The notes under the pieces: generated by a model
The model's database searches: none
Told to the model about the DNA's origin: nothing
Seen by the model: the letters and a program-made list of their open reading frames with translations, nothing else
In this document: positions 1-54,172 of the stretch, in pieces
How positions within the stretch are numbered: the stretch's first letter is position 1
How the letters are laid out: each line of letters starts with the position of its first letter
DNA from: an uncultured Gammaproteobacteria bacterium
Lineage (GTDB): Bacteria; Pseudomonadota; Gammaproteobacteria; DRJJ01
Direction of reading: 5' to 3'
Length of the DNA stretch: 54,172 nt
NCBI GenBank assembly: GCA_947258795.1
Contig: CAMYJU010000018.1
Location: forward strand, 123,691-177,862
Made by a program: the position numbers and the translations under genes

Positions 1-1150
1 ACGGAAGGAAATCCTTTAAACCCAGCAATGCAACCAGTATTCCGATAGAAGGCAGATAGTTTCGATGTTCAAAAGCAATCTCCAGTGGCAAGATGGTAGA
101 TTCGATTGAATGGCTTATAAAGAAGAATATAACTCCAAATGAAAACAGAGGTGCACGCCTATGTGATTTCAAGGCCAATAGAATCAATGCCAATATTAGT
201 GTTAATGCAACAATAGTGGATATAGGTTCAAACAGGGATCTGGAGATACTGATGTCATCATGATAAAAACCCAGATATTGTTGTATCGGTGCCAGTATGA
301 TGAATATATAAAAAATCAGGACACGGAATTCGGTTAAAATACGTTCTATCAGTGTAAATTCCCGATGCTGGAAAGTGGGCATATAGTTTGAATTAAATAT
401 TACGATAAAAACAATCGTGCCAAGCAGAATAAGAAATAGACTTAAATATGTCAGGCTTCTTGAAATTTTCCCATCGAGGCTTTTAGGAAACTCAAATTTG
501 AATACACTGTATTCAGTAATAATAATCAGTGGTAGTAATAATATCCCGTTTTCCTTACTGAGTAGCGCAAGAGGCAGCATGATCAATATGGCAATACCTA
601 TATGAATACTGCCTGAGAGATTTTGCAGGGTTTGTCTGTATCTACCTTTGCTATAACAAAGTAAACCAGCTAATGTGAAAAAAGTGGATAACTCCGTCAT
701 GCGTTGTACGGTATATAAAACCGTGCTGACTTGTAATGGATGCAATAGCCACATTGCGGTGACAAGCAGGGCGAACAGAGGATTGAATTTGTTATCCGGG
801 TAGATTTTTTGAAGCAGTACTATCATTAGCCAGAATAGTATGCATGCATTTAATAAGTGGATAATCAGGTTGGTAAGTTTCCAGTAAAATATATCTTCAC
901 CTGCTGTCATTGCATTCAGGATAAAGCTGGATATGGCTATGGGGCGCCCTAATATTCCGCTGGAACTGGAAAAGGCGAGTTCAAATAGGCCTGTACCTTC
1001 GGTGACAGACTCAAGGAGTGGGTTTAACTGTGGCAAGTCATCAAGTAATAATGGGCCATGTAGTCCTGGATAGTATAGACCAATGCAGCAGCCAATTATC
1101 CCTATAAATAATAGACCGTAAGTTATTTCAGATGGCTCTGGTCTGGTCAT
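1..1150 (-). CDS. GT-C type membrane glycosyltransferase-like protein, partial (C-terminus beyond window edge)
   Basis: An open frame runs without a stop from ATG 1150 to the window edge, giving about 383 residues. It is strongly hydrophobic, with roughly nine or ten membrane segments. After the first segment comes YPGLHGPLLLDDLPQL, and further on LGRPIA, NLIIHLL, QVSTVLYTVQRM, LLSKENG and EHRNYLPS. The same landmarks recur in the same order in the upstream neighbour (LLDDYPNL, LGRPVS, NLMIHLL, QVSTVLYVIQRM, IFSKENG, EHRNYLAS), so the two are tandem paralogues. An acidic pair in the first extracytoplasmic loop is typical of GT-C glycosyltransferases, the fold of protein O-mannosyl- and oligosaccharyl-transferases. 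Only 8 nt separate it from the upstream stop, so co-transcription is likely. Position behind pilA suggests pilin or surface O-glycosylation (inference). Base composition is AT-rich. Confidence 0.7.
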   Translation of the reverse strand, partial: MTRPEPSEITYGLLFIGIIGCCIGLYYPGLHGPLLLDDLPQLNPLLESVTEGTGLFELAFSSSSGILGRPIAISSFILNAMTAGEDIFYWKLTNLIIHLLNACILFWLMIVLLQKIYPDNKFNPLFALLVTAMWLLHPLQVSTVLYTVQRMTELSTFFTLAGLLCYSKGRYRQTLQNLSGSIHIGIAILIMLPLALLSKENGILLLPLIIITEYSVFKFEFPKSLDGKISRSLTYLSLFLILLGTIVFIVIFNSNYMPTFQHREFTLIERILTEFRVLIFYIFIILAPIQQYLGFYHDDISISRSLFEPISTIVALTLILALILLALKSHRRAPLFSFGVIFFFISHSIESTILPLEIAFEHRNYLPSIGILVALLGLKDFLP

Positions 1151-1158
1151 TATAGGAT

Positions 1159-3105
1159 TTACTCGGAGGTAGTATGGCCATTCCTTGGTGACCATAATCC
1201 TCGATTCTTCAGTTCATTAAAGGTTTTCTCATACCTTGAAATCATTCTGGAATAATCCTGGCGACGTTGTTGATCATTATTTTTGACAATATGCAGTGTT
1301 CTCCATGCCTCATCGTATTTTCCAAGCATGAAGGAATACTTGATCTTCAGTAAGCCAGCTTCAAGATTGCTGGGTATAAGTTTCATTGAGCGCTCAAGTA
1401 TATCCAGTGCAGTATGCTTGTATTTATCCAAGCCTGAATCAAACATAAACTGGGCCATATGTACATTGGAAACCCATAATTTTCTATTGCTAACAGGTGC
1501 TGTCTGGTTTTTGCTCCAGTCTTCGAATATGTCGATGAATCTAGGAAGATCAAGGCTTTCACATTTTCCTTCACGTGTATATTCTCTGAGAAGAATAAGA
1601 CCGTCTGTAGGCGGAAAAGTGCCCGGTGAGTTCAATGCGTCTCTGTAGTTTTGATATTCGGAGTCCTCAATTGGAGAGTTGGATCCACATATGGCCAAAA
1701 AACGGAATATATGTGCTTCGGGTTTGACGCGTGGTTTTAGCTTCATTACATGATCAATATGATACAACGCGTTTTGAAAATCACCTGTCTGAATGTACAT
1801 CACGGCTATTGTGCCATGGGCACGGAAGGACTTCGGGTGCCAATATATGTCATTCAATATAATACTTATAGGTGACTTCCATACCTGAACCCGCTGATAT
1901 GTAGCGGTGACATGGGCGAGGGGGAACAAGATCAGAAAAACGCCCGCCAGGAGATGGTTATTGTATCGACGCCATAGGGTATATAGACCATAGGCAAGCA
2001 TCAGGTAGATGCTGAAACTGGCCAAGTAGTTTCTATGCTCGAAATACAGTTCCAATGCAAATATGCTTGATTCCATTGCATGGGCGCACAGAAAAAATGC
2101 AGGCGCGAAAAAATATATGTTCCATTTTTTATTTCGATGAATCCAGGCCATAACAACAGCCAGAGTCCATGCCAGTATTGATAGTAGCGTGGTGACTGGC
2201 GTTAATAATCCAGAGGATTTGTTAAAATCATCGTGCAAAATGCCTAGACTGGTCGAATCAGGTATCAGTAAAGAGCGCAGATATATAATCAGGATTCGTG
2301 CTTCACTATACAGTCTCTCAATCAGGGTGAAGTCTCTGTTCTGATACGGGGCGGTTACAAATTCTGGTCTGCCAGCCAGGTATAGTAGTAGTAGTAGAGC
2401 CGGGATCACTAAAGTGATAGTAAATGTGAACAAAATAAAACGTCGTTGCCAGGGAATGTCAGGGCGTCTGAAAAAATACAGCTCTATTACCCCTGCAAGC
2501 AAGGGTAGCAGAGCTCCATTTTCCTTGCTAAAGATGGCCAGTGGCAGCCAGATAACAAACACGGCCAGGATTAACGATATACTATGTATTGGTTTTTTCT
2601 CGAGAGATTGTCTGCCTATGGTATAGGTGATAAGACCGGCCAGGACAAATAAGGTGGACAACTGCGCCATACGCTGGATTACATATAAAACCGTGCTGAC
2701 CTGCATCGGCGTAATTAACCACATGGTCATGACCCATAATGCGATGGTATATCGTTGGTCGCGCAAGCGTGTTTCCAGCAGCAGACGGTAACTGAGCCAG
2801 AAAATCAGAACACCGCATAGCAGGTGTATCATCAGATTGGTGTATTTGTAATTCCAAGGGTCATTACCATTTAACAGGTAATTCAGGACCAGGGTCAGCA
2901 TTGATACCGGACGACCCAGCTTGCCGGATTCATTATCGAATGCTATATCCCGCCAGTCTGCCATGCCGCTATCCAGGGCATTTAATGGCTGCAGATTAGG
3001 ATAATCATCAAGCAAGAAGCCGCCGTTCAAGCCTGGCCAATATAGAAAGACTGTGAAAAATAGAAGAAGAACGAATAAGGAATGTTTGAGAAATAAGCGC
3101 AGCAT
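1159..3105 (-). CDS. GT-C type membrane glycosyltransferase-like protein with C-terminal TPR region
   Basis: A 648-residue protein starting at ATG 3105. The N-terminal two thirds is a multi-pass membrane region beginning with a hydrophobic helix and then YWPGLNGGFLLDDYPNL, which has the acidic pair expected of a GT-C catalytic loop. Residues from about 420 on are soluble and helical, with TPR-like units (for example AHGTIAVMYIQTGDFQNALYHID and NLEAGLLKIKYSFMLGKYDEAW). This resembles TPR-bearing O-mannosyltransferase-like proteins (TMTC type) and the O-glycosylases encoded beside pilin genes. The donor and acceptor cannot be read from sequence. It lies 74 nt behind pilA on the same strand, past a strong hairpin terminator, so it is probably expressed by read-through or its own weak promoter. 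AT-rich compared with the rest of the window. Confidence 0.65.
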   Translation of the reverse strand: MLRLFLKHSLFVLLLFFTVFLYWPGLNGGFLLDDYPNLQPLNALDSGMADWRDIAFDNESGKLGRPVSMLTLVLNYLLNGNDPWNYKYTNLMIHLLCGVLIFWLSYRLLLETRLRDQRYTIALWVMTMWLITPMQVSTVLYVIQRMAQLSTLFVLAGLITYTIGRQSLEKKPIHSISLILAVFVIWLPLAIFSKENGALLPLLAGVIELYFFRRPDIPWQRRFILFTFTITLVIPALLLLLYLAGRPEFVTAPYQNRDFTLIERLYSEARILIIYLRSLLIPDSTSLGILHDDFNKSSGLLTPVTTLLSILAWTLAVVMAWIHRNKKWNIYFFAPAFFLCAHAMESSIFALELYFEHRNYLASFSIYLMLAYGLYTLWRRYNNHLLAGVFLILFPLAHVTATYQRVQVWKSPISIILNDIYWHPKSFRAHGTIAVMYIQTGDFQNALYHIDHVMKLKPRVKPEAHIFRFLAICGSNSPIEDSEYQNYRDALNSPGTFPPTDGLILLREYTREGKCESLDLPRFIDIFEDWSKNQTAPVSNRKLWVSNVHMAQFMFDSGLDKYKHTALDILERSMKLIPSNLEAGLLKIKYSFMLGKYDEAWRTLHIVKNNDQQRRQDYSRMISRYEKTFNELKNRGLWSPRNGHTTSE

Positions 3106-3119
3106 TTCAGTATTGTTAA

Positions 3120-3158
3120 AATTAAACCCCGGTATTCTTTTAATACCGGGGTTTAATT
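3120..3158 (-). terminator. Strong hairpin terminator behind pilA
   Basis: A perfect 17-bp inverted repeat: AATTAAACCCCGGTATT at 3120-3136 and its reverse complement at 3142-3158, with a 5-nt loop. On the minus strand the second arm ends in TTTAATTTTAAC, giving a U-rich tail. It sits 22 nt beyond the pilA stop and just before the glycosyltransferase-like gene, so it should end most pilA transcripts and leave a stable 3' end on an abundant mRNA. Confidence 0.85.
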
Positions 3159-3179
3159 GATCATACCAAACTATCTAGA

Positions 3180-3620
3180 TTAACGGCAGTTTGCAGGGCG
3201 GTATTTTACATTTAATGACCCGCCACGACCGCCAGTGCAGATCCAGTCAACAGCTGACTTGGTTCCTATCGATGGTGTGAAATACAGGGTGTTGGCAGCG
3301 AGATTAGGATCTAGCGTGCCAGTGAACTGAATCTCTACGATACCGGTGCCCAATACGGTTATGCTTCGTACATATTTACTCTGGATATTGGTTGGAGCAC
3401 CGATGCCAGCTGCCTGGTTAGTGGTTGGGAAGTTTCCGATAGTGATACGATATTCAGATACGGCCGATTTGGCAGCAGAGGCAAGGTTAAGGCCTTCCGT
3501 GACTTTCGCACGAATGGTGTAATCCTGATAGGCCGGGATCGCGATTGCGGCCAGGATGCCGATAATCGCGACCACGATCATCAGTTCGATAAGGGTAAAA
3601 CCCTGTTGTACTTTACGCAT
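3180..3620 (-). CDS. pilA: Type IV major pilin PilA
   Basis: A 146-residue type IVa pilin. The class III leader MRKVQQG is followed by the prepilin peptidase site and the conserved [25 protein letters not shown] helix (residues 8 to about 30), including Glu5 of the mature protein. Near the C-terminus Cys residues in DWICTGG and PANCR can form the usual disulfide-bonded D-region. The protein is exported, cleaved and N-methylated by PilD and assembled into pili for twitching, adhesion and DNA uptake. Its SD is GAGGAAAACATT before ATG 3620. Transcription is expected from the sigma-54 promoter at 3706-3720 under PilR control, and pilR lies directly upstream. Pseudomonas strains often keep pilin-modifying genes immediately downstream of pilA, as seems to be the case here. 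Confidence 0.95.
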
Positions 3621-3705
3621 AATGTTTTCCTCGTAAGACGATAACTATAGTTACAGATGATTCTTCCCGGCCCATGCATGCCTGGCCGTGTAGTTCATAT
3701 ATAAA

Positions 3706-3720
3706 GCAGGAACCATGCCA
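3706..3720 (-). promoter_or_regulatory. Sigma-54 promoter of pilA
   Basis: On the minus strand the sequence reads TGGCATGGTTCCTGC. The GG and GC doublets are exactly 12 nt apart, as in the -24/-12 consensus TGGCAC-N5-TTGC. The predicted start near 3694 leaves a leader of about 74 nt before pilA. PilR, a sigma-54 activator, is encoded next door, and pilA is the classical PilR/RpoN target. Confidence 0.85.
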
Positions 3721-3818
3721 TACATGAAGATAACGCTATATATCTCGTAACTACTTGATAATATGATATTAAATATTATTTTGTTAGAGTGGTTACTGGG
3801 TTTACTGGTGTTTTGGCC

Positions 3819-3862
3819 GACAATAAACGTCATAAAGTGACGTAAAATGTCATATTGTGACT
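3819..3862 (-). promoter_or_regulatory. Cluster of phased TGAC/GTCA motifs, candidate PilR enhancer
   Basis: Between the pilR stop and the pilA promoter there are five half-site-like words: GACA at 3819, CGTCAT at 3828, TGACGT at 3838, TGTCAT at 3849 and TGTGAC at 3857. They are spaced about 9-11 bp apart, that is on one helical face, and lie about 100-155 bp upstream of the -24/-12 element, a normal enhancer distance. Binding by PilR is inferred. Confidence 0.5.
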
Positions 3863-3866
3863 CAGT

Positions 3867-5201
3867 TCATGAGATATCATATTTTTTTAGCCGGTAGCGC
3901 AGCGCCCGGTAACTAATGCCCAGTAGCTTTGCGGCAGCGGTCTTGTTATAGCGCGATTTTTCCAGGGCATTGATGATCATCTGGCGTTCGCGGTTATCCA
4001 GCGCATGGTCCAGATCACTACTTTCTGCTTCAGGTGGTTCATGTTCTGCTTCCGGCAGGTGTAAATCATTCACACCAATTGTCTTACCTTCGCACAGTGC
4101 CAGCGCCCGCTCCAGGATATTCTCCAGTTCACGCACGTTCCCTGAGAAGGGATAGTTTTGCAGTGCCTTCATGGCGTCATCGCTTAGGTGAAAAGCGGTT
4201 TCATTATTTGTACTGGCCTGCAGACGATTCAGTATGTGCTCAACCAGTTGGGGTATATCTTCAGTGCGTTCGCGTAACGGTGGTACAGTGATGTTGATTA
4301 CATTGATGCGATAGAAAAGATCTTGCCGAAATTCGTCATTTTTTACCTTGGCTGCAAGATCCTTGTGTGTGGCACTGAGTATGCGCACATCAATCGGGAT
4401 TTCTTCGTGACCGCCGATTGGCCTTATTGCCTTTTCCTGTATCGCGCGTAGTAACTTAACCTGCATGTGCATCGGCAGTTCCGCGATTTCATCCAGGAAC
4501 AGGGTGCCGCCCTGGGCTGCCTGAAACAGCCCCTGTTTGTCACTGACCGCGCCGGTGAAGCTACCTTTTATATGGCCGAAAAATTCGAATTCGCTTTCCA
4601 TCAGTTCCGTCGGTATCGCGCCACAGTTGACCGGTACAAATGCTTTTTCTGCCCTGGGCCCCTTCTGGTGTATCAATTGTGCAACCAGTTCCTTGCCAGT
4701 ACCTGATTCTCCGCTGATATAGACTGGCGCCTGGCTGCGGGCCAGCTTGGCAATGTTGGAGCGTACCTGGCGCATCACTTCTGATTCACCCAGGAGTTGA
4801 TTACGGGACCGGCGGTCTATGACGGCACCGGGTGCCGCCAGCTTCATTGCGCTATTGACCAGGTTTCGCAGCATCTCCAGGTCTACCGGTTTGGATACAA
4901 AATCGAACGCGCCAGCCTTCAATGCCTGTACCGCCGCCTCCATACTTCCGTAGGCTGTAATGACGGCAACGGGTAGTTTCGGGCAATGAGTCTGAATGTA
5001 CTCAACCAGTTCAATACCGTCACCATCCGGCAGGCGCATATCGGTGAGACAAAGATCAAATTGCTTATCTTTCAGTAGTTGGCGTGCTTCGGCGATATCG
5101 GCAGCAGCATCGGTATCAATATCCATTCTGCCTAGTGTCAGTTCCAGCAGTTCACGGATATCCGGTTCATCATCTATGATTAATGCGCGATGAAGGCCCA
5201 T
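3867..5201 (-). CDS. pilR: Type IV pilus two-component response regulator PilR
   Basis: A 444-residue NtrC-family activator. Receiver domain residues 1 to about 120 has the acidic pair D10-D11, the phospho-acceptor Asp54 in LTDMRLPDG and Lys104 in FVSKPVD. The AAA+ sigma-54 interaction domain has Walker A GESGTGKE (164-171) and GSFTGA (213-218), a common variant of the GAFTGA loop that contacts sigma-54. A Fis-type helix-turn-helix ends the protein (LLGISYRALRYRLKKY). It follows pilS with a 2-nt gap, so sensor and regulator are translationally coupled. Its target pilA is immediately downstream with a matching sigma-54 promoter. Confidence 0.95.
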   Translation of the reverse strand: MGLHRALIIDDEPDIRELLELTLGRMDIDTDAAADIAEARQLLKDKQFDLCLTDMRLPDGDGIELVEYIQTHCPKLPVAVITAYGSMEAAVQALKAGAFDFVSKPVDLEMLRNLVNSAMKLAAPGAVIDRRSRNQLLGESEVMRQVRSNIAKLARSQAPVYISGESGTGKELVAQLIHQKGPRAEKAFVPVNCGAIPTELMESEFEFFGHIKGSFTGAVSDKQGLFQAAQGGTLFLDEIAELPMHMQVKLLRAIQEKAIRPIGGHEEIPIDVRILSATHKDLAAKVKNDEFRQDLFYRINVINITVPPLRERTEDIPQLVEHILNRLQASTNNETAFHLSDDAMKALQNYPFSGNVRELENILERALALCEGKTIGVNDLHLPEAEHEPPEAESSDLDHALDNRERQMIINALEKSRYNKTAAAKLLGISYRALRYRLKKYDIS

Positions 5202-5203
5202 GA

Positions 5204-6826
5204 CTATTCCTGTTCTATTTCAATTGCTGCATGAAATAATATGCGAAAACGACTGCCACCGGAAGGTGTCGGTTTATATTCGATGTGCGCCTGGTTAAGT
5301 TCGCACAGTTCGCGGCATATGTATAGTCCCAGGCCTGTGCCACTTGCCTGGGATGTGACAAAGGGTTCGAAGATCTCTTCAATGCGACTGGTTTCAATAC
5401 CCGGGCCATTGTCGATAATATCCAGATAGGGCTGTCTGGAATCGAGATCAATACCTCCATTCAGGGATAGTCTGAATTCCTCAGGTGTATCCGCCAAACC
5501 ATGTTCCAATGCATTTCGGCACAGGTTCCAGAGCAGTTGGTGCAAGTGCTTGGGGTCAAATGAGATTTTGGTCTCGACCGGTTCGATTTGTATGCTGTAT
5601 TGCTGTTCCGAAAGCTTTTCGATTTGTGCAAATTCTTCCATGAACTCATGAAGCCAGTCGGCCAACAGTATTTTCTTCGGGACAGACTTGTCACGGCGCG
5701 ATAGTTGCAAAACGCTCTCGATAATACTGTTCATGCGTGTGGAATGATTGCGTATGATCTCGATCATGCGAGAATCGCCCTTGTCCAGATGCTCTGACTC
5801 TGCTAACAGTTGTGCGGCATGACTGATTGCGCCCAGTGGATTCCGGATTTCATGAGCAATACCTGCGGTGACGCGCCCCAGTGAGGCGAGCTTCATCTGT
5901 TGTGCACGCTGAGCTATTTCGCTGCTGGATTCTATATAGATTATTGTGCCGGTGGAATGTTCTTCACCGATTTGCTCAAAGCGTATCAGTAGTTCCTGGG
6001 GGGTTACCTGCTGCTGCAAGCGATAACGGGTGTGGGTCGGGTGTTTTTTCCATTGATCCAGCAGCCTGTTTAGTTCAGGAAGATAGCTTGCCAGTCCCTG
6101 GTATGGTTGGATTTCGGGCTTACCCAGTAGTTTCCGTGCGGATGGATTGATCAGGCGTACCTGCATATTATTGTCAACGACAATAACACCGGATTGCACA
6201 TTTCGGACAACATAGGCATTCAGCTGTTCAAGATTGGCCAGGTCAAGACTGCGCTGGCGAGCGAGTGCTTCACTTTCCCTGGCTTGCCTGGCGAGGATAT
6301 GGGCGAGCAGGGCGGTGGCAAAAAACAGGGTGCCCAGTATGCCGGCCTGTGTGTAGGCAGTTGTGAAAAAGCTGTCACTTAGGTGGGCATATATCTGTTC
6401 GCCTAGTACCGCTACGCTTGCAAATGCCGCATGCAGGAAGCCCAGTCGGCCAGTCAATACAATTCCTGCCCCTGCTATTACCGCAACCAGTAGTAGCCCG
6501 AGGCCTGATGTTATACCGCCGCTGGCGTGCATCAGTAGCGTTAAGGCAATAATGTCAGTAAATACCTGGATATGTGCCTGGGTTTCGAGTCCCGGTTGTC
6601 GCCTGTGGATGGTAATGCTGAACAGGATGCTGATTCCGAAATAGGTCAGGCTGGTGGCAAAAAACAGCTGCGCATCGTGTTGTCCCAAGATGGATGGTAT
6701 CGGCCCGAGTTGAAACAGACTCAGGAACAAGCCCGATAAAATCAGTCGGTACAGGTTCAGTAGCCAAAGAGGCAGCCAGGTATTTCGGTCTCCCTGGAAA
6801 ATGGAATTCGATTCAGTGGCGGGCAT
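5204..6826 (-). CDS. pilS: Type IV pilus sensor histidine kinase PilS
   Basis: A 540-residue membrane histidine kinase. I chose ATG 6826, which has GGGA 7 nt upstream, over the TTG 18 nt earlier. About six hydrophobic segments fill residues 20-180, as in Pseudomonas PilS. A PAS-like region follows (YVVRNVQSGVIVVD), then the H-box GIAHEIRNPLGA with His325, the N-box LCRNALEHG with Asn438, and the ATP-binding motifs DNGPGI (472-477) and GTGLGLY (496-502). In Pseudomonas PilS senses inner-membrane pilin levels and controls PilR phosphorylation; this follows from family knowledge and gene pairing. Confidence 0.93.
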   Translation of the reverse strand: MPATESNSIFQGDRNTWLPLWLLNLYRLILSGLFLSLFQLGPIPSILGQHDAQLFFATSLTYFGISILFSITIHRRQPGLETQAHIQVFTDIIALTLLMHASGGITSGLGLLLVAVIAGAGIVLTGRLGFLHAAFASVAVLGEQIYAHLSDSFFTTAYTQAGILGTLFFATALLAHILARQARESEALARQRSLDLANLEQLNAYVVRNVQSGVIVVDNNMQVRLINPSARKLLGKPEIQPYQGLASYLPELNRLLDQWKKHPTHTRYRLQQQVTPQELLIRFEQIGEEHSTGTIIYIESSSEIAQRAQQMKLASLGRVTAGIAHEIRNPLGAISHAAQLLAESEHLDKGDSRMIEIIRNHSTRMNSIIESVLQLSRRDKSVPKKILLADWLHEFMEEFAQIEKLSEQQYSIQIEPVETKISFDPKHLHQLLWNLCRNALEHGLADTPEEFRLSLNGGIDLDSRQPYLDIIDNGPGIETSRIEEIFEPFVTSQASGTGLGLYICRELCELNQAHIEYKPTPSGGSRFRILFHAAIEIEQE

Positions 6827-6885
6827 AGTGTTCCCGTGTAGCAACCTACATCAAGTTTACCTATAAAATGGCTACTATCAGTATA

Positions 6886-7113
6886 TTATTCGTGTTTATT
6901 TTTATATTTTTGTAAATGTTTGTCAGAACAAAACCACAGTTTCCTGTACTGACGGGCATCAGATTGCGGGATATGGACACCGCATAGTTTGCAACGTACC
7001 ATGCTTTCGGTTTTGATGGCTGGTTTATTATCACTGGTCATTTTTGTTCGGTAAAAATGACGAATAATCAGTACAGCCAGCCATATGGCTATTATCAGAA
7101 AAATATAACGCAA
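6886..7113 (-). CDS. Small membrane-anchored zinc-ribbon-like protein, PP0621 family
   Basis: A 75-residue protein with one N-terminal membrane helix (RYIFLIIAIWLAVLIIRHF) and a C-terminal CKLCGVHIPQSDA...WFCSDKHLQ segment. The CxxC and later Cys/His could bind a metal. The start is TTG 7113, supported by SD AGAGGTT 7 nt upstream. It resembles the PP0621 family, which as I recall often sits upstream of pilS; function unknown. It lies 59 nt upstream of pilS on the same strand and is probably co-transcribed. Confidence 0.75.
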   Translation of the reverse strand: MRYIFLIIAIWLAVLIIRHFYRTKMTSDNKPAIKTESMVRCKLCGVHIPQSDARQYRKLWFCSDKHLQKYKNKHE

Positions 7114-7158
7114 TAGTTTAACCTCTTTGAATACAAGCTAGCGCTCAGCAGTCCGTTA

Positions 7159-7884
7159 TTATTCTTTAATCAGTATTAATTGATAACTAGACGGCATGAA
7201 TGTGTCTTTTTTACTCAATATTGCAAACAGGCGAGCAAGAATATTTGTAACTGTTGTAAATATAGGCAATATTAGTACCAGAATAGAAAGAGGGTTTTTA
7301 GTGCCAAACCAGTTATAAACTGATTTGGCAAAAGCAATGTTCGACAGTAATGCAGCTGTTTCCAATGGGTGTCCCGCCGCAGATATTCTCTTAATCCTGA
7401 AATTTGTTTTCTTTGCCAGGGCTGTGAATCCATGTTCAGTAAACCTGATATAGTCTCTTGGTTCGTCATGTAGAGGATATAGGAATGGAACCTGCATAAT
7501 CAGACAGCCGCCATCTTTAAGAACCCTGTTTGATTCTGATAGAACACTCTGGGTATCGCTAATGTGCTCCAGCACATCAAGTAGTAATACTGTATCTATT
7601 GAAGAACTTGCAATGGGTAAGTGGCAAGCGTCTGCATAACAATCCGGGATGCTATTATACCACTGTGTGGCTGTTTCCAGATAATCCAGGCCAAAGTATA
7701 AGCTGCTCTCTGGGATGACAGACTCCGGCCATTTATTGTAGCAACCTATGTCAAGTACGGTTTTATTGTTACCAATCCCTTGTAGGTACCCGGTGAGAAC
7801 TTGATCGCCCAGACCAGTCAACCATTGGGGGTGTATTGGCGTTTTTGCGATCAACTTTAAAGACTTTTGAAGTATACGAAACAT
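7159..7884 (-). CDS. Class I SAM-dependent methyltransferase
   Basis: A 241-residue protein with the SAM-binding motif VLDIGCYNKW near residue 40, an acidic second motif (FGLDYLE), ADACHLPIASSSIDTVLLLDVLEHI and VLKDGGCLIMQVPFLYP, as in Methyltransf_11 enzymes. PLHDEPRDYIRFTEHGF following the core is common among methyltransferases in polysaccharide and cell-surface clusters. The C-terminus is hydrophobic (SILVLILPIFTTVTNILARLFAILS) and may associate with the membrane. The substrate cannot be inferred. The gene is AT-rich (33% G+C at 7261-7320), like the glycosyltransferase-like pair and unlike its other neighbours, which suggests separate acquisition. Confidence 0.75.
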   Translation of the reverse strand: MFRILQKSLKLIAKTPIHPQWLTGLGDQVLTGYLQGIGNNKTVLDIGCYNKWPESVIPESSLYFGLDYLETATQWYNSIPDCYADACHLPIASSSIDTVLLLDVLEHISDTQSVLSESNRVLKDGGCLIMQVPFLYPLHDEPRDYIRFTEHGFTALAKKTNFRIKRISAAGHPLETAALLSNIAFAKSVYNWFGTKNPLSILVLILPIFTTVTNILARLFAILSKKDTFMPSSYQLILIKE

Positions 7885-8192
7885 GAGGTATTTTCTATTG
7901 TGTGTTTTGTGAATGGTATATTGGCTGCATGGGTAATATAATCAAACATTTATACTGCATGTAAGCTTGGATCTGTGCAAGTGTTGAATCAAAACAAATC
8001 CCTTAAAAGCGGCCTGATTAGCAAGCCAGGTCATCATTCCTGCTTAATGAGATGAGCATATCTCACTGTGAGTAAAGAGTTGTTTGTGGAGCAATTTTTT
8101 ATCTAAGTTTTTGATGTAATGTCTTTTTCTGCGACAATACGCATCAGGATCATTTGTCAGACTATAACCAGAACAAAACGAGCTGTAATATC
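7885..8192. other. Divergent, AT-rich intergenic region between methyltransferase and sucC
   Basis: 308 nt with no credible gene. A 6-bp inverted repeat TGAGAT/ATCTCA lies at 8048-8065. TTGATG (8111-8116) with GACAAT (8133-8138), 16 nt apart, is a weak sigma-70 candidate for sucC. Nothing else stands out. Confidence 0.4.
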
Positions 8193-9362
8193 ATGAACTT
8201 ACATGAATATCAGGCAAAACAGTTATTTGCAGAATACGGGATTCCGGTGCCTGCCGGGCAAGCTGCGCACACCCCGAAGGAGGCGCTGAACGCTGCGCGC
8301 GATCTGGATGGGAATACCTGGGTCATCAAGGCGCAGGTACACGCCGGTGGCCGTGGCAAGGGCGGTGGTGTCAAAGTTGCCAGCAACATGGATCAGGTGC
8401 ACGATCTGGCTGATGCGATGCTGGGTTCGCAGCTGGTCACGCCGCAGACAGATGACAAGGGGCTGCCGGTCAATACCGTGCTGGTTGAGCAGGCCTCTGC
8501 TATCAAGCGTGAGCTGTATCTGGGGATGCTGGTTGATCGTCACCATGAGCGTGTCACGATTATGGCCTCGGTGGCGGGGGGTATGGATATCGAGGCGGTG
8601 GCTGCGGAAACCCCGGAAAAGATACTGACTGTTATGGTTGATCCGGTGGTAGGACTACAGCCTTACCAGGCTCGCCAGCTTGGTTTTGGCCTGGAGCTGC
8701 AGGGCCCTCAGGTCGGCAGTTTTACACGCCTGCTGGTGTCGTTGTATCGATTGTTTACCGAGAGGGATGCCAGTCTGGTGGAAATCAATCCACTGATTGT
8801 TACGGGTGATGATCAGTTGCTGGCCCTGGATGCGAAGATCAATCTGGACGAGAATGCCTTGTATCGCCAACAGACGCTGGCCGAATTGCGTGACTCTACA
8901 CAAGTTGATGCGCGGGAGTATGCAGCTGCACAACATAATCTTAATTACATCGCCCTGGATGGCAATATCGGTTGCATGGTCAATGGTGCCGGTCTGGCCA
9001 TGGCGACCATGGACCTGATCAAGCTGCATGGTGGCGAACCGGCCAATTTTCTGGATGTCGGTGGAGGCACGACAGCGGAACGGGTGGCAGAGGCCTTCAA
9101 GATCATTTTGTCCGATCCCGGGGTCAAGGCGATTCTGGTGAATATCTTCGGCGGGATAGTGCGCTGTGACCTGATTGCGGAAGGTATCGTCAGTGCGGTG
9201 CGTGAGGTGGAGACGAGTGTGAGTGTGATCGTGCGGCTGGAAGGGACCAATGTCGATCAGGGGCGCGCGATACTTGATCAAAGCGGTTTTGCTATCAAAA
9301 CTGCAAGCGGGTTGACCGAAGCGGCCTTGATGGCAGTCAGCGCGGCCGGGGAGGTGGCCTGA
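8193..9362 (+). CDS. sucC: Succinate-CoA ligase (ADP-forming) beta subunit
   Basis: A 389-residue ATP-grasp protein that, with SucD, interconverts succinyl-CoA and succinate with substrate-level ATP formation in the TCA cycle. The start is ATG 8193, giving the family's typical MNLHEYQAK beginning; the open frame reaches back to a TTG at 8154, but that adds 13 residues foreign to the family. ATP-grasp residues occur in [16 protein letters not shown], and the nucleotide and substrate region in [13 protein letters not shown] and [10 protein letters not shown]. The stop overlaps the sucD start by 1 nt (TGATG). No sucAB is in the window. The related malate-CoA ligase is possible, but the N-terminus fits SucC better. 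Confidence 0.95.
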
Positions 9363-10231
9363 TGAGTATTCTGGTTAACAGGGATACACGGGTTATCTGC
9401 CAGGGTTTCACCGGCAAGCAGGGTACATTTCATTCTGAACAGGCCATCGCCTACGGCACCCGGTTTGTCGGTGGGGTCACCCCGGGCAAGGGTGGTCAGC
9501 AACATCTGGACAGGCCGGTATTCGATACCGTGGCCGAGGCGGTCGCCGTGACCGGTGCCGATGCAACCATGATCTATGTGCCGGCGCCGTTTGCGATGGA
9601 TGCGATCCTGGAGGCGGCCGACGCCGGCATCAAGGTGATTGTGTGTATTACCGAGGGTATTCCGGTGATGGATATGCTGCGCGTCAAGGCGGTATTGGCC
9701 GAAATGGATGCGCGTCTGATCGGGCCTAACTGCCCGGGCATTATTACGCCGGGTGAATGCAAGATTGGTATCATGCCAGGTGCGATACACAGGCCGGGAC
9801 GCACCGGTATCGTTTCACGTTCAGGTACCCTGACCTACGAAGCGGTGCACCAGACTACCGAGAATGGCCTCGGACAAAGTACCTGTATCGGCATTGGTGG
9901 CGACCCGATACACGGTATGAACTTTATAGATTGTCTGGAACTGTTTGAACAGGATGAGCAAACCGACGGCATCGTGCTGGTTGGCGAGATTGGCGGGCAG
10001 GCCGAGGAGCAGGCGGCGCAGTATATCCAGGATCATGTCAGCAAGCCGGTGGTGGCCTATATTGCCGGTGTCACGGCGCCACCCGGTAAACGCATGGGTC
10101 ATGCCGGGGCGATCATCAGCGGTGGCAAAGGGACCGCTGACGAAAAATTTGCGGCATTGGAGGAGGCCGGCGTAGCCATCGTCCGTTCCCCGGCAGACAT
10201 GGGTAATCGCATCAGGACCTTATTGAGCTGA
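9362..10231 (+). CDS. sucD: Succinate-CoA ligase alpha subunit
   Basis: A 289-residue CoA-binding subunit. The N-terminal Rossmann domain has [15 protein letters not shown] and [10 protein letters not shown]. The ligase domain carries [19 protein letters not shown] and the phospho-histidine loop [10 protein letters not shown], whose His is phosphorylated during catalysis. Length and motifs are normal for SucD. It overlaps sucC by one base, so 1:1 synthesis by translational coupling is expected. nadE follows only 6 nt later. Confidence 0.96.
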
Positions 10232-10237
10232 ACTATT

Positions 10238-11890
10238 GTGACTGCTAACAGCAATAAACCGGAACACAGTCTGCGACTGGTAATGGCGCAAGTGAATCTG
10301 CTGGTTGGTGATATCGAGGGTAATGCCGAGCGGATTATTTCTACCGTACGCGAGGCCGAACAAAGCTACCAGGCCGACCTGGTTGTGTTTCCGGAGCTGA
10401 CCCTGACTGCCTATCCGCCGGAAGACCTGTTGCTTCGTGAGGGTCTGCACCGACGTGTTGAAGAGGCCCTTGAACGGGTGATAGCGGCCGTCGACCAGAC
10501 TGCGATTGTGCTGGGATTTCCGCAGCAGACCGAAAGCGGCTGTTACAATGCCGCCGGTTTCATACAGCATCACCGGATGCAAGCCGTTTACCATAAGCAC
10601 TGTTTACCGAACTACAGTGTTTTTGATGAAAAGCGTTACTTCCTGCCCGGTCATGACCCCTGTGTAGTAGAGCTGCATGGTATCCGCCTGGGTCTGACAA
10701 TCTGTGAGGATGGCTGGGAGCAGCAGCCGATCGCACAGGCCCGTGATGCCGGTGCAGAGGTGATCATCAATATCAATGCATCACCGTTCCAGATGCAAAA
10801 GTCCGATTTCCGTATACAGGCCATGCAGCAGCGTTGCCAGGAATCCGGACTGCCCATCGTGTACGTTAATGAGGTGGGTGGCCAGGATGAGCTGGTGTTT
10901 GACGGTGGCTCGTTTGTGCTGGACGGCAATGGAGAACTGGTGTGTCGAGCAGTCTCGTTTGAAGAGGCGCTGACACCGGTCGATTATGTGCGCGAACACA
11001 GCGGTGTCCGGTTGCTGTCTGCTGAATGTGCGACCACCCCGGGTGACGATGAGTCGGTTTACCGGGCACTGGTGCTCGGGGTGCGCGACTATGTCAATAA
11101 AAACAGGTTTCCTGGCGCGGTCATCGGCCTGTCCGGCGGTATCGATTCGGCACTGACGCTGGCGGTGGCTGTTGACGCACTCGGTGCCGACCGGGTGCAG
11201 GTGGTATCCATGCCGTCGCGCTATACGGCCGAAATGAGTATCGAAGATGCCGAAGAGCAGGCCCGTATCATGGGCGTGCAGTGCGATATCATCCCGATCG
11301 AAAAACCGGTCGGAGCCTTTGCAGAGGTACTGGAACCGATGTTCAGAGGTCTGCAGAAAGATACCACCGAGGAAAATATCCAGGCACGTTGCCGGGGTAT
11401 TTTGCTGATGGCAATTTCCAATAAAAAGGGGCGGATAGTCCTGACGACCGGAAACAAGAGCGAAATGGCCGTTGGCTATGCGACACTTTATGGCGATATG
11501 GCTGGTGGCTTCAGTGTGTTAAAGGATGTACCCAAGACCCTGGTCTATCGCCTTTCCATTTATCGCAATACGCTCGGCAGGGTTATACCTGAACGGGTTA
11601 TCGAACGGCCACCTTCGGCGGAACTGGCCCCGGATCAGAAGGATACCGATAGCCTGCCAGCGTATGATATCCTTGATCCGATCCTGGAGCGCTTTGTCGA
11701 GCTGGAACAGTGTGCCGAGGAGATTATCGATGCCGGTTTTGATGCGGACAACGTCCGCAGGATAGTGCGGATGGTGATTCTGAATGAATACAAACGCCGG
11801 CAGGCGCCGCCCGGTGTACGTGTAACCGGTCGTGCTTTCGGTCGTGACCGTCGTTATCCGATTACCTCAGGGTTTGGCAAGTTGTTGTAA
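10238..11890 (+). CDS. nadE: Glutamine-dependent NAD+ synthetase
   Basis: A 550-residue two-domain enzyme making NAD+ from deamido-NAD+ with glutamine as nitrogen donor. The N-terminal nitrilase-type glutaminase domain has the catalytic triad motifs: Glu53 in VVFPELTLTAYPP, Lys in YHKHCLPNY and Cys in LTICEDGW. The C-terminal synthetase domain has the PPi-loop GLSGGIDSALTLAVAVDALG and TTGNKSE. The start is GTG 10238, 6 nt behind sucD, with no clear SD, so coupling to sucD is likely. A later in-frame ATG (MAQVNLL) would lose the start of the domain. Confidence 0.95.
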   Translation: MTANSNKPEHSLRLVMAQVNLLVGDIEGNAERIISTVREAEQSYQADLVVFPELTLTAYPPEDLLLREGLHRRVEEALERVIAAVDQTAIVLGFPQQTESGCYNAAGFIQHHRMQAVYHKHCLPNYSVFDEKRYFLPGHDPCVVELHGIRLGLTICEDGWEQQPIAQARDAGAEVIININASPFQMQKSDFRIQAMQQRCQESGLPIVYVNEVGGQDELVFDGGSFVLDGNGELVCRAVSFEEALTPVDYVREHSGVRLLSAECATTPGDDESVYRALVLGVRDYVNKNRFPGAVIGLSGGIDSALTLAVAVDALGADRVQVVSMPSRYTAEMSIEDAEEQARIMGVQCDIIPIEKPVGAFAEVLEPMFRGLQKDTTEENIQARCRGILLMAISNKKGRIVLTTGNKSEMAVGYATLYGDMAGGFSVLKDVPKTLVYRLSIYRNTLGRVIPERVIERPPSAELAPDQKDTDSLPAYDILDPILERFVELEQCAEEIIDAGFDADNVRRIVRMVILNEYKRRQAPPGVRVTGRAFGRDRRYPITSGFGKLL

Positions 11891-11983
11891 TTGGAGCATA
11901 ATAAAGGTTTCCTGCTGACGGGTAACGGCTCTGGGGAGATCCGGGGTCTGGGGTGTCTCTGGACAGACAGCAGGATTGCATGA

Positions 11984-12340
<357 letters not shown>

Positions 12341-12356
12341 GTCTTCAGGTCAGCAC

Positions 12357-13157
12357 TCAGAAAATATTCCACCAGCTTGTGGATTTCTCTGCCGGTTTGT
12401 AGTCCGGGTAACTGGCTGTCAGTACGCGTCTCGTATCGCTGGCAAGGTCCGGCATATCCAGTTTGTCATAGGCATTGGCCATAATCACCAGCGCATTATA
12501 GACTGCCGCAGAGCGATCATAATGCTCCAGTACGTATTTCGTCCGGTTTACGGCGGCAATATAGGCGCCGCGTTTCATGTAATAACGGGCTACCAGGATT
12601 TCATGGTTGGCGAGGTTGTTGCGCAGGTACAGCATACGCAGTTTCGCGTCTTTCGAGTAATGGCTGTGCGGGAATTGCTTGACCAGTTTCTGGAAATCAA
12701 AAAAGGCCTGCTTGGCTGCACCCGGGTCGCGGCTGGCCGGGTCCTGTGGAAAAATCCGCTGAAACAGGGAGAAGCCGCGATTGTAGTTAATGATGCCGCG
12801 CAGATAGTAGGCATAATCAACATGCGGATGACTCGGGTATAATTTGATAAACCGGTCGACGGCGGCCAGTGCCGAATCCGGTTCGTCATATTTGTAATGC
12901 GCGTAGGCAATCTCAATCTGTGCCTGACGGGCATAGCGACCAAATGGATAGCGGGATTCCAGCAGGCCGTAGTACTTGATCGCGACTTCATAGTCTTCCG
13001 CGTTGAGGGCGGATTTGGCTTCACTATAAAAACGGCTGGCCGACCAGTCCTTGGTCTCGTCTATCTGGTCAGGTAGCAGCGAGCAGCCCGCCAACATAGC
13101 GTAAAAAGTTAACACCAGGGCCTGAAAAACAGGTCTTATTTTTGAAAAATACGGCAT
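12357..13157 (-). CDS. bamD: Outer-membrane assembly lipoprotein BamD (ComL)
   Basis: A 266-residue lipoprotein of the BAM complex, which folds beta-barrel proteins into the outer membrane. I chose ATG 13157 rather than the TTG 18 nt upstream: it gives a signal peptide ending in the lipobox MLAGC with Cys25. The mature part is five TPR-like helical pairs, including WSASRFYSEAKSALNAEDYEVAIKYY and DSALAAVDRFIKLYPSHPHVDYAYYLRG, characteristic of the family. It diverges from rluD, an arrangement I recall for other gammaproteobacteria. Confidence 0.94.
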   Translation of the reverse strand: MPYFSKIRPVFQALVLTFYAMLAGCSLLPDQIDETKDWSASRFYSEAKSALNAEDYEVAIKYYGLLESRYPFGRYARQAQIEIAYAHYKYDEPDSALAAVDRFIKLYPSHPHVDYAYYLRGIINYNRGFSLFQRIFPQDPASRDPGAAKQAFFDFQKLVKQFPHSHYSKDAKLRMLYLRNNLANHEILVARYYMKRGAYIAAVNRTKYVLEHYDRSAAVYNALVIMANAYDKLDMPDLASDTRRVLTASYPDYKPAEKSTSWWNIF

Positions 13158-13236
13158 AATACAAGCTGTTATCAATAATGATGGATTTGGCAGACCCTAG
13201 CGTAGCGCATCTGCCGGATCAGGGCAAAATAACGGC

Positions 13237-14217
13237 ATGAGCAGTACTGACCAATCTACCCATATCCACAAGGTGGTGATTATACCCGATACCGCGGCCG
13301 GAAAACGACTCGATATGGCCCTGGGGCAGGTTTTGCCTGAATATTCGCGCTCACGCCTGAAAACCTGGATTGAGCAGGGCGAAATACTGCTTGATGGCAG
13401 ACAAGTCAGGCCGCGCGAGAAGGTGTTTGGCGGTGAGCAGGTTGCAATCGATGCGCAACTGGTCATGCACCAGCTGGTCCGGCCTGAGCCCATCCCGCTG
13501 GATATCGTCCATGAAGACAACGCGATACTGGTGATTAACAAGCCGGCAGGCCTGGTTGTACACCCGGCGGCCGGCAACTGGCAGGGTACCCTGCAGAACG
13601 CCCTGTTACATTATGATCCGGATCTGGATGCATTGCCACGCGCAGGGATTGTGCACCGCCTGGACAAGGATACAACCGGCCTGATGGTGGTTGCGCGTAC
13701 TCTTGAGGCCCATACACAGCTGGTCAAGGCGTTGCAGACCCACGCGGTTGAACGTGAGTATCAAGCGGTGGTACAGGGTGTGATGACTGCAGGGGGTATG
13801 GTTGACGCCCCGATAGGGCGGCATCCAGTGGATCGCAAACGCATGGCGATCGTGGATGGCGGCAAGCCCTCGGTGACGCACTATCGCGTCAGGCAGCGAT
13901 ACCGTGCGCATACACATATCATCCTGAACCTGGAAACCGGGCGTACCCATCAGATCAGGGTACATATGGCCTCGTTACACCACCCGCTGGTGGGTGATCC
14001 GGTTTATGGCGGTCGATTCAAATTGCCGCCGGGTGCATCTCCGGAGTTTATCCAGCAACTCAAAGCGTTTAAACGTCAGGCCCTGCATGCAGCACGACTG
14101 AGCCTGTTACACCCTGTCACCGGCAAGTCCGTTAGCTGGAGCGCGGAGTTGCCTGAAGATTTCACATCACTGCTTGACGCACTGGGACAGGACCTGTCGG
14201 AACATGAGCGGAGCTGA
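13237..14217 (+). CDS. rluD: 23S rRNA pseudouridine synthase RluD
   Basis: A 326-residue enzyme that isomerises uridines in helix 69 of 23S rRNA. The N-terminal S4 RNA-binding domain (RLDMALGQVLPEYSRSRLKTWIEQGEI) is followed by the catalytic domain with HRLDKDTTGLMVVA, whose Asp is the nucleophile, and the RTHQIRVHMA motif. It starts at ATG 13237, diverging from bamD, and its 3' end overlaps pgeF by 14 nt, indicating coupled translation. Confidence 0.95.
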   Translation: MSSTDQSTHIHKVVIIPDTAAGKRLDMALGQVLPEYSRSRLKTWIEQGEILLDGRQVRPREKVFGGEQVAIDAQLVMHQLVRPEPIPLDIVHEDNAILVINKPAGLVVHPAAGNWQGTLQNALLHYDPDLDALPRAGIVHRLDKDTTGLMVVARTLEAHTQLVKALQTHAVEREYQAVVQGVMTAGGMVDAPIGRHPVDRKRMAIVDGGKPSVTHYRVRQRYRAHTHIILNLETGRTHQIRVHMASLHHPLVGDPVYGGRFKLPPGASPEFIQQLKAFKRQALHAARLSLLHPVTGKSVSWSAELPEDFTSLLDALGQDLSEHERS

Positions 14218-14974
14218 AATTCAAATGGTCTGGGCGGATTTCGATCTACCCGGGATACGTGCCGGCACGACCATGCGCAACGGTGGCTGTGGCGCTGCAC
14301 CCTACCATTCACTGAACCTGGCGGCGCATGTCGGCGATGATGATGTAACGGTAGCCGAAAATCGCCAGCGACTCGAGCAGACTCTGGAGCTGCCTTCCTC
14401 ACCCTGCTGGTTAAACCAGGTGCACAGTAATGAGGTATGTCGGATCGATCAGTGCGTTCAGGGGCAAACCGCCGATGGCAGCTATACCGACGTACCAGGT
14501 GTCGTGCTGGCCGTGCTGACCGCTGATTGTTTACCCGTGGTACTGGCGGCCGCTAACGGCACAGAGGTGGCCGTGGTGCATGCGGGCTGGCGCGGGCTGG
14601 CGGCGGGCGTGATCGAATCGGCGCTGGCCTGTTTTCGATCTGATCGGTCAGAAATACAGGCATGGCTGGGACCGGCGATTGGTGTACAACACTATGAGAT
14701 TGATCAACAGGTCTATGACGCGTTTATGTCCGGACCGGTGCAGCACCAGACTGCCTTTTTTCCGTCCCGGCCGGGGCACTGGAACGCTGACATGGGTATG
14801 CTGGCCAGGCAACGGCTCCGGCATGCCGGTGTACGTATGACGACGAACCCCCGACAAACGTCGTCGCCATGGTGCAGTTTCGAGCATGATCAGCAGTTTT
14901 TCTCCTATCGGCGAGACGGGACCACCGGGCGCATGGCGACGCTGGTGTGGATAGAACCTGCGGTGAAATCCTGA
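14204..14974 (+). CDS. pgeF: Peptidoglycan editing factor PgeF / purine nucleoside phosphorylase (YfiH family)
   Basis: About 256 residues of the multicopper-oxidase-like DUF152 family. Members phosphorolyse purine nucleosides and, in E. coli, prevent misincorporation into peptidoglycan precursors. Metal-site motifs are visible: WLNQVHSNEV, TADCLPVVLA, AVVHAGWRGLAAGV and the late CSFEHDQQFFSYRRDG. The start ATG 14204 (MSGAEIQ) is preferred; the frame is open to 14174 but that extension lies inside rluD. The rluD-pgeF overlap is a recurrent arrangement. Confidence 0.9.
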   Translation: MSGAEIQMVWADFDLPGIRAGTTMRNGGCGAAPYHSLNLAAHVGDDDVTVAENRQRLEQTLELPSSPCWLNQVHSNEVCRIDQCVQGQTADGSYTDVPGVVLAVLTADCLPVVLAAANGTEVAVVHAGWRGLAAGVIESALACFRSDRSEIQAWLGPAIGVQHYEIDQQVYDAFMSGPVQHQTAFFPSRPGHWNADMGMLARQRLRHAGVRMTTNPRQTSSPWCSFEHDQQFFSYRRDGTTGRMATLVWIEPAVKS

Positions 14975-15024
14975 CTGCGTTATTATAGGCCGGATGGACG
15001 TTCGGACCGGGAATACAGACTGAC

Positions 15025-15798
15025 ATGTCATTACTATACTGGATACTCATTTTTTCCTTACTGGGTGGCGTGCTCAGTGTACTGGCGGCATCCGTGTTTC
15101 TGATCCTGCCGGACAACTGGCGCAACCGGATGATCCCCCATTTTGTCAGTTTCGCTATTGGCGCATTACTCGCTGCCGCCTTTCTGGCCCTGCTGCCACA
15201 TGCACTTGGCGGTCCGGTTGGTATAGACCCGCACCACCTGGGTATGACGGTTTTACTCGGGATACTGGTCTTTTTCCTGCTGGAGAAATTATTGCTGTGG
15301 CGGCATTGTCATGCCGATCATTGTGAAGGGCATAATGGCCATGGCAAACCGGCAGTCGCTGGCATGGTCGTTTTTGGCGATGGTTTGCATAATTTTGTCG
15401 ACGGGGTACTGATCGCGGCCGCCTTTATGACCGATATCGAACTGGGTATCGTCACCAGCCTGGCTGTTGCGGCACATGAGATTCCGCAGGAGATCGGAGA
15501 CTTTGCGTTGTTGTTGCATAGCGGTTTATCGCGCAAACGGGCGTTTATCTACAATATTGGTTCCAGTCTGACCACGGTGGTGGGTGCAATGCTGGCACTG
15601 TATAGCCTGTCCGGGGTGCAGCATGTTGTACCTTATATTCTGGTGATCGCATCATCCAGTTTTATATATATCGCCGTGGCAGACCTGATCCCCGGCCTGC
15701 ACCAGCGTACGCGCCTGCGTGAAACACTGAAACAGCTGAGTTTCATCGCGATAGGTATACTGGTGATATATTTAGCGCATACAACATTGCATCGTTGA
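15025..15798 (+). CDS. ZIP-family divalent metal transporter
   Basis: A 257-residue inner-membrane protein with about eight transmembrane helices. A His-rich cytoplasmic loop (LLWRHCHADHCEGHNGHGK) sits between the helices, followed by GDGLHNFVDGVLIAA and AVAAHEIPQEIGDFALLL, the two metal-binding helices of ZIP proteins. It probably imports zinc or another divalent metal. I see no metalloregulator site upstream, and its neighbours (pgeF, gcvR-like) do not explain its presence. Confidence 0.9.
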   Translation: MSLLYWILIFSLLGGVLSVLAASVFLILPDNWRNRMIPHFVSFAIGALLAAAFLALLPHALGGPVGIDPHHLGMTVLLGILVFFLLEKLLLWRHCHADHCEGHNGHGKPAVAGMVVFGDGLHNFVDGVLIAAAFMTDIELGIVTSLAVAAHEIPQEIGDFALLLHSGLSRKRAFIYNIGSSLTTVVGAMLALYSLSGVQHVVPYILVIASSSFIYIAVADLIPGLHQRTRLRETLKQLSFIAIGILVIYLAHTTLHR

Positions 15799-15858
15799 TA
15801 TGGACTGTTCAATATCGGTTTGCTGCAAGGTAAACCCTGCTGACTGAGTGAGGCATCT

Positions 15859-16380
15859 ATGAGTCACTGGTATATGTTAACGGTTATTGGCAAGGATCGG
15901 CGTGGTATTGTTGCGGCACTGACGCATGCCCTGTTTGAGGCGGGCTGTCATCTCGGTGAGGCATCGATGATGCGGCTCGGGGGCAATTTCACCATTATGC
16001 TGATGGTGGAGACAGAGCAGCGCAAAAAGACACTTGAGGACATGATAGAACCGGTAACGGACTCGATGGGTCTGTCATGGCATCTCGATCAGATCGAAGG
16101 GCAGCTGCACCGGCATCATGTACCGGATGTATCCATCAGTGTTTCTGGCGCGGACCGGCCCGGTATCGTCGCTCAGGTGACCGGCGCCCTGGCCGAGGCG
16201 GGACTGGATATTACCGATCTGGAATCCGATGTGGCGGGCAGTGCGGACAAGCCTGTCTATATCATGCAAATTGAAGGTATCGCAACCGAAGGCATCGAGG
16301 CATTACGATCTGCGTTGAGTGTTGCAACAGTCAGCAGTATCGACGTGAGTATAACGCCACTGGATACACTGATTGGCTGA
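15859..16380 (+). CDS. gcvR: ACT-domain protein, GcvR-like
   Basis: A 173-residue protein of two ACT domains: WYMLTVIGKDRRGIVAALTHAL (residues 4-25) and VSISVSGADRPGIVAQVTGALAE (about 95-117). ACT pairs of this length match GcvR, which in E. coli controls the glycine cleavage operon through GcvA by binding glycine. No gcvA is seen here, so the regulatory target is open. ATG 15859 has GAGG about 7 nt upstream. def follows after 9 nt, probably in one transcript. Confidence 0.8.
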   Translation: MSHWYMLTVIGKDRRGIVAALTHALFEAGCHLGEASMMRLGGNFTIMLMVETEQRKKTLEDMIEPVTDSMGLSWHLDQIEGQLHRHHVPDVSISVSGADRPGIVAQVTGALAEAGLDITDLESDVAGSADKPVYIMQIEGIATEGIEALRSALSVATVSSIDVSITPLDTLIG

Positions 16381-16389
16381 TACCCTGTT

Positions 16390-16902
16390 ATGACTGTATT
16401 GCAGATTATCACCTACCCCGATGAGCGCCTCAAACAGGAGTCGGAGCCGGTTCGCGACTTTGACGACAGTCTCAGGGCCTTTATTGCCGATCTGGATGAG
16501 ACTATGCACGCCGGACCGGGTGGCGTCGGGATTGCGGCACCGCAGGTCGGTCATTTCCGGCGCATCGTGATCGTGGATGTTTCAGGGCGCAAGAATACGC
16601 CTAACCACGGGCACCTGGTGTTGATCAATCCTGATATTACGGAATGGGAAGGTATGAAGGCTGGCCGTGAAGGCTGCATGTCGGTACCGGACTTTACCGG
16701 TAAAGTGATACGTGCCGAGCGCATACACCTGAAGGCCCAGGATGAAAATGGTGAATGGCACGAGTATGACATGGAAGGCTTTGAGGCGCGCGCCGTACAG
16801 CATGAAGTCGACCACCTGAATGGCATGCTGTTTCTGGACAGGCTGGTCAGTCGCCGTCATGACCTGTTCAAGCGCAAGGTTTACCAGGATAAAAGCAAAT
16901 AG
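16390..16902 (+). CDS. def: Peptide deformylase
   Basis: A 170-residue Fe2+ hydrolase that removes the N-formyl group from nascent proteins. All three family motifs are present: GVGIAAPQVG (residues 45-54), EGCMSVP (canonical EGCLS with Leu replaced by Met) and QHEVDHLNG, supplying Cys and two His ligands plus the catalytic Glu. There is no fmt neighbour, so this could be a second deformylase in the genome. It is linked to the gcvR-like gene by a 9-nt gap. Confidence 0.95.
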   Translation: MTVLQIITYPDERLKQESEPVRDFDDSLRAFIADLDETMHAGPGGVGIAAPQVGHFRRIVIVDVSGRKNTPNHGHLVLINPDITEWEGMKAGREGCMSVPDFTGKVIRAERIHLKAQDENGEWHEYDMEGFEARAVQHEVDHLNGMLFLDRLVSRRHDLFKRKVYQDKSK

Positions 16903-17042
16903 TAATTGGCTCATCTCAAGTGCATTACTCACCCGGCTACCGTTTACTGACACGCTGTAAGCCAAAGTGGTGCAATCTCTAAATCCGTATTTGCACACAT
17001 ACCGACTGCATCTATACTTTCTGGTTAATACAGGATTCCAGT

Positions 17043-17070
17043 CTTGAAACCCCGGAATTTGCCCCTATTT
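17043..17070 (+). promoter_or_regulatory. Sigma-32 heat-shock promoter of clpB
   Basis: CTTGAAA (17043-17049), a 12-nt spacer and CCCCTATTT (17062-17070) closely match the sigma-32 consensus CTTGAAA-N11-16-CCCCATNT. It lies 39 nt upstream of clpB, a standard heat-shock gene. Confidence 0.88.
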
Positions 17071-17109
17071 ATGCTGTAACAGAGATTTTTATCAGAGGTT
17101 GCCGACATA

Positions 17110-19707
<2,598 letters not shown>

Positions 19708-19722
19708 TCCCCGCGCCGGTCA

Positions 19723-19761
19723 AAACGGGTGGTAAGCCGGGTACTGGCTTGCTACCCGTTT
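19723..19761. terminator. Bidirectional hairpin terminator between clpB and the SDR gene
   Basis: AAACGGGTGGTAAGCC (19723-19738) pairs with GGCTTGCTACCCGTTT (19746-19761) as a 16-bp stem with two G-U pairs and a 7-nt loop. It fills the gap between two convergent genes, and its right arm touches the SDR stop codon. Confidence 0.7.
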
Positions 19762-20591
19762 CATATTTTAGCCAGTATGCGGTCCATCCATCGATAGGGC
19801 AGCAGGTGGCGCAAGGTGGCGAACAGGTAAGTCGGGAAGGTGACGTAATACCTGATCTTTGGTCGTTTACTTTCCAGCGCGTGGATCAGTTTATTAACCA
19901 CCGCATCGGCCGGTAAGGTAAACGGTACCACTGGTCCCTGCGTGGTCAGACGTTTTACCATGGCCTGGTAGTGCGCCTTGTGAACACTGTGCTCAGGGTC
20001 AATATTGCGCTTGTAGGCGGCAAAGGCATTTTTCCGGAACTCGCTTGTGATCGGGCCGGGTTCGATAATCGAAAGATGGATGCCGCTGCCATGCAGTTCC
20101 AGACGCATAGTGTCGGTCAGACCCTCGAGTGCGTATTTGGTGGAATTGTAGGCACCCCGGTAGGCCAGTGTAACGAAACCGAGTACCGAGCTGTTCTGGA
20201 TGATACGGCCTTCATTCTGCGCACGCATCACCGGGATCACCCGGCGGGTCAGTTCATGCCAGCCAAACAGGTTGGTTTCAAACTGCTCACGCAAGGCATC
20301 GCTGGTCAGATCCTCGACCGCTCCAGGCTGGCCATAGGCGCCGTTATTGAACAAGGCGTAGAGTGTGCCGCCGGTGCGTTCCAGTATTTCATCGACGGCG
20401 CTCTGGATGGACCGGTAGTCACGTAAATCCAGCTGCAAGGACTCGAGGCCAATATCAAGCAAAGGCTGAACATCCTTTTCCTGACGTACGGTTGCAAACA
20501 CCCGGTAACCTCTTGCATGCAGGATTTTCGCAGCAGCCAGACCGATACCACTGGAGCATCCGGTAATCAATATGCTTTTTTGTTGTTCCAT
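19761..20591 (-). CDS. Short-chain dehydrogenase/reductase
   Basis: A 276-residue classical SDR. The NAD(P)-binding motif ITGCSSGIGLAAAK (TGxxxGIG) is at residues 9-22, NNGAYG of the NNAG type follows, and the catalytic Ser (QNSSVLGF) precedes YNSTK (YxxxK). The Arg in FATVRQ may favour NADP. The substrate is unknown; similar SDRs act on retinol-like, steroid-like or fatty substrates. The hydrophobic C-terminus (YVTFPTYLFATLRHLLPYRWM) suggests membrane association. It diverges from the Ser/Thr kinase gene. Confidence 0.85.
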   Translation of the reverse strand: MEQQKSILITGCSSGIGLAAAKILHARGYRVFATVRQEKDVQPLLDIGLESLQLDLRDYRSIQSAVDEILERTGGTLYALFNNGAYGQPGAVEDLTSDALREQFETNLFGWHELTRRVIPVMRAQNEGRIIQNSSVLGFVTLAYRGAYNSTKYALEGLTDTMRLELHGSGIHLSIIEPGPITSEFRKNAFAAYKRNIDPEHSVHKAHYQAMVKRLTTQGPVVPFTLPADAVVNKLIHALESKRPKIRYYVTFPTYLFATLRHLLPYRWMDRILAKI

Positions 20592-20701
20592 GTCGGCAAT
20601 CTTACAGGAATCACTATTTGATGATAGTGGTGAACAATATGCAGCCGTTGAGTTATCCCGGCAAGCAGCGTAGAGTTTAAATTTTCACTGTATGAGGATG
20701 A

Positions 20702-22375
20702 GTGGTGCAGGACTACCAGGCCGCGATACGGGCATTTGCACGGGATGAGATGACGCAGTCCGGTCTGTGCGATGCCTTGTCAGAAATTCTCAAACAGGAA
20801 CCCGGTAAGGCCACCCGGATACTGGAGGAAATCGAAAACCGGATCGAATCGCAGCAACAGCGGCATCAGCTAGTTGCCTGTATCAGGGAGCATACGGTTG
20901 AGCAGACGGTATTGCTACCCGGGGCCGGCGACAGGACACAGGTGCTGCCACTGGCTGAAACGCAAGTCGATTCCCGTGCAGCCACTACAGCGGACAGTAG
21001 CCCACAGGCATATCCCAGCGAGGCGGAAACCTTACTATCGACTGCCGGCGCAGGTGCTGCTGCCACACCCGAACCTGATCCCATGCCGGTACTGGAACCC
21101 GGGTCCATACTGAAGGACCGCTTTGTGCTGGAACAGAAGATCGGTGCCGGCGGTATGGGTATGGTGTTCAGGGCGCGCGATCTGCGTCGTGAAGAGGCGC
21201 TGGACAAGGAGCCCTATGTTGCGATCAAGTTATTAAACAACAAGTACCAGGACAAGCCCTATGCCTTTATCGCCCTGCAACGCGAAGCGAAAAAGGCGCA
21301 GAAGCTGTCACACCCGAATATTATTACGGTTTACGATTTTGACCGTGATGGCAGTTTGATGATGATGACTATGGAGCTGCTTGAAGGTCAATCATTGTTG
21401 CAGCTGATTCGTAGCCAACAAAAAAAACCGCTTGCACTTCCTCAGGCCTTTTCGATTATACGGGATATCTGCAGGGCATTGTCTCATGCGCATCGTAACC
21501 GTATTGTGCATGCCGATATCAAGCCGGCCAATGTGTTTATTACCAGTAACAACCAGGTCAAGATCCTGGACTTCGGCATTGCGCGCGCAGTTCAGGAGAT
21601 TATGGTGGAAGGAGCGGAGGAAACGGCCTTCTCGCCGGACATGTATGCTGCATTGACACCGACCTATGCCAGTCGTGAGATGCTGCTCGGTGAAAAGGCG
21701 CGGGCCAGTGATGATATTTATGCGCTGGCCTGTATCAGTTATGAATTGTTGACCGGACATCATCCATTCGGCAGGAAAACGGCGAAGGTAGCCGAGGCCG
21801 AGGGTTTGCAGGCAGTGCGTCCTCCGGGTCTGAAAAACCGGCAGTGGAGAGGCCTGCAAAAAGGGCTCGCGTTTCGTCGCGAACAGCGCACCGCCGAGGT
21901 AACTGATTTTATGCGCGAGGTGTTACCGGAGAGGCGCACGCTGACTCGGCCCGCAAAAGTTGCCCTGATCGGCTTTACCATCGTATTGCCGGTGATATTG
22001 GGTGCCTATCTGCATCAACTGGAACAGCCCGGTGACCTGGAGTCCGTGGTTGCGTTTGAAGACCTGTTACCGGCGGACAGACAGAAGGTTTCCGGCCTGC
22101 TGGAGATCGCCGAGGCGCATATGTCCATGCAGCGTCTGACTGCACCGCCTGGCAGCAATGCCTATGCGGCCTATCGTGAGGTGTTAAAGGTCCATCCGGA
22201 CAACAGTACAGCACGGGACGGCTTGAAGCGTATTGCTGATCGCTACCTGCGTATGGCCAGGGAGCGATTTGATAGTGGTGACCGGGCCGGGGCCTGGCAG
22301 ATGCTGGAGGCTGGCCTGGCGGTCAGGCCTGCGCACGAGGGGTTGCTGGCAATGCAAAAACGACTGGCAAAATAG
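20702..22375 (+). CDS. Membrane-anchored Ser/Thr protein kinase
   Basis: A 557-residue Hanks-type kinase. Residues 1-65 are a helical N-terminal region and 66-135 a low-complexity linker. The kinase domain (about 141-410) has the glycine loop IGAGGMGMVF, Lys176 in VAIK, Glu195, the catalytic loop HADIKPAN with Asp272, and DFG at 290-292, so it is predicted active. The Arg before the catalytic Asp is replaced by Ala271 (non-RD), which suggests regulation other than activation-loop phosphorylation. A transmembrane helix at about 419-437 is followed by a TPR-like extracytoplasmic domain (ARERFDSGDRAGAWQMLEAGLAVRP). It starts at GTG 20702, or GTG 20705 one codon later; GAGGA lies just upstream. 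No cognate phosphatase is visible nearby. Confidence 0.88.
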   Translation: MVQDYQAAIRAFARDEMTQSGLCDALSEILKQEPGKATRILEEIENRIESQQQRHQLVACIREHTVEQTVLLPGAGDRTQVLPLAETQVDSRAATTADSSPQAYPSEAETLLSTAGAGAAATPEPDPMPVLEPGSILKDRFVLEQKIGAGGMGMVFRARDLRREEALDKEPYVAIKLLNNKYQDKPYAFIALQREAKKAQKLSHPNIITVYDFDRDGSLMMMTMELLEGQSLLQLIRSQQKKPLALPQAFSIIRDICRALSHAHRNRIVHADIKPANVFITSNNQVKILDFGIARAVQEIMVEGAEETAFSPDMYAALTPTYASREMLLGEKARASDDIYALACISYELLTGHHPFGRKTAKVAEAEGLQAVRPPGLKNRQWRGLQKGLAFRREQRTAEVTDFMREVLPERRTLTRPAKVALIGFTIVLPVILGAYLHQLEQPGDLESVVAFEDLLPADRQKVSGLLEIAEAHMSMQRLTAPPGSNAYAAYREVLKVHPDNSTARDGLKRIADRYLRMARERFDSGDRAGAWQMLEAGLAVRPAHEGLLAMQKRLAK

Positions 22376-22399
22376 ATCGTGATACAGTGTATGGGATCA

Positions 22400-22423
22400 G
22401 GTAACGGGACCTTGCCCGTTACC
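22400..22423. terminator. Hairpin between convergent kinase and autotransporter genes
   Basis: GGTAACGGG (22400-22408) and CCCGTTACC (22415-22423) form a perfect 9-bp stem with a 6-nt loop between two convergent stops. The flanks are not T-rich, so termination strength is uncertain. Confidence 0.45.
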
Positions 22424-22442
22424 CGCTCCCTTGTTTCAGATA

Positions 22443-23861
22443 TCAGAACTCCATGCGCAGTCCGGCCTGGAATACATGCATGCTGGAGTCGGCCAGCCCG
22501 AATATGCCTTCATACTGTACAAACCAGCTTTTGTTGTCCGCCAGCTGCGCAGAGGTGCCGACTGCAACATTGAAGTAGTCCTCGTCCGGTGCATCGGTTG
22601 GCAACAGGATAGGTTGGTTCAGATTAGAGTTGAAGGTGCTGGCAATCGCGCCCAGGAAACGACCGCGGATTACCCGTGAATCATTTTCGTACTCATGTAC
22701 CCACTCAACGCGTAGCTGGGGTACCAGTACACCCCAGGAGTGACTGATGCTGTTGACCAGCTGGATGCCGAGGTTACTGGTTAAGGATTCAACATCCTGG
22801 GCATCGACCTGCATGCCCCAGAAACCAGCGCCGGTCTCGGTGAAGCCGTCAATCTCGACGTCGGTGTAATCCAGGCGCAGATAGGGGCTCAGGGTGAGTG
22901 ACTGGGTTTGAAACTCCTTGCCCAGACCCAGGCTGGCGGTGAAGATGTTGCTGTCGGTATCGCTGTTTGCAACCAGTGTATTCAGGTTGCTTTGTAAAAC
23001 GTTCCGGTCGGTCTCGACCTCGTTCCAGTGATAACTGACGATACCGTCGATATAGAAAGAATCGGTCTGGTAGTGCGTGCCGAACACCGAAAGGCTGAAT
23101 CCATCGACGGTCATGTCACCGGCGTTACGGTCAAAATCGGCCTCGTTGTTCGCATAGCCGAGCGCAGCACCCATAACAAAGCGATCGGTGAAACGGTAAT
23201 CCAGTCCTGCAGTGAAACTGTAACCGTCAATATCATAACCGGTTTCACCGCTGGTCGTTTCCCGGTCACCGGTCGACACTCTGGCGGAAATAAATGCCCC
23301 GTATGGACCTGCTGAACCATCGGCACTGGCACCGCCACCGCTGGCGGGACTGCTCCAATCCATGGTCAGAACCCCATTGTTGATTGTAGGTGCCTGGGCA
23401 GTACGTATGCCGGTGCTGCCACTTTTCAGGTCCTTGATGCGGGCAGACAGTTTATGACGATGTATGGTTGACAGTTCGGTCTGCAGACGCCCGGCGGCGG
23501 CAAACTGGTCGAACGCCAGTGACTGCAGGATATCGTGTTGTGTCCTGTCATTGCCTGAATTCAGTACGGCCTCCATATCGGCCCAGAACGCATCGGTAGG
23601 GCCGCCACTGGACGGGCAGGTGTACGGTCCACCGGTCACGGTGCGGGCGGAAATCGTTTCACCAATAATCGCAACACCTTCGCTGGGCGGGAGTGGCTGT
23701 GGATTACTTCCACACACATTCGGGTCGGTCAGATAGTCAACGACAGCCTGTTGTGCGCTGTTCAGCGGGTCTGCATAGGCGCTGCCTGCCGTTAACAACA
23801 GTGCGGACCCGAAACCCAGGATGATGGATTTAAAATGTTTATTTGGGGTGTGTGTGTGCAT
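22443..23861 (-). CDS. Autotransporter beta-barrel domain protein with short passenger
   Basis: A 472-residue outer-membrane protein. The start ATG 23861 is fixed by the SD GGGAGGAAG; the frame is open 28 codons further, but that extension lacks an SD and signal peptide. The signal peptide SIILGFGSALLLTAGSAYA is followed by a passenger of only about 160 residues holding two Cys (NVCGSN, YTCPSSGG). From about residue 190 the alternating pattern of an autotransporter barrel (PF03797-like) runs to the C-terminal FQAGLRMEF, ending in Phe as required for BAM recognition. Such proteins span the outer membrane. No passenger enzyme motif is recognisable; adhesion or a structural role is possible. The leader may pair with the SD (see findings). 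Confidence 0.82.
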   Translation of the reverse strand: MHTHTPNKHFKSIILGFGSALLLTAGSAYADPLNSAQQAVVDYLTDPNVCGSNPQPLPPSEGVAIIGETISARTVTGGPYTCPSSGGPTDAFWADMEAVLNSGNDRTQHDILQSLAFDQFAAAGRLQTELSTIHRHKLSARIKDLKSGSTGIRTAQAPTINNGVLTMDWSSPASGGGASADGSAGPYGAFISARVSTGDRETTSGETGYDIDGYSFTAGLDYRFTDRFVMGAALGYANNEADFDRNAGDMTVDGFSLSVFGTHYQTDSFYIDGIVSYHWNEVETDRNVLQSNLNTLVANSDTDSNIFTASLGLGKEFQTQSLTLSPYLRLDYTDVEIDGFTETGAGFWGMQVDAQDVESLTSNLGIQLVNSISHSWGVLVPQLRVEWVHEYENDSRVIRGRFLGAIASTFNSNLNQPILLPTDAPDEDYFNVAVGTSAQLADNKSWFVQYEGIFGLADSSMHVFQAGLRMEF

Positions 23862-23864
23862 GAA

Positions 23865-23986
23865 ACACTTCCTCCCTGAAATGCATAATATTAAAAGTAT
23901 GGATTTATGATGACACATTTCCGGGTGAAACAGAAGTCTTATCATTATTCAGGTCGTGTTGGAGTTCAGGAAGTGTAAGGAATTCT
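23865..23986 (-). promoter_or_regulatory. Long-range inverted repeat covering the autotransporter ribosome-binding site
   Basis: On the minus strand ACACTTCCTGAA (23986-23975) is complementary to the SD region TTCAGGGAGGAAGTGT (23880-23865): 12 pairs with a 4-nt bulge. If the leader starts upstream of 23986, the SD can be sequestered. Function is inferred. Confidence 0.4.
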
Positions 23987-23992
23987 ATTTAG

Positions 23993-24793
23993 CTATCTAG
24001 ATAGTTTGACGGATAGTTCCGGCCATAACTGTTCCCAGCAGCAGTCATGGCTAAAGTCCGGTACAACAATCAATTCCGCATGATGTTGCCGATCCACAAA
24101 ATTCCTGACCATGTCGATAGTTACGTTCTGATCCAGTTCGCCGACATAATGATACTGTCTGATAAAATCCGGTAGCGGCGGCTGTAATGCAGGATTCTGT
24201 GATTCATGCAGCGGTGTGTAGTCATGTCGTGCCGCCCAGGCATCAGGATCGAGATTGGCAGCCAGGGTCACAAGTTGGTCGACATTAACCAGCTCCGCAG
24301 CCAAAAGTGTCGCCAAGGTGCCACCCCCGCTATAGCCGATCAGGGTGATTTGGATATCAGGGTAGCCGGCCAGGATACCTGCCAGTGCAGTGCGCATGCT
24401 GTTTACCACGGTGCGGGAATAGCGGGCCGAAGTCCAGTACCTGGGATGGCAGGGTGATGTGGCCTCAAGGCCGTGATAGCAGGGTCTGCCCAGGTAAAGC
24501 GCAGGCTGTGGCCCGTTGCGTAACAGTTTCAGTGTGACCGGGTTGCGTGGCGTGGGGTATTGGCTGATACGGGTATGGTCTATCCAGGGTGAGCCGTCAC
24601 CATGTATATAAACATGGATACGACTGCCGGCTTGTAGCTTGCCTGACACCTGGTAAGCGTGCTGAAAAGGAAGTCCATTGGCAACCTGCATCGTACTGCA
24701 TGCATTAATGAATATGCAAAACAGGGCGGCCATTGTTATACGTGTTCTGGCTGCCGTTGATAGTGAAGCTGTATGTGTCTGTTTATCAAACAT
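23993..24793 (-). CDS. Putative lipoprotein alpha/beta hydrolase
   Basis: A 266-residue protein with an N-terminal hydrophobic stretch ending FINACS, a lipobox-like sequence with an unusual Asn at -2. The mature part has an alpha/beta-hydrolase fold: VYIHGDGSPW near the oxyanion hole, the nucleophile elbow GYSGGGTLA (Ser), and possible Asp and His residues in GELDQNVT and PDFSHDCCWEQ. It may be an envelope esterase or lipase; the substrate is unknown. It is upstream of the autotransporter gene on the same strand, 131 nt away, so co-transcription is possible. Confidence 0.75.
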   Translation of the reverse strand: MFDKQTHTASLSTAARTRITMAALFCIFINACSTMQVANGLPFQHAYQVSGKLQAGSRIHVYIHGDGSPWIDHTRISQYPTPRNPVTLKLLRNGPQPALYLGRPCYHGLEATSPCHPRYWTSARYSRTVVNSMRTALAGILAGYPDIQITLIGYSGGGTLATLLAAELVNVDQLVTLAANLDPDAWAARHDYTPLHESQNPALQPPLPDFIRQYHYVGELDQNVTIDMVRNFVDRQHHAELIVVPDFSHDCCWEQLWPELSVKLSR

Positions 24794-24920
24794 TCCTGCT
24801 CAGGCCCCGGATACATTGCTAATGCTGACACTTATCGTTAAGATTACTATAAGTATTGCTTTTGTATAGGGCGTACGAGGCATATCGAATATGTTGCAGG
24901 GAGCGCATACACACATAATC

Positions 24921-26969
24921 ATGATCAGGAAGTCTTTCATAATTTTCATCCCCCTGGTTGCAATACTTGGCGCATGCGGTGGCGGTAGTGCGACCAGGTC
25001 CGATGCGGTTCAAAAACAGGCACCGGCAATAGGCCGACAGGACGTCGATAAAATCTTGATAGTCGACTGTCTGTTGCCCGGGGTGATCCGCAAGCTGGGC
25101 AGCCAGTTGACCTATCTGACACCACGTCGCCCTGTGCGCACGACTGCTTCAGACTGCGAAATACGGGGTGGGGAATATACCGCCTTTGATCGAGCGGATT
25201 ATCGTACCGCGCTGGCCGTATGGCTGGAAACGGCAAGCCAGGGCCAGGCCGACTCGCAGAATTATGTCGGTGAGATCTATGAGAAAGGGCTCGGTACAGC
25301 GCCTGACTATAACAAGGCAAGACAGTGGTACCTGAAAGCGGCACAACAGGGCCATGCCGGTGCACAGATTCATCTCGGTAATCTCTATGAGCATGGACTG
25401 GGTGTACAACAGGATATGGCCGCGGCGCTGAACTGGTACAGACGTGCATCCGGCCTGGAAGATGATGAGATTCAGTTTGCCTCTACGTTCAGGGTGCAAA
25501 GTGCCGGCATGCAGGCTGAACTGAAAGAGCTTAAAAAGCAACTGGCCCAGCGACAACAGCAGGCTGTGCGGCTGGGCCGGCAGCTTGCAGAAACGCGTTC
25601 CTTCCTGAAGATCAAGCAGGAGCAGGTTGACAAGTTGTCCGCGCGCTTGTTGTGGCTACAGAAGGAACGCACGGTGGTGACACTGAAAAACCAGGATAAA
25701 ACCGGTGAGGAGATCGCCCGGCTTGAACAGGAGTTGCAGGAGACCAGAAAGACCTACCAGCAACAAAAGCAGCAACTCGTTGAGTTGCAGGCGAAGGCCA
25801 GTCAACAGAAAAGCCGTATCCATCAGTTACAGGAACAGAAAAAGTCCATTCAAACGGCGAGTAACATTCCGGGGCCTGTGATCGAGATTCTGAATCCGCC
25901 GCTGACGCTGACTCGTGGCTTGCCATCGATGAGTGTACCTGCCGGTGTTGAACGGTATGCGTTGCACGGACGCGTAACCGCCGCCGCCGGTCTGGCATCC
26001 TTCACGGTCAACAATCAGCAGGTAACCACGGACGGTAGTGGCCGCTTTAACGCGCCGATTAAGATCAGAAAAAAACAGACCCGGGTGAGTGTGATGGCGG
26101 TTGACAAGGTCAGTCGCAAGGCGGAATTGTCATTCATGTTGACCATGGCGGAGCAGTCCGGTTTCGCAAGGGATAACAGTCAGGTCAAGGCGACCGCAGC
26201 CGGCAACCATATTCTGGAAGGTATCGATTTTGGCCAGTATCACGCACTGATTATCGGTAATACCCGCTACAGGCAGTTTCCGGATCTGAAATCTCCCGAG
26301 CAGGATGTCCGGCAGATAGAAAAACTGCTGAGGGAAAAATATGGGTTCAAAACGCGGCTGATCCTGAATGCAGATCGCTATACGATACTGTCATCGCTGA
26401 ATGAGCTGAGCAAGAAACTGGACGAGACAGATAATCTGCTGATCTATTATGCCGGTCACGGCGAACTGGACGAGGTAAACCAGCGTGGACACTGGTTGCC
26501 GGTTGATGCCGACAGGGACAATACCGCCAACTGGATATCAACTGTTAATATAACGGATATCCTGAACGTGATTCCGGCTCGGCACGTGATGGTGGTCGCC
26601 GACTCCTGTTATGCCGGCACCCTGTCGGTTGCAGCCCAGGCGAGGCTGGATGTTTCTACAGCAGATAACCGGCTCAAACGTAAATGGGTCGAGATCATGA
26701 ACCGCACGCGTGCACGCGTTGTGCTGACCTCCGGTGGTGTGCAGCCGGTACTGGACAGTGGTGGCGGGAAACACTCGGTGTTTGCGAAGGCGTTTCTCGA
26801 AACCTTGAAGAATAACCAGTCGGTGATCGAGGGATACAGTGTGTATCGTAAACTGGCCGATCGGGTCAGCCAGGCCGCCGCCAGTCTGCAGTTTGACCAG
26901 AATCCGCAGTATGCACCGATCAGGCATGGTGGGGGGCTGGGAGAGTTTTTCTTTGTGCCTGTTAAATAG
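24921..26969 (+). CDS. Caspase-fold (peptidase C14) lipoprotein with Sel1 repeats and coiled coil
   Basis: About 682 residues. The signal peptide IIFIPLVAILGAC ends in a lipobox, placing it at the envelope. A Cys-containing block follows (VDCLLPG, LTPRRP, DCEIRGGEY), then two Sel1-like repeats (ADSQNYVGEIYEKGLG, AGAQIHLGNLYEHGLG), a coiled coil of about 110 residues rich in Gln/Lys/Glu, and an Ig-like strand region. The C-terminal caspase domain starts at YHALIIGNTRY and has His513 (YYAGHGE) and Cys563 (ADSCYAG), the catalytic dyad. ATG 24921 lacks a good SD; ATG 24891, ten codons upstream, has GAGG and may be the real start. I recall the DCLLPG...TPRRP block from other proteobacterial caspase-family proteins, but no function for them. 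Confidence 0.85.
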   Translation: MIRKSFIIFIPLVAILGACGGGSATRSDAVQKQAPAIGRQDVDKILIVDCLLPGVIRKLGSQLTYLTPRRPVRTTASDCEIRGGEYTAFDRADYRTALAVWLETASQGQADSQNYVGEIYEKGLGTAPDYNKARQWYLKAAQQGHAGAQIHLGNLYEHGLGVQQDMAAALNWYRRASGLEDDEIQFASTFRVQSAGMQAELKELKKQLAQRQQQAVRLGRQLAETRSFLKIKQEQVDKLSARLLWLQKERTVVTLKNQDKTGEEIARLEQELQETRKTYQQQKQQLVELQAKASQQKSRIHQLQEQKKSIQTASNIPGPVIEILNPPLTLTRGLPSMSVPAGVERYALHGRVTAAAGLASFTVNNQQVTTDGSGRFNAPIKIRKKQTRVSVMAVDKVSRKAELSFMLTMAEQSGFARDNSQVKATAAGNHILEGIDFGQYHALIIGNTRYRQFPDLKSPEQDVRQIEKLLREKYGFKTRLILNADRYTILSSLNELSKKLDETDNLLIYYAGHGELDEVNQRGHWLPVDADRDNTANWISTVNITDILNVIPARHVMVVADSCYAGTLSVAAQARLDVSTADNRLKRKWVEIMNRTRARVVLTSGGVQPVLDSGGGKHSVFAKAFLETLKNNQSVIEGYSVYRKLADRVSQAAASLQFDQNPQYAPIRHGGGLGEFFFVPVK

Positions 26970-27022
26970 CTGCGCTTCAGTTGTCAGTGTATAACCAGAC
27001 ATACCCGTTTATATGTGGCTGC

Positions 27023-30000
27023 TTACAGGTTTAACAGTGAGGCATTTCCACCAATTGCCGAGGTATTGATACTGACCGTTCGTTCCGTGGCCAGCCGTTG
27101 CAGATAGTTGGGTCCACCGGCCTTAGGTCCCGTACCCGACAGGCCTTCACCGCCAAAAGGCTGGACGCCAACAACTGCGCCGATCATATTCCGATTAACA
27201 TAGATATTGCCTACGCGCGAACGTCTTGCGATATAGTCGACCTTCTCCTCGATACGGCTGTGTATCCCCAGGGTTAAACCGTACTTTGTACTATTGATCG
27301 CATTAATGACCTGGTCCAGCTCATCGGACGCATAGCGAATGATATGCAGCACAGGCCCAAACACCTCCTGTTCGGGTGGCTGCAGTGTGTTGAGTTCGAA
27401 AACAGCCGGGGCGAGATAATTCCCGTTTAACAGGCTTTCATCCACTTGTGCACGGCAAACCGGTCTGGCTGACTGTAGTAATCTGCCTATGTGTTTCTGT
27501 ATACGGGCCTTGCTGTCCTTGTCGATCAATGGACCGATATCTGTCGCCAGGCACATGGGGTCGCCTATGCGTAGTTCTGCCATGGCGCCAGTTAACAAAT
27601 GCATGATATGTTCAGCGGTATCCTTCTGCAGGAACAGGACGCGCAGCGCGGAACAGCGTTGACCCGCGCTGTTAAAGGCTGAGGTTATGACATCGCTAAC
27701 CAATTGCTCTGGCAGGGCCGAGCTGTCAACGATCATCGCATTCTGCCCACCGGTTTCGGCAATCAGCGGTGCTATGGGTCCCGGGCGCAGGGCCAGTTCC
27801 CGGTTGATCAGTTTAGCCACTTCAGTTGATCCTGTAAAAAGAACACCGGCGACACGCTCATCCCGTAACAGCTTCTCGCTCATGACGCCGCTTTTTCCTG
27901 GTAACAGGTTTAATGCTTCTACAGGAATACCGGCCTGATGTAGCAACTGGACGACACGCATTGCAGATAACGGTGTCTGATGAGAAGGTTTCGCGACCAC
28001 GGTGTCCCCGGCTAACAAGGCCGCAATAATCTGGCTGGTGAATATCGCTATCGGAAAATTCCAGGGGCTGATACAGAGCATGACTCCGCGGCCATGCATG
28101 CTCAGTGTGTTCGATTCCCCCGTTGGGCCAGCTAGTATCCGGGGTGTTAATATTGTCCTTGCCTGTGCGGCATAGTAGCGACAGCTGTCAACAGCCTCAC
28201 GTACTTCATCCAGGCTGTCCCTGATGCAGCGCCCGCCTTCCCTGACACATAAATACATCAGTTCCTCCCGGTGCTGTTCGAGTACATCCGCTGCGTGTTC
28301 GGCGATTGCTGACCTGGTTTCAATACTGGTCGTGGACCAGTCTTCCCGAAAGTCATGAGCAACTGTTAAAGCATTTTCGATATCATTGCTTGTCGATTCC
28401 ACGACCTGACCGACAGTGACGTCAGTAGCGGCTGGCGATATCACCGCCTGGCCTGGTCCGCTTGTTGAGTTGCCGTTGATCAACGGGGCCGCGCTCCAGT
28501 GACGCCTTGCCAGGTTTACGAAATCATTGTCCAGCGCCTGCATGGCCGCCGGGTCGGTAAAGTTGATTCCCTTTGAGTTCAGGCGTTCTTGACCAAACAG
28601 GTCTCGAGGTAATGGAATGTCGGGATGGGGGACGGTTTTGAATGACATCACGGTCTCGGCGGGTTCCCTGAGCAGTTCATTAATCGGAATGTTTTCATTT
28701 TCGATGCGATTGACAAAGGAGGTATTGGCGCCATTTTCGAGCAGGCGACGTACCAGGTAGGGTAACAGGTCTTCATGGCTGCCTACCGGCGCGTAGACCC
28801 GGCATCGGGTGGATGGGTCAAGCTCTGTTGCTGCACGATATACCGCCTCACCCATGCCGTGCAGCCGTTGAAACTCGTATTCCCGTCCTGTGCCGATGAG
28901 TGTTTGTATCATTGCAATGGTGTAGGCGTTGTGGGTTGCGAACTGCGGATAAAATATATCGCCAGCAGAGAGTATCTGTTTTGCGCAGGCGAGATACGAC
29001 AGGTCTGTTGTCGCTTTACGTGTAAAAACCGGGTAGCCGTTCAGCCCCTGCTGCTGGGCGTGCTTGATCTCACTGTCCCAGTACGCACCTTTTACAAGAC
29101 GCAGCATAATACGTTTCCGGGTTTTTCTTGCCAGGTCTTCCAGCCACATGACGACCGGTAATGCACGCTTTTGATAGGCCTGTACTGCCACCCCTAACCC
29201 TTGCCAGTCACCGAGGGACGGATGCCTGAATACCGCCTCAAATACATCGAGCATCAGTTCCAGTCGATCGGTTTCCTCGGCGTCGAGTGTAATACTGACA
29301 CCGGCGTCACGTGCCTGATGTGTGATCAACAGTACGTTGGGAACCAGCTCCCGGATAACCCGTTCGCGTTGCGAAAACTCAAATCGCGGATGCAGCGCCG
29401 AAAGCTTGATCGAGATATTCGGGGCTGCCAGGCTGTCTTTGTTCAGGCGCCATGTGTCTGCTATGGTGCGTATGGCATGTAGATATCGTTCCAGGTAATT
29501 TTGTGCGTCTATCATCGCAAGTGCGGCTTCACCCAGCATATCAAACGAGAAAAGCTGTGCAGTTGTGTCTGCATGCTGGCTACGTTGAATGGCGTCTTCA
29601 ATCGTCTCGCCAAGCACGAATTGCTTACCAATAATGCCCATTGCCTCATTGATGGCCAGTCGTATTACCGGGTCACTGCTATGTGACAACAAACGATTCA
29701 GTACATGGTTCATCGATTCCCGTTCAAAGTGGATCAGTTTTCCTGTCAGCATCAAACTCCAGGTGGAGGCATTGACGAACAGTGAATGACTGTGCCCCAG
29801 GTGCTGTTGCCAGTCAGCGTTACCTAGCTTTTCTTTTATCAATCTGTCTGCCGTATCAGGATCGGGGATTCGCAACAGTGCCTCGGCCAGGCACATCAGG
29901 GTCACCCCTTCATCCGAAGACAGGTTGTATTCCCGGAGTAATGCATCGATACCACTGGTTTCCCTGGAACGATCCCGTGTCCGGATAATCAGCTGACGCG

Positions 30001-30148
30001 CCCGATCGGCACAATCGCTGGACTGGGTTTTTTCAAGATCGGTCCTGTTGAGTAGTGATTGTGCCCAGTTTGTCTCATCTGTCAGCCAGGCGTGACGGAT
30101 TTCCTGTCGTAGTACTGAATCATCGGAGATTGTCTGATGATGAATCAT
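27023..30148 (-). CDS. putA: Bifunctional proline dehydrogenase / L-glutamate gamma-semialdehyde dehydrogenase PutA
   Basis: A 1041-residue trifunction-less, short PutA that oxidises proline to glutamate in two steps. The PRODH barrel has RLVKGAYWDSEIK, FATHNAYT, RLHGMGE and the FAD/proline motif YAPVGSHEDLLPYLVRRLLENGAN. The aldehyde dehydrogenase half has SPWNFPIAIFTSQI, FTGSTEVAK, the Glu in ETGGQNAMI and catalytic Cys in SAGQRCSALR. It begins directly with the helical domain; the N-terminal ribbon-helix-helix repressor domain of E. coli PutA is absent, so it should not autoregulate. It lies 14 nt downstream of the metallo-beta-lactamase gene, likely one operon. Confidence 0.95.
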   Translation of the reverse strand: MIHHQTISDDSVLRQEIRHAWLTDETNWAQSLLNRTDLEKTQSSDCADRARQLIIRTRDRSRETSGIDALLREYNLSSDEGVTLMCLAEALLRIPDPDTADRLIKEKLGNADWQQHLGHSHSLFVNASTWSLMLTGKLIHFERESMNHVLNRLLSHSSDPVIRLAINEAMGIIGKQFVLGETIEDAIQRSQHADTTAQLFSFDMLGEAALAMIDAQNYLERYLHAIRTIADTWRLNKDSLAAPNISIKLSALHPRFEFSQRERVIRELVPNVLLITHQARDAGVSITLDAEETDRLELMLDVFEAVFRHPSLGDWQGLGVAVQAYQKRALPVVMWLEDLARKTRKRIMLRLVKGAYWDSEIKHAQQQGLNGYPVFTRKATTDLSYLACAKQILSAGDIFYPQFATHNAYTIAMIQTLIGTGREYEFQRLHGMGEAVYRAATELDPSTRCRVYAPVGSHEDLLPYLVRRLLENGANTSFVNRIENENIPINELLREPAETVMSFKTVPHPDIPLPRDLFGQERLNSKGINFTDPAAMQALDNDFVNLARRHWSAAPLINGNSTSGPGQAVISPAATDVTVGQVVESTSNDIENALTVAHDFREDWSTTSIETRSAIAEHAADVLEQHREELMYLCVREGGRCIRDSLDEVREAVDSCRYYAAQARTILTPRILAGPTGESNTLSMHGRGVMLCISPWNFPIAIFTSQIIAALLAGDTVVAKPSHQTPLSAMRVVQLLHQAGIPVEALNLLPGKSGVMSEKLLRDERVAGVLFTGSTEVAKLINRELALRPGPIAPLIAETGGQNAMIVDSSALPEQLVSDVITSAFNSAGQRCSALRVLFLQKDTAEHIMHLLTGAMAELRIGDPMCLATDIGPLIDKDSKARIQKHIGRLLQSARPVCRAQVDESLLNGNYLAPAVFELNTLQPPEQEVFGPVLHIIRYASDELDQVINAINSTKYGLTLGIHSRIEEKVDYIARRSRVGNIYVNRNMIGAVVGVQPFGGEGLSGTGPKAGGPNYLQRLATERTVSINTSAIGGNASLLNL

Positions 30149-30162
30149 GGCTGTCCGACCGG

Positions 30163-31284
30163 TCAGAACAGGGCCTGTTCCATTTCCTGGTAGACGAAGT
30201 GTGCGTTGCGAGGATGATTTTCCTTATACAGGGGGGATTGTTGCCAGTCGTTAAAGGCGGACTGGTCGATCGCATCCTGCATGTCGATATCCTGTTCGAT
30301 GGCCTGTGCCATGGATTCTCGCAGGCGTGTCACATAGGAGCGGGTTTTTTCGACCATCGGGAAAGGCCGGGTCTGGGCGCTGCCATGACCGGGTACCATC
30401 AGGCGGGCATTAGCAAACCGGCGGACCAGCCAGTCCTGCGCTTCCAGGATTTGCTCGCTGTCACCATCACCCATGTAGGTGGTGCGCTGGTTGAAGGCCA
30501 GGTCCGAGATCCAGACAATATTTTCCTTTAGCTGGTGAACGACCAGGTCACCATGGGAATGGTGCTTGCCAGAGTTGTAGACCACAAAGGTCTGGTCGCC
30601 AGCGGTAATGGTCTGGCTGGAGTAGCGCTCACCACCGATCAGGATGTCGGGTCTGACCATTTCGAAATTCGACATGTCATCCGGCATCAGTTCGCGTCGG
30701 TATGGCACTGAGGCCTCGATGGTCTCTGAGCCGATATAGTCAAGCATGCCTTCGTGCCCGATAATCGTGACTTTGTCGAGTCGGCGGAACGCAATCGCAC
30801 CATAGGCGTGATCGGGATGGTTATGCGTGATAATCAGGTGGGTAACCGGTTTATCGGTGACGCTGGCGATGGTGCTGATCAGGCGCTGTCCCAGCCGGGG
30901 TGTACCCAGTGTATCGATCACGACCACGCCCTCCGAACCGATAATAAAACCGGCATTGGCAACCGCACCGCGGTTGGAGGTGTTGATCTGGGCGATATTG
31001 CCAAAAAACATATAGGTGTTCGGGGCAATCTGATGTATCGGCAGCGGCGTATCCGCGCGATCACTGGCTGTAAAAATCAACCTGGGCAGTTCCTCGGTAT
31101 CGACTGCGGTTCCGGGAATCACAGTATCGTTACTGCCCTGACCGGATACATGGCTTCCGGTCTGTGATGCTGGAGTTATTGGGCTTGGCACCGCTTCTTC
31201 ATAACGCTGATTGCTGGTGTAGATCAACAGCGGTATGGCGAGCAGTATGGCCAGGCCAAGCATGGTTTTATGTCGGGTATCCAT
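30163..31284 (-). CDS. Membrane-anchored metallo-beta-lactamase-fold hydrolase (SoxH-like)
   Basis: A 373-residue protein with an N-terminal membrane anchor (LGLAILLAIPLLIY) and an exported metallo-beta-lactamase domain. Zn ligands are visible: HNHPDH (HxHxDH), His in SGKHHSHGD, Asp in WISDLAF and His in VPGHGSAQT. Exported MBL proteins with this layout include SoxH and zinc hydrolases linked to quinoprotein relay systems; the substrate remains unknown. ATG 31284 has the strong SD GGGAGG. It is upstream of putA with a 14-nt gap. Confidence 0.8.
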   Translation of the reverse strand: MDTRHKTMLGLAILLAIPLLIYTSNQRYEEAVPSPITPASQTGSHVSGQGSNDTVIPGTAVDTEELPRLIFTASDRADTPLPIHQIAPNTYMFFGNIAQINTSNRGAVANAGFIIGSEGVVVIDTLGTPRLGQRLISTIASVTDKPVTHLIITHNHPDHAYGAIAFRRLDKVTIIGHEGMLDYIGSETIEASVPYRRELMPDDMSNFEMVRPDILIGGERYSSQTITAGDQTFVVYNSGKHHSHGDLVVHQLKENIVWISDLAFNQRTTYMGDGDSEQILEAQDWLVRRFANARLMVPGHGSAQTRPFPMVEKTRSYVTRLRESMAQAIEQDIDMQDAIDQSAFNDWQQSPLYKENHPRNAHFVYQEMEQALF

Positions 31285-31393
31285 AGAGTGGCCTCCCGCA
31301 ATCCCGGTGGCATTGCACGATAAACCGGTTTTCTATGAATTAGAGTATAGCAACAGGTATAAGCGGTGATGCGCCGGTAGCTGTTCGATCCGG

Positions 31394-33208
31394 CTATTCG
31401 CTACTGGCATGGTCCATTACCTGCTCTTCTTCCTGTTGCAGTTCCCACATATGCTTGTACAGGCCATCGAGCTGGATCAGGGTGTTATGGCTGCCGGATT
31501 CTATAATGCGGCCGTTTTCCATGACCAGGATATTGTCGGCATCGGCAATGGTGGACAGCCGGTGTGCAATGACCAGGCTGGTATGGTCTTCAGCGACCTC
31601 GCGCAAGGCCTCCAGTATGGCCTGTTCCGACCGGGAATCCAGTGATGAGGTGGCCTCGTCGAAGATCATGATACGCGGGTTTTTCAGGATCGCACGGGCG
31701 ATCGCAACGCGCTGTTTCTCGCCGCCGGACAGTTTCAGTCCACGTTCGCCGACCAGGGTGTCGTAGCCATCGGGCAGCGACAGGATGAAATCATGGATGT
31801 GGGCCAGGCGGGCGGCACGGGTTATTTCCGCTGCATCTGCACCGGCTTTTGCATAACCGATATTGTAGGCAATGGTGTCGTTGAACAACACCGTGTCCTG
31901 CGGCACGATGCCGATACTGGCACGCAGCGACTGTTGCGTTACTTCGCTGATATTCTGCGCGTCGATCAGGATGCGGCCGCCACTGACATCATAGAAACGA
32001 AACAGCAGCCGGGCCAAAGTGGACTTGCCGGCACCGCTGGGGCCGACGATCGCCAGCTTCTTGCCGGGTGGGATGACCAGGTTGATGTTATGCAGAATCT
32101 CGCGGTCTTCCCGGTAGTGAAAATCAACGTTTTCGAACCTGACCTCGCCCTTGTTGATCTGCAGTTCCGGTGCGTTGTCGATATCGCGTATCTCTGCCTG
32201 TTCCTCCATCAACTGGAACATCCGTTCCATATCGGACAGGGCGTGTTTGAGCTGGCTGTAGACAATACCGAGGAAATTCAGCGGTATGAACATCTGGATC
32301 ATGAACGCATTGACCAGCACCAGGTCACCCATGCTCATGTCACCGGCAATAACATCCTGCGAAGCCATGAACATGATCAGCGTAACCCCGATCGCGATGA
32401 TCGCACCCTGGCCGACATTCAGTGCGGACAGCGATGTCTGGCTCTTGACCGCGGCATCCTCCCATTGTTGCAGGGTGTCGTCATAGCGTCGCATTTCATA
32501 GGTTTCGTTGCCGAAATATTTAACCGTTTCATAGTTGATCAGGCTGTCTACGGCCTGGGAACTGGCCTGGGAATCGGCCTGGTTCATGGTAATCCGGTAT
32601 TTCATGCGCCATTCGGTAATCACCATGGTGGCGGTGATATAGATGGCGACGGTGACGAAGGTGATGACGGCATACCAGACGCTGTACTGGCTGAGCAGCA
32701 CCGTTGCAATCAGGCCGACCTCGACCAGTATCGGCAGGATGCTGAACACCATGTAGTTCAGTAATGAGCTGACGCTGCGTGTGCCACGTTCGAGATCCCG
32801 GGTAATCGCACCGGTCTTGCGTTCGAGGTGATAGCGCAGTGACAGGTCGTGCAAATGCGAAACCACCCGGTGCGACATGTTGCGCATTGCCCCGTGTCGG
32901 ACACGGGCAAATATCGAGTCCCGGATCTCCCCGAACAGGGTGCTGGCCAGCCGCAGTATCCCGTAGAACGCCAGAAACAATACCGGTAACAACAATTGCT
33001 CGTGTTGCGAGCTGTCCAGGCTGTCGACAATTTCCTTCAATACCAGTGGCACGGCCACGGTGGCCACTTTGGCCAGCACCAGGGCCAGCAGGGCGAGGAC
33101 CACCCGGCTGCGATAGTCCCACAGATAGGGTACCAGGCTGTGCAAGGTCCTCAGGTCGCTGCGGTTCCTGCTGGGTGCCTCAGTGGCAAATCGGGTGTGG
33201 GCAGACAA
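31394..33208 (-). CDS. Atm1-type ABC exporter (fused permease/ATPase)
   Basis: A 604-residue half-transporter. Six transmembrane helices fill residues 30-320; the ATPase has Walker A GPSGAGKSTLARLL, Q-loop, signature LSGGEKQRVAIARAI and Walker B IMIFDEATSSLD. The N-terminal sequence (VPYLWDYRSRVVLALLALV) and the NYETVKYFGNETYE stretch are characteristic of Atm1/ABCB7/HMT1 proteins, which export glutathione polysulfide or metal-glutathione adducts. The start is TTG 33208 with AAGG upstream. It follows the dsrE-like gene by 16 nt, suggesting a sulfur-handling pair. Confidence 0.9.
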   Translation of the reverse strand: MSAHTRFATEAPSRNRSDLRTLHSLVPYLWDYRSRVVLALLALVLAKVATVAVPLVLKEIVDSLDSSQHEQLLLPVLFLAFYGILRLASTLFGEIRDSIFARVRHGAMRNMSHRVVSHLHDLSLRYHLERKTGAITRDLERGTRSVSSLLNYMVFSILPILVEVGLIATVLLSQYSVWYAVITFVTVAIYITATMVITEWRMKYRITMNQADSQASSQAVDSLINYETVKYFGNETYEMRRYDDTLQQWEDAAVKSQTSLSALNVGQGAIIAIGVTLIMFMASQDVIAGDMSMGDLVLVNAFMIQMFIPLNFLGIVYSQLKHALSDMERMFQLMEEQAEIRDIDNAPELQINKGEVRFENVDFHYREDREILHNINLVIPPGKKLAIVGPSGAGKSTLARLLFRFYDVSGGRILIDAQNISEVTQQSLRASIGIVPQDTVLFNDTIAYNIGYAKAGADAAEITRAARLAHIHDFILSLPDGYDTLVGERGLKLSGGEKQRVAIARAILKNPRIMIFDEATSSLDSRSEQAILEALREVAEDHTSLVIAHRLSTIADADNILVMENGRIIESGSHNTLIQLDGLYKHMWELQQEEEQVMDHASSE

Positions 33209-33224
33209 GGGCGAGTTACCTTGA

Positions 33225-33602
33225 TCAGTAAGTTAAAGTCACAACGCCATCATCAATCGCGGTACTGATAAAGGCCGCGCCACCGCGTACCTCATCCAGT
33301 TCCGGGATTGCCGTTTCGGCGCTAATGCCGTTTTCTTCCAACGCGGCCCCGCAGGCATAGAAGCGGGCCCCGGCGTTGTGGGCGTCCTGCATGAAAGAAT
33401 AGATGGATTTTTCACGTTTGGCGCCGGGGTACAGGGATTCCGCCACCCCCTGGCGCAGTAACGCGGCCGCACGCGATGCGAAATAGATATCGACCTCCAG
33501 GTCCATGGATGCGGCTGAGGTCGCCTGAAAAAACGGCGAACCGAGACTGGCAGGCACATCCGGGCTGGCATTGAGCAGCATAATGACGATTTTACGAACC
33601 AT
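33225..33602 (-). CDS. DsrE-family protein
   Basis: A 125-residue DsrE/DsrF-like protein: KIVIMLLNASPD begins the first strand, SMDLEVDIYFASRAAALL follows, and FYACGAAL supplies a Cys at the position used by sulfur-carrying DsrE/TusD relatives. Such proteins form small oligomers; some carry persulfide sulfur during sulfur oxidation or tRNA thiolation. There is no dsrF/dsrH or tusBC neighbour, so it is a lone member. It is first in a likely two-gene operon with the Atm1-type exporter. Confidence 0.85.
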   Translation of the reverse strand: MVRKIVIMLLNASPDVPASLGSPFFQATSAASMDLEVDIYFASRAAALLRQGVAESLYPGAKREKSIYSFMQDAHNAGARFYACGAALEENGISAETAIPELDEVRGGAAFISTAIDDGVVTLTY

Positions 33603-33869
33603 GACTATCCATGAATTGCTGGAAGATCAGTAATATACCACGCGATTTGCGCCCCTGTCCGGGCCTGGTCAGGCGCTGGGCGTGGTGTTTCAGAGGCACT
33701 TTTTTAATGGATATATTCGCAAAATGCAAACCTTGTATTTTGGGTGATCTGTCCATATTTTAATCATAATGATGATAAGCGCGTGATATACATGGTAAAA
33801 TGATCCGATTTATCGGGCGTGATGCTTGACTTATAGAGTGATTTTGATTGACCACAGGGGCTGTACGCA

Positions 33870-34139
33870 ATGCCAATCTACGAATACAAATGTACTGAAT
33901 GTGAACACGAACTCGAGAAGTTACAGAAAATCAGTGATGACCCGCTGACCGATTGCCCGGATTGCGGCAAGCCCGGGCTCAAGAAACTGATTTCAGCCGC
34001 AGGATTCCGTCTGAAGGGTAGCGGTTGGTATGAGACCGATTTTAAATCAGGCAGCAAAAAGAACGTGGCCGATTCTGAAAGTAAATCCACATCCTCATCA
34101 GCCTGTAACAGCGGCGGTACGTGCCCGGCCTGCAAGTAA
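33870..34139 (+). CDS. FmdB-family zinc-ribbon protein
   Basis: An 89-residue protein with the FmdB/CxxC_CxxC_SSSS signature: MPIYEYKCTECEHELEKLQ, then DCPDCGKPGLKKLISAAGFRLKGSGWYETD. Two CxxC pairs form a zinc ribbon. The Ser/Lys-rich tail ends with extra cysteines (ACNSGGTCPACK). The family is widespread and presumed regulatory but poorly understood; it often precedes aspS, as here (222 nt upstream). Confidence 0.92.
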   Translation: MPIYEYKCTECEHELEKLQKISDDPLTDCPDCGKPGLKKLISAAGFRLKGSGWYETDFKSGSKKNVADSESKSTSSSACNSGGTCPACK

Positions 34140-34167
34140 TCTGACTGTCCTTATGCGGGCATGAATG

Positions 34168-34194
34168 CATGGAGTGTCATGTGACGACTCCATG
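34168..34194 (+). promoter_or_regulatory. Hairpin between fmdB and aspS
   Basis: CATGGAGTGTCA pairs with TGACGACTCCATG (one bulged G), a long stem with a tight loop. It has no T-tract, so it is more likely an mRNA end or processing structure than an intrinsic terminator. The rest of 34140-34360 shows nothing clear. Confidence 0.35.
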
Positions 34195-34360
34195 GCCCAG
34201 GAACCGACTATCAGGGTCATGCCGTCCTATCTGCCCCGTTACAGATAGCAAAACACCGGGATGGTTGCGTCTGCTCACGCAAGCACGTAACATTTCCCCC
34301 TTTTCAAGCCTGTCCGGCCTGATTTCAGGGTCGATGGCAGCTTAATGGCGAGTATTCATC

Positions 34361-36160
34361 ATGCGCAGTGATTATTGCGGTAACGTATCCGAAAACGACC
34401 TGGACCAGACAGTAGAGCTGTGTGGCTGGTGTCACCGACGCCGTGACCATGGTGGCGTGATCTTTATCGATTTACGTGATCGTGAGGGCATCGTACAGGT
34501 GGTATTCGACCCGGATACGCCGGAGACGTTCAGCATCGCGGAAAGCGTGCGCAACGAGTATGTCCTGCGCGTCAAGGGCAGGGTGCGTCCACGTCCGGAA
34601 GGGACCGAGAACCCGGACATGGCCACCGGCAAGATCGAGGTGCTGGGACTGGAACTCGAAATACTGAACAGGGCGGAAACGCCACCGTTCATGATTGACG
34701 ATAACGACGTCTCCGAAGAAAATCGCCTGCGCTATCGTTATATCGATTTACGTCGGGATGATATGCAAATGCGCCTGCGCATGCGTGCCCGAATTACCCA
34801 CCGTCTGCGTGAATTCCTTGAGGAACATGGTTTCCTGGATATCGAAACACCGATGCTGACCCGGGCCACACCGGAAGGTGCGCGCGACTACCTGGTGCCG
34901 AGCCGTACCCATGAAGGCGCCTTTTTTGCATTGCCGCAGTCACCGCAGCTGTTCAAGCAGCTGTTGATGATGTCCGGTTTCGACCGCTACTACCAGATTG
35001 TCAGGTGTTTCCGTGACGAGGACCTGCGTGCCGACCGTCAGCCGGAGTTCACCCAGCTGGATATCGAAATGTCCTTTGTCGATGAAGAGGGTGTGATGGG
35101 GCTGATGGAAGGCCTGGTTCGCGATGTGTTTACGCATGTGCTGGAAACACCTCTGCCGGATCCGTTCCCGCGCATGAGTCATGCCGAGGCCATCAGCCGC
35201 TACGGTTCCGACAAACCCGATTTGCGTATTCCGCTGGAGCTGGTCGATGTCGGTGACCTGATGCAGGATGTTGAATTCAAGGTATTTGCCGGTCCGGCCA
35301 ATGACCCTAACGGTCGAGTTGCCGCACTGCGTCTACCACAGGGCAGCAAGCTAACCCGCAAGGAGATTGATGACTACACCGCTTACGTCGGCATCTATGG
35401 TGCGAAGGGCCTGGCCTATATCAAGGTCAACGAGGTTACGAAAGGCCGGGAAGGTCTGCAGTCGCCGATACTGAAGTTTCTGCCTGATGAAGTGGTGCAG
35501 GCGATCCTCGAACGCAGCGGAGCACAGGACGGCGACCTGATTTTCTTTGGCGCCGACAAGGCCAGTATCGTCAACGAGGCCCTGGGCGCATTGCGTGTCA
35601 AACTCGGCCATGACCAGGGCCTGCTGGAACATGGCTGGCGGCCGTTGTGGGTGGTCGATTTCCCGATGTTTGAAAAAGACGAGCAAAGCCCGCGCTGGCA
35701 GGCATTGCATCATCCGTTTACCGCGGCCATCGCTGATCATAACGATTTGCTGGAGACCGATCCGGGCGCCTGCCTGTCGCGCGCCTACGACATGGTATTA
35801 AATGGTTCGGAGATCGGCGGTGGTTCGATTCGTATTCACCAGCCGGAGATACAGCAAAAGGTATTCAGACTGCTCGGTATCAACGAGCAGGAAGCAGAAG
35901 ATAAATTCGGCTTCCTGGTAACGGCGCTGAAATATGGTTGTCCACCGCATGGCGGTATGGCCTTCGGGCTGGATCGCATGGTCATGTTGATGACCGGCGC
36001 TTCCTCTATTCGGGATGTGATGGCGTTTCCAAAGACCCAGACGGCCAGTTGCATGTTAACGTCGGCGCCGGCGCCGGTCAGTGATGCCCAGTTGCGTGAG
36101 ATCGGCGTACGCCTGCGCAAGCCACCACAAGGGGCTAGCCCGCATCCTGGTGAGAAATGA
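34361..36160 (+). CDS. aspS: Aspartyl-tRNA synthetase
   Basis: A 599-residue class IIb synthetase of bacterial type. The N-terminal OB-fold anticodon-binding domain ([20 protein letters not shown]) is followed by the catalytic core with motif 2 [20 protein letters not shown], a GAD insertion domain (around [18 protein letters not shown]), and motif 3 [12 protein letters not shown]. Length matches bacterial AspRS. The sequence alone does not settle whether it is discriminating or also charges tRNA-Asn. Its 3' end overlaps the likely nudB start. Confidence 0.97.
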
Positions 36161-36611
36161 GGGCTTGGGACTGAATTATAAAAGACCGGAGTCCGTACTG
36201 GTTGTGGTCTACACGCAGACGGGTGATGTGCTGTTGCTGGAGCGACTGCAACCACAGGGCTACTGGCAATCGGTTACCGGGTCGCTGAAATGGGACGAGA
36301 CGCCTGAGCAGGCCGCGCAGCGGGAGTTATATGAGGAAACCGGTATCCAGGCCAGCGATGAAAAGCTGAAAGCTACCGGCCAGGTCAATCGTTTTCGTAT
36401 TGTGCCGGCATGGAAACCTCGCTATGCACCGGATGTGGGCGAAAATACAGAATACGTATACGAGTTGTGCTGCACGCAACGGCCGGACATCCAGCTTCAC
36501 GACACAGAACATGTTCGCTATCAATGGCTAGCGCCAGCCGCGGCGGCTGAACTGGCCAGCTCAACCACCAATCGGGACGCGATATTACATCTCCCGATCA
36601 GGATATGTTGA
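36150..36611 (+). CDS. nudB: Dihydroneopterin triphosphate diphosphatase (Nudix)
   Basis: About 153 residues. The complete Nudix box [23 protein letters not shown] and the NudB-typical [13 protein letters not shown] and WQSVTG place it in the enzyme family that removes pyrophosphate from dihydroneopterin triphosphate in folate synthesis. There is no in-frame ATG near the conserved start; GTG 36150 overlaps the aspS stop by 11 nt, TTG 36165 is the alternative. The frame is open further upstream but inside aspS. aspS-nudB is a recurrent pair. Confidence 0.88.
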
Positions 36612-36637
36612 ACATATGAATAGTGTATTAGAATAAT
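36608..36637 (+). promoter_or_regulatory. Candidate sigma-70 promoter of nadA with overlapping palindrome
   Basis: TTGAAC (36608-36613), an 18-nt spacer and AATAAT (36632-36637) are a fair sigma-70 match. A palindrome ATATGTT-G-AACATAT (36603-36617) overlaps the -35 box and the nudB stop. An operator role is speculative. Confidence 0.4.
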
Positions 36638-36694
36638 AAACAGGAAAATCACAGATTAATCAGCGAGATCCAGGCGGGTAAGAGAGAGTAAGCA

Positions 36695-37795
36695 ATGTCG
36701 GCATCAGCACTGGCCATACAGGCTTTTTCACAAATCGATGACCAGACCTGCGAGCAGCGTATCCAGGCTGCCCGTGAGCAGCTGGGTGAGCGGCTGGTGA
36801 TACTCGGCCATCATTATCAGCGTGAAGAGGTGTTCCGGCATACCGATTACTCCGGTGATTCGCTGAAATTGTCACGCCAGGCGGCGGCCTCGGCGGCCGA
36901 CTACATTGTCTTTTGTGGCGTGCATTTCATGGCCGAGGTGGCCGATATCCTGAGCCGGCCGGATCAGGTGTCGATCCTGCCCGATCTGTCGGCCGGATGT
37001 TCCATGGCCGATATGGCTGATCTGAATCACGTTGAACAGGCCTGGCGTGAACTGGCCACGGTACTGGAACCGGATCAGCAGGTCACCCCGGTTACCTATA
37101 TCAATTCGGCTGCCAATCTGAAGGCATTCTGTGGTCAGCATGGCGGCATAGTATGTACCTCGACCAATGCCCGCTCGGTGCTGGAGTGGTCATTCAATCA
37201 GCGCGACAAGGTACTGTTTTTCCCTGATCAGCATCTGGGTCGCAACACCGGTTATAACATGGACATCCCGCTGGAACAGATGGTGGTCTGGGACTACGAT
37301 CAGCCGATGGGTGGACTGAGCAGGGAGCAGATTGAAAACGCGCGTATTATATTGTGGAAGGGTTTTTGTTCCGTCCATCAGATGTTTCAGCCGGAACAGA
37401 TCGATAACTTCAAACAGCGCTACCCGGAAACGAAGATTATCGCGCACCCCGAGTCGCCATTCGAAGTGTGTCAGAAATCCGATTATGTCGGTTCGACCGA
37501 ATACATTATCAATACCATACGCGACGCAGAGCCAAATACCCGTTGGCTGGTCGCAACCGAACTGAACCTGGTTAATCGCCTGCACGAGCAGTACCGGCAC
37601 GAGGGCAAGAACGTCCACTTTATGTCGCCAACCGTGTGCATGTGTTCAACCATGTTTCGTATCGATCCACAGCACCTGTTATGGGTACTGGAAAACCTGG
37701 TGCAAGGCAGTGTGGTCAACCAGATCAAGGTGTCGGAGGAGGTTGCCGAGCTGGCGCGACTGGCACTGGATCGTATGCTTGAGGTTTCCCCCTGA
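36695..37795 (+). CDS. nadA: Quinolinate synthase A
   Basis: A 366-residue [4Fe-4S] enzyme that condenses iminoaspartate with dihydroxyacetone phosphate to quinolinate in de novo NAD synthesis. Family motifs include LGHHYQREEV, DYSGDSLKLSRQA, and the three cluster cysteines: DLSAGCSMADM, GGIVCTSTNA and VCMCSTMF near the C-terminus. Length is normal. No nadB or nadC is adjacent, but nadE is elsewhere in this window. Confidence 0.96.
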   Translation: MSASALAIQAFSQIDDQTCEQRIQAAREQLGERLVILGHHYQREEVFRHTDYSGDSLKLSRQAAASAADYIVFCGVHFMAEVADILSRPDQVSILPDLSAGCSMADMADLNHVEQAWRELATVLEPDQQVTPVTYINSAANLKAFCGQHGGIVCTSTNARSVLEWSFNQRDKVLFFPDQHLGRNTGYNMDIPLEQMVVWDYDQPMGGLSREQIENARIILWKGFCSVHQMFQPEQIDNFKQRYPETKIIAHPESPFEVCQKSDYVGSTEYIINTIRDAEPNTRWLVATELNLVNRLHEQYRHEGKNVHFMSPTVCMCSTMFRIDPQHLLWVLENLVQGSVVNQIKVSEEVAELARLALDRMLEVSP

Positions 37796-37814
37796 TAAGT
37801 AGTCGTATATATAG

Positions 37815-39596
37815 ATGACGCGCTTTCATCTATACGACTGGTTTGCAATAGCTGCCTATATCGTCATCGCGCTGGTCATCGGCATACTGATGGCGCGACG
37901 CGCTTCCGCCTCGACCAATGACTTCTATCTCGCCGGACGGGCTTTGCCATGGTGGGTGGCCGGCACCTCGTTGGTTGCCACCAGCTTTGCCGCCGATACC
38001 CCGTTATTGGTCACCGGCTGGGTGCGCGTCGATGGCATAGCGCAAAACTGGTTATGGTGGGGCATGGCGGTTGGTGGTGCCTTGAGCTTTGTTGTGATCG
38101 CAGGCTGGTGGCGGCGTGCGTACATTACCACTGATGCGGAGTTTATCGAGCTGCGTTATTCAGGCAGACCGGCACGTCTGCTGCGCGCATTCTATGGTGG
38201 CTATCACGCGCTGGTGACCAATACCCTGATCCTGGTCTGGGTGCTGACCGCGATGCTCAAGCTGGTGCGGGTCATCCTTAATGTCGACGATAACAGTCTG
38301 GACGCCTATATCGTCGGTTTCGCTCTGGCGCTGGCGCTTCTGTATTCCTATCTGTCAGGGCTGTGGGGCGTGGTGGTGACCGATTTGTTCCAGTTCGTGC
38401 TCGCGCTGGCCGGTGGCGTGATCCTGGCGCTGGCGGCGATCGATGCGTTAGGTGGCATCGATATGGCCAGGCAGGCATTCGCGACCCTGCCCGAACACAT
38501 CACCAGCCTGGTGCCGGTACAGCCAGCCGGGCCAGGTGCAACGCGTCACTGGGACGCAGCGGCCTACTGGGTATCGGGTTTCGGTGCGTTTCTGATATTT
38601 GTCGGCGTACAGGGCTGGCTGAACAAGAATGCGGACGGCAGCGGCGCGGCCGTGCAACGTTATGCGGCCTGCCGTGATGAGTCACATGCCCGTGGTGCGG
38701 CCCTGTGGTTTCATCTGGCCCATTACTGCCTGCGACCCTGGCCGTGGATTATCGTCGCGTTGGCCTCGATCATCCTGATCCCGGTAGCCGATCTGCCCCG
38801 GCTCAGTGACGGCAGTCCGGATCACGAGGCCGCCTATGTATTGATGATGGCACATTACCTCGGGCCCGGTCTGTTCGGGCTGATGTGTGCCAGTTTTCTG
38901 GCTGCCTTTATGAGTACACTGGATACCCACCTGAATCTGGCTTCGGCCTATTTTATCAATGACCTGTACCGGCGTTTTCTCCATACCACGGCCTCTGACC
39001 AGCACTACCTGCGTAGCGCGCGTTTACTCGAACTGCTGGTGGGCCTGTGCGCGGCCGCACTGGCCACGAATGCGGACAGTATCAGCTCGTTGTTTACGCT
39101 GTCACTGTCCCTGCTCGGTGGTGTGGGCCCGGCGATGTTGATGCGCTGGTTCTGGTGGCGCAGCAATGCCTGGACCGAGATCAGTGCACTGCTCAGTTCA
39201 ACCCTGTTGACCATACTGATACAGACCGGGGTCATCGAACTGGCCTATCCGTTATCCTACCTGCTGATCGTCACCGGGTCACTGCTGGCCAGTATCCTGT
39301 CTACGCTGTTGACCGCTCCGGTAGAACATACACACTTGCAGGCATTTTATGACCGCATCCTGCCGGCCGGTATCTGGGGGCGGTACCGAGCCGCCGATCA
39401 TGATCGCGTCACGCTGGCCCTGCTGGTCGGTTGGGTCGGCGGTGTTGCACTGATCTATGGCCTGATGCTGGGCCTGGGTGGCTGGCTGCTGGGGCATAAT
39501 CCCGCATATTATATAGTTTGTGCACTACTGGGTGCCGGGATGCTGTATTGGAGTTGGTCCCGCAGCCTGTTACCGGCCGCCCGGCGGCCTGAATGA
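37815..39596 (+). CDS. Sodium:solute symporter family protein
   Basis: A 593-residue membrane protein with about 13-14 helices. FAIAAYIVIALVIGILMARRASASTNDFYLAGRALPWWVAGTSLVATSFAADTP is the conserved start of the SSS (SLC5) family, where helix 1 is broken and the sodium site lies nearby; YLSGLWGVVVTDLFQFVLA is also typical. The substrate is not identifiable; it is distant from proline (PutP) and acetate carriers, so linkage to putA in the window should not be over-read. It follows nadA by 19 nt. Confidence 0.88.
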   Translation: MTRFHLYDWFAIAAYIVIALVIGILMARRASASTNDFYLAGRALPWWVAGTSLVATSFAADTPLLVTGWVRVDGIAQNWLWWGMAVGGALSFVVIAGWWRRAYITTDAEFIELRYSGRPARLLRAFYGGYHALVTNTLILVWVLTAMLKLVRVILNVDDNSLDAYIVGFALALALLYSYLSGLWGVVVTDLFQFVLALAGGVILALAAIDALGGIDMARQAFATLPEHITSLVPVQPAGPGATRHWDAAAYWVSGFGAFLIFVGVQGWLNKNADGSGAAVQRYAACRDESHARGAALWFHLAHYCLRPWPWIIVALASIILIPVADLPRLSDGSPDHEAAYVLMMAHYLGPGLFGLMCASFLAAFMSTLDTHLNLASAYFINDLYRRFLHTTASDQHYLRSARLLELLVGLCAAALATNADSISSLFTLSLSLLGGVGPAMLMRWFWWRSNAWTEISALLSSTLLTILIQTGVIELAYPLSYLLIVTGSLLASILSTLLTAPVEHTHLQAFYDRILPAGIWGRYRAADHDRVTLALLVGWVGGVALIYGLMLGLGGWLLGHNPAYYIVCALLGAGMLYWSWSRSLLPAARRPE

Positions 39597-39720
39597 CGAG
39601 TCTGGAGCGGTGCGGACACTGTCCTGAAGCCGTGCAGATGGTACAATAACGTCCAGTTTATCAGTAGATGGCCCGAAACCGATAGTGGCGGGTCAATAAA
39701 TAGAAGTAGCGGGGCAAGCA

Positions 39721-40464
39721 ATGGCCGGACATAGTAAATGGGCGAATATCCAACATCGAAAAAAAGCGCAGGATAACAAGCGCGGCAAGCTGTTTACCAA
39801 GCTGATTCGGGAAATTACCGTTGCGGCGCGACTCGGAGGTCCCGATGTGGGTTCGAATCCGCGTCTGCGTGCCGCGACCGACAAGGCGCTGGGCGCGAAT
39901 ATGACGCGTGACACCATCGATCGAGCGATCAAACGCGGCAGCGGCGCAGCCGATGGTGAAAACTACGAGGAAATCGTCTACGAGGGCTATGGTCCGAATG
40001 GTGTCGCAGTGATGGTCGATTGCCTGACCGATAACCGTAATCGCACCGTATCCGAGGTGCGCCATGCGTTCAGCAAGGCCGGTGGCAATCTAGGTACCGA
40101 TGGTTCGGTCGCCTACCTGTTCAGCAAAATAGGCAACATGAGCTACCCGGCCGGTAGTGACGAGGACCGCATCATGGAGGCCGCGCTGGAGGCCGGTGCC
40201 GAGGACGTGCTGAGCAATGACGACGGTAGTATCGATGTGGTCACCGCCTGGGAAGACCTGGTCACGGTCAAGGAGGCGATGATCGCCTGCGGTCTTGAAC
40301 CGGAGCATGCCGCGGTAACCATGCAGCCTTCAACCACGGTCGATCTGGAACTGGATGATGCACAAAAGATCATGCGTCTGGTCGACACGCTGGAGGACCT
40401 GGATGATGTACAGAATGTCTATTCCAATGCCGATTTCAGTGATGAAGTCATGGAGCAGCTCTAA
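39721..40464 (+). CDS. yebC: YebC/PmpR-family protein
   Basis: A 247-residue protein of the TACO1/YebC family: [37 protein letters not shown], and the acidic [15 protein letters not shown]. Annotated as a DNA-binding regulator, though recent work also connects YebC to translation of proline stretches. It directly precedes ruvC (27 nt), the usual arrangement in proteobacteria. Confidence 0.96.
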
Positions 40465-40494
40465 TTTGCCGGTTACAGGAACAAGGTTGATTTG

Positions 40495-41007
40495 ATGCGT
40501 ATACTGGGTATCGATCCAGGTTCACGCACTACCGGTTACGGTGTAATCGAAACAGATGGTATCACCCTGAAATATCTGGATAGCGGCTGTATCCGTACAC
40601 GTGAGGATGCGATGCCGGATCGCCTGCGTATCATATTCGATAGCGTACGCACACTGGTCAAAAACTACCAACCCGAAGTCCTGGCAATCGAAAGCGTGTT
40701 CATGCACCGCAACCCCGATTCCGCGCTGAAACTGGGTCATGCGCGCAGCGCCGCGATCTGCGCCTGTATGATCGATGATCTGACGGTTGGCGAATATACC
40801 CCGCGTGAGGTCAAACTGGCCGTGGTCGGTACGGGCAGTGCCGACAAGATACAGGTGCAGCATATGGTGTGCAGCCTGCTCAAGCTGAATGATACCCCGC
40901 AGGAGGACGCCGCCGATGCGCTGGCTGTTGCGTTGTGCCATGGGCATACACAGCATGAACTGGGTCGTTCCGGAGCGTATGGTTACCGAGGAGGCAGATC
41001 GCGATGA
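40495..41007 (+). CDS. ruvC: Holliday junction endonuclease RuvC
   Basis: A 170-residue resolvase. ILGIDPGSRTTGYGVI carries the first catalytic Asp; LAIESVFMHRN gives the Glu, and QEDAADALAVALCH the final Asp pair of the RNase H-like site. ATG 40495 is preferred over the TTG one codon earlier, with AAGG upstream. The ruvA start overlaps the stop (ATGA). Confidence 0.96.
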   Translation: MRILGIDPGSRTTGYGVIETDGITLKYLDSGCIRTREDAMPDRLRIIFDSVRTLVKNYQPEVLAIESVFMHRNPDSALKLGHARSAAICACMIDDLTVGEYTPREVKLAVVGTGSADKIQVQHMVCSLLKLNDTPQEDAADALAVALCHGHTQHELGRSGAYGYRGGRSR

Positions 41008-41606
41008 TCGGTCGATTACGGGGTACCCTGCTGGTCAAACAGGCGCCTTATCTACTGGTGGACGTGAACGGGGTCGGTTACGAGGTCGATGCGCCGATGT
41101 CGACCTTCTACAAGCTGCCCGAGCAGGGCAATGAAGTCACCCTGCATATCCATATGGTGGTACGCGAAGACAGCATGACCCTGTACGGATTTGTCAGCGA
41201 GGCAGAACGCAGCCTGTTTCGCAGCCTGGTCAAGATCAATGGCGTCGGCGCCCGTCTGGCCCTGACCATCCTGTCCGGTATCAGTGTCGATGAGTTCGCA
41301 GTCTGTGTCGAGCAACAAGACAGCGCCAGCCTGGTGCGCCTGCCCGGCATAGGCAAGAAAACGGCCGAGCGCCTGATTATTGAAATGCGTGACCGGCTGA
41401 AAGACCTGTCGCTGGCGGAGACCACCACGGCGGCAATATCAGCTGGCGAAAGCGTCGACCCGGTTCAGGACGCGGTCAGCGCCCTGATCGCACTGGGTTA
41501 CAAGCCACCGGAAGCCAGCCGCATGATCCGCTCGGTATCCACAGCGGACGCGATGGATAGCGAGGAGTTGATCAGACTGGCATTGCAATCGGCGGTGGGT
41601 TCATAG
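41004..41606 (+). CDS. ruvA: Holliday junction DNA helicase subunit RuvA
   Basis: A 200-residue junction-binding tetramer subunit. MIGRLRGTLL and the OB-fold DVNGVGYEV begin it; helix-hairpin-helix motifs (LVKINGVGARLALTILSG and LVRLPGIGKKTAERLIIEM) bind the four-way junction; domain III (VSALIALGYKPPEASRMI) contacts RuvB. It overlaps ruvC by 4 nt. Confidence 0.96.
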   Translation: MIGRLRGTLLVKQAPYLLVDVNGVGYEVDAPMSTFYKLPEQGNEVTLHIHMVVREDSMTLYGFVSEAERSLFRSLVKINGVGARLALTILSGISVDEFAVCVEQQDSASLVRLPGIGKKTAERLIIEMRDRLKDLSLAETTTAAISAGESVDPVQDAVSALIALGYKPPEASRMIRSVSTADAMDSEELIRLALQSAVGS

Positions 41607-41678
41607 CCTGGGGCTGGCGATGGTTTTGCACCCTGTTTCCCGTTATGATGATTAATCAAAGTTAGTCGAGACCCTGAC

Positions 41679-42725
41679 ATGATTGAATCAGATCGTCTGG
41701 TGAGTGCCGACGGTAAAAATGATGAGGAAGCGCTGGATCGCGCGATTCGGCCGAAAACCCTGGCGGACTATACCGGGCAGGCCCCGGTACGCGAACAAAT
41801 GGATATTTTTATCCGTGCTGCGCGCGATCGTGGCGATGCGCTCGACCACGTGCTGATCTTCGGGCCACCCGGTCTGGGCAAAACCACCCTGGCAAATATC
41901 ATCGCCAATGAAATGGGCGTGAATTTACGTCACACCTCGGGGCCGGTACTGGAACGCGCCGGTGATGTCGCTGCATTACTGACCAACCTGGAACCTAACG
42001 ATGTGCTGTTTATCGACGAGATCCATCGTCTGAGCCCGGTGGTGGAAGAAATCCTGTATCCGGCCATGGAGGACTACCAGCTCGATATCATGATCGGCGA
42101 GGGACCGGCGGCGCGTTCGATCAAGCTGGAATTGCCACCGTTCACACTGGTTGGCGCGACCACCCGTGCCGGCCTGCTGACCTCGCCGTTACGCGATCGT
42201 TTCGGCATTGTGCAGCGACTGGAATTTTACAGCTCGGATGAACTGGCCACTATCGTCACCCGCTCTGCACAGATCCTGGGTCTGGATATCACCACGCAGG
42301 GTGCGGTTGAAATAGCCAGTCGTTCACGAGGCACCCCGCGTATTGCCAACCGTCTGCTACGCAGGGTGCGTGATTTCGCGCAGGTAAAAGCCGATGGTGG
42401 AATAGGTGCCGGAATTGCCGATGCGGCGATGCAGATGCTGAAAGTGGACAAGCTGGGTTTCGACCAGATGGACAGGCGCCTGTTGCGTAGCATCATCGAG
42501 AATTTTGGTGGCGGTCCTGTCGGGCTGGATAACCTGGCTGCTGCGATCAGCGAAACCCGTGAAACCATAGAAGATGTACTGGAACCGTATCTGATCCAGC
42601 AGGGTTTTCTCATGCGTACACCACGCGGGCGCATGGCCTTGCCTGCCGCCTATAAACATATGAACCTGAAACCACCGGAACAGATGGTCGAAAATGATCT
42701 GTTCAGTGACTCAGATGGTGAATAG
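41679..42725 (+). CDS. ruvB: Holliday junction branch-migration ATPase RuvB
   Basis: A 348-residue AAA+ motor: [12 protein letters not shown], Walker [12 protein letters not shown], Walker [10 protein letters not shown], sensor [18 protein letters not shown], and the C-terminal winged helix ([16 protein letters not shown]). It is 72 nt behind ruvA on the same strand, completing ruvCAB. Confidence 0.97.
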
Positions 42726-42795
42726 TCTGATAAAGGCCGTAACTGAGCCTTCTGGTCATGGAATTAAATACAACAATAATGGTCTTTAACAGTTA

Positions 42796-43221
42796 ATGAA
42801 TCATTCTGTGAACGAATTCACGTGGCCTGTGCGCGTTTACTATGAAGATACCGATGCGGGTGGTGTAGTCTATAACGCAAATTATCTGAACTTCATGGAA
42901 CGTGCGCGAACTGAATGGTTGCGCGCACTGGGATTCGAGCAGGATGTCATGATAGCGCAACAGGATGTCCTATTTGCGGTCCGGTCCATTGAGATTGAAT
43001 TTCTGAAACCGGCCCGTTTTAACGATGAACTGAGGGTAAGTGTCGGACTTGAGAAAAGGGGGCATGCAAGCATGACGATGCTGCAGGAAATCTGGCGTGA
43101 GCAGGAACCGGAAATGGTGCTATGTCAGGCCAGAGTTCGCATTGCCAGTTTGCAGGCATCAACCCTGACGCCGCGCGCGATACCAACCGAGATTACAGGG
43201 AAACTGAACCGTGTCAGCTGA
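42796..43221 (+). CDS. ybgC: Acyl-CoA thioesterase YbgC
   Basis: A 141-residue hotdog-fold thioesterase: VRVYYEDTDAGGVVYNANYLNFMERARTEWLR contains the catalytic Asp in the 4-hydroxybenzoyl-CoA thioesterase-like motif. It is the first gene of the tol-pal cluster in many proteobacteria, where it is tied to phospholipid or acyl-carrier metabolism. Its end overlaps the tolQ GTG start by 11 nt. Confidence 0.95.
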   Translation: MNHSVNEFTWPVRVYYEDTDAGGVVYNANYLNFMERARTEWLRALGFEQDVMIAQQDVLFAVRSIEIEFLKPARFNDELRVSVGLEKRGHASMTMLQEIWREQEPEMVLCQARVRIASLQASTLTPRAIPTEITGKLNRVS

Positions 43222-43885
43222 TTATTCCTATCTAAGCCTGATTATGGGCGCCAGCCCGGTGGTCAAGGTCGTAATGCTGTTGTTGTTACTGGCCTCGATC
43301 ATTTCCTGGAATTATATACTGCGCAAGTCCGCGATTATCAAGCTGGCCAAGCGCGCAGCGAATGATTTCGAAAAACGTTTCTGGTCTGGCAGTGACCTGA
43401 ATGATATTTACCGCTCTGTGGTACAGCGCCGTCAACCGGCGACCGGCATGGAAAGTATCTTTGAGGCGGGTTTCAAGGAGTTTGCCAGGTTGCGCAAGCA
43501 GGCCGACTCGCGGCCAATGGAAGTGGTAGAAGGTTCACAGCGTGCGATGCGCGTCAGTCTGGCGCGTGAGGTAGACGATCTGGAATTACATTTATCGTTT
43601 CTTGCCACCGTCGGTTCGACCAGCCCTTATATCGGTCTATTCGGTACCGTCTGGGGGATCATGAATTCCTTTCGTTCACTCGGCTCGGTTGAACATGCCA
43701 CGCTGTCACTGGTGGCGCCGGGTATTGCAGAGGCCTTGATTGCAACCGCAATGGGTCTGTTTGCAGCCATACCGGCTGTCATTGCGTACAACCGCTTTGC
43801 CAATGATGTGGAAAGGCTGGATAGTCGTTACGACACCTTCCTGGAAGAATTTTCATCCATACTACATCGCCATGCCCAGGAGTAG
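43211..43885 (+). CDS. tolQ: Tol-Pal system proton-channel subunit TolQ
   Basis: A 224-residue inner-membrane protein of the MotA/ExbB/TolQ family with three helices: VVKVVMLLLLLASIISWNYIL near the N-terminus, then LHLSFLATVGSTSPYIGLFGTVWGIMNSF and LIATAMGLFAAIPAVIAYNRF. With TolR it turns the proton gradient into motion of TolA. GTG 43211 start inside the end of ybgC. Confidence 0.96.
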   Translation: MSADYSYLSLIMGASPVVKVVMLLLLLASIISWNYILRKSAIIKLAKRAANDFEKRFWSGSDLNDIYRSVVQRRQPATGMESIFEAGFKEFARLRKQADSRPMEVVEGSQRAMRVSLAREVDDLELHLSFLATVGSTSPYIGLFGTVWGIMNSFRSLGSVEHATLSLVAPGIAEALIATAMGLFAAIPAVIAYNRFANDVERLDSRYDTFLEEFSSILHRHAQE

Positions 43886-43901
43886 AACCGGAGTCTGAAT
43901 C

Positions 43902-44321
43902 ATGGCACGCAAACGTAACCCGAAACGCCAGATGTCCGAGATCAATGTGGTGCCTTATATCGATGTGATGCTGGTACTACTGGTGATATTCATGATCACC
44001 GCGCCACTGCTGGTCCAGGGGGTCAAGGTGACCCTGCCACAGGCCGAGGCCAAACCCCTGCCCAGGAAGGACCAGAAACCCCTGATCGTGACGGTCGATC
44101 GGAATGGCGAATATTATCTTGACCAGGAGAAAAAACCGCTGGTACTGGAAACCCTGTTGACACGTGTGGCCGCGGCCCGGCAGCACAAGCCGGGAACCCA
44201 GGTGATCGTTTACGGTGATGTAAAGGTGCCATACGGCAGTGTCATCGAGATTATGTCCATGCTGAAACACGCGGGAGTTGAAGACGTCGGGCTGGCAACC
44301 GAACCACCGGGGGGCAAGTGA
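43902..44321 (+). CDS. tolR: Tol-Pal system protein TolR
   Basis: A 139-residue ExbD/TolR protein. MSEINVVPYIDVMLVLLVIFMITAPLLVQG holds the single membrane helix with the proton-carrying Asp (YIDVML). The periplasmic domain follows. Its stop directly abuts the TTG proposed for tolA. Confidence 0.96.
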   Translation: MARKRNPKRQMSEINVVPYIDVMLVLLVIFMITAPLLVQGVKVTLPQAEAKPLPRKDQKPLIVTVDRNGEYYLDQEKKPLVLETLLTRVAAARQHKPGTQVIVYGDVKVPYGSVIEIMSMLKHAGVEDVGLATEPPGGK

Positions 44322-45218
44322 TTGGCCGGACTCCTGCTGAAGTTGGTACGCTGGCCACCATTTGCAATGATCGGATCCCTGTTGCTGCATGCCGGTGTCG
44401 TTTTTTTGCTGTTATTCAGCCTGTCGATGGATCCGACACCACCGAAATCACCGGATACGGATGTGATCAAGGCAGTGGTGATTGATGACGGCAAGGTGAA
44501 GGCCGAGATTGATAAGATCAAAAAGGCCGAACGGCGCAAGCAGAGACAACAGGATCAGGCCAAAAAGGAACTGCAACGCCTGAAGAAGCAGAAGGAACGT
44601 GAGCAGAAGCAGATTGCCGAGCTGAAGCGGAAACGCCAGAAAGAGAATGAGCGGCTGAAGGCCGAAAAGCTGGCCGCCAAAAAGAAACAGCAGGACCTGA
44701 AAAAGGCGCAGGCAAAAGAGAAAAAGCGTCTGGCCTCACTTGAGAAGAAGCGTAAGGCCGAGGCGGCGCGTTTGGAGAAAGAGCGCATCAAACGTAAAAT
44801 GGAACAGGAGAAAAAGCGCAAGGCCGAAGCGGAGGCAAAGCGCAAGGCGCAGCTGGCCAGAGAGGAAAAGGCACGTCGTGAGGCCTTACGCAAGCAGATG
44901 GAGGCGGAGGAGCAGGCTGAACGACAGCGTGAACTGGCACGCAAGAGCACCACATATATCGCGGCTATCCGCAACAAGGTGCAGCGTAGCTGGCGTCGAC
45001 CGTCCGGCATCAAGTCGGGCGCGTCCTGCAAGGTTCATGTAACGCAGGTGCCTGGCGGCTTTGTTGAAACCGTGCGTGTCAGCAGTTGTACCGGTGGGAG
45101 TGCGGCGTTCAGTAAATCGGTCGAAAAGGCGGTACTGAAGGCCGATCCCTTGCCCAAGGCACCAGATCCGGCTCTGTTTGATCGTCAAATCGTTTTTGAT
45201 TTTATTGTGAAGGAATGA
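44322..45218 (+). CDS. tolA: Tol-Pal system protein TolA
   Basis: A 298-residue protein with an N-terminal membrane helix (MIGSLLLHAGVVFLLLFSL), a long Lys/Glu/Ala/Arg-rich helix (about residues 60-205) crossing the periplasm, and a C-terminal domain (YIAAIRNKVQRSWRRPSGIKSG...CTGGSAAF) that binds TolB/Pal. The start is taken as TTG 44322, immediately after tolR and preceded by GGGGGG; ATG 44367 is the alternative and would leave almost no cytoplasmic residues. Confidence 0.93.
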   Translation: MAGLLLKLVRWPPFAMIGSLLLHAGVVFLLLFSLSMDPTPPKSPDTDVIKAVVIDDGKVKAEIDKIKKAERRKQRQQDQAKKELQRLKKQKEREQKQIAELKRKRQKENERLKAEKLAAKKKQQDLKKAQAKEKKRLASLEKKRKAEAARLEKERIKRKMEQEKKRKAEAEAKRKAQLAREEKARREALRKQMEAEEQAERQRELARKSTTYIAAIRNKVQRSWRRPSGIKSGASCKVHVTQVPGGFVETVRVSSCTGGSAAFSKSVEKAVLKADPLPKAPDPALFDRQIVFDFIVKE

Positions 45219-46561
45219 ACATGGGGAAAGTGATACGCATCCTGGGACTGTTGGCTCTATGGTGGTTGCCCTGGAGTGCACAGGCAGTATTGAATATCCA
45301 GATCACCGAAGGGGTCGAGGGGGAAACGCCGATTGCGATCGTGCCGTTTGCGTGGGAAGGCAAGGGCAAGCCGCCGGAGGATATCGCGGCGATTATCAGC
45401 AATGACCTGGCGCGTAGCGGGCGCTTTCGTCTGATAGCGGAAAAAAATTTCCTTGAGCATCCACACCATGGTGGAGAGGTCAATTTCGATAACTGGCGTA
45501 GCCTGGGCGTTGAAGACCTGGTGGTTGGCCGTATCAGGCCATCAGCCAATGGTCGTTACCTGGTGCAGTTCCAATTATTCGATATCTATCGCAAATCTGA
45601 GAATGTGGCGGTAGGTCCCGGTTCGGACGATGCACGCATCAAGCAACTGGCAGGTTATAATCTGCCTGCTACGAAAAACGACCTGCGTCGTACCGCACAC
45701 TATATCAGTGATATTATTTTTGAAAAGCTGACCGGTATCCGTGGCGCTTTTGCCACCAAGATTGCCTATGTCACCGCGTCCGGCAGCAAGGCCGATAAAC
45801 ATTACTCGTTGCAGATCGCCGACTCGGACGGTCACAACCCGTTTACGGTGCTGAAATCACCGGAGCCGATTATGTCCCCGTCCTGGTCACCGGACGGGAA
45901 CAAGCTGGCCTATGTTTCTTTCGAAGGGCGCAAGTCCTCGATCTATGTGCAGGAACTGTCGACCGGTCAACGTCGCCGTGTCTCGTCGCACAAGGGTATC
46001 AATGGCGCGCCGGCGTGGTCGCCGGACAGCCGGCGACTGGCGGTCACCCTGTCGGAAAACGGCAACCCGGATATCTATGTGCTGGATGTTGCCAATGGCC
46101 GAAAAACCAGGCTGACCAGCACCACATCCATCGAAACCGAGGCGGTCTGGTCGCCAGACGGAAATTCGGTTGTGTTTACATCAGACCGTAGTGGCAGACC
46201 GCAACTTTATAGTGTCCCGGGCAGTGGCGGGCGTGCCAGGCGTCTGACCTTTGAGGGCAGTTATAACTCCAGGGCAAGATTTTCACCCGATGGTGAAACC
46301 CTGGCGATGGTGCACAGCAGTGGCAGTGGCTTTCAGATTGCGACCATGAATGTCAAAACCGGCGAGCTGAATGTGCTAAGTAATGGCCGGCTGGATGAGA
46401 GCCCGTCATTCGCACCGAATGGCAGCATGATCCTGTATGCAACTGGCTACAAGGGCAAGGGCGTCCTGTATGCGATCTCGGTAGATGGCAAAGCAAGACA
46501 AAGATTACTTTTGCAGGATGGCGATGTGCGCGAACCGGCTTGGGGCCCGTTCACACAGTAA
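45215..46561 (+). CDS. tolB: Tol-Pal system periplasmic protein TolB
   Basis: A 448-residue protein with a signal peptide (ILGLLALWWLPWSAQA), an N-terminal domain (IPIAIVPFAW-type segment) and a six-bladed WD40-like propeller visible as repeated WSPDG/FSPDG units (SPSWSPDGNKLAYVS, APAWSPDSRRLAVT, EAVWSPDGNSVVFTS, RARFSPDGETLAMV, SPSFAPNGSMILYAT). It binds Pal and TolA. It overlaps tolA by 4 nt (ATGA). Confidence 0.96.
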   Translation: MNMGKVIRILGLLALWWLPWSAQAVLNIQITEGVEGETPIAIVPFAWEGKGKPPEDIAAIISNDLARSGRFRLIAEKNFLEHPHHGGEVNFDNWRSLGVEDLVVGRIRPSANGRYLVQFQLFDIYRKSENVAVGPGSDDARIKQLAGYNLPATKNDLRRTAHYISDIIFEKLTGIRGAFATKIAYVTASGSKADKHYSLQIADSDGHNPFTVLKSPEPIMSPSWSPDGNKLAYVSFEGRKSSIYVQELSTGQRRRVSSHKGINGAPAWSPDSRRLAVTLSENGNPDIYVLDVANGRKTRLTSTTSIETEAVWSPDGNSVVFTSDRSGRPQLYSVPGSGGRARRLTFEGSYNSRARFSPDGETLAMVHSSGSGFQIATMNVKTGELNVLSNGRLDESPSFAPNGSMILYATGYKGKGVLYAISVDGKARQRLLLQDGDVREPAWGPFTQ

Positions 46562-46595
46562 CAGGGAATCGAAATCATCTTTTAAGGAGATCAAC

Positions 46596-47123
46596 ATGAA
46601 AAATTATTCAAAGCTATTACTGGTGAGTTCACTGCTTCTGGGTCTGGCAGCGTGTACAGGCACAGGTGAAAAGAAAGAGTCGACTGATCCGGTTATTGAA
46701 GATCGTAGCGGCGATGCCGATGCGGCATCCAGTGCCTTGCCTCACGGAGGCGCGTTTCAGGGCGACCCACTGGACGACCCGGCCGGTGAACTGGTAAACC
46801 GCATTGTCTATTTTGATTATGACCAGAGTGAAATTTCAGACGAAGCTCGTGGTATTATCACAGCTCATGCGGCCTATCTGGCATCAAGACCGGGTATGCG
46901 AGTGATCCTTGAAGGTCATACGGATGAGCGTGGATCACGTGAATATAATATCGGTCTGGGGGAACGGCGCTCGCAGGCGGTCAGGCGCCTGATGCTGTTT
47001 CAGGGTGTGACCGATGACCAGATAGAAACAGTCAGCTTTGGCGAGGAACGGCCTGCTGCGGAAGGCAGTGACGAACATGCCTGGTCACAGAACAGGCGTG
47101 TTGAAATTTTATACCAGAGGTAA
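46596..47123 (+). CDS. pal: Peptidoglycan-associated lipoprotein Pal
   Basis: A 175-residue outer-membrane lipoprotein. ATG 46596 has the strong SD AAGGAGATCAAC; the frame is open upstream into tolB but that is not used. The lipobox is LGLAAC. The OmpA-like domain has the peptidoglycan (diaminopimelate) binding signature ILEGHTDERGSREYNIGLGERR. Links outer membrane to the cell wall and to TolB during division. Confidence 0.96.
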   Translation: MKNYSKLLLVSSLLLGLAACTGTGEKKESTDPVIEDRSGDADAASSALPHGGAFQGDPLDDPAGELVNRIVYFDYDQSEISDEARGIITAHAAYLASRPGMRVILEGHTDERGSREYNIGLGERRSQAVRRLMLFQGVTDDQIETVSFGEERPAAEGSDEHAWSQNRRVEILYQR

Positions 47124-47125
47124 AC

Positions 47126-47953
47126 ATGAACAAGCTTGCATTGATTTTTTTATTCGCCATGGTGCTCACAGGGGTGGTGCATGCTGCTCCTGACCCGGCC
47201 AATGAGCGTGGCAATGCGCCGATGGTCATGGCAGCAACGGCAGATAATCAGCGCTTGCAACGTAATATGCTTGAGCTGTTGAATCGTCTTGACCAGATCG
47301 AGCAGGAATTACGGCAGATGCGTGGTGATGTGGAAGTGCTGGGCAACGAGCTTTCCGGGATCAAGCGTCGGCAACGCGAATTGTATCTGGATATGGACAG
47401 GCGCTTGCGCGAGGTTGAACTCGGTGCGGTCAGGAAACCGGCCTCCACGGATACTTCAATAACGGATGTCCAGCCACCCGTTACCACCGGTAAAACGCCG
47501 GTCGGAAAGCCGGCGCAGGTGGATAGACCTGCTACAGGGGACAAACCGGTCGCGGCCGCACCTGGCAAGAAAGAGAAGATTGCATACCGGACTGCTTTTA
47601 ATCTGCTCAAGGAAGGCCGCTATGCGCAATCCATATCGGCCTTTGAGAAATTCATGAAGGCTTACCCGAAAAGCAGTTATGCCGACAACGCCCAGTACTG
47701 GCTCGGTGAGGCCAATTATGTTTCCCGCAAGTACAAGGCCGCGCTAAAGGAATTCAAGCAGGTACTGGAACGTTATCCGGAAAGTCCTAAACTGGGCGAT
47801 GCAATGCTCAAACTGGGCTTTACCTACTATGAGCTGAAACAGTACGACAAATCGAAGAAAATGCTGAACGAGGTGGTCAGGCAGTTTCCCAAATCAACCG
47901 TATCCCGTTTGGCCCAGACCCGCTTAAATCGAATTAAATCAGCAGGAAAATAG
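47126..47953 (+). CDS. cpoB: Cell division coordinator CpoB (YbgF)
   Basis: A 275-residue periplasmic protein: signal peptide LALIFLFAMVLTGVVHA, an N-terminal coiled coil (QRLQRNMLELLNRLDQIEQELRQMRGD) for trimerisation, a Pro/Thr/Lys-rich linker, and TPRs (YRTAFNLLKEGRYAQSISAFEKFMKAYPKSSYADNAQYWLGEANY and two more). In E. coli it couples PBP1B activity and Tol to constriction. It starts 2 nt after pal. Confidence 0.94.
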   Translation: MNKLALIFLFAMVLTGVVHAAPDPANERGNAPMVMAATADNQRLQRNMLELLNRLDQIEQELRQMRGDVEVLGNELSGIKRRQRELYLDMDRRLREVELGAVRKPASTDTSITDVQPPVTTGKTPVGKPAQVDRPATGDKPVAAAPGKKEKIAYRTAFNLLKEGRYAQSISAFEKFMKAYPKSSYADNAQYWLGEANYVSRKYKAALKEFKQVLERYPESPKLGDAMLKLGFTYYELKQYDKSKKMLNEVVRQFPKSTVSRLAQTRLNRIKSAGK

Positions 47954-48005
47954 TAAGCTGGCAAGGCATATCTGATCTGCTGCCAACAACTGTTACCATA
48001 CACAC

Positions 48006-48680
48006 ATGACAGATCAGGCCAGTCGAAACCTGAACGCAGATGAACGTCTGCGCATCACGGAAATTTTTTACTCCCTGCAGGGTGAGGCCAACACCATGGG
48101 GTTGCCAACGGTGTTTATCCGCCTCACCGGCTGCCCGTTACGCTGTCACTATTGCGATACCAGCTACGCCTTTCAGGGTGGGGAGTGGCAAACCCTGGAT
48201 CAGATTCTGAGCAGGGTGCAGGCCAGCCAGGCCCGATATGTCACGGTTACCGGTGGCGAGCCTCTGGCGCAAAAGGCTTGCCACCGGCTACTATCGGCTT
48301 TATGTGATGCCGGCTACCAGGTCTCACTGGAGACCAGTGGGGCATTGAGTATAGCCGGACTGGATCCACGTGCCAGTGTGGTGATGGACATGAAAACCCC
48401 CTCATCCGGCGAGTGTGTCCGAAATCTGTACGAGAATATCGATTTGCTAAAGAAAACCGACCAGGTCAAGTTCGTGATCAGTGACCTACAGGATTTTCAG
48501 TGGTCTGTAGACACACTGCAACAGTATGGCCTGGCAGAGCGCTGCGAAGTCCTGTTCTCGCCGAGCTATGGTGTCATGGATCCGACTCAGCTGGCGCAGT
48601 GGATACTGGATCAGAGACTGCCGGTACGTTTCCAGATCCAGTTACACAAGATTCTATGGGGCGACAGGGCGGGCGTGTAG
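48006..48680 (+). CDS. queE: 7-carboxy-7-deazaguanine synthase
   Basis: A 224-residue radical SAM enzyme in queuosine synthesis. ITEIFYSLQGEANTMGLPTVFIRLTGCPLRCHYCDTSYAF carries the CxxxCxxC cluster motif, and YVTVTGGEPLAQ the SAM-binding GGEP. It converts carboxytetrahydropterin to CDG. queC follows with no gap (stop then ATG), and both sit behind tol-pal as in Pseudomonas. Confidence 0.96.
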   Translation: MTDQASRNLNADERLRITEIFYSLQGEANTMGLPTVFIRLTGCPLRCHYCDTSYAFQGGEWQTLDQILSRVQASQARYVTVTGGEPLAQKACHRLLSALCDAGYQVSLETSGALSIAGLDPRASVVMDMKTPSSGECVRNLYENIDLLKKTDQVKFVISDLQDFQWSVDTLQQYGLAERCEVLFSPSYGVMDPTQLAQWILDQRLPVRFQIQLHKILWGDRAGV

Positions 48681-49358
48681 ATGGCAAATCATGCAAAAGC
48701 GATCGTGTTGCTGTCTGGCGGGCTGGATTCCGCGACCACACTGGCGATTGCGCAGCAGCAGGGGTTCGACTGCTATACCCTCAGTTTTGACTACGGCCAG
48801 CGGCATCGTAGTGAGCTGGAAGCGGCGCGCTGCTATGCCGCTTATGCAGGCAGTATCGAGCACCGGGTGATGCGCCTGGATCTGGACGCTACCGGTGGCT
48901 CGGCGCTGACCGATACGGCTATCCCGGTACCTGAAAGTGCCGGTGATGGCATTCCGGTGACCTATGTGCCAGCCAGAAATACCGTGTTTCTGGCCCTCGC
49001 GCTGGGATGGGCCGAGGTGCTGGGCAGCACCGACCTGTTCATCGGCGTCAATGCGGTGGATTACTCCGGCTATCCGGACTGCCGACCAGAATTTATCAAT
49101 AAATTTCAGGAGCTTGCGAACCTTGCCACCAAGGCTGGTGTGGAGGGTATCAAGTTTCATATCCACACCCCCTTAATTGATCTGAGTAAGGCGGATATCG
49201 TCCGCACCGGTACCCGGCTGGGAGTGGACTACAGCCAGACGGTCTCTTGCTATCAGGCCGATGAGCAGGGCCGTGCCTGCGGGGTCTGTGATTCCTGTCG
49301 CCTGCGCCGGGCCGGCTTTGAGCAGGCCGGTGTGCCGGACCCGACCCGATATCGCTAA
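48681..49358 (+). CDS. queC: 7-cyano-7-deazaguanine synthase
   Basis: A 225-residue ATP-dependent enzyme making preQ0 from CDG. The PP-loop [15 protein letters not shown] binds [11 protein letters not shown] follows, and the zinc site is near the C-terminus ([20 protein letters not shown]). The adjacent queE gives its substrate. The weak hairpin TCCGGT/ACCGGA at 49385-49403 may end the transcript. Confidence 0.96.
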
Positions 49359-49463
49359 TACCAAGCTGTTCAGCCCCGACCATTTCCGGTAAAATTAACC
49401 GGATATGTTTTGTTGAAATTTTTACGTGTGATCAAGGATGCTGACACTGACGGAGGACAGGTA

Positions 49464-50726
49464 ATGGTTTTCGAAAGCTTTGCCGAAGCAAATTCATTTT
49501 TTCTGATAACGATCTTTTTCATCGCGCTGGTCATGGGTGCCATCGTAACGAAAACCAACTTTTGTACCATGGGAGCCGTTTCGGATGCGACCAATATGAG
49601 CGACTGGGGTCGCATGCGTGCGTGGATACTGGCCATGGCCGTCGGCATACTCGGTGTCACCATCATGGAAACCTCCGGCGTCGTACAGATTGGTCAGATG
49701 TTTCCGCCGTATCGCGGCAGCCAGCTGATCTGGGCGGAAAACCTATTGGGCGGTATCCTGTTTGGTATCGGTATGACGCTGGGCAGTGGTTGCGGTAACA
49801 AGACCCTGGTCCGTATCGGTGGCGGTAATATCAAGTCGATTATGGTGCTGTTCCTGATCGGTACCATTGCCTATTTCATGATTAACCCGTTCCCGGGCAG
49901 TGACAAGACCCTGATGTCGGTGCTGTTCTATGACTGGATCCGTCCACTGGCGGTATCACTGAAAACCAACCAGGATCTCGGTTCCCTGGTCAGCAAGGAA
50001 GATCCGGTCATGGCCAGACAGTGGATCGGTGGTGTGCTGGCCCTGTTGTTACTGATGTTCGTTTTCAAGTCCGCCGAGTTCCGCAAGAGCTTTGACAATA
50101 TCCTCGGTGGCCTGGCAGTCGGTCTCGCAGTGTTGGCGGCATGGTATGTCAGCAGCGGCATGATCACGATCGATATGGATGGTGAATCCTATGGCCTGAT
50201 GGGCTTCATAGAGAATTGGGATATGATCATGGACTCGGAAGAGGGTAGGCCGGCATCGATCCGACCTAGCAGCCCGCAGTCGTTTACCTTTGTGAATCCG
50301 ATGGGCCAGACCGTGGGCTATATCGGCGCGAGCTTTAGTAACGCCTATGTAACCTTCGGCCTGATGGCCGTGGCCGGTGTGATCAGCGGTTCTTTCCTGT
50401 GGTCAGTACTGACCCGTAGTTTCAGGATTGAATGGTTTGCGTCTTTCAAGGATTTCATCAACCACTTGATCGGCGGTATCCTGATGGGCTTCGGCGGTAC
50501 CCTGGCACTGGGTTGCACCATCGGTCAGGGTGTCACCGGTATCTCCACACTGGCGCTGGGTTCGTTCATCGCGTTCTTCGGCATCGTGTTCGGCAGTGCG
50601 CTGACCATGAAGATTCAGCTGTACAAGATGATGTACGAGGATGCCGGCTTCGGAGCGGTATTCATCACTTCATTGGCAGACCTGAAGCTGGTGCCGAACG
50701 GCCTGCGCAAGCTGGAAGGTATCTAG
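49464..50726 (+). CDS. YeeE/YedE-family sulfur-compound transporter
   Basis: A 420-residue inner-membrane protein with two related halves. Start ATG 49464 is set by GGAGGACAGGTA; the frame opens at a TTG 54 nt earlier. Conserved cysteines lie in TNFCTMGAV (Cys34), LGSGCGNKTLV and LGCTIGQGVTGIS, matching the paired motifs of thiosulfate-importing TsuA relatives in which Cys residues relay the substrate. Location 350 nt from soxB's end suggests import of thiosulfate or sulfane sulfur (inference). No tusA neighbour is present. The gene lies between queC and tRNA-Lys, which I recall as adjacent in Pseudomonas. Confidence 0.88.
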   Translation: MVFESFAEANSFFLITIFFIALVMGAIVTKTNFCTMGAVSDATNMSDWGRMRAWILAMAVGILGVTIMETSGVVQIGQMFPPYRGSQLIWAENLLGGILFGIGMTLGSGCGNKTLVRIGGGNIKSIMVLFLIGTIAYFMINPFPGSDKTLMSVLFYDWIRPLAVSLKTNQDLGSLVSKEDPVMARQWIGGVLALLLLMFVFKSAEFRKSFDNILGGLAVGLAVLAAWYVSSGMITIDMDGESYGLMGFIENWDMIMDSEEGRPASIRPSSPQSFTFVNPMGQTVGYIGASFSNAYVTFGLMAVAGVISGSFLWSVLTRSFRIEWFASFKDFINHLIGGILMGFGGTLALGCTIGQGVTGISTLALGSFIAFFGIVFGSALTMKIQLYKMMYEDAGFGAVFITSLADLKLVPNGLRKLEGI

Positions 50727-50733
50727 GCGATGC

Positions 50734-50763
50734 TGGCAAGCTCATGTCAAAGTGAGCTTGCCA
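50734..50763 (+). terminator. Hairpin after the YeeE gene, overlapping the tRNA-Lys promoter
   Basis: TGGCAAGCTCA (50734-50744) pairs perfectly with TGAGCTTGCCA (50753-50763), 11 bp with an 8-nt loop, 8 nt beyond the stop. The right arm includes the tRNA -35 box. The T-tract is missing. Confidence 0.55.
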
Positions 50764-50785
50764 TTCCTGAAAAATCCGGTATGAT
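50758..50785 (+). promoter_or_regulatory. Promoter of tRNA-Lys
   Basis: TTGCCA (50758-50763), a 16-nt spacer and TATGAT (50780-50785) match sigma-70 at 5/6 in each box. The predicted start at about 50792 is 5 nt before the mature tRNA. Confidence 0.7.
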
Positions 50786-50796
50786 GCCGGTTCTCT

Positions 50797-50872
50797 GGGT
50801 CGTTAGCTCAGTCGGTAGAGCAGTTGGCTTTTAACCAATTGGTCCGGAGTTCGAGTCTCCGACGACCCACCA
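50797..50872 (+). tRNA. tRNA-Lys(UUU)
   Basis: A 76-nt tRNA: acceptor GGGTCGT (50797-50803) pairs with ACGACCC (50862-50868), followed by A and an encoded CCA. D-loop AGTCGGTAGA, anticodon loop CTTTTAA with anticodon TTT, and T-loop TTCGAGT are all in place. Confidence 0.98.
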
Positions 50873-51013
50873 TTTTCTTCCCGGTCAATCCAGATCACAC
50901 GTTCGATGATGATGACGATGGTGGGTTGGATGCCTGTCCCGCATAAACGCTTTGCATAGCTTGAGCCTGGTTAACAAAATTATTTAGCCCGATGTCGGGT
51001 AGTGCACGGGTAT

Positions 51014-51049
51014 AAAAAAACCCCGTCCATGGCATGGACGGGGTTTTTT
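51014..51049. terminator. Bidirectional terminator behind soxB
   Basis: A7 then CCCCGTCCAT (51014-51030), loop GGC, and ATGGACGGGG then T6 (51034-51049). The A- and T-tracts make it work on both strands; it ends soxB (minus) and any read-through from the tRNA (plus). The 140 nt between the tRNA and this site hold nothing recognisable. Confidence 0.9.
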
Positions 51050-51072
51050 GTTTGCTACCCGATCTTAATTGA

Positions 51073-52872
51073 TCACATCTCGATACCCGGGTTGTCCGTC
51101 ATGCCTTTCAGCTTGGGCTCATTGAGGTTGGAGATCTTGATGGTCTTGTGATGACGCAGGTATTCGGAAACCGTATCCCAGATCGGCTGGCCCTCCAACG
51201 GCTGTGCGACACTGGCCCAACCGGCAACCACGTACTTCTTGTCCATCTGCACTGGCTTACCTTCCAGCTCCATCTCGGTAATACGTTTGCCAATGCTTTC
51301 TTTCGGATCGATGGCATATTTCAGTCCACCGACACGTACCATGTCACCACCTTGCTGGTAATACGGATCGGCGTTGAACAGGTTATCAGCGACATCCTCC
51401 AGGATCAGCTTGATCGTCTCACCGGTCATTTCATTACGGGTGGTAACCGGATAGGTCAGTGCGGTCTGGGTCATTACGTGTTCAAAGGTAATCGGCTGTC
51501 CAGCCAGGACGCTGACACCCCAGCGGAAGCCGGGTGAGAATGATAATTGGGCATCCTTGACCTCCATCAGCGCGTCACAGATCAGCTGGTCGAAGGTACC
51601 ATTGAAGTTGCCACGGCGGTAGAGCACATCGTCTGCGATCGCAAGTTCTTCTTCCAGCTTCTTCTTCATGTTGAAGGTTTCACCCTGGTAGGTGACATCC
51701 TGATCGCGCATTTTCTCGATATAGCTGGCCATGGCCGCATCCGGTTCGATCAGGTTTGAGAATACCGGTAACAGCTTGAAGCGGTAATCCCTGACCTTGC
51801 CGTCCTTGACGTCGAAGTCGAGTACGCCCAGGAATTTGCCATTGGATCCGGAGTTGATTACCAGTGTTTTGCCACCAGCGTTGCTGACTTCAACAGCTTC
51901 GGGTACTGCGTCATGGGTATGGCCGCCCATTATCGCATCGATGCCGCTTACGCGACTGGCCATCTTCAGGTCCACATCCATGCCGTTATGCGACACAACC
52001 ACAACAACCTGGGCGCCCTTTTCGCGGGCCTGGTCGACGAATTCCTGCATGCTTTCATCGCGGATGCCAAAGCTCCAGTCCGGAACCATGTAGCGTGGGT
52101 TCGCAATCGGGGTATACGGGAAACACTGCCCGATGATAGCTGTCGGTACGCCGTTGATTTCCTTGATGACGTAGGGCTGGAAGACATTTTCCTCGAATTC
52201 GTTGTCTACCACGTTCTGACCGACGAAATCGATTTTTCCGGCAAAATCGTTTTGAATGATTTCTTTTACGCGGTCCGCGCCAAAGGTGAATTCCCAGTGG
52301 CCGGTCATCACATCAACCCCCAGCAGCTTCTGTGCATCGACCATGTCCTGCGCATTGGTCCACAGGCCGGTGCCGGAACCACCACCCCAGGTATCACCAC
52401 CATCCAGCAACAGCGCACCAGGGCGTTGCGCGCGGACCGATTTAACCAGGGTCGCGAGATGGGCAAAGCCCCCCACCTTTCCGTATTTATTAGCCGCGTT
52501 TTCAAAATCCAGATAGGTAAACGCGTGAGATTCAAGTGTATTGGGCTTGACATTGAAATGCTTCAAAAAGCTTTCTCCAACCAGATGCGGCGGTTTACCA
52601 TGCATGCTGCCCAGGCCCATATTGATATTCGGTTCGCGGAAATAGATCGGTAATAACTGACCATGACAGTCCGTGTAATGCATGAAAGAGACATTTCCGA
52701 ATGGTGCGATTTCATACGGGTTTGACGGGCCCTTGGCTGGTTTGGTGCCGCCAGCGGCCTTGGTGGTAGCACCTTGCTGGCTCTGGGAACTGGAATCACA
52801 GGCGGCAAGGTTGAAACCAGCAGCACTGGCAACGGCCAGCATTTGCATAAATTCACGGCGAGACATGTTCAT
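51073..52872 (-). CDS. soxB: Thiosulfohydrolase SoxB
   Basis: A 599-residue dimanganese hydrolase that releases sulfate from the thiosulfate-derived S-sulfonate on the SoxY cysteine. Metallophosphatase motifs are present: MHYTDCHGQLLP, LLDGGDTWGG, GHWEFTFG, VVVSHNGMD and GGHTHDAVPE. The N-terminus is a Tat signal (SRREFMQ, Arg5-Arg6), and the hydrophobic stretch ends FNLAACDSSS, a lipobox-like sequence with Cys25 and Asp26, followed by a Ser/Gln/Gly/Thr-rich linker. ATG 52872 has SD GGAGGA; a second ATG lies two codons later. It is separated from soxA by a terminator and has a candidate promoter. Confidence 0.96.
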   Translation of the reverse strand: MNMSRREFMQMLAVASAAGFNLAACDSSSQSQQGATTKAAGGTKPAKGPSNPYEIAPFGNVSFMHYTDCHGQLLPIYFREPNINMGLGSMHGKPPHLVGESFLKHFNVKPNTLESHAFTYLDFENAANKYGKVGGFAHLATLVKSVRAQRPGALLLDGGDTWGGGSGTGLWTNAQDMVDAQKLLGVDVMTGHWEFTFGADRVKEIIQNDFAGKIDFVGQNVVDNEFEENVFQPYVIKEINGVPTAIIGQCFPYTPIANPRYMVPDWSFGIRDESMQEFVDQAREKGAQVVVVVSHNGMDVDLKMASRVSGIDAIMGGHTHDAVPEAVEVSNAGGKTLVINSGSNGKFLGVLDFDVKDGKVRDYRFKLLPVFSNLIEPDAAMASYIEKMRDQDVTYQGETFNMKKKLEEELAIADDVLYRRGNFNGTFDQLICDALMEVKDAQLSFSPGFRWGVSVLAGQPITFEHVMTQTALTYPVTTRNEMTGETIKLILEDVADNLFNADPYYQQGGDMVRVGGLKYAIDPKESIGKRITEMELEGKPVQMDKKYVVAGWASVAQPLEGQPIWDTVSEYLRHHKTIKISNLNEPKLKGMTDNPGIEM

Positions 52873-52999
52873 GTGAATATTTCCTCCGGAAGGAATAATC
52901 TGTTGTTAAATCTTCGGCTTTACTGTTGTCGTAATTTGCCGATGGCGACAGGGATCAGGACGGCTGTCGGGCCAGGCTGCTCTGACGCGTAAAAAACCC

Positions 53000-53029
53000 A
53001 TTATAACGGCAAGCGCTGGCGAATGACAG
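53000..53029 (-). promoter_or_regulatory. Candidate promoter of soxB
   Basis: On the minus strand CTGTCA (-35, 53029-53024), 18 nt, and a perfect TATAAT (-10, 53005-53000). It lies between the soxA terminator and soxB and predicts a leader of about 120 nt. The SD GGAGGA is partly inside a small hairpin (TTCCT/AGGAA at 52881-52895). Confidence 0.5.
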
Positions 53030-53088
53030 TCCCAAGCACTTGATCGGTGTCTGTTTTTCAGGGATTTTTTTCAATACAGGCATTAAAA

Positions 53089-53116
53089 AACCCGGTCTGG
53101 ATAACCAGACCGGGTT
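53089..53116 (-). terminator. Terminator between soxA and soxB
   Basis: AACCCGGTCTGG (53089-53100) and CCAGACCGGGTT (53105-53116) make a perfect 12-bp stem with a 4-nt loop; on the minus strand it is followed by a run of T's (TTTTTTAATG). It lies 28 nt after the soxA stop. Confidence 0.85.
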
Positions 53117-53144
53117 TATTGTCAAACGAGTTGACAGGTTTTTG

Positions 53145-54023
53145 CTACTGACGCAGACCCGGGGCATTAACCACCAGTCCATTGCTCATGTACTGGTGGA
53201 AATACTCCAGTGCCTTGTACTCAGTAGATTGTGCCTTGAATGGCTTGGCACGTACCTGCTTGTTACAGCCACCATAGCGACGGTGCAGGGTACCAAAACC
53301 GGCGGTTGGACCACCTTTACCCTTGGCCTCTGACTTTTTCTGCCACTTCTTGCGCCATACCGGGAAGTGGGTTGACTGTCCCAGTGCCGGGCTCAGCAGG
53401 TTACCACGAACCATGCTGCCGGAGTTGTAAACATGGCAGTCGGCACATGAGAAGTTGAGCTGGCCGCGTTTAGCATAGAAGTGTTTCTTGCCTCTTTCAT
53501 ACATGGCCATTGAGCGAGGATCACTATCAATCGTGACGTTCATCTTCTTGCCACGTGAGGTATAGCCCATATAAGCGGAAACAGCGGCTAGCTTGCCTTT
53601 TTTCCACTTGTATGGCTTCTCACCATTGGCCTTACGGCAGGCATTGATCGCGCCTTCCAGGGTAACGACATCGCCAGTCTTGCTATCGAATTTCGGGTAA
53701 TTCTGACGGATGCCTATACCACCGTTGTCAAAGCAGCTGGCATAGGACTTGCCATTTTTGAAAGGCGTGTTGAACAGTTTCTTGCCCAGCTCTACACCAT
53801 CTTCATAAGGCGGCGCGAAATCCTCGAATTCTTCCCAGGCTGCACGACGGTCAGCATCTAGTGAATAGATGCCATCCTTGTAGGTGTCAAGTTTTACATT
53901 CGGAAATTTCTTTTGGAAAAATGAACGAAATGCTTTCAGGTCATCGCTCGGTGCAGCCTCCGCAAGTATGGGTGCGCCGCCGATGATACCTGCAGTTGCG
54001 GCAATGAGTATGAGTTTTTTCAT
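53145..54023 (-). CDS. soxA: Sulfur oxidation cytochrome SoxA (mono-haem)
   Basis: A 292-residue periplasmic c-type cytochrome. The signal peptide ends near AEA/APS. Only one haem motif is present, CADCH at 193-197. Cys253 in RRYGGCNKQ matches the active-site cysteine haem ligand that becomes a persulfide in characterised SoxA. The N-terminal haem site of di-haem SoxA is absent; Cys97 (YASCFDN) and Cys129 (INACRK) may form a disulfide instead. With SoxX it would couple thiosulfate to SoxYZ. Strong SD GGAGGA before ATG 54023. soxZ ends 43 nt upstream. Confidence 0.94.
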   Translation of the reverse strand: MKKLILIAATAGIIGGAPILAEAAPSDDLKAFRSFFQKKFPNVKLDTYKDGIYSLDADRRAAWEEFEDFAPPYEDGVELGKKLFNTPFKNGKSYASCFDNGGIGIRQNYPKFDSKTGDVVTLEGAINACRKANGEKPYKWKKGKLAAVSAYMGYTSRGKKMNVTIDSDPRSMAMYERGKKHFYAKRGQLNFSCADCHVYNSGSMVRGNLLSPALGQSTHFPVWRKKWQKKSEAKGKGGPTAGFGTLHRRYGGCNKQVRAKPFKAQSTEYKALEYFHQYMSNGLVVNAPGLRQ

Positions 54024-54066
54024 TACTACTCCTCCAGTTCTTCGTCTGGTATTAAGTGTAAAAATC

Positions 54067-54172
54067 TTATTTTATGGTGACTTCAGTGGAACTGGATTCG
54101 CCCTTGTTGTCGACCCAGCTCAGTTTGAGTTTGTCACCTTTGTTGCCACCCTTGAACTTGAATGACAGGTAC
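54067..54172 (-). CDS. soxZ: Sulfur carrier complex subunit SoxZ, partial (C-terminal end)
   Basis: The last 35 codons on the minus strand, running in from the window edge, read YLSFKFKGGNKGDK, LKLSWVDNKGESS and then STEVTIK before the stop. The KGDKLKLSWVDNKG block is diagnostic of the SoxZ C-terminus. SoxZ pairs with SoxY, which carries sulfur intermediates on its C-terminal cysteine. The order soxZ-soxA-soxB suggests that soxY and probably soxX lie just outside the window. Confidence 0.9.
   Translation of the reverse strand, partial: YLSFKFKGGNKGDKLKLSWVDNKGESSSTEVTIK

Follow-up and report, generated by a model that had tools for sequence, protein, structure and literature searches.

A likely pilin-glycosylation locus with tandem TMTC-like GT-C proteins behind pilA in an uncultured gammaproteobacterium

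The window, i.e. the whole stretch of 54,172 nucleotides that was analysed, corresponds to positions 123691-177862 of contig C18 of the source genome. The locus at its beginning is arranged on one strand in the order pilS-pilR-pilA-A-B-GT2-pilB-pilC-pilD, where A and B designate two paralogous membrane protein genes and GT2 a glycosyltransferase gene (Table 1). The genes GT2, pilB, pilC and pilD are located outside the window: beyond its first base follow a gap of 48 N, the tail of B, the GT2 gene (301 aa), pilB, pilC, pilD, coaE and zapD, and beyond zapD SecA is encoded on the other strand. The genes pilR and pilS encode the pilin regulators, and the product of pilA is, as judged from its domain matches, a genuine type IV pilin and the presumed acceptor substrate of A and B. 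The earlier description of two same-strand paralogues directly behind pilA was confirmed, since both are minus-strand open reading frames with pilA immediately upstream. For gene B an alternative start exists at the ATG at position 1150 instead of 1195, which avoids the overlap with A.

Table 1. Features of the pilA locus. Positions refer to the window unless prefixed with L004.
Feature	Position	Strand	Basis or remark
pilS	5204-6844	-	upstream of pilA; sequence, order conserved in related loci
pilR	3867-5201	-	upstream of pilA; sequence, order conserved in related loci
pilA, major type IV pilin, 146 aa	3180..3620	-	Pfam Pilin 1.4e-19, N_methyl 1.1e-10; pilS-pilR upstream
17-bp perfect hairpin, terminator-/attenuator-like, weak T tract	3120..3158	-	between pilA and A
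Gene A, TMTC-like GT-C transferase (predicted), 648 aa	1159..3105	-	11 predicted TM helices and C-terminal TPR domain
D33-D34 of A, GT-C acidic pair, first periplasmic loop (predicted)	3004..3009	-	alignments
E356-H-R-N-Y360 of A, signature motif, last periplasmic loop (predicted)	2026..2040	-	alignments
Gene B, TMTC-like GT-C paralogue (predicted), membrane part	2..1195	-	runs off window start
Assembly gap, 48 N	L004:13644-13691		after membrane part of B
B tail, TPR-like, 215 aa	L004:12993-13640	direction as B

The similarity of A and B is far beyond chance (BLASTP: 38% identity and 58% positives over 372 aa, E 9e-59), and the landmarks LLDD, LGRP, QVSTVLY, SKENG and EHRNYL, which had been noticed at the outset, are present in both proteins. 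In contrast, the impression that only one paralogue carries a TPR tail turned out to be an edge effect, because the tail of B is situated past the 48-N gap. This tail has the same direction as B, is found at the right position and is similar to that of A, with which it aligns by eye (SEIWSS / VQVWKS); B and the tail were therefore taken as one gene across the unread gap, so that both paralogues would have TPR tails.

The structure of A was predicted with AlphaFold using an alignment of 90 sequences, and the resulting model had a pLDDT of 94.6 and a pTM of 0.94. When the whole chain was searched with Foldseek, TPR superhelices filled the list owing to the dominance of the tail, and the GT-C fold emerged in the second alignment pass. 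In this pass the best PDB alignment was obtained with yeast STT3 (Z 19.6; 324 residues, 4.3 Å), and further GT-C structures were AglB (Z 18.4), Pmt1/2 (18.2), Pmt4 (17.9), ArnT (16.6), PglB (16.0) and AftD (15.4). The top 32 PDB alignments were all with GT-C-fold enzymes or with GPI-transamidase subunit U, a GT-C relative. According to the model, A thus has the GT-C fold; structure prediction had been set as a check on the earlier GT-C proposal, and its outcome bears the proposal out, with STT3, Pmt1/2, Pmt4 and ArnT among the best matches. The membrane domain fold is common to A and to Pmt1/2, Pmt4 and STT3/PglB/ArnT (Z 15-19.6), but sequence identity to A amounts to 8-12%, and A carries a TPR tail where Pmt, STT3 and PglB have other domains. 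Pmt has a MIR domain, and STT3 and PglB have periplasmic domains. The 11 transmembrane helices are consistent with the helices of the model and with the family-averaged hydropathy. Since the short loops are positively charged, the loop with the DD pair and the TPR tail of A were placed on the periplasmic side, which they are predicted to face. On the level of sequence, A itself as well as a full-length and a membrane-only profile yielded TPR or chance matches only against Pfam, NCBIfam and PDB sequences: the membrane domain resembled no model of either domain collection and no PDB chain, and the A/B family had no sequence-level match to named GT-C families in these three collections.

The residues expected for catalysis are strongly conserved. 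D33 and D34 were both invariant in alignments of 23 and 46 sequences, while in 90 sequences D33 was invariant and D34 reached at least 90%; the acidic pair in the first loop that the earlier note had pointed out is hence conserved, its position in the loop being derived from the model and hydropathy. All five residues of EHRNY were invariant in the 23 sequences, and in the 90 sequences E, H, R and Y were invariant and N was present in at least 90%. Besides these two motifs, R65-P66, K87, N90, H94, P133, Q144-R145, K194-E195 and D292 were invariant or nearly so in both the 23 and the 90 sequences.

This pattern fits the map of TMTC proteins (PMC7801869), with DD plus RP, R, KE, D and E..R..Y in the extracytoplasmic loops EL1, EL2, EL3, EL4 and EL5, respectively. 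TMTC1-4 are eukaryotic O-mannosyltransferases of the GT-C/PMT clan, although their enzymatic activity was still undemonstrated according to a 2021 analysis, and full-length prokaryotic TMTC-like proteins exist which are not yet well characterised (PMC7801869). In the human proteins, DD and SHKSYRP in EL1, RxD in EL2, KE in EL3, DW in EL4 and ERxxY in EL5 were assigned to metal, phosphate and sugar binding (PMC7801869). The likeness of A to TMTC1-4 (GT105) comprises the 11 transmembrane helices followed by TPRs on the extracytoplasmic side, as well as DD and RP in EL1, KE in EL3, an acidic residue in EL4 and E..R..Y in EL5. However, the RxD of EL2 is not kept in A, in which R145 stays without a D at +2; SHKSYRP is replaced by xxxxGRP in the A/B family, the terminal RP alone being kept; and EHRNY, which corresponds to ERxxY in its position, differs from it in spacing. 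Moreover, the A/B family is bacterial and pilin-linked, and none of 46 membrane domains matched the Pfam TMTC model DUF1736 at E 0.1.

The intergenic region of 74 nt between pilA and A has a predicted folding energy of -28.3 kcal/mol (z -5.3), and none of 200 shuffled sequences folded as well. A perfect stem of at least 8 bp was found in 54 of 76 intergenic regions between pilA and a GT-C gene (1.9 for shuffled sequences), and a terminator-like combination of stem and T tract in 40 of the 76 (shuffled: 0.15). The hairpin at the present locus was not listed by a simple terminator scan. A terminator between the pilin gene and the accessory gene is a common device (PMC11841053).

Of 143 genomes sampled within the class or at a closer relationship, 43 contained a homologue of the A/B family, and at least 572 family loci were confirmed in species-representative genomes; among the matches listed are Lysobacter, Rhodanobacter, Marinobacter, Acinetobacter, Undibacterium, Gallionella and Methylomonas. 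In the recurrent neighbourhood, one to three GT-C genes come after pilA, and a GT2 gene comes after these. Of the 115 testable blocks, which come from many families, 84 had a pilin gene as their immediate upstream neighbour on the same strand (25/36, 50/68 and 9/11 in three partially overlapping samples, as the genome collections share some species), and 31 had none at this position. For generic TMTC-like relatives, defined by a profile score under 130, the corresponding count was 0/8 (phylum sample). The linkage to pilA is therefore a conserved one, in support of the earlier reading. In several genomes without the family, pilB directly follows pilA.

Several deviating arrangements were observed. 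In Woeseiaceae (L111, L125, L127, L159), the transferase gene is inserted between zapD and the coaE-pilD-pilC-pilB end on the opposite strand and not behind pilA. Genome G138 lacks the family; there pilA is followed by the gene of a sulfatase-type protein and next by that of a Wzy_C protein (L178:1740-5620), an arrangement that may represent another type of modification locus. In genome G068, the gene directly behind pilA (L179:3835-5682) codes for a TMTC-like protein that is highly divergent (profile score 57) and perhaps represents a separate recruitment of a similar enzyme. A third TMTC-like protein of the source genome (L005:3-1757, contig C3, minus strand) is divergent and is encoded next to a polyketide synthase cluster; it matches the pilin-linked family weakly (34% over residues 59-239), and no pilin gene is located nearby. 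On contig C6 (L183:5626-7800, minus strand) a lipoprotein-like protein of 724 aa is encoded, which has a pilin-like C-terminus (23 residues not shown, then ...CSGEMESKYLPAACRQ) and lacks a prepilin cleavage motif; similarly long frames were matched by the pilA search in G002, G037, G044, G055 and G082.

With regard to the pilins, PilA and A share 65% identity each with their counterparts in the sister species, compared with 86% for PilR, 82% for GT2, 86% for PilB and 90% for PilC. Such divergence is as expected if pilA and A change together under outside pressure, which might be exerted by phages, for example. In Pseudomonas aeruginosa, pilin glycosylation shields pili from phages, according to work cited in PMC11841053. 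Pilins linked to the family were slightly richer in serine (10.3% vs 7.7%, p 4e-4; 88 vs 21 pilins, uncorrected for kinship).

The GT2 protein downstream of B matched the Pfam GT2 model (9.6e-31), dolichol-P-mannose synthase 5mlz (4.1e-15), ArnC (3.7e-14) and GtrB (3.3e-9), and hydrophobic stretches are visible at its C-terminus. Dolichol-P-mannose synthase, ArnC and GtrB load polyprenyl phosphate with sugar. By its sequence, GT2 is classified as a polyprenyl-P-sugar synthase-like protein (DPM/GtrB/ArnC), and this partner suggests a polyprenyl-P-sugar donor for A and B. A GT2 gene directly followed the transferase block in 66 of 114 cases in the first two samples, whereas the phylum sample showed this in only 2 of 12. 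The locus contains no dedicated flippase, and the one GtrA-family protein is encoded on another contig. In Acinetobacter rongchengensis, pilA-GTC-GT2 is directly followed by the gene of an ABC transporter (L135:10740-12485), which might serve as the missing flippase there.

The predicted GT-C fold and the occurrence of the family behind the pilin gene in many bacteria imply that A and B very probably decorate pili with sugars. The designation as a likely pilin-glycosylation locus, already proposed in the earlier note, is supported by the pilA linkage and the common GT2, while sugar transfer itself is predicted. A and B are probably pilin-dedicated integral-membrane GT-C O-glycosyltransferases of an undescribed family that use a polyprenyl-P-sugar donor. 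In the model that we infer for enzyme activity, substrate, sugar, flipping and the roles of TPR domain and hairpin, GT2 would attach a sugar to polyprenyl phosphate on the cytoplasmic side of the membrane, a flippase would turn the polyprenyl-P-sugar to the periplasm, and A and B would transfer the sugar via D33/D34 to Ser/Thr of PilA with participation of putative phosphate-binding residues such as K194 and R358 of A. The periplasmic C-terminal TPR domain would help to hold the pilin, and the modified pilin would be assembled by PilB/PilC. The hairpin behind pilA may keep transferase expression far below the pilin level. Weighing against this reading are the 31 blocks that lack a directly upstream pilin gene, the irregular presence of GT2, the lack of sequence-level matches to named GT-C families and of a dedicated flippase in the locus, and the serine statistic being uncorrected for kinship.

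For the division of labour between A and B, different sugars or different sites had been suggested. Tandem blocks of two to three transferases have one GT2 each, which makes a shared donor, with different sites or an extension of the chain, more likely than different sugars; moreover, the GT2 of the locus is the sole close homologue of such kind in the source genome. Thus, different sites are favoured and different sugars are less likely; in the most likely scenario, the two proteins share one donor and either have separate target sites or work one after the other. As a sub-question within the pilin-glycosylation reading, and compatible with it, A may initiate and B extend the pilin glycan, or the two may add different sugars, so that one would be the true protein glycosyltransferase; this option is regarded as tentative. 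In the family tree A and B are placed in distinct clades, both of them supported, which marks them as old paralogues that may differ in acceptor, and the locus of the sister species (L035) contains A and lacks B, both of which speak for such an option. The single GT2 per locus and the one close GT2 in the genome count against two donors but remain compatible with an extension by B. A single ancient first/second duplication behind all tandem arrays was rejected, since 10 changes of the first/second label would be required on the tree; the arrays therefore arose repeatedly.

Alternatively, the GT-C enzymes A and B might have a different surface component as their target (O-antigen, exopolysaccharide or periplasmic proteins in general) and be located behind pilA by operon history. 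The combination of GT2 and GT-C follows the logic of the GtrA/GtrB/Gtr systems of periplasmic glucosylation (PMC11127046). Furthermore, some family members occur alone or in glycan-type clusters without pilA, and ArnT, which acts on lipid A, is among the fold matches of A. However, this alternative is unlikely in view of the pilA linkage, which holds in many families but not in generic TMTC-like relatives, and members away from pilA still adjoin pil genes in some lineages, e.g. at zapD/coaE-pilD in Woeseiaceae. In another reading, A and B would be pilus-assembly accessories of the TfpY kind with TPRs that chaperone PilA and a relic or inactive GT-C domain; in its favour, pilus biogenesis involves TPR proteins such as PilF. 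Although TfpX/Y/Z, encoded behind pilA, do aid assembly and leave the pilin unmodified (PMC11841053), this role is very improbable for A and B, as the putative catalytic and phosphate-binding residues are (near-)invariant across 90 sequences, the locus is coupled to a GT2 that resembles donor synthases, and TfpY-like proteins have 3 transmembrane helices vs 11 in the A/B family.

Pilin glycosylation by A and B can also be compared with described systems. TfpW, the D-Araf transferase of the group IV pilin of Pseudomonas aeruginosa, is a GT-C enzyme encoded beside pilA (PMC11841053, PMC5836110). Compared by description alone, it resembles A and B in fold class and gene position, and the pilin is its substrate; however, it adds D-arabinofuranose from a donor of a different route, whereas the A/B locus has a DPM/GtrB/ArnC-like GT2 and a TPR domain. 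TfpO, TfpM and PglS are encoded beside their own pilin target (PMC12645811), as A and B are beside pilA, but these enzymes and PglL are of the WaaL/Wzy_C type, while A and B have the predicted GT-C fold. TfpO uses the C-terminal Ser of the pilin (PMC12645811), whereas 9 of 88 pilins linked to the A/B family end in Ser. A classification of A and B as WaaL/Wzy_C-type pilin oligosaccharyltransferases was rejected, as no Wzy_C domain match was obtained; the source genome has two Wzy_C proteins, both on other contigs. In the open-access literature, to which the search was confined, no account of the A/B family as a pilA-linked TPR glycosyltransferase was found. The comparison points to A and B as a coherent unnamed TMTC-like family within the already known kind of pilin accessory glycosyltransferases.

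It is reasonably likely that the family represents a widespread pilin-dedicated class of bacterial TMTC relatives in gamma- and betaproteobacteria, with a private polyprenyl-P-sugar synthase, TPRs that recognise the pilin and tandem copies for multi-site or stepwise modification. Few pilin-specific enzymes are known, namely TfpO, TfpM and PglS of the WaaL type and TfpW of the GT-C type. If the proposed role is true, pilin glycosylation would be extended to many environmental lineages, TMTC-type enzymes that carry TPR domains would become accessible in a simple bacterial model, and the family might provide new protein-glycosylation tools.

Follow-up and report, generated by a model that had tools for sequence, protein, structure and literature searches.

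To our knowledge, the literature almost always treats caspase homologues of bacteria as death agents of the cytoplasm, with few known substrates. The locus described here raises the question of what this fold would do in a gammaproteobacterial protein that its lipoprotein signal probably anchors in the outer envelope, and on which protein it would act there. Coordinates are positions in the window, the whole analysed stretch of 54,172 nt of contig CAMYJU010000018.1 (assembly GCA_947258795.1), unless a region of another genome is named.

Domain structure and conservation of the caspase-fold lipoprotein

The gene and the parts of its product were as follows:

24921..26969, plus strand: caspase-fold lipoprotein gene, 682 amino acids plus stop (ATG 24921, TAG 26969)
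24921..24977, plus strand: predicted signal peptide of a lipoprotein (residues 1-18), followed by Cys19 as the lipidation site; PS51257-like pattern, with Gly as the +2 residue
25044..25223, plus strand: conserved N-terminal block (N-block; residues 42-101), with Cys50 (25068-25070) and Cys79 (25155-25157); no Pfam family
25224..25454, plus strand: two Sel1 repeats (residues 102-178; Pfam PF08238)
25482..25859, plus strand: coiled coil (residues 188-313), a spacer of variable length; AlphaFold2 helices 188-256 and 262-313
25866..26150, plus strand: beta domain of Ig type (residues 316-410), seen in the AlphaFold2 model and matched weakly, under the cut-off, by Glucodextran_B
26241..26912, plus strand: Peptidase_C14 (caspase) domain (residues 441-664), with His513 (26457-26459) and Cys563 (26607-26609)

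With an alternative in-frame start (ATG at 24891), the product would be 10 residues longer and, judged from the sequence, would have a worse signal peptide. Pfam assigned Peptidase_C14 (PF00656; 84.5 bits against a cut-off of 21.4) to residues 441-664 and Sel1 (64.6 bits against 30.7) to the two repeats, while the N-block matched no Pfam family and the Ig-like part gave sub-threshold matches only. The lipobox (ILGAC), Cys50 and Cys79, His513 (within YYAGHG) and Cys563 (within ADSCY) were all reproduced in the 682-residue frame at the places proposed by an earlier sequence-only reading. With a p20 domain and the His/Cys dyad, the protein is, by its sequence, an orthocaspase-like member of family C14. 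In an AlphaFold2 model built from a 26-row alignment (mean pLDDT, 78.7; pTM, 0.44), the N-block was small and beta-rich (strands between residues 47 and 75, helix 76-81) and was followed by the Sel1 helices, the two long helices, a beta domain (residues 320-409) and the caspase fold; since pTM was 0.44, the arrangement of these domains in the model is not trustworthy.

A whole-protein search of 369 genomes sampled from the class gave matches at E <= 1e-50 in 33, and 24 of these, from 15 families, made up the full-length set of 26 loci (two loci each in G248 and G339). The nine genomes left out were G001 and G317 (protein truncated where the contig stops), G208 (no caspase domain), and G116, G167, G217, G231, G244 and G340 (N-block not found). 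Cys50 and Cys79 were each present in 26/26 loci, the conservation of Cys79 being partly by construction because the pattern used for picking the loci includes it. An independent search with an N-block profile gave 28 places, namely the 26 loci together with G208 and G085; a pattern scan of genome contigs gave two loci only, one in a sister genome and one a Sel1-only match. The mean share of the commonest residue among the 26 homologues was 77.6% in the N-block, 74.8% in Sel1, 66.8% in the caspase domain, 50.8% in the Ig-like part and 31.0% in the coil, a pattern which, on these sequences, is not due to chance. The linker from Sel1 to the Ig-like part, which holds the coiled coil, varied from 115 to 473 residues, and the coil was almost missing in two further relatives (G525 and G490). 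By this comparison the coiled coil is dispensable, and the earlier proposal that it is the key to oligomerisation was weakened.

Loss of the His/Cys pair in close homologues had been named as one finding that would refute the earlier reading; the dyad was intact in 26/26 full-length relatives, and was also kept in the two distant relatives and in an Azospirillum fusion protein described below. The best solved structures in Foldseek were MALT1 paracaspase (E 6.3e-12), plant metacaspases and bacterial GSU0716, and phmmer with the catalytic domain alone found MALT1 at 2.8e-10. MALT1 also carries an Ig-like domain beside its caspase domain, but on the other side, and differs in being a cytoplasmic human signalling protease. 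Asp462 and Asp561, which may line an acidic S1 pocket, were invariant (26/26), and Asp462 aligned with an Asp of MALT1. Since the non-caspase C14 members characterised so far favour Arg or Lys at P1, according to an excerpt of PMC5756287, and since both Asp residues are invariant, the enzyme is predicted to cut after Arg or Lys.

The lipobox pattern, modelled on PS51257, was present in 25/26 full-length relatives (the exception, L068, has Tyr at -3) and in 52/442 neighbouring ORFs used as a control, in line with the lipidated Cys proposed before. Asp at position +2 governs lipoprotein sorting (the +2 rule), and because none of the 26 rows has Asp there, sorting to the outer membrane is predicted. 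The window protein contains Cys at positions 19, 50, 79 and 563 and nowhere else, and the mature protein had exactly four Cys in 26/26: the lipid anchor, Cys50, Cys79 and the catalytic Cys. At the Cys content of the linked kinases (0.5%; see below), approximately 100 scattered Cys would be expected over the approximately 20,000 residues concerned. This pattern agrees with export of the protein, a single disulfide and a catalytic thiol that stays free; as the mature proteins have only these four Cys, Cys50 and Cys79 are the sole candidates for such a bond, as had been supposed for this pair.

Part of this architecture has precedents. According to excerpts of PMC3501461 and PMC4933709, prokaryotic caspase homologues that bear Sel1 or associate with membranes have already been published: in the former (Asplund-Samuelsson 2012), 40 of 671 prokaryotic caspase sequences carry Sel1, and 98 of 671 were classed as 'membrane', the majority having at the N-terminus a helix that is possibly a signal peptide. 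The statement of the sequence-only reading that an envelope location is unusual for this fold was, against those excerpted counts, overstated. The prokaryotic metacaspases and orthocaspases of that excerpt share the p20 domain, the His/Cys dyad and Sel1 repeats with the window protein, which adds a lipoprotein signal, the N-block, the four Cys and the autotransporter locus, and in which the caspase domain is C-terminal, whereas it is N-terminal in the published proteins. The same paper lists 16 metacaspase operons with surface functions and 14 with OmpA, and its text does not contain the word autotransporter. Sel1-caspase proteins are thus already known, while no description of the N-block, the four-Cys pattern or the locus was found in open-licence PubMed Central full text.

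Caspase domains are also common effectors in bacterial conflict systems (excerpt of PMC7159879), and one may consider an envelope protease under kinase control that serves cell death or conflict; we regard this as very unlikely. The EACC1-associated caspases (NF047832; excerpt of PMC7159879) resemble the window protein in being membrane-associated and in having several domain partners, but its score to that model was 76.3 bits against a cut-off of 140, and no STAND, EACC1 or other effector partner was named by Pfam or NCBIfam among nine window proteins. PADLOC gave a weak caspase match (36.6 bits), and its kinase matches were to the general kinase domain; a defence system was not supported by these matches. 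The phage collection contained no match to the lipoprotein, which speaks against a conflict protease as well as against a phage origin.

Genes linked to the caspase lipoprotein

The sequence-only reading did not include the conserved gene neighbourhood. Clustering of the ORFs in the fetched regions gave three recurrent neighbours, all of which are present in the window:

20702..22375, plus strand: Ser/Thr protein kinase; domain residues 142-408, hydrophobic helix at approximately 417-440, C-terminal TPR-like part predicted outside the cytoplasm
22443..23945, minus strand: autotransporter whose passenger is short, with a PF03797 beta-domain (202.7 bits); no second PF03797 gene was found in the genome
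23993..24793, minus strand: lipoprotein of alpha/beta-hydrolase type, transcribed divergently from the caspase gene, with Ser155, Asp221 and His249 conserved in 15/15

Within 15 kb of the caspase gene, an autotransporter was found in 16/24 genomes (0.39 expected; 12/15 families), a transmembrane Ser/Thr kinase in 20/24 (1.18 expected; 13/15 families) and an alpha/beta-hydrolase lipoprotein in 14/24 (0.23 expected; 9/15 families). The expected values assume uniform gene positions and independent genomes, and relatedness makes the chance figures too small, for which reason the family counts are given. As a control, the genome-wide totals in the 24 genomes were 1-5 autotransporters, 3-12 kinases and 0-2 hydrolases of the window type per genome. 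All three neighbours occurred together in 9/24 genomes and none in 3/24 (G202, G075 and G163). Among the eight genomes with no autotransporter within 15 kb, a contig end was near in G052, G243, G010, G163 and G285, and not in G202, G075 and G300. In three genomes outside the full-length set (G208, G525 and G490), the only PF03797 gene directly adjoined the gene for the N-block protein. Such recurrence in many unrelated relatives suggests a shared job at the cell surface.

At the threshold used, one strong hydrophobic stretch followed the kinase domain in 22/23 linked kinases; most of these are therefore predicted to have a cytoplasmic kinase domain and an outer part. The linked kinases did not form one dedicated kinase: there were at least three groups, and 10/22 were best matched by the linked kinase of the window. 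Nor did the linked autotransporters form one dedicated clade, as the linked and unlinked labels were not clustered among the autotransporters of these genomes (13 changes against a shuffled mean of 14.7; 128/500 shuffles as low). A basic-Gly-Gly stretch before the barrel of linked autotransporters, resembling an orthocaspase cleavage site, was dropped as evidence since, read by eye, unlinked autotransporters have it too. The hydrolase family was found in 50/369 class genomes, many with no caspase gene, and among the 24 genomes it was unlinked in 6 of the 20 that bear it. From these comparisons, the caspase lipoprotein is the constant of the locus, and its partners are exchanged. The absence of a linked-autotransporter clade, the several kinase groups and the hydrolases in genomes lacking the caspase together weaken a one-enzyme-one-substrate picture, and the swapped partners favour either a protease that would recognise a motif general to type V clients or a surface programme that the genes share.

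The latter would correspond to a loose surface or signalling island, in which the four genes belong to one envelope programme, their proteins do not touch, and the caspase acts on other envelope proteins. The different subfamilies of the locus autotransporters and kinases and the independent distribution of the hydrolase are consistent with it, but between 9 and 13 of the 15 families show the linkage, with little else shared around the caspase gene, and in a different class a caspase occurs in fusion with a type Vb protein. We consider such an island unlikely.

Several other features were observed at these loci. Some also hold a PP2C phosphatase or an OmpA-like protein. The hydrolase family (alignment A2) has a conserved GRPCY motif and invariant Ser, Asp and His, and is matched weakly by Pfam hydrolase families. 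A C-terminal PPGxNA motif outside the kinase domain was present in 8/23 linked kinases and in 0/7 other kinases of the window's genome. Two genomes (G231, L077:8717-11269; G116, L079:3093-5645) encode a fusion of an FHA-like N-terminus and a caspase domain, directly followed by a gene for a PP2C-like phosphatase, which is another pairing of a caspase with Ser/Thr phosphorylation. Elsewhere in the window, five ORFs (13237-16902, plus strand) recur in the same order at the caspase region of G200 (clusters 19-23), and 30163-31284 (minus strand) encodes a metallo-beta-lactamase fold that comes closest to the quinoprotein relay hydrolases related to SoxH, at 185.7 bits against a curated cut-off of 280.

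The N-block without a caspase, and a caspase within a type Vb protein

The N-block had been proposed as a dedicated domain to be searched for by profile on its own. Its high conservation and lack of a Pfam family agree with this, and a profile of 16 rows (A3) found it in 26/369 class genomes, namely the 24 with full-length proteins, G208 and G085. Among 299 genomes of the phylum, three matched: that of the window, G525 and G490, the last two being of one genus and both listed under the window's class, with proteins of 596 and 556 amino acids that have the dyad and almost no coiled coil. G208 and G085, which also form one genus, encode lipoproteins of approximately 327 amino acids with no coil and no caspase domain:

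L075:9816-10799 (G208): caspase-less lipoprotein, N-block, Sel1 and Ig-like part
L104:9085-10071 (G085): caspase-less lipoprotein, N-block, Sel1 and Ig-like part

Compared with G208, the G085 protein looks shifted in its N-terminal part, and the gene may be frame-shifted. In the sequences seen, the N-block thus never occurs apart from Sel1, and only one genus has it without the caspase domain.

The G208 gene, 112 bp downstream of an autotransporter gene, and the higher conservation of the N-block and Sel1 than of the caspase domain speak for another reading. The protein might then be a scaffold or chaperone for autotransporter biogenesis, the N-block and Sel1 docking the client and proteolysis being secondary (quality control of failed clients). 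A precedent is SadB, a lipoprotein coded with the autotransporter SadA that helps its export; in the excerpt of PMC8151025, SadB differs as an inner-membrane trimer for a trimeric autotransporter, with no protease domain described. The SadB-type arrangement of a lipoprotein gene beside an autotransporter gene was present in the same 16/24 genomes, as an analogy that implies no sequence relation. On the other hand, retention of the dyad in all 26 full-length proteins and the two distant relatives argues that protease activity is under selection, and the domain is absent only in G208 and G085 among the N-block genomes seen, that is, in one genus with one possibly frame-shifted gene. A scaffold is, on balance, somewhat unlikely.

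A hint, independent of the locus, that joins a caspase domain to type V secretion came from outside the class. In the plasmid collection (E <= 1e-20), matches were confined to four Azospirillum plasmids and covered query residues 348-671; the matching protein carries the annotation 'filamentous hemagglutinin N-terminal domain protein':

L143:3633-8936 (Azospirillum ramasamyi plasmid): type Vb (TPS) exoprotein, Ig-like and caspase domains at its C-terminal end

This protein (1768 amino acids) has the TPS secretion domain, Glucodextran_B and Peptidase_C14 in this order in Pfam, with an intact dyad, and the three other Azospirillum plasmids gave the same kind of match. A caspase domain is thus built into a type Vb exoprotein outside the class of the window.

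A putative protease for type V surface proteins

We tentatively favour, while holding it far from assured, the reading that the protein is a lipid-anchored C14 envelope protease of caspase fold, probably on the outer membrane, whose work is done on, or together with, type V surface proteins, foremost the adjoining autotransporter. The features read directly from the sequence are the lipoprotein signal, the dyad and the neighbouring invariant acidic residues, the four Cys, the N-block with Sel1, and the gene linkage. In the mechanism that we envisage, a Cys50-Cys79 disulfide would staple the N-block, which with the Sel1 repeats would form the docking part, and the coiled coil would be an arm of adjustable reach. 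The caspase domain would then cut a surface protein after Arg or Lys for maturation, release or trimming, and the kinase may report the state of the envelope or surface to the cytoplasm and regulate the system.

An envelope protease is supported by the dyad and the four Cys in every full-length relative, the lipobox in nearly all, the linkage, the Azospirillum fusion, the MALT1-like fold and the precedent of NalP and SphB1. Like these two (excerpt of PMC9289746), it would be a lipidated protease, lie at the surface and process other type V proteins, a parallel drawn from gene linkage, but NalP and SphB1 have a subtilisin fold fused to their own barrel, whereas in the window the fold is that of caspase and the barrel is another gene; Pfam found neither a subtilase passenger nor an autotransporter barrel in the caspase protein. 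The same envelope protease is weakened by the lack of an autotransporter clade, the basic-Gly-Gly stretch in unlinked autotransporters and the mixed kinase subfamilies, as well as by G208, which has the autotransporter neighbour yet no caspase domain, and by G202 and G075, which have none of the three neighbours. A broader form of this reading, possible but rather doubtful, is that such caspase-fold lipoproteins form a family devoted to type V secretion, which at the outer membrane would mature, release or police autotransporters under the control of a transmembrane Ser/Thr kinase, as a counterpart of NalP and SphB1 with fused versions in type Vb proteins.

If the envelope protease proposed here is real, the caspase fold would have a role outside cell death, namely the processing of surface proteins, and a lipid-anchored, dyad-keeping family that travels with a surface-display gene would provide a concrete substrate candidate.
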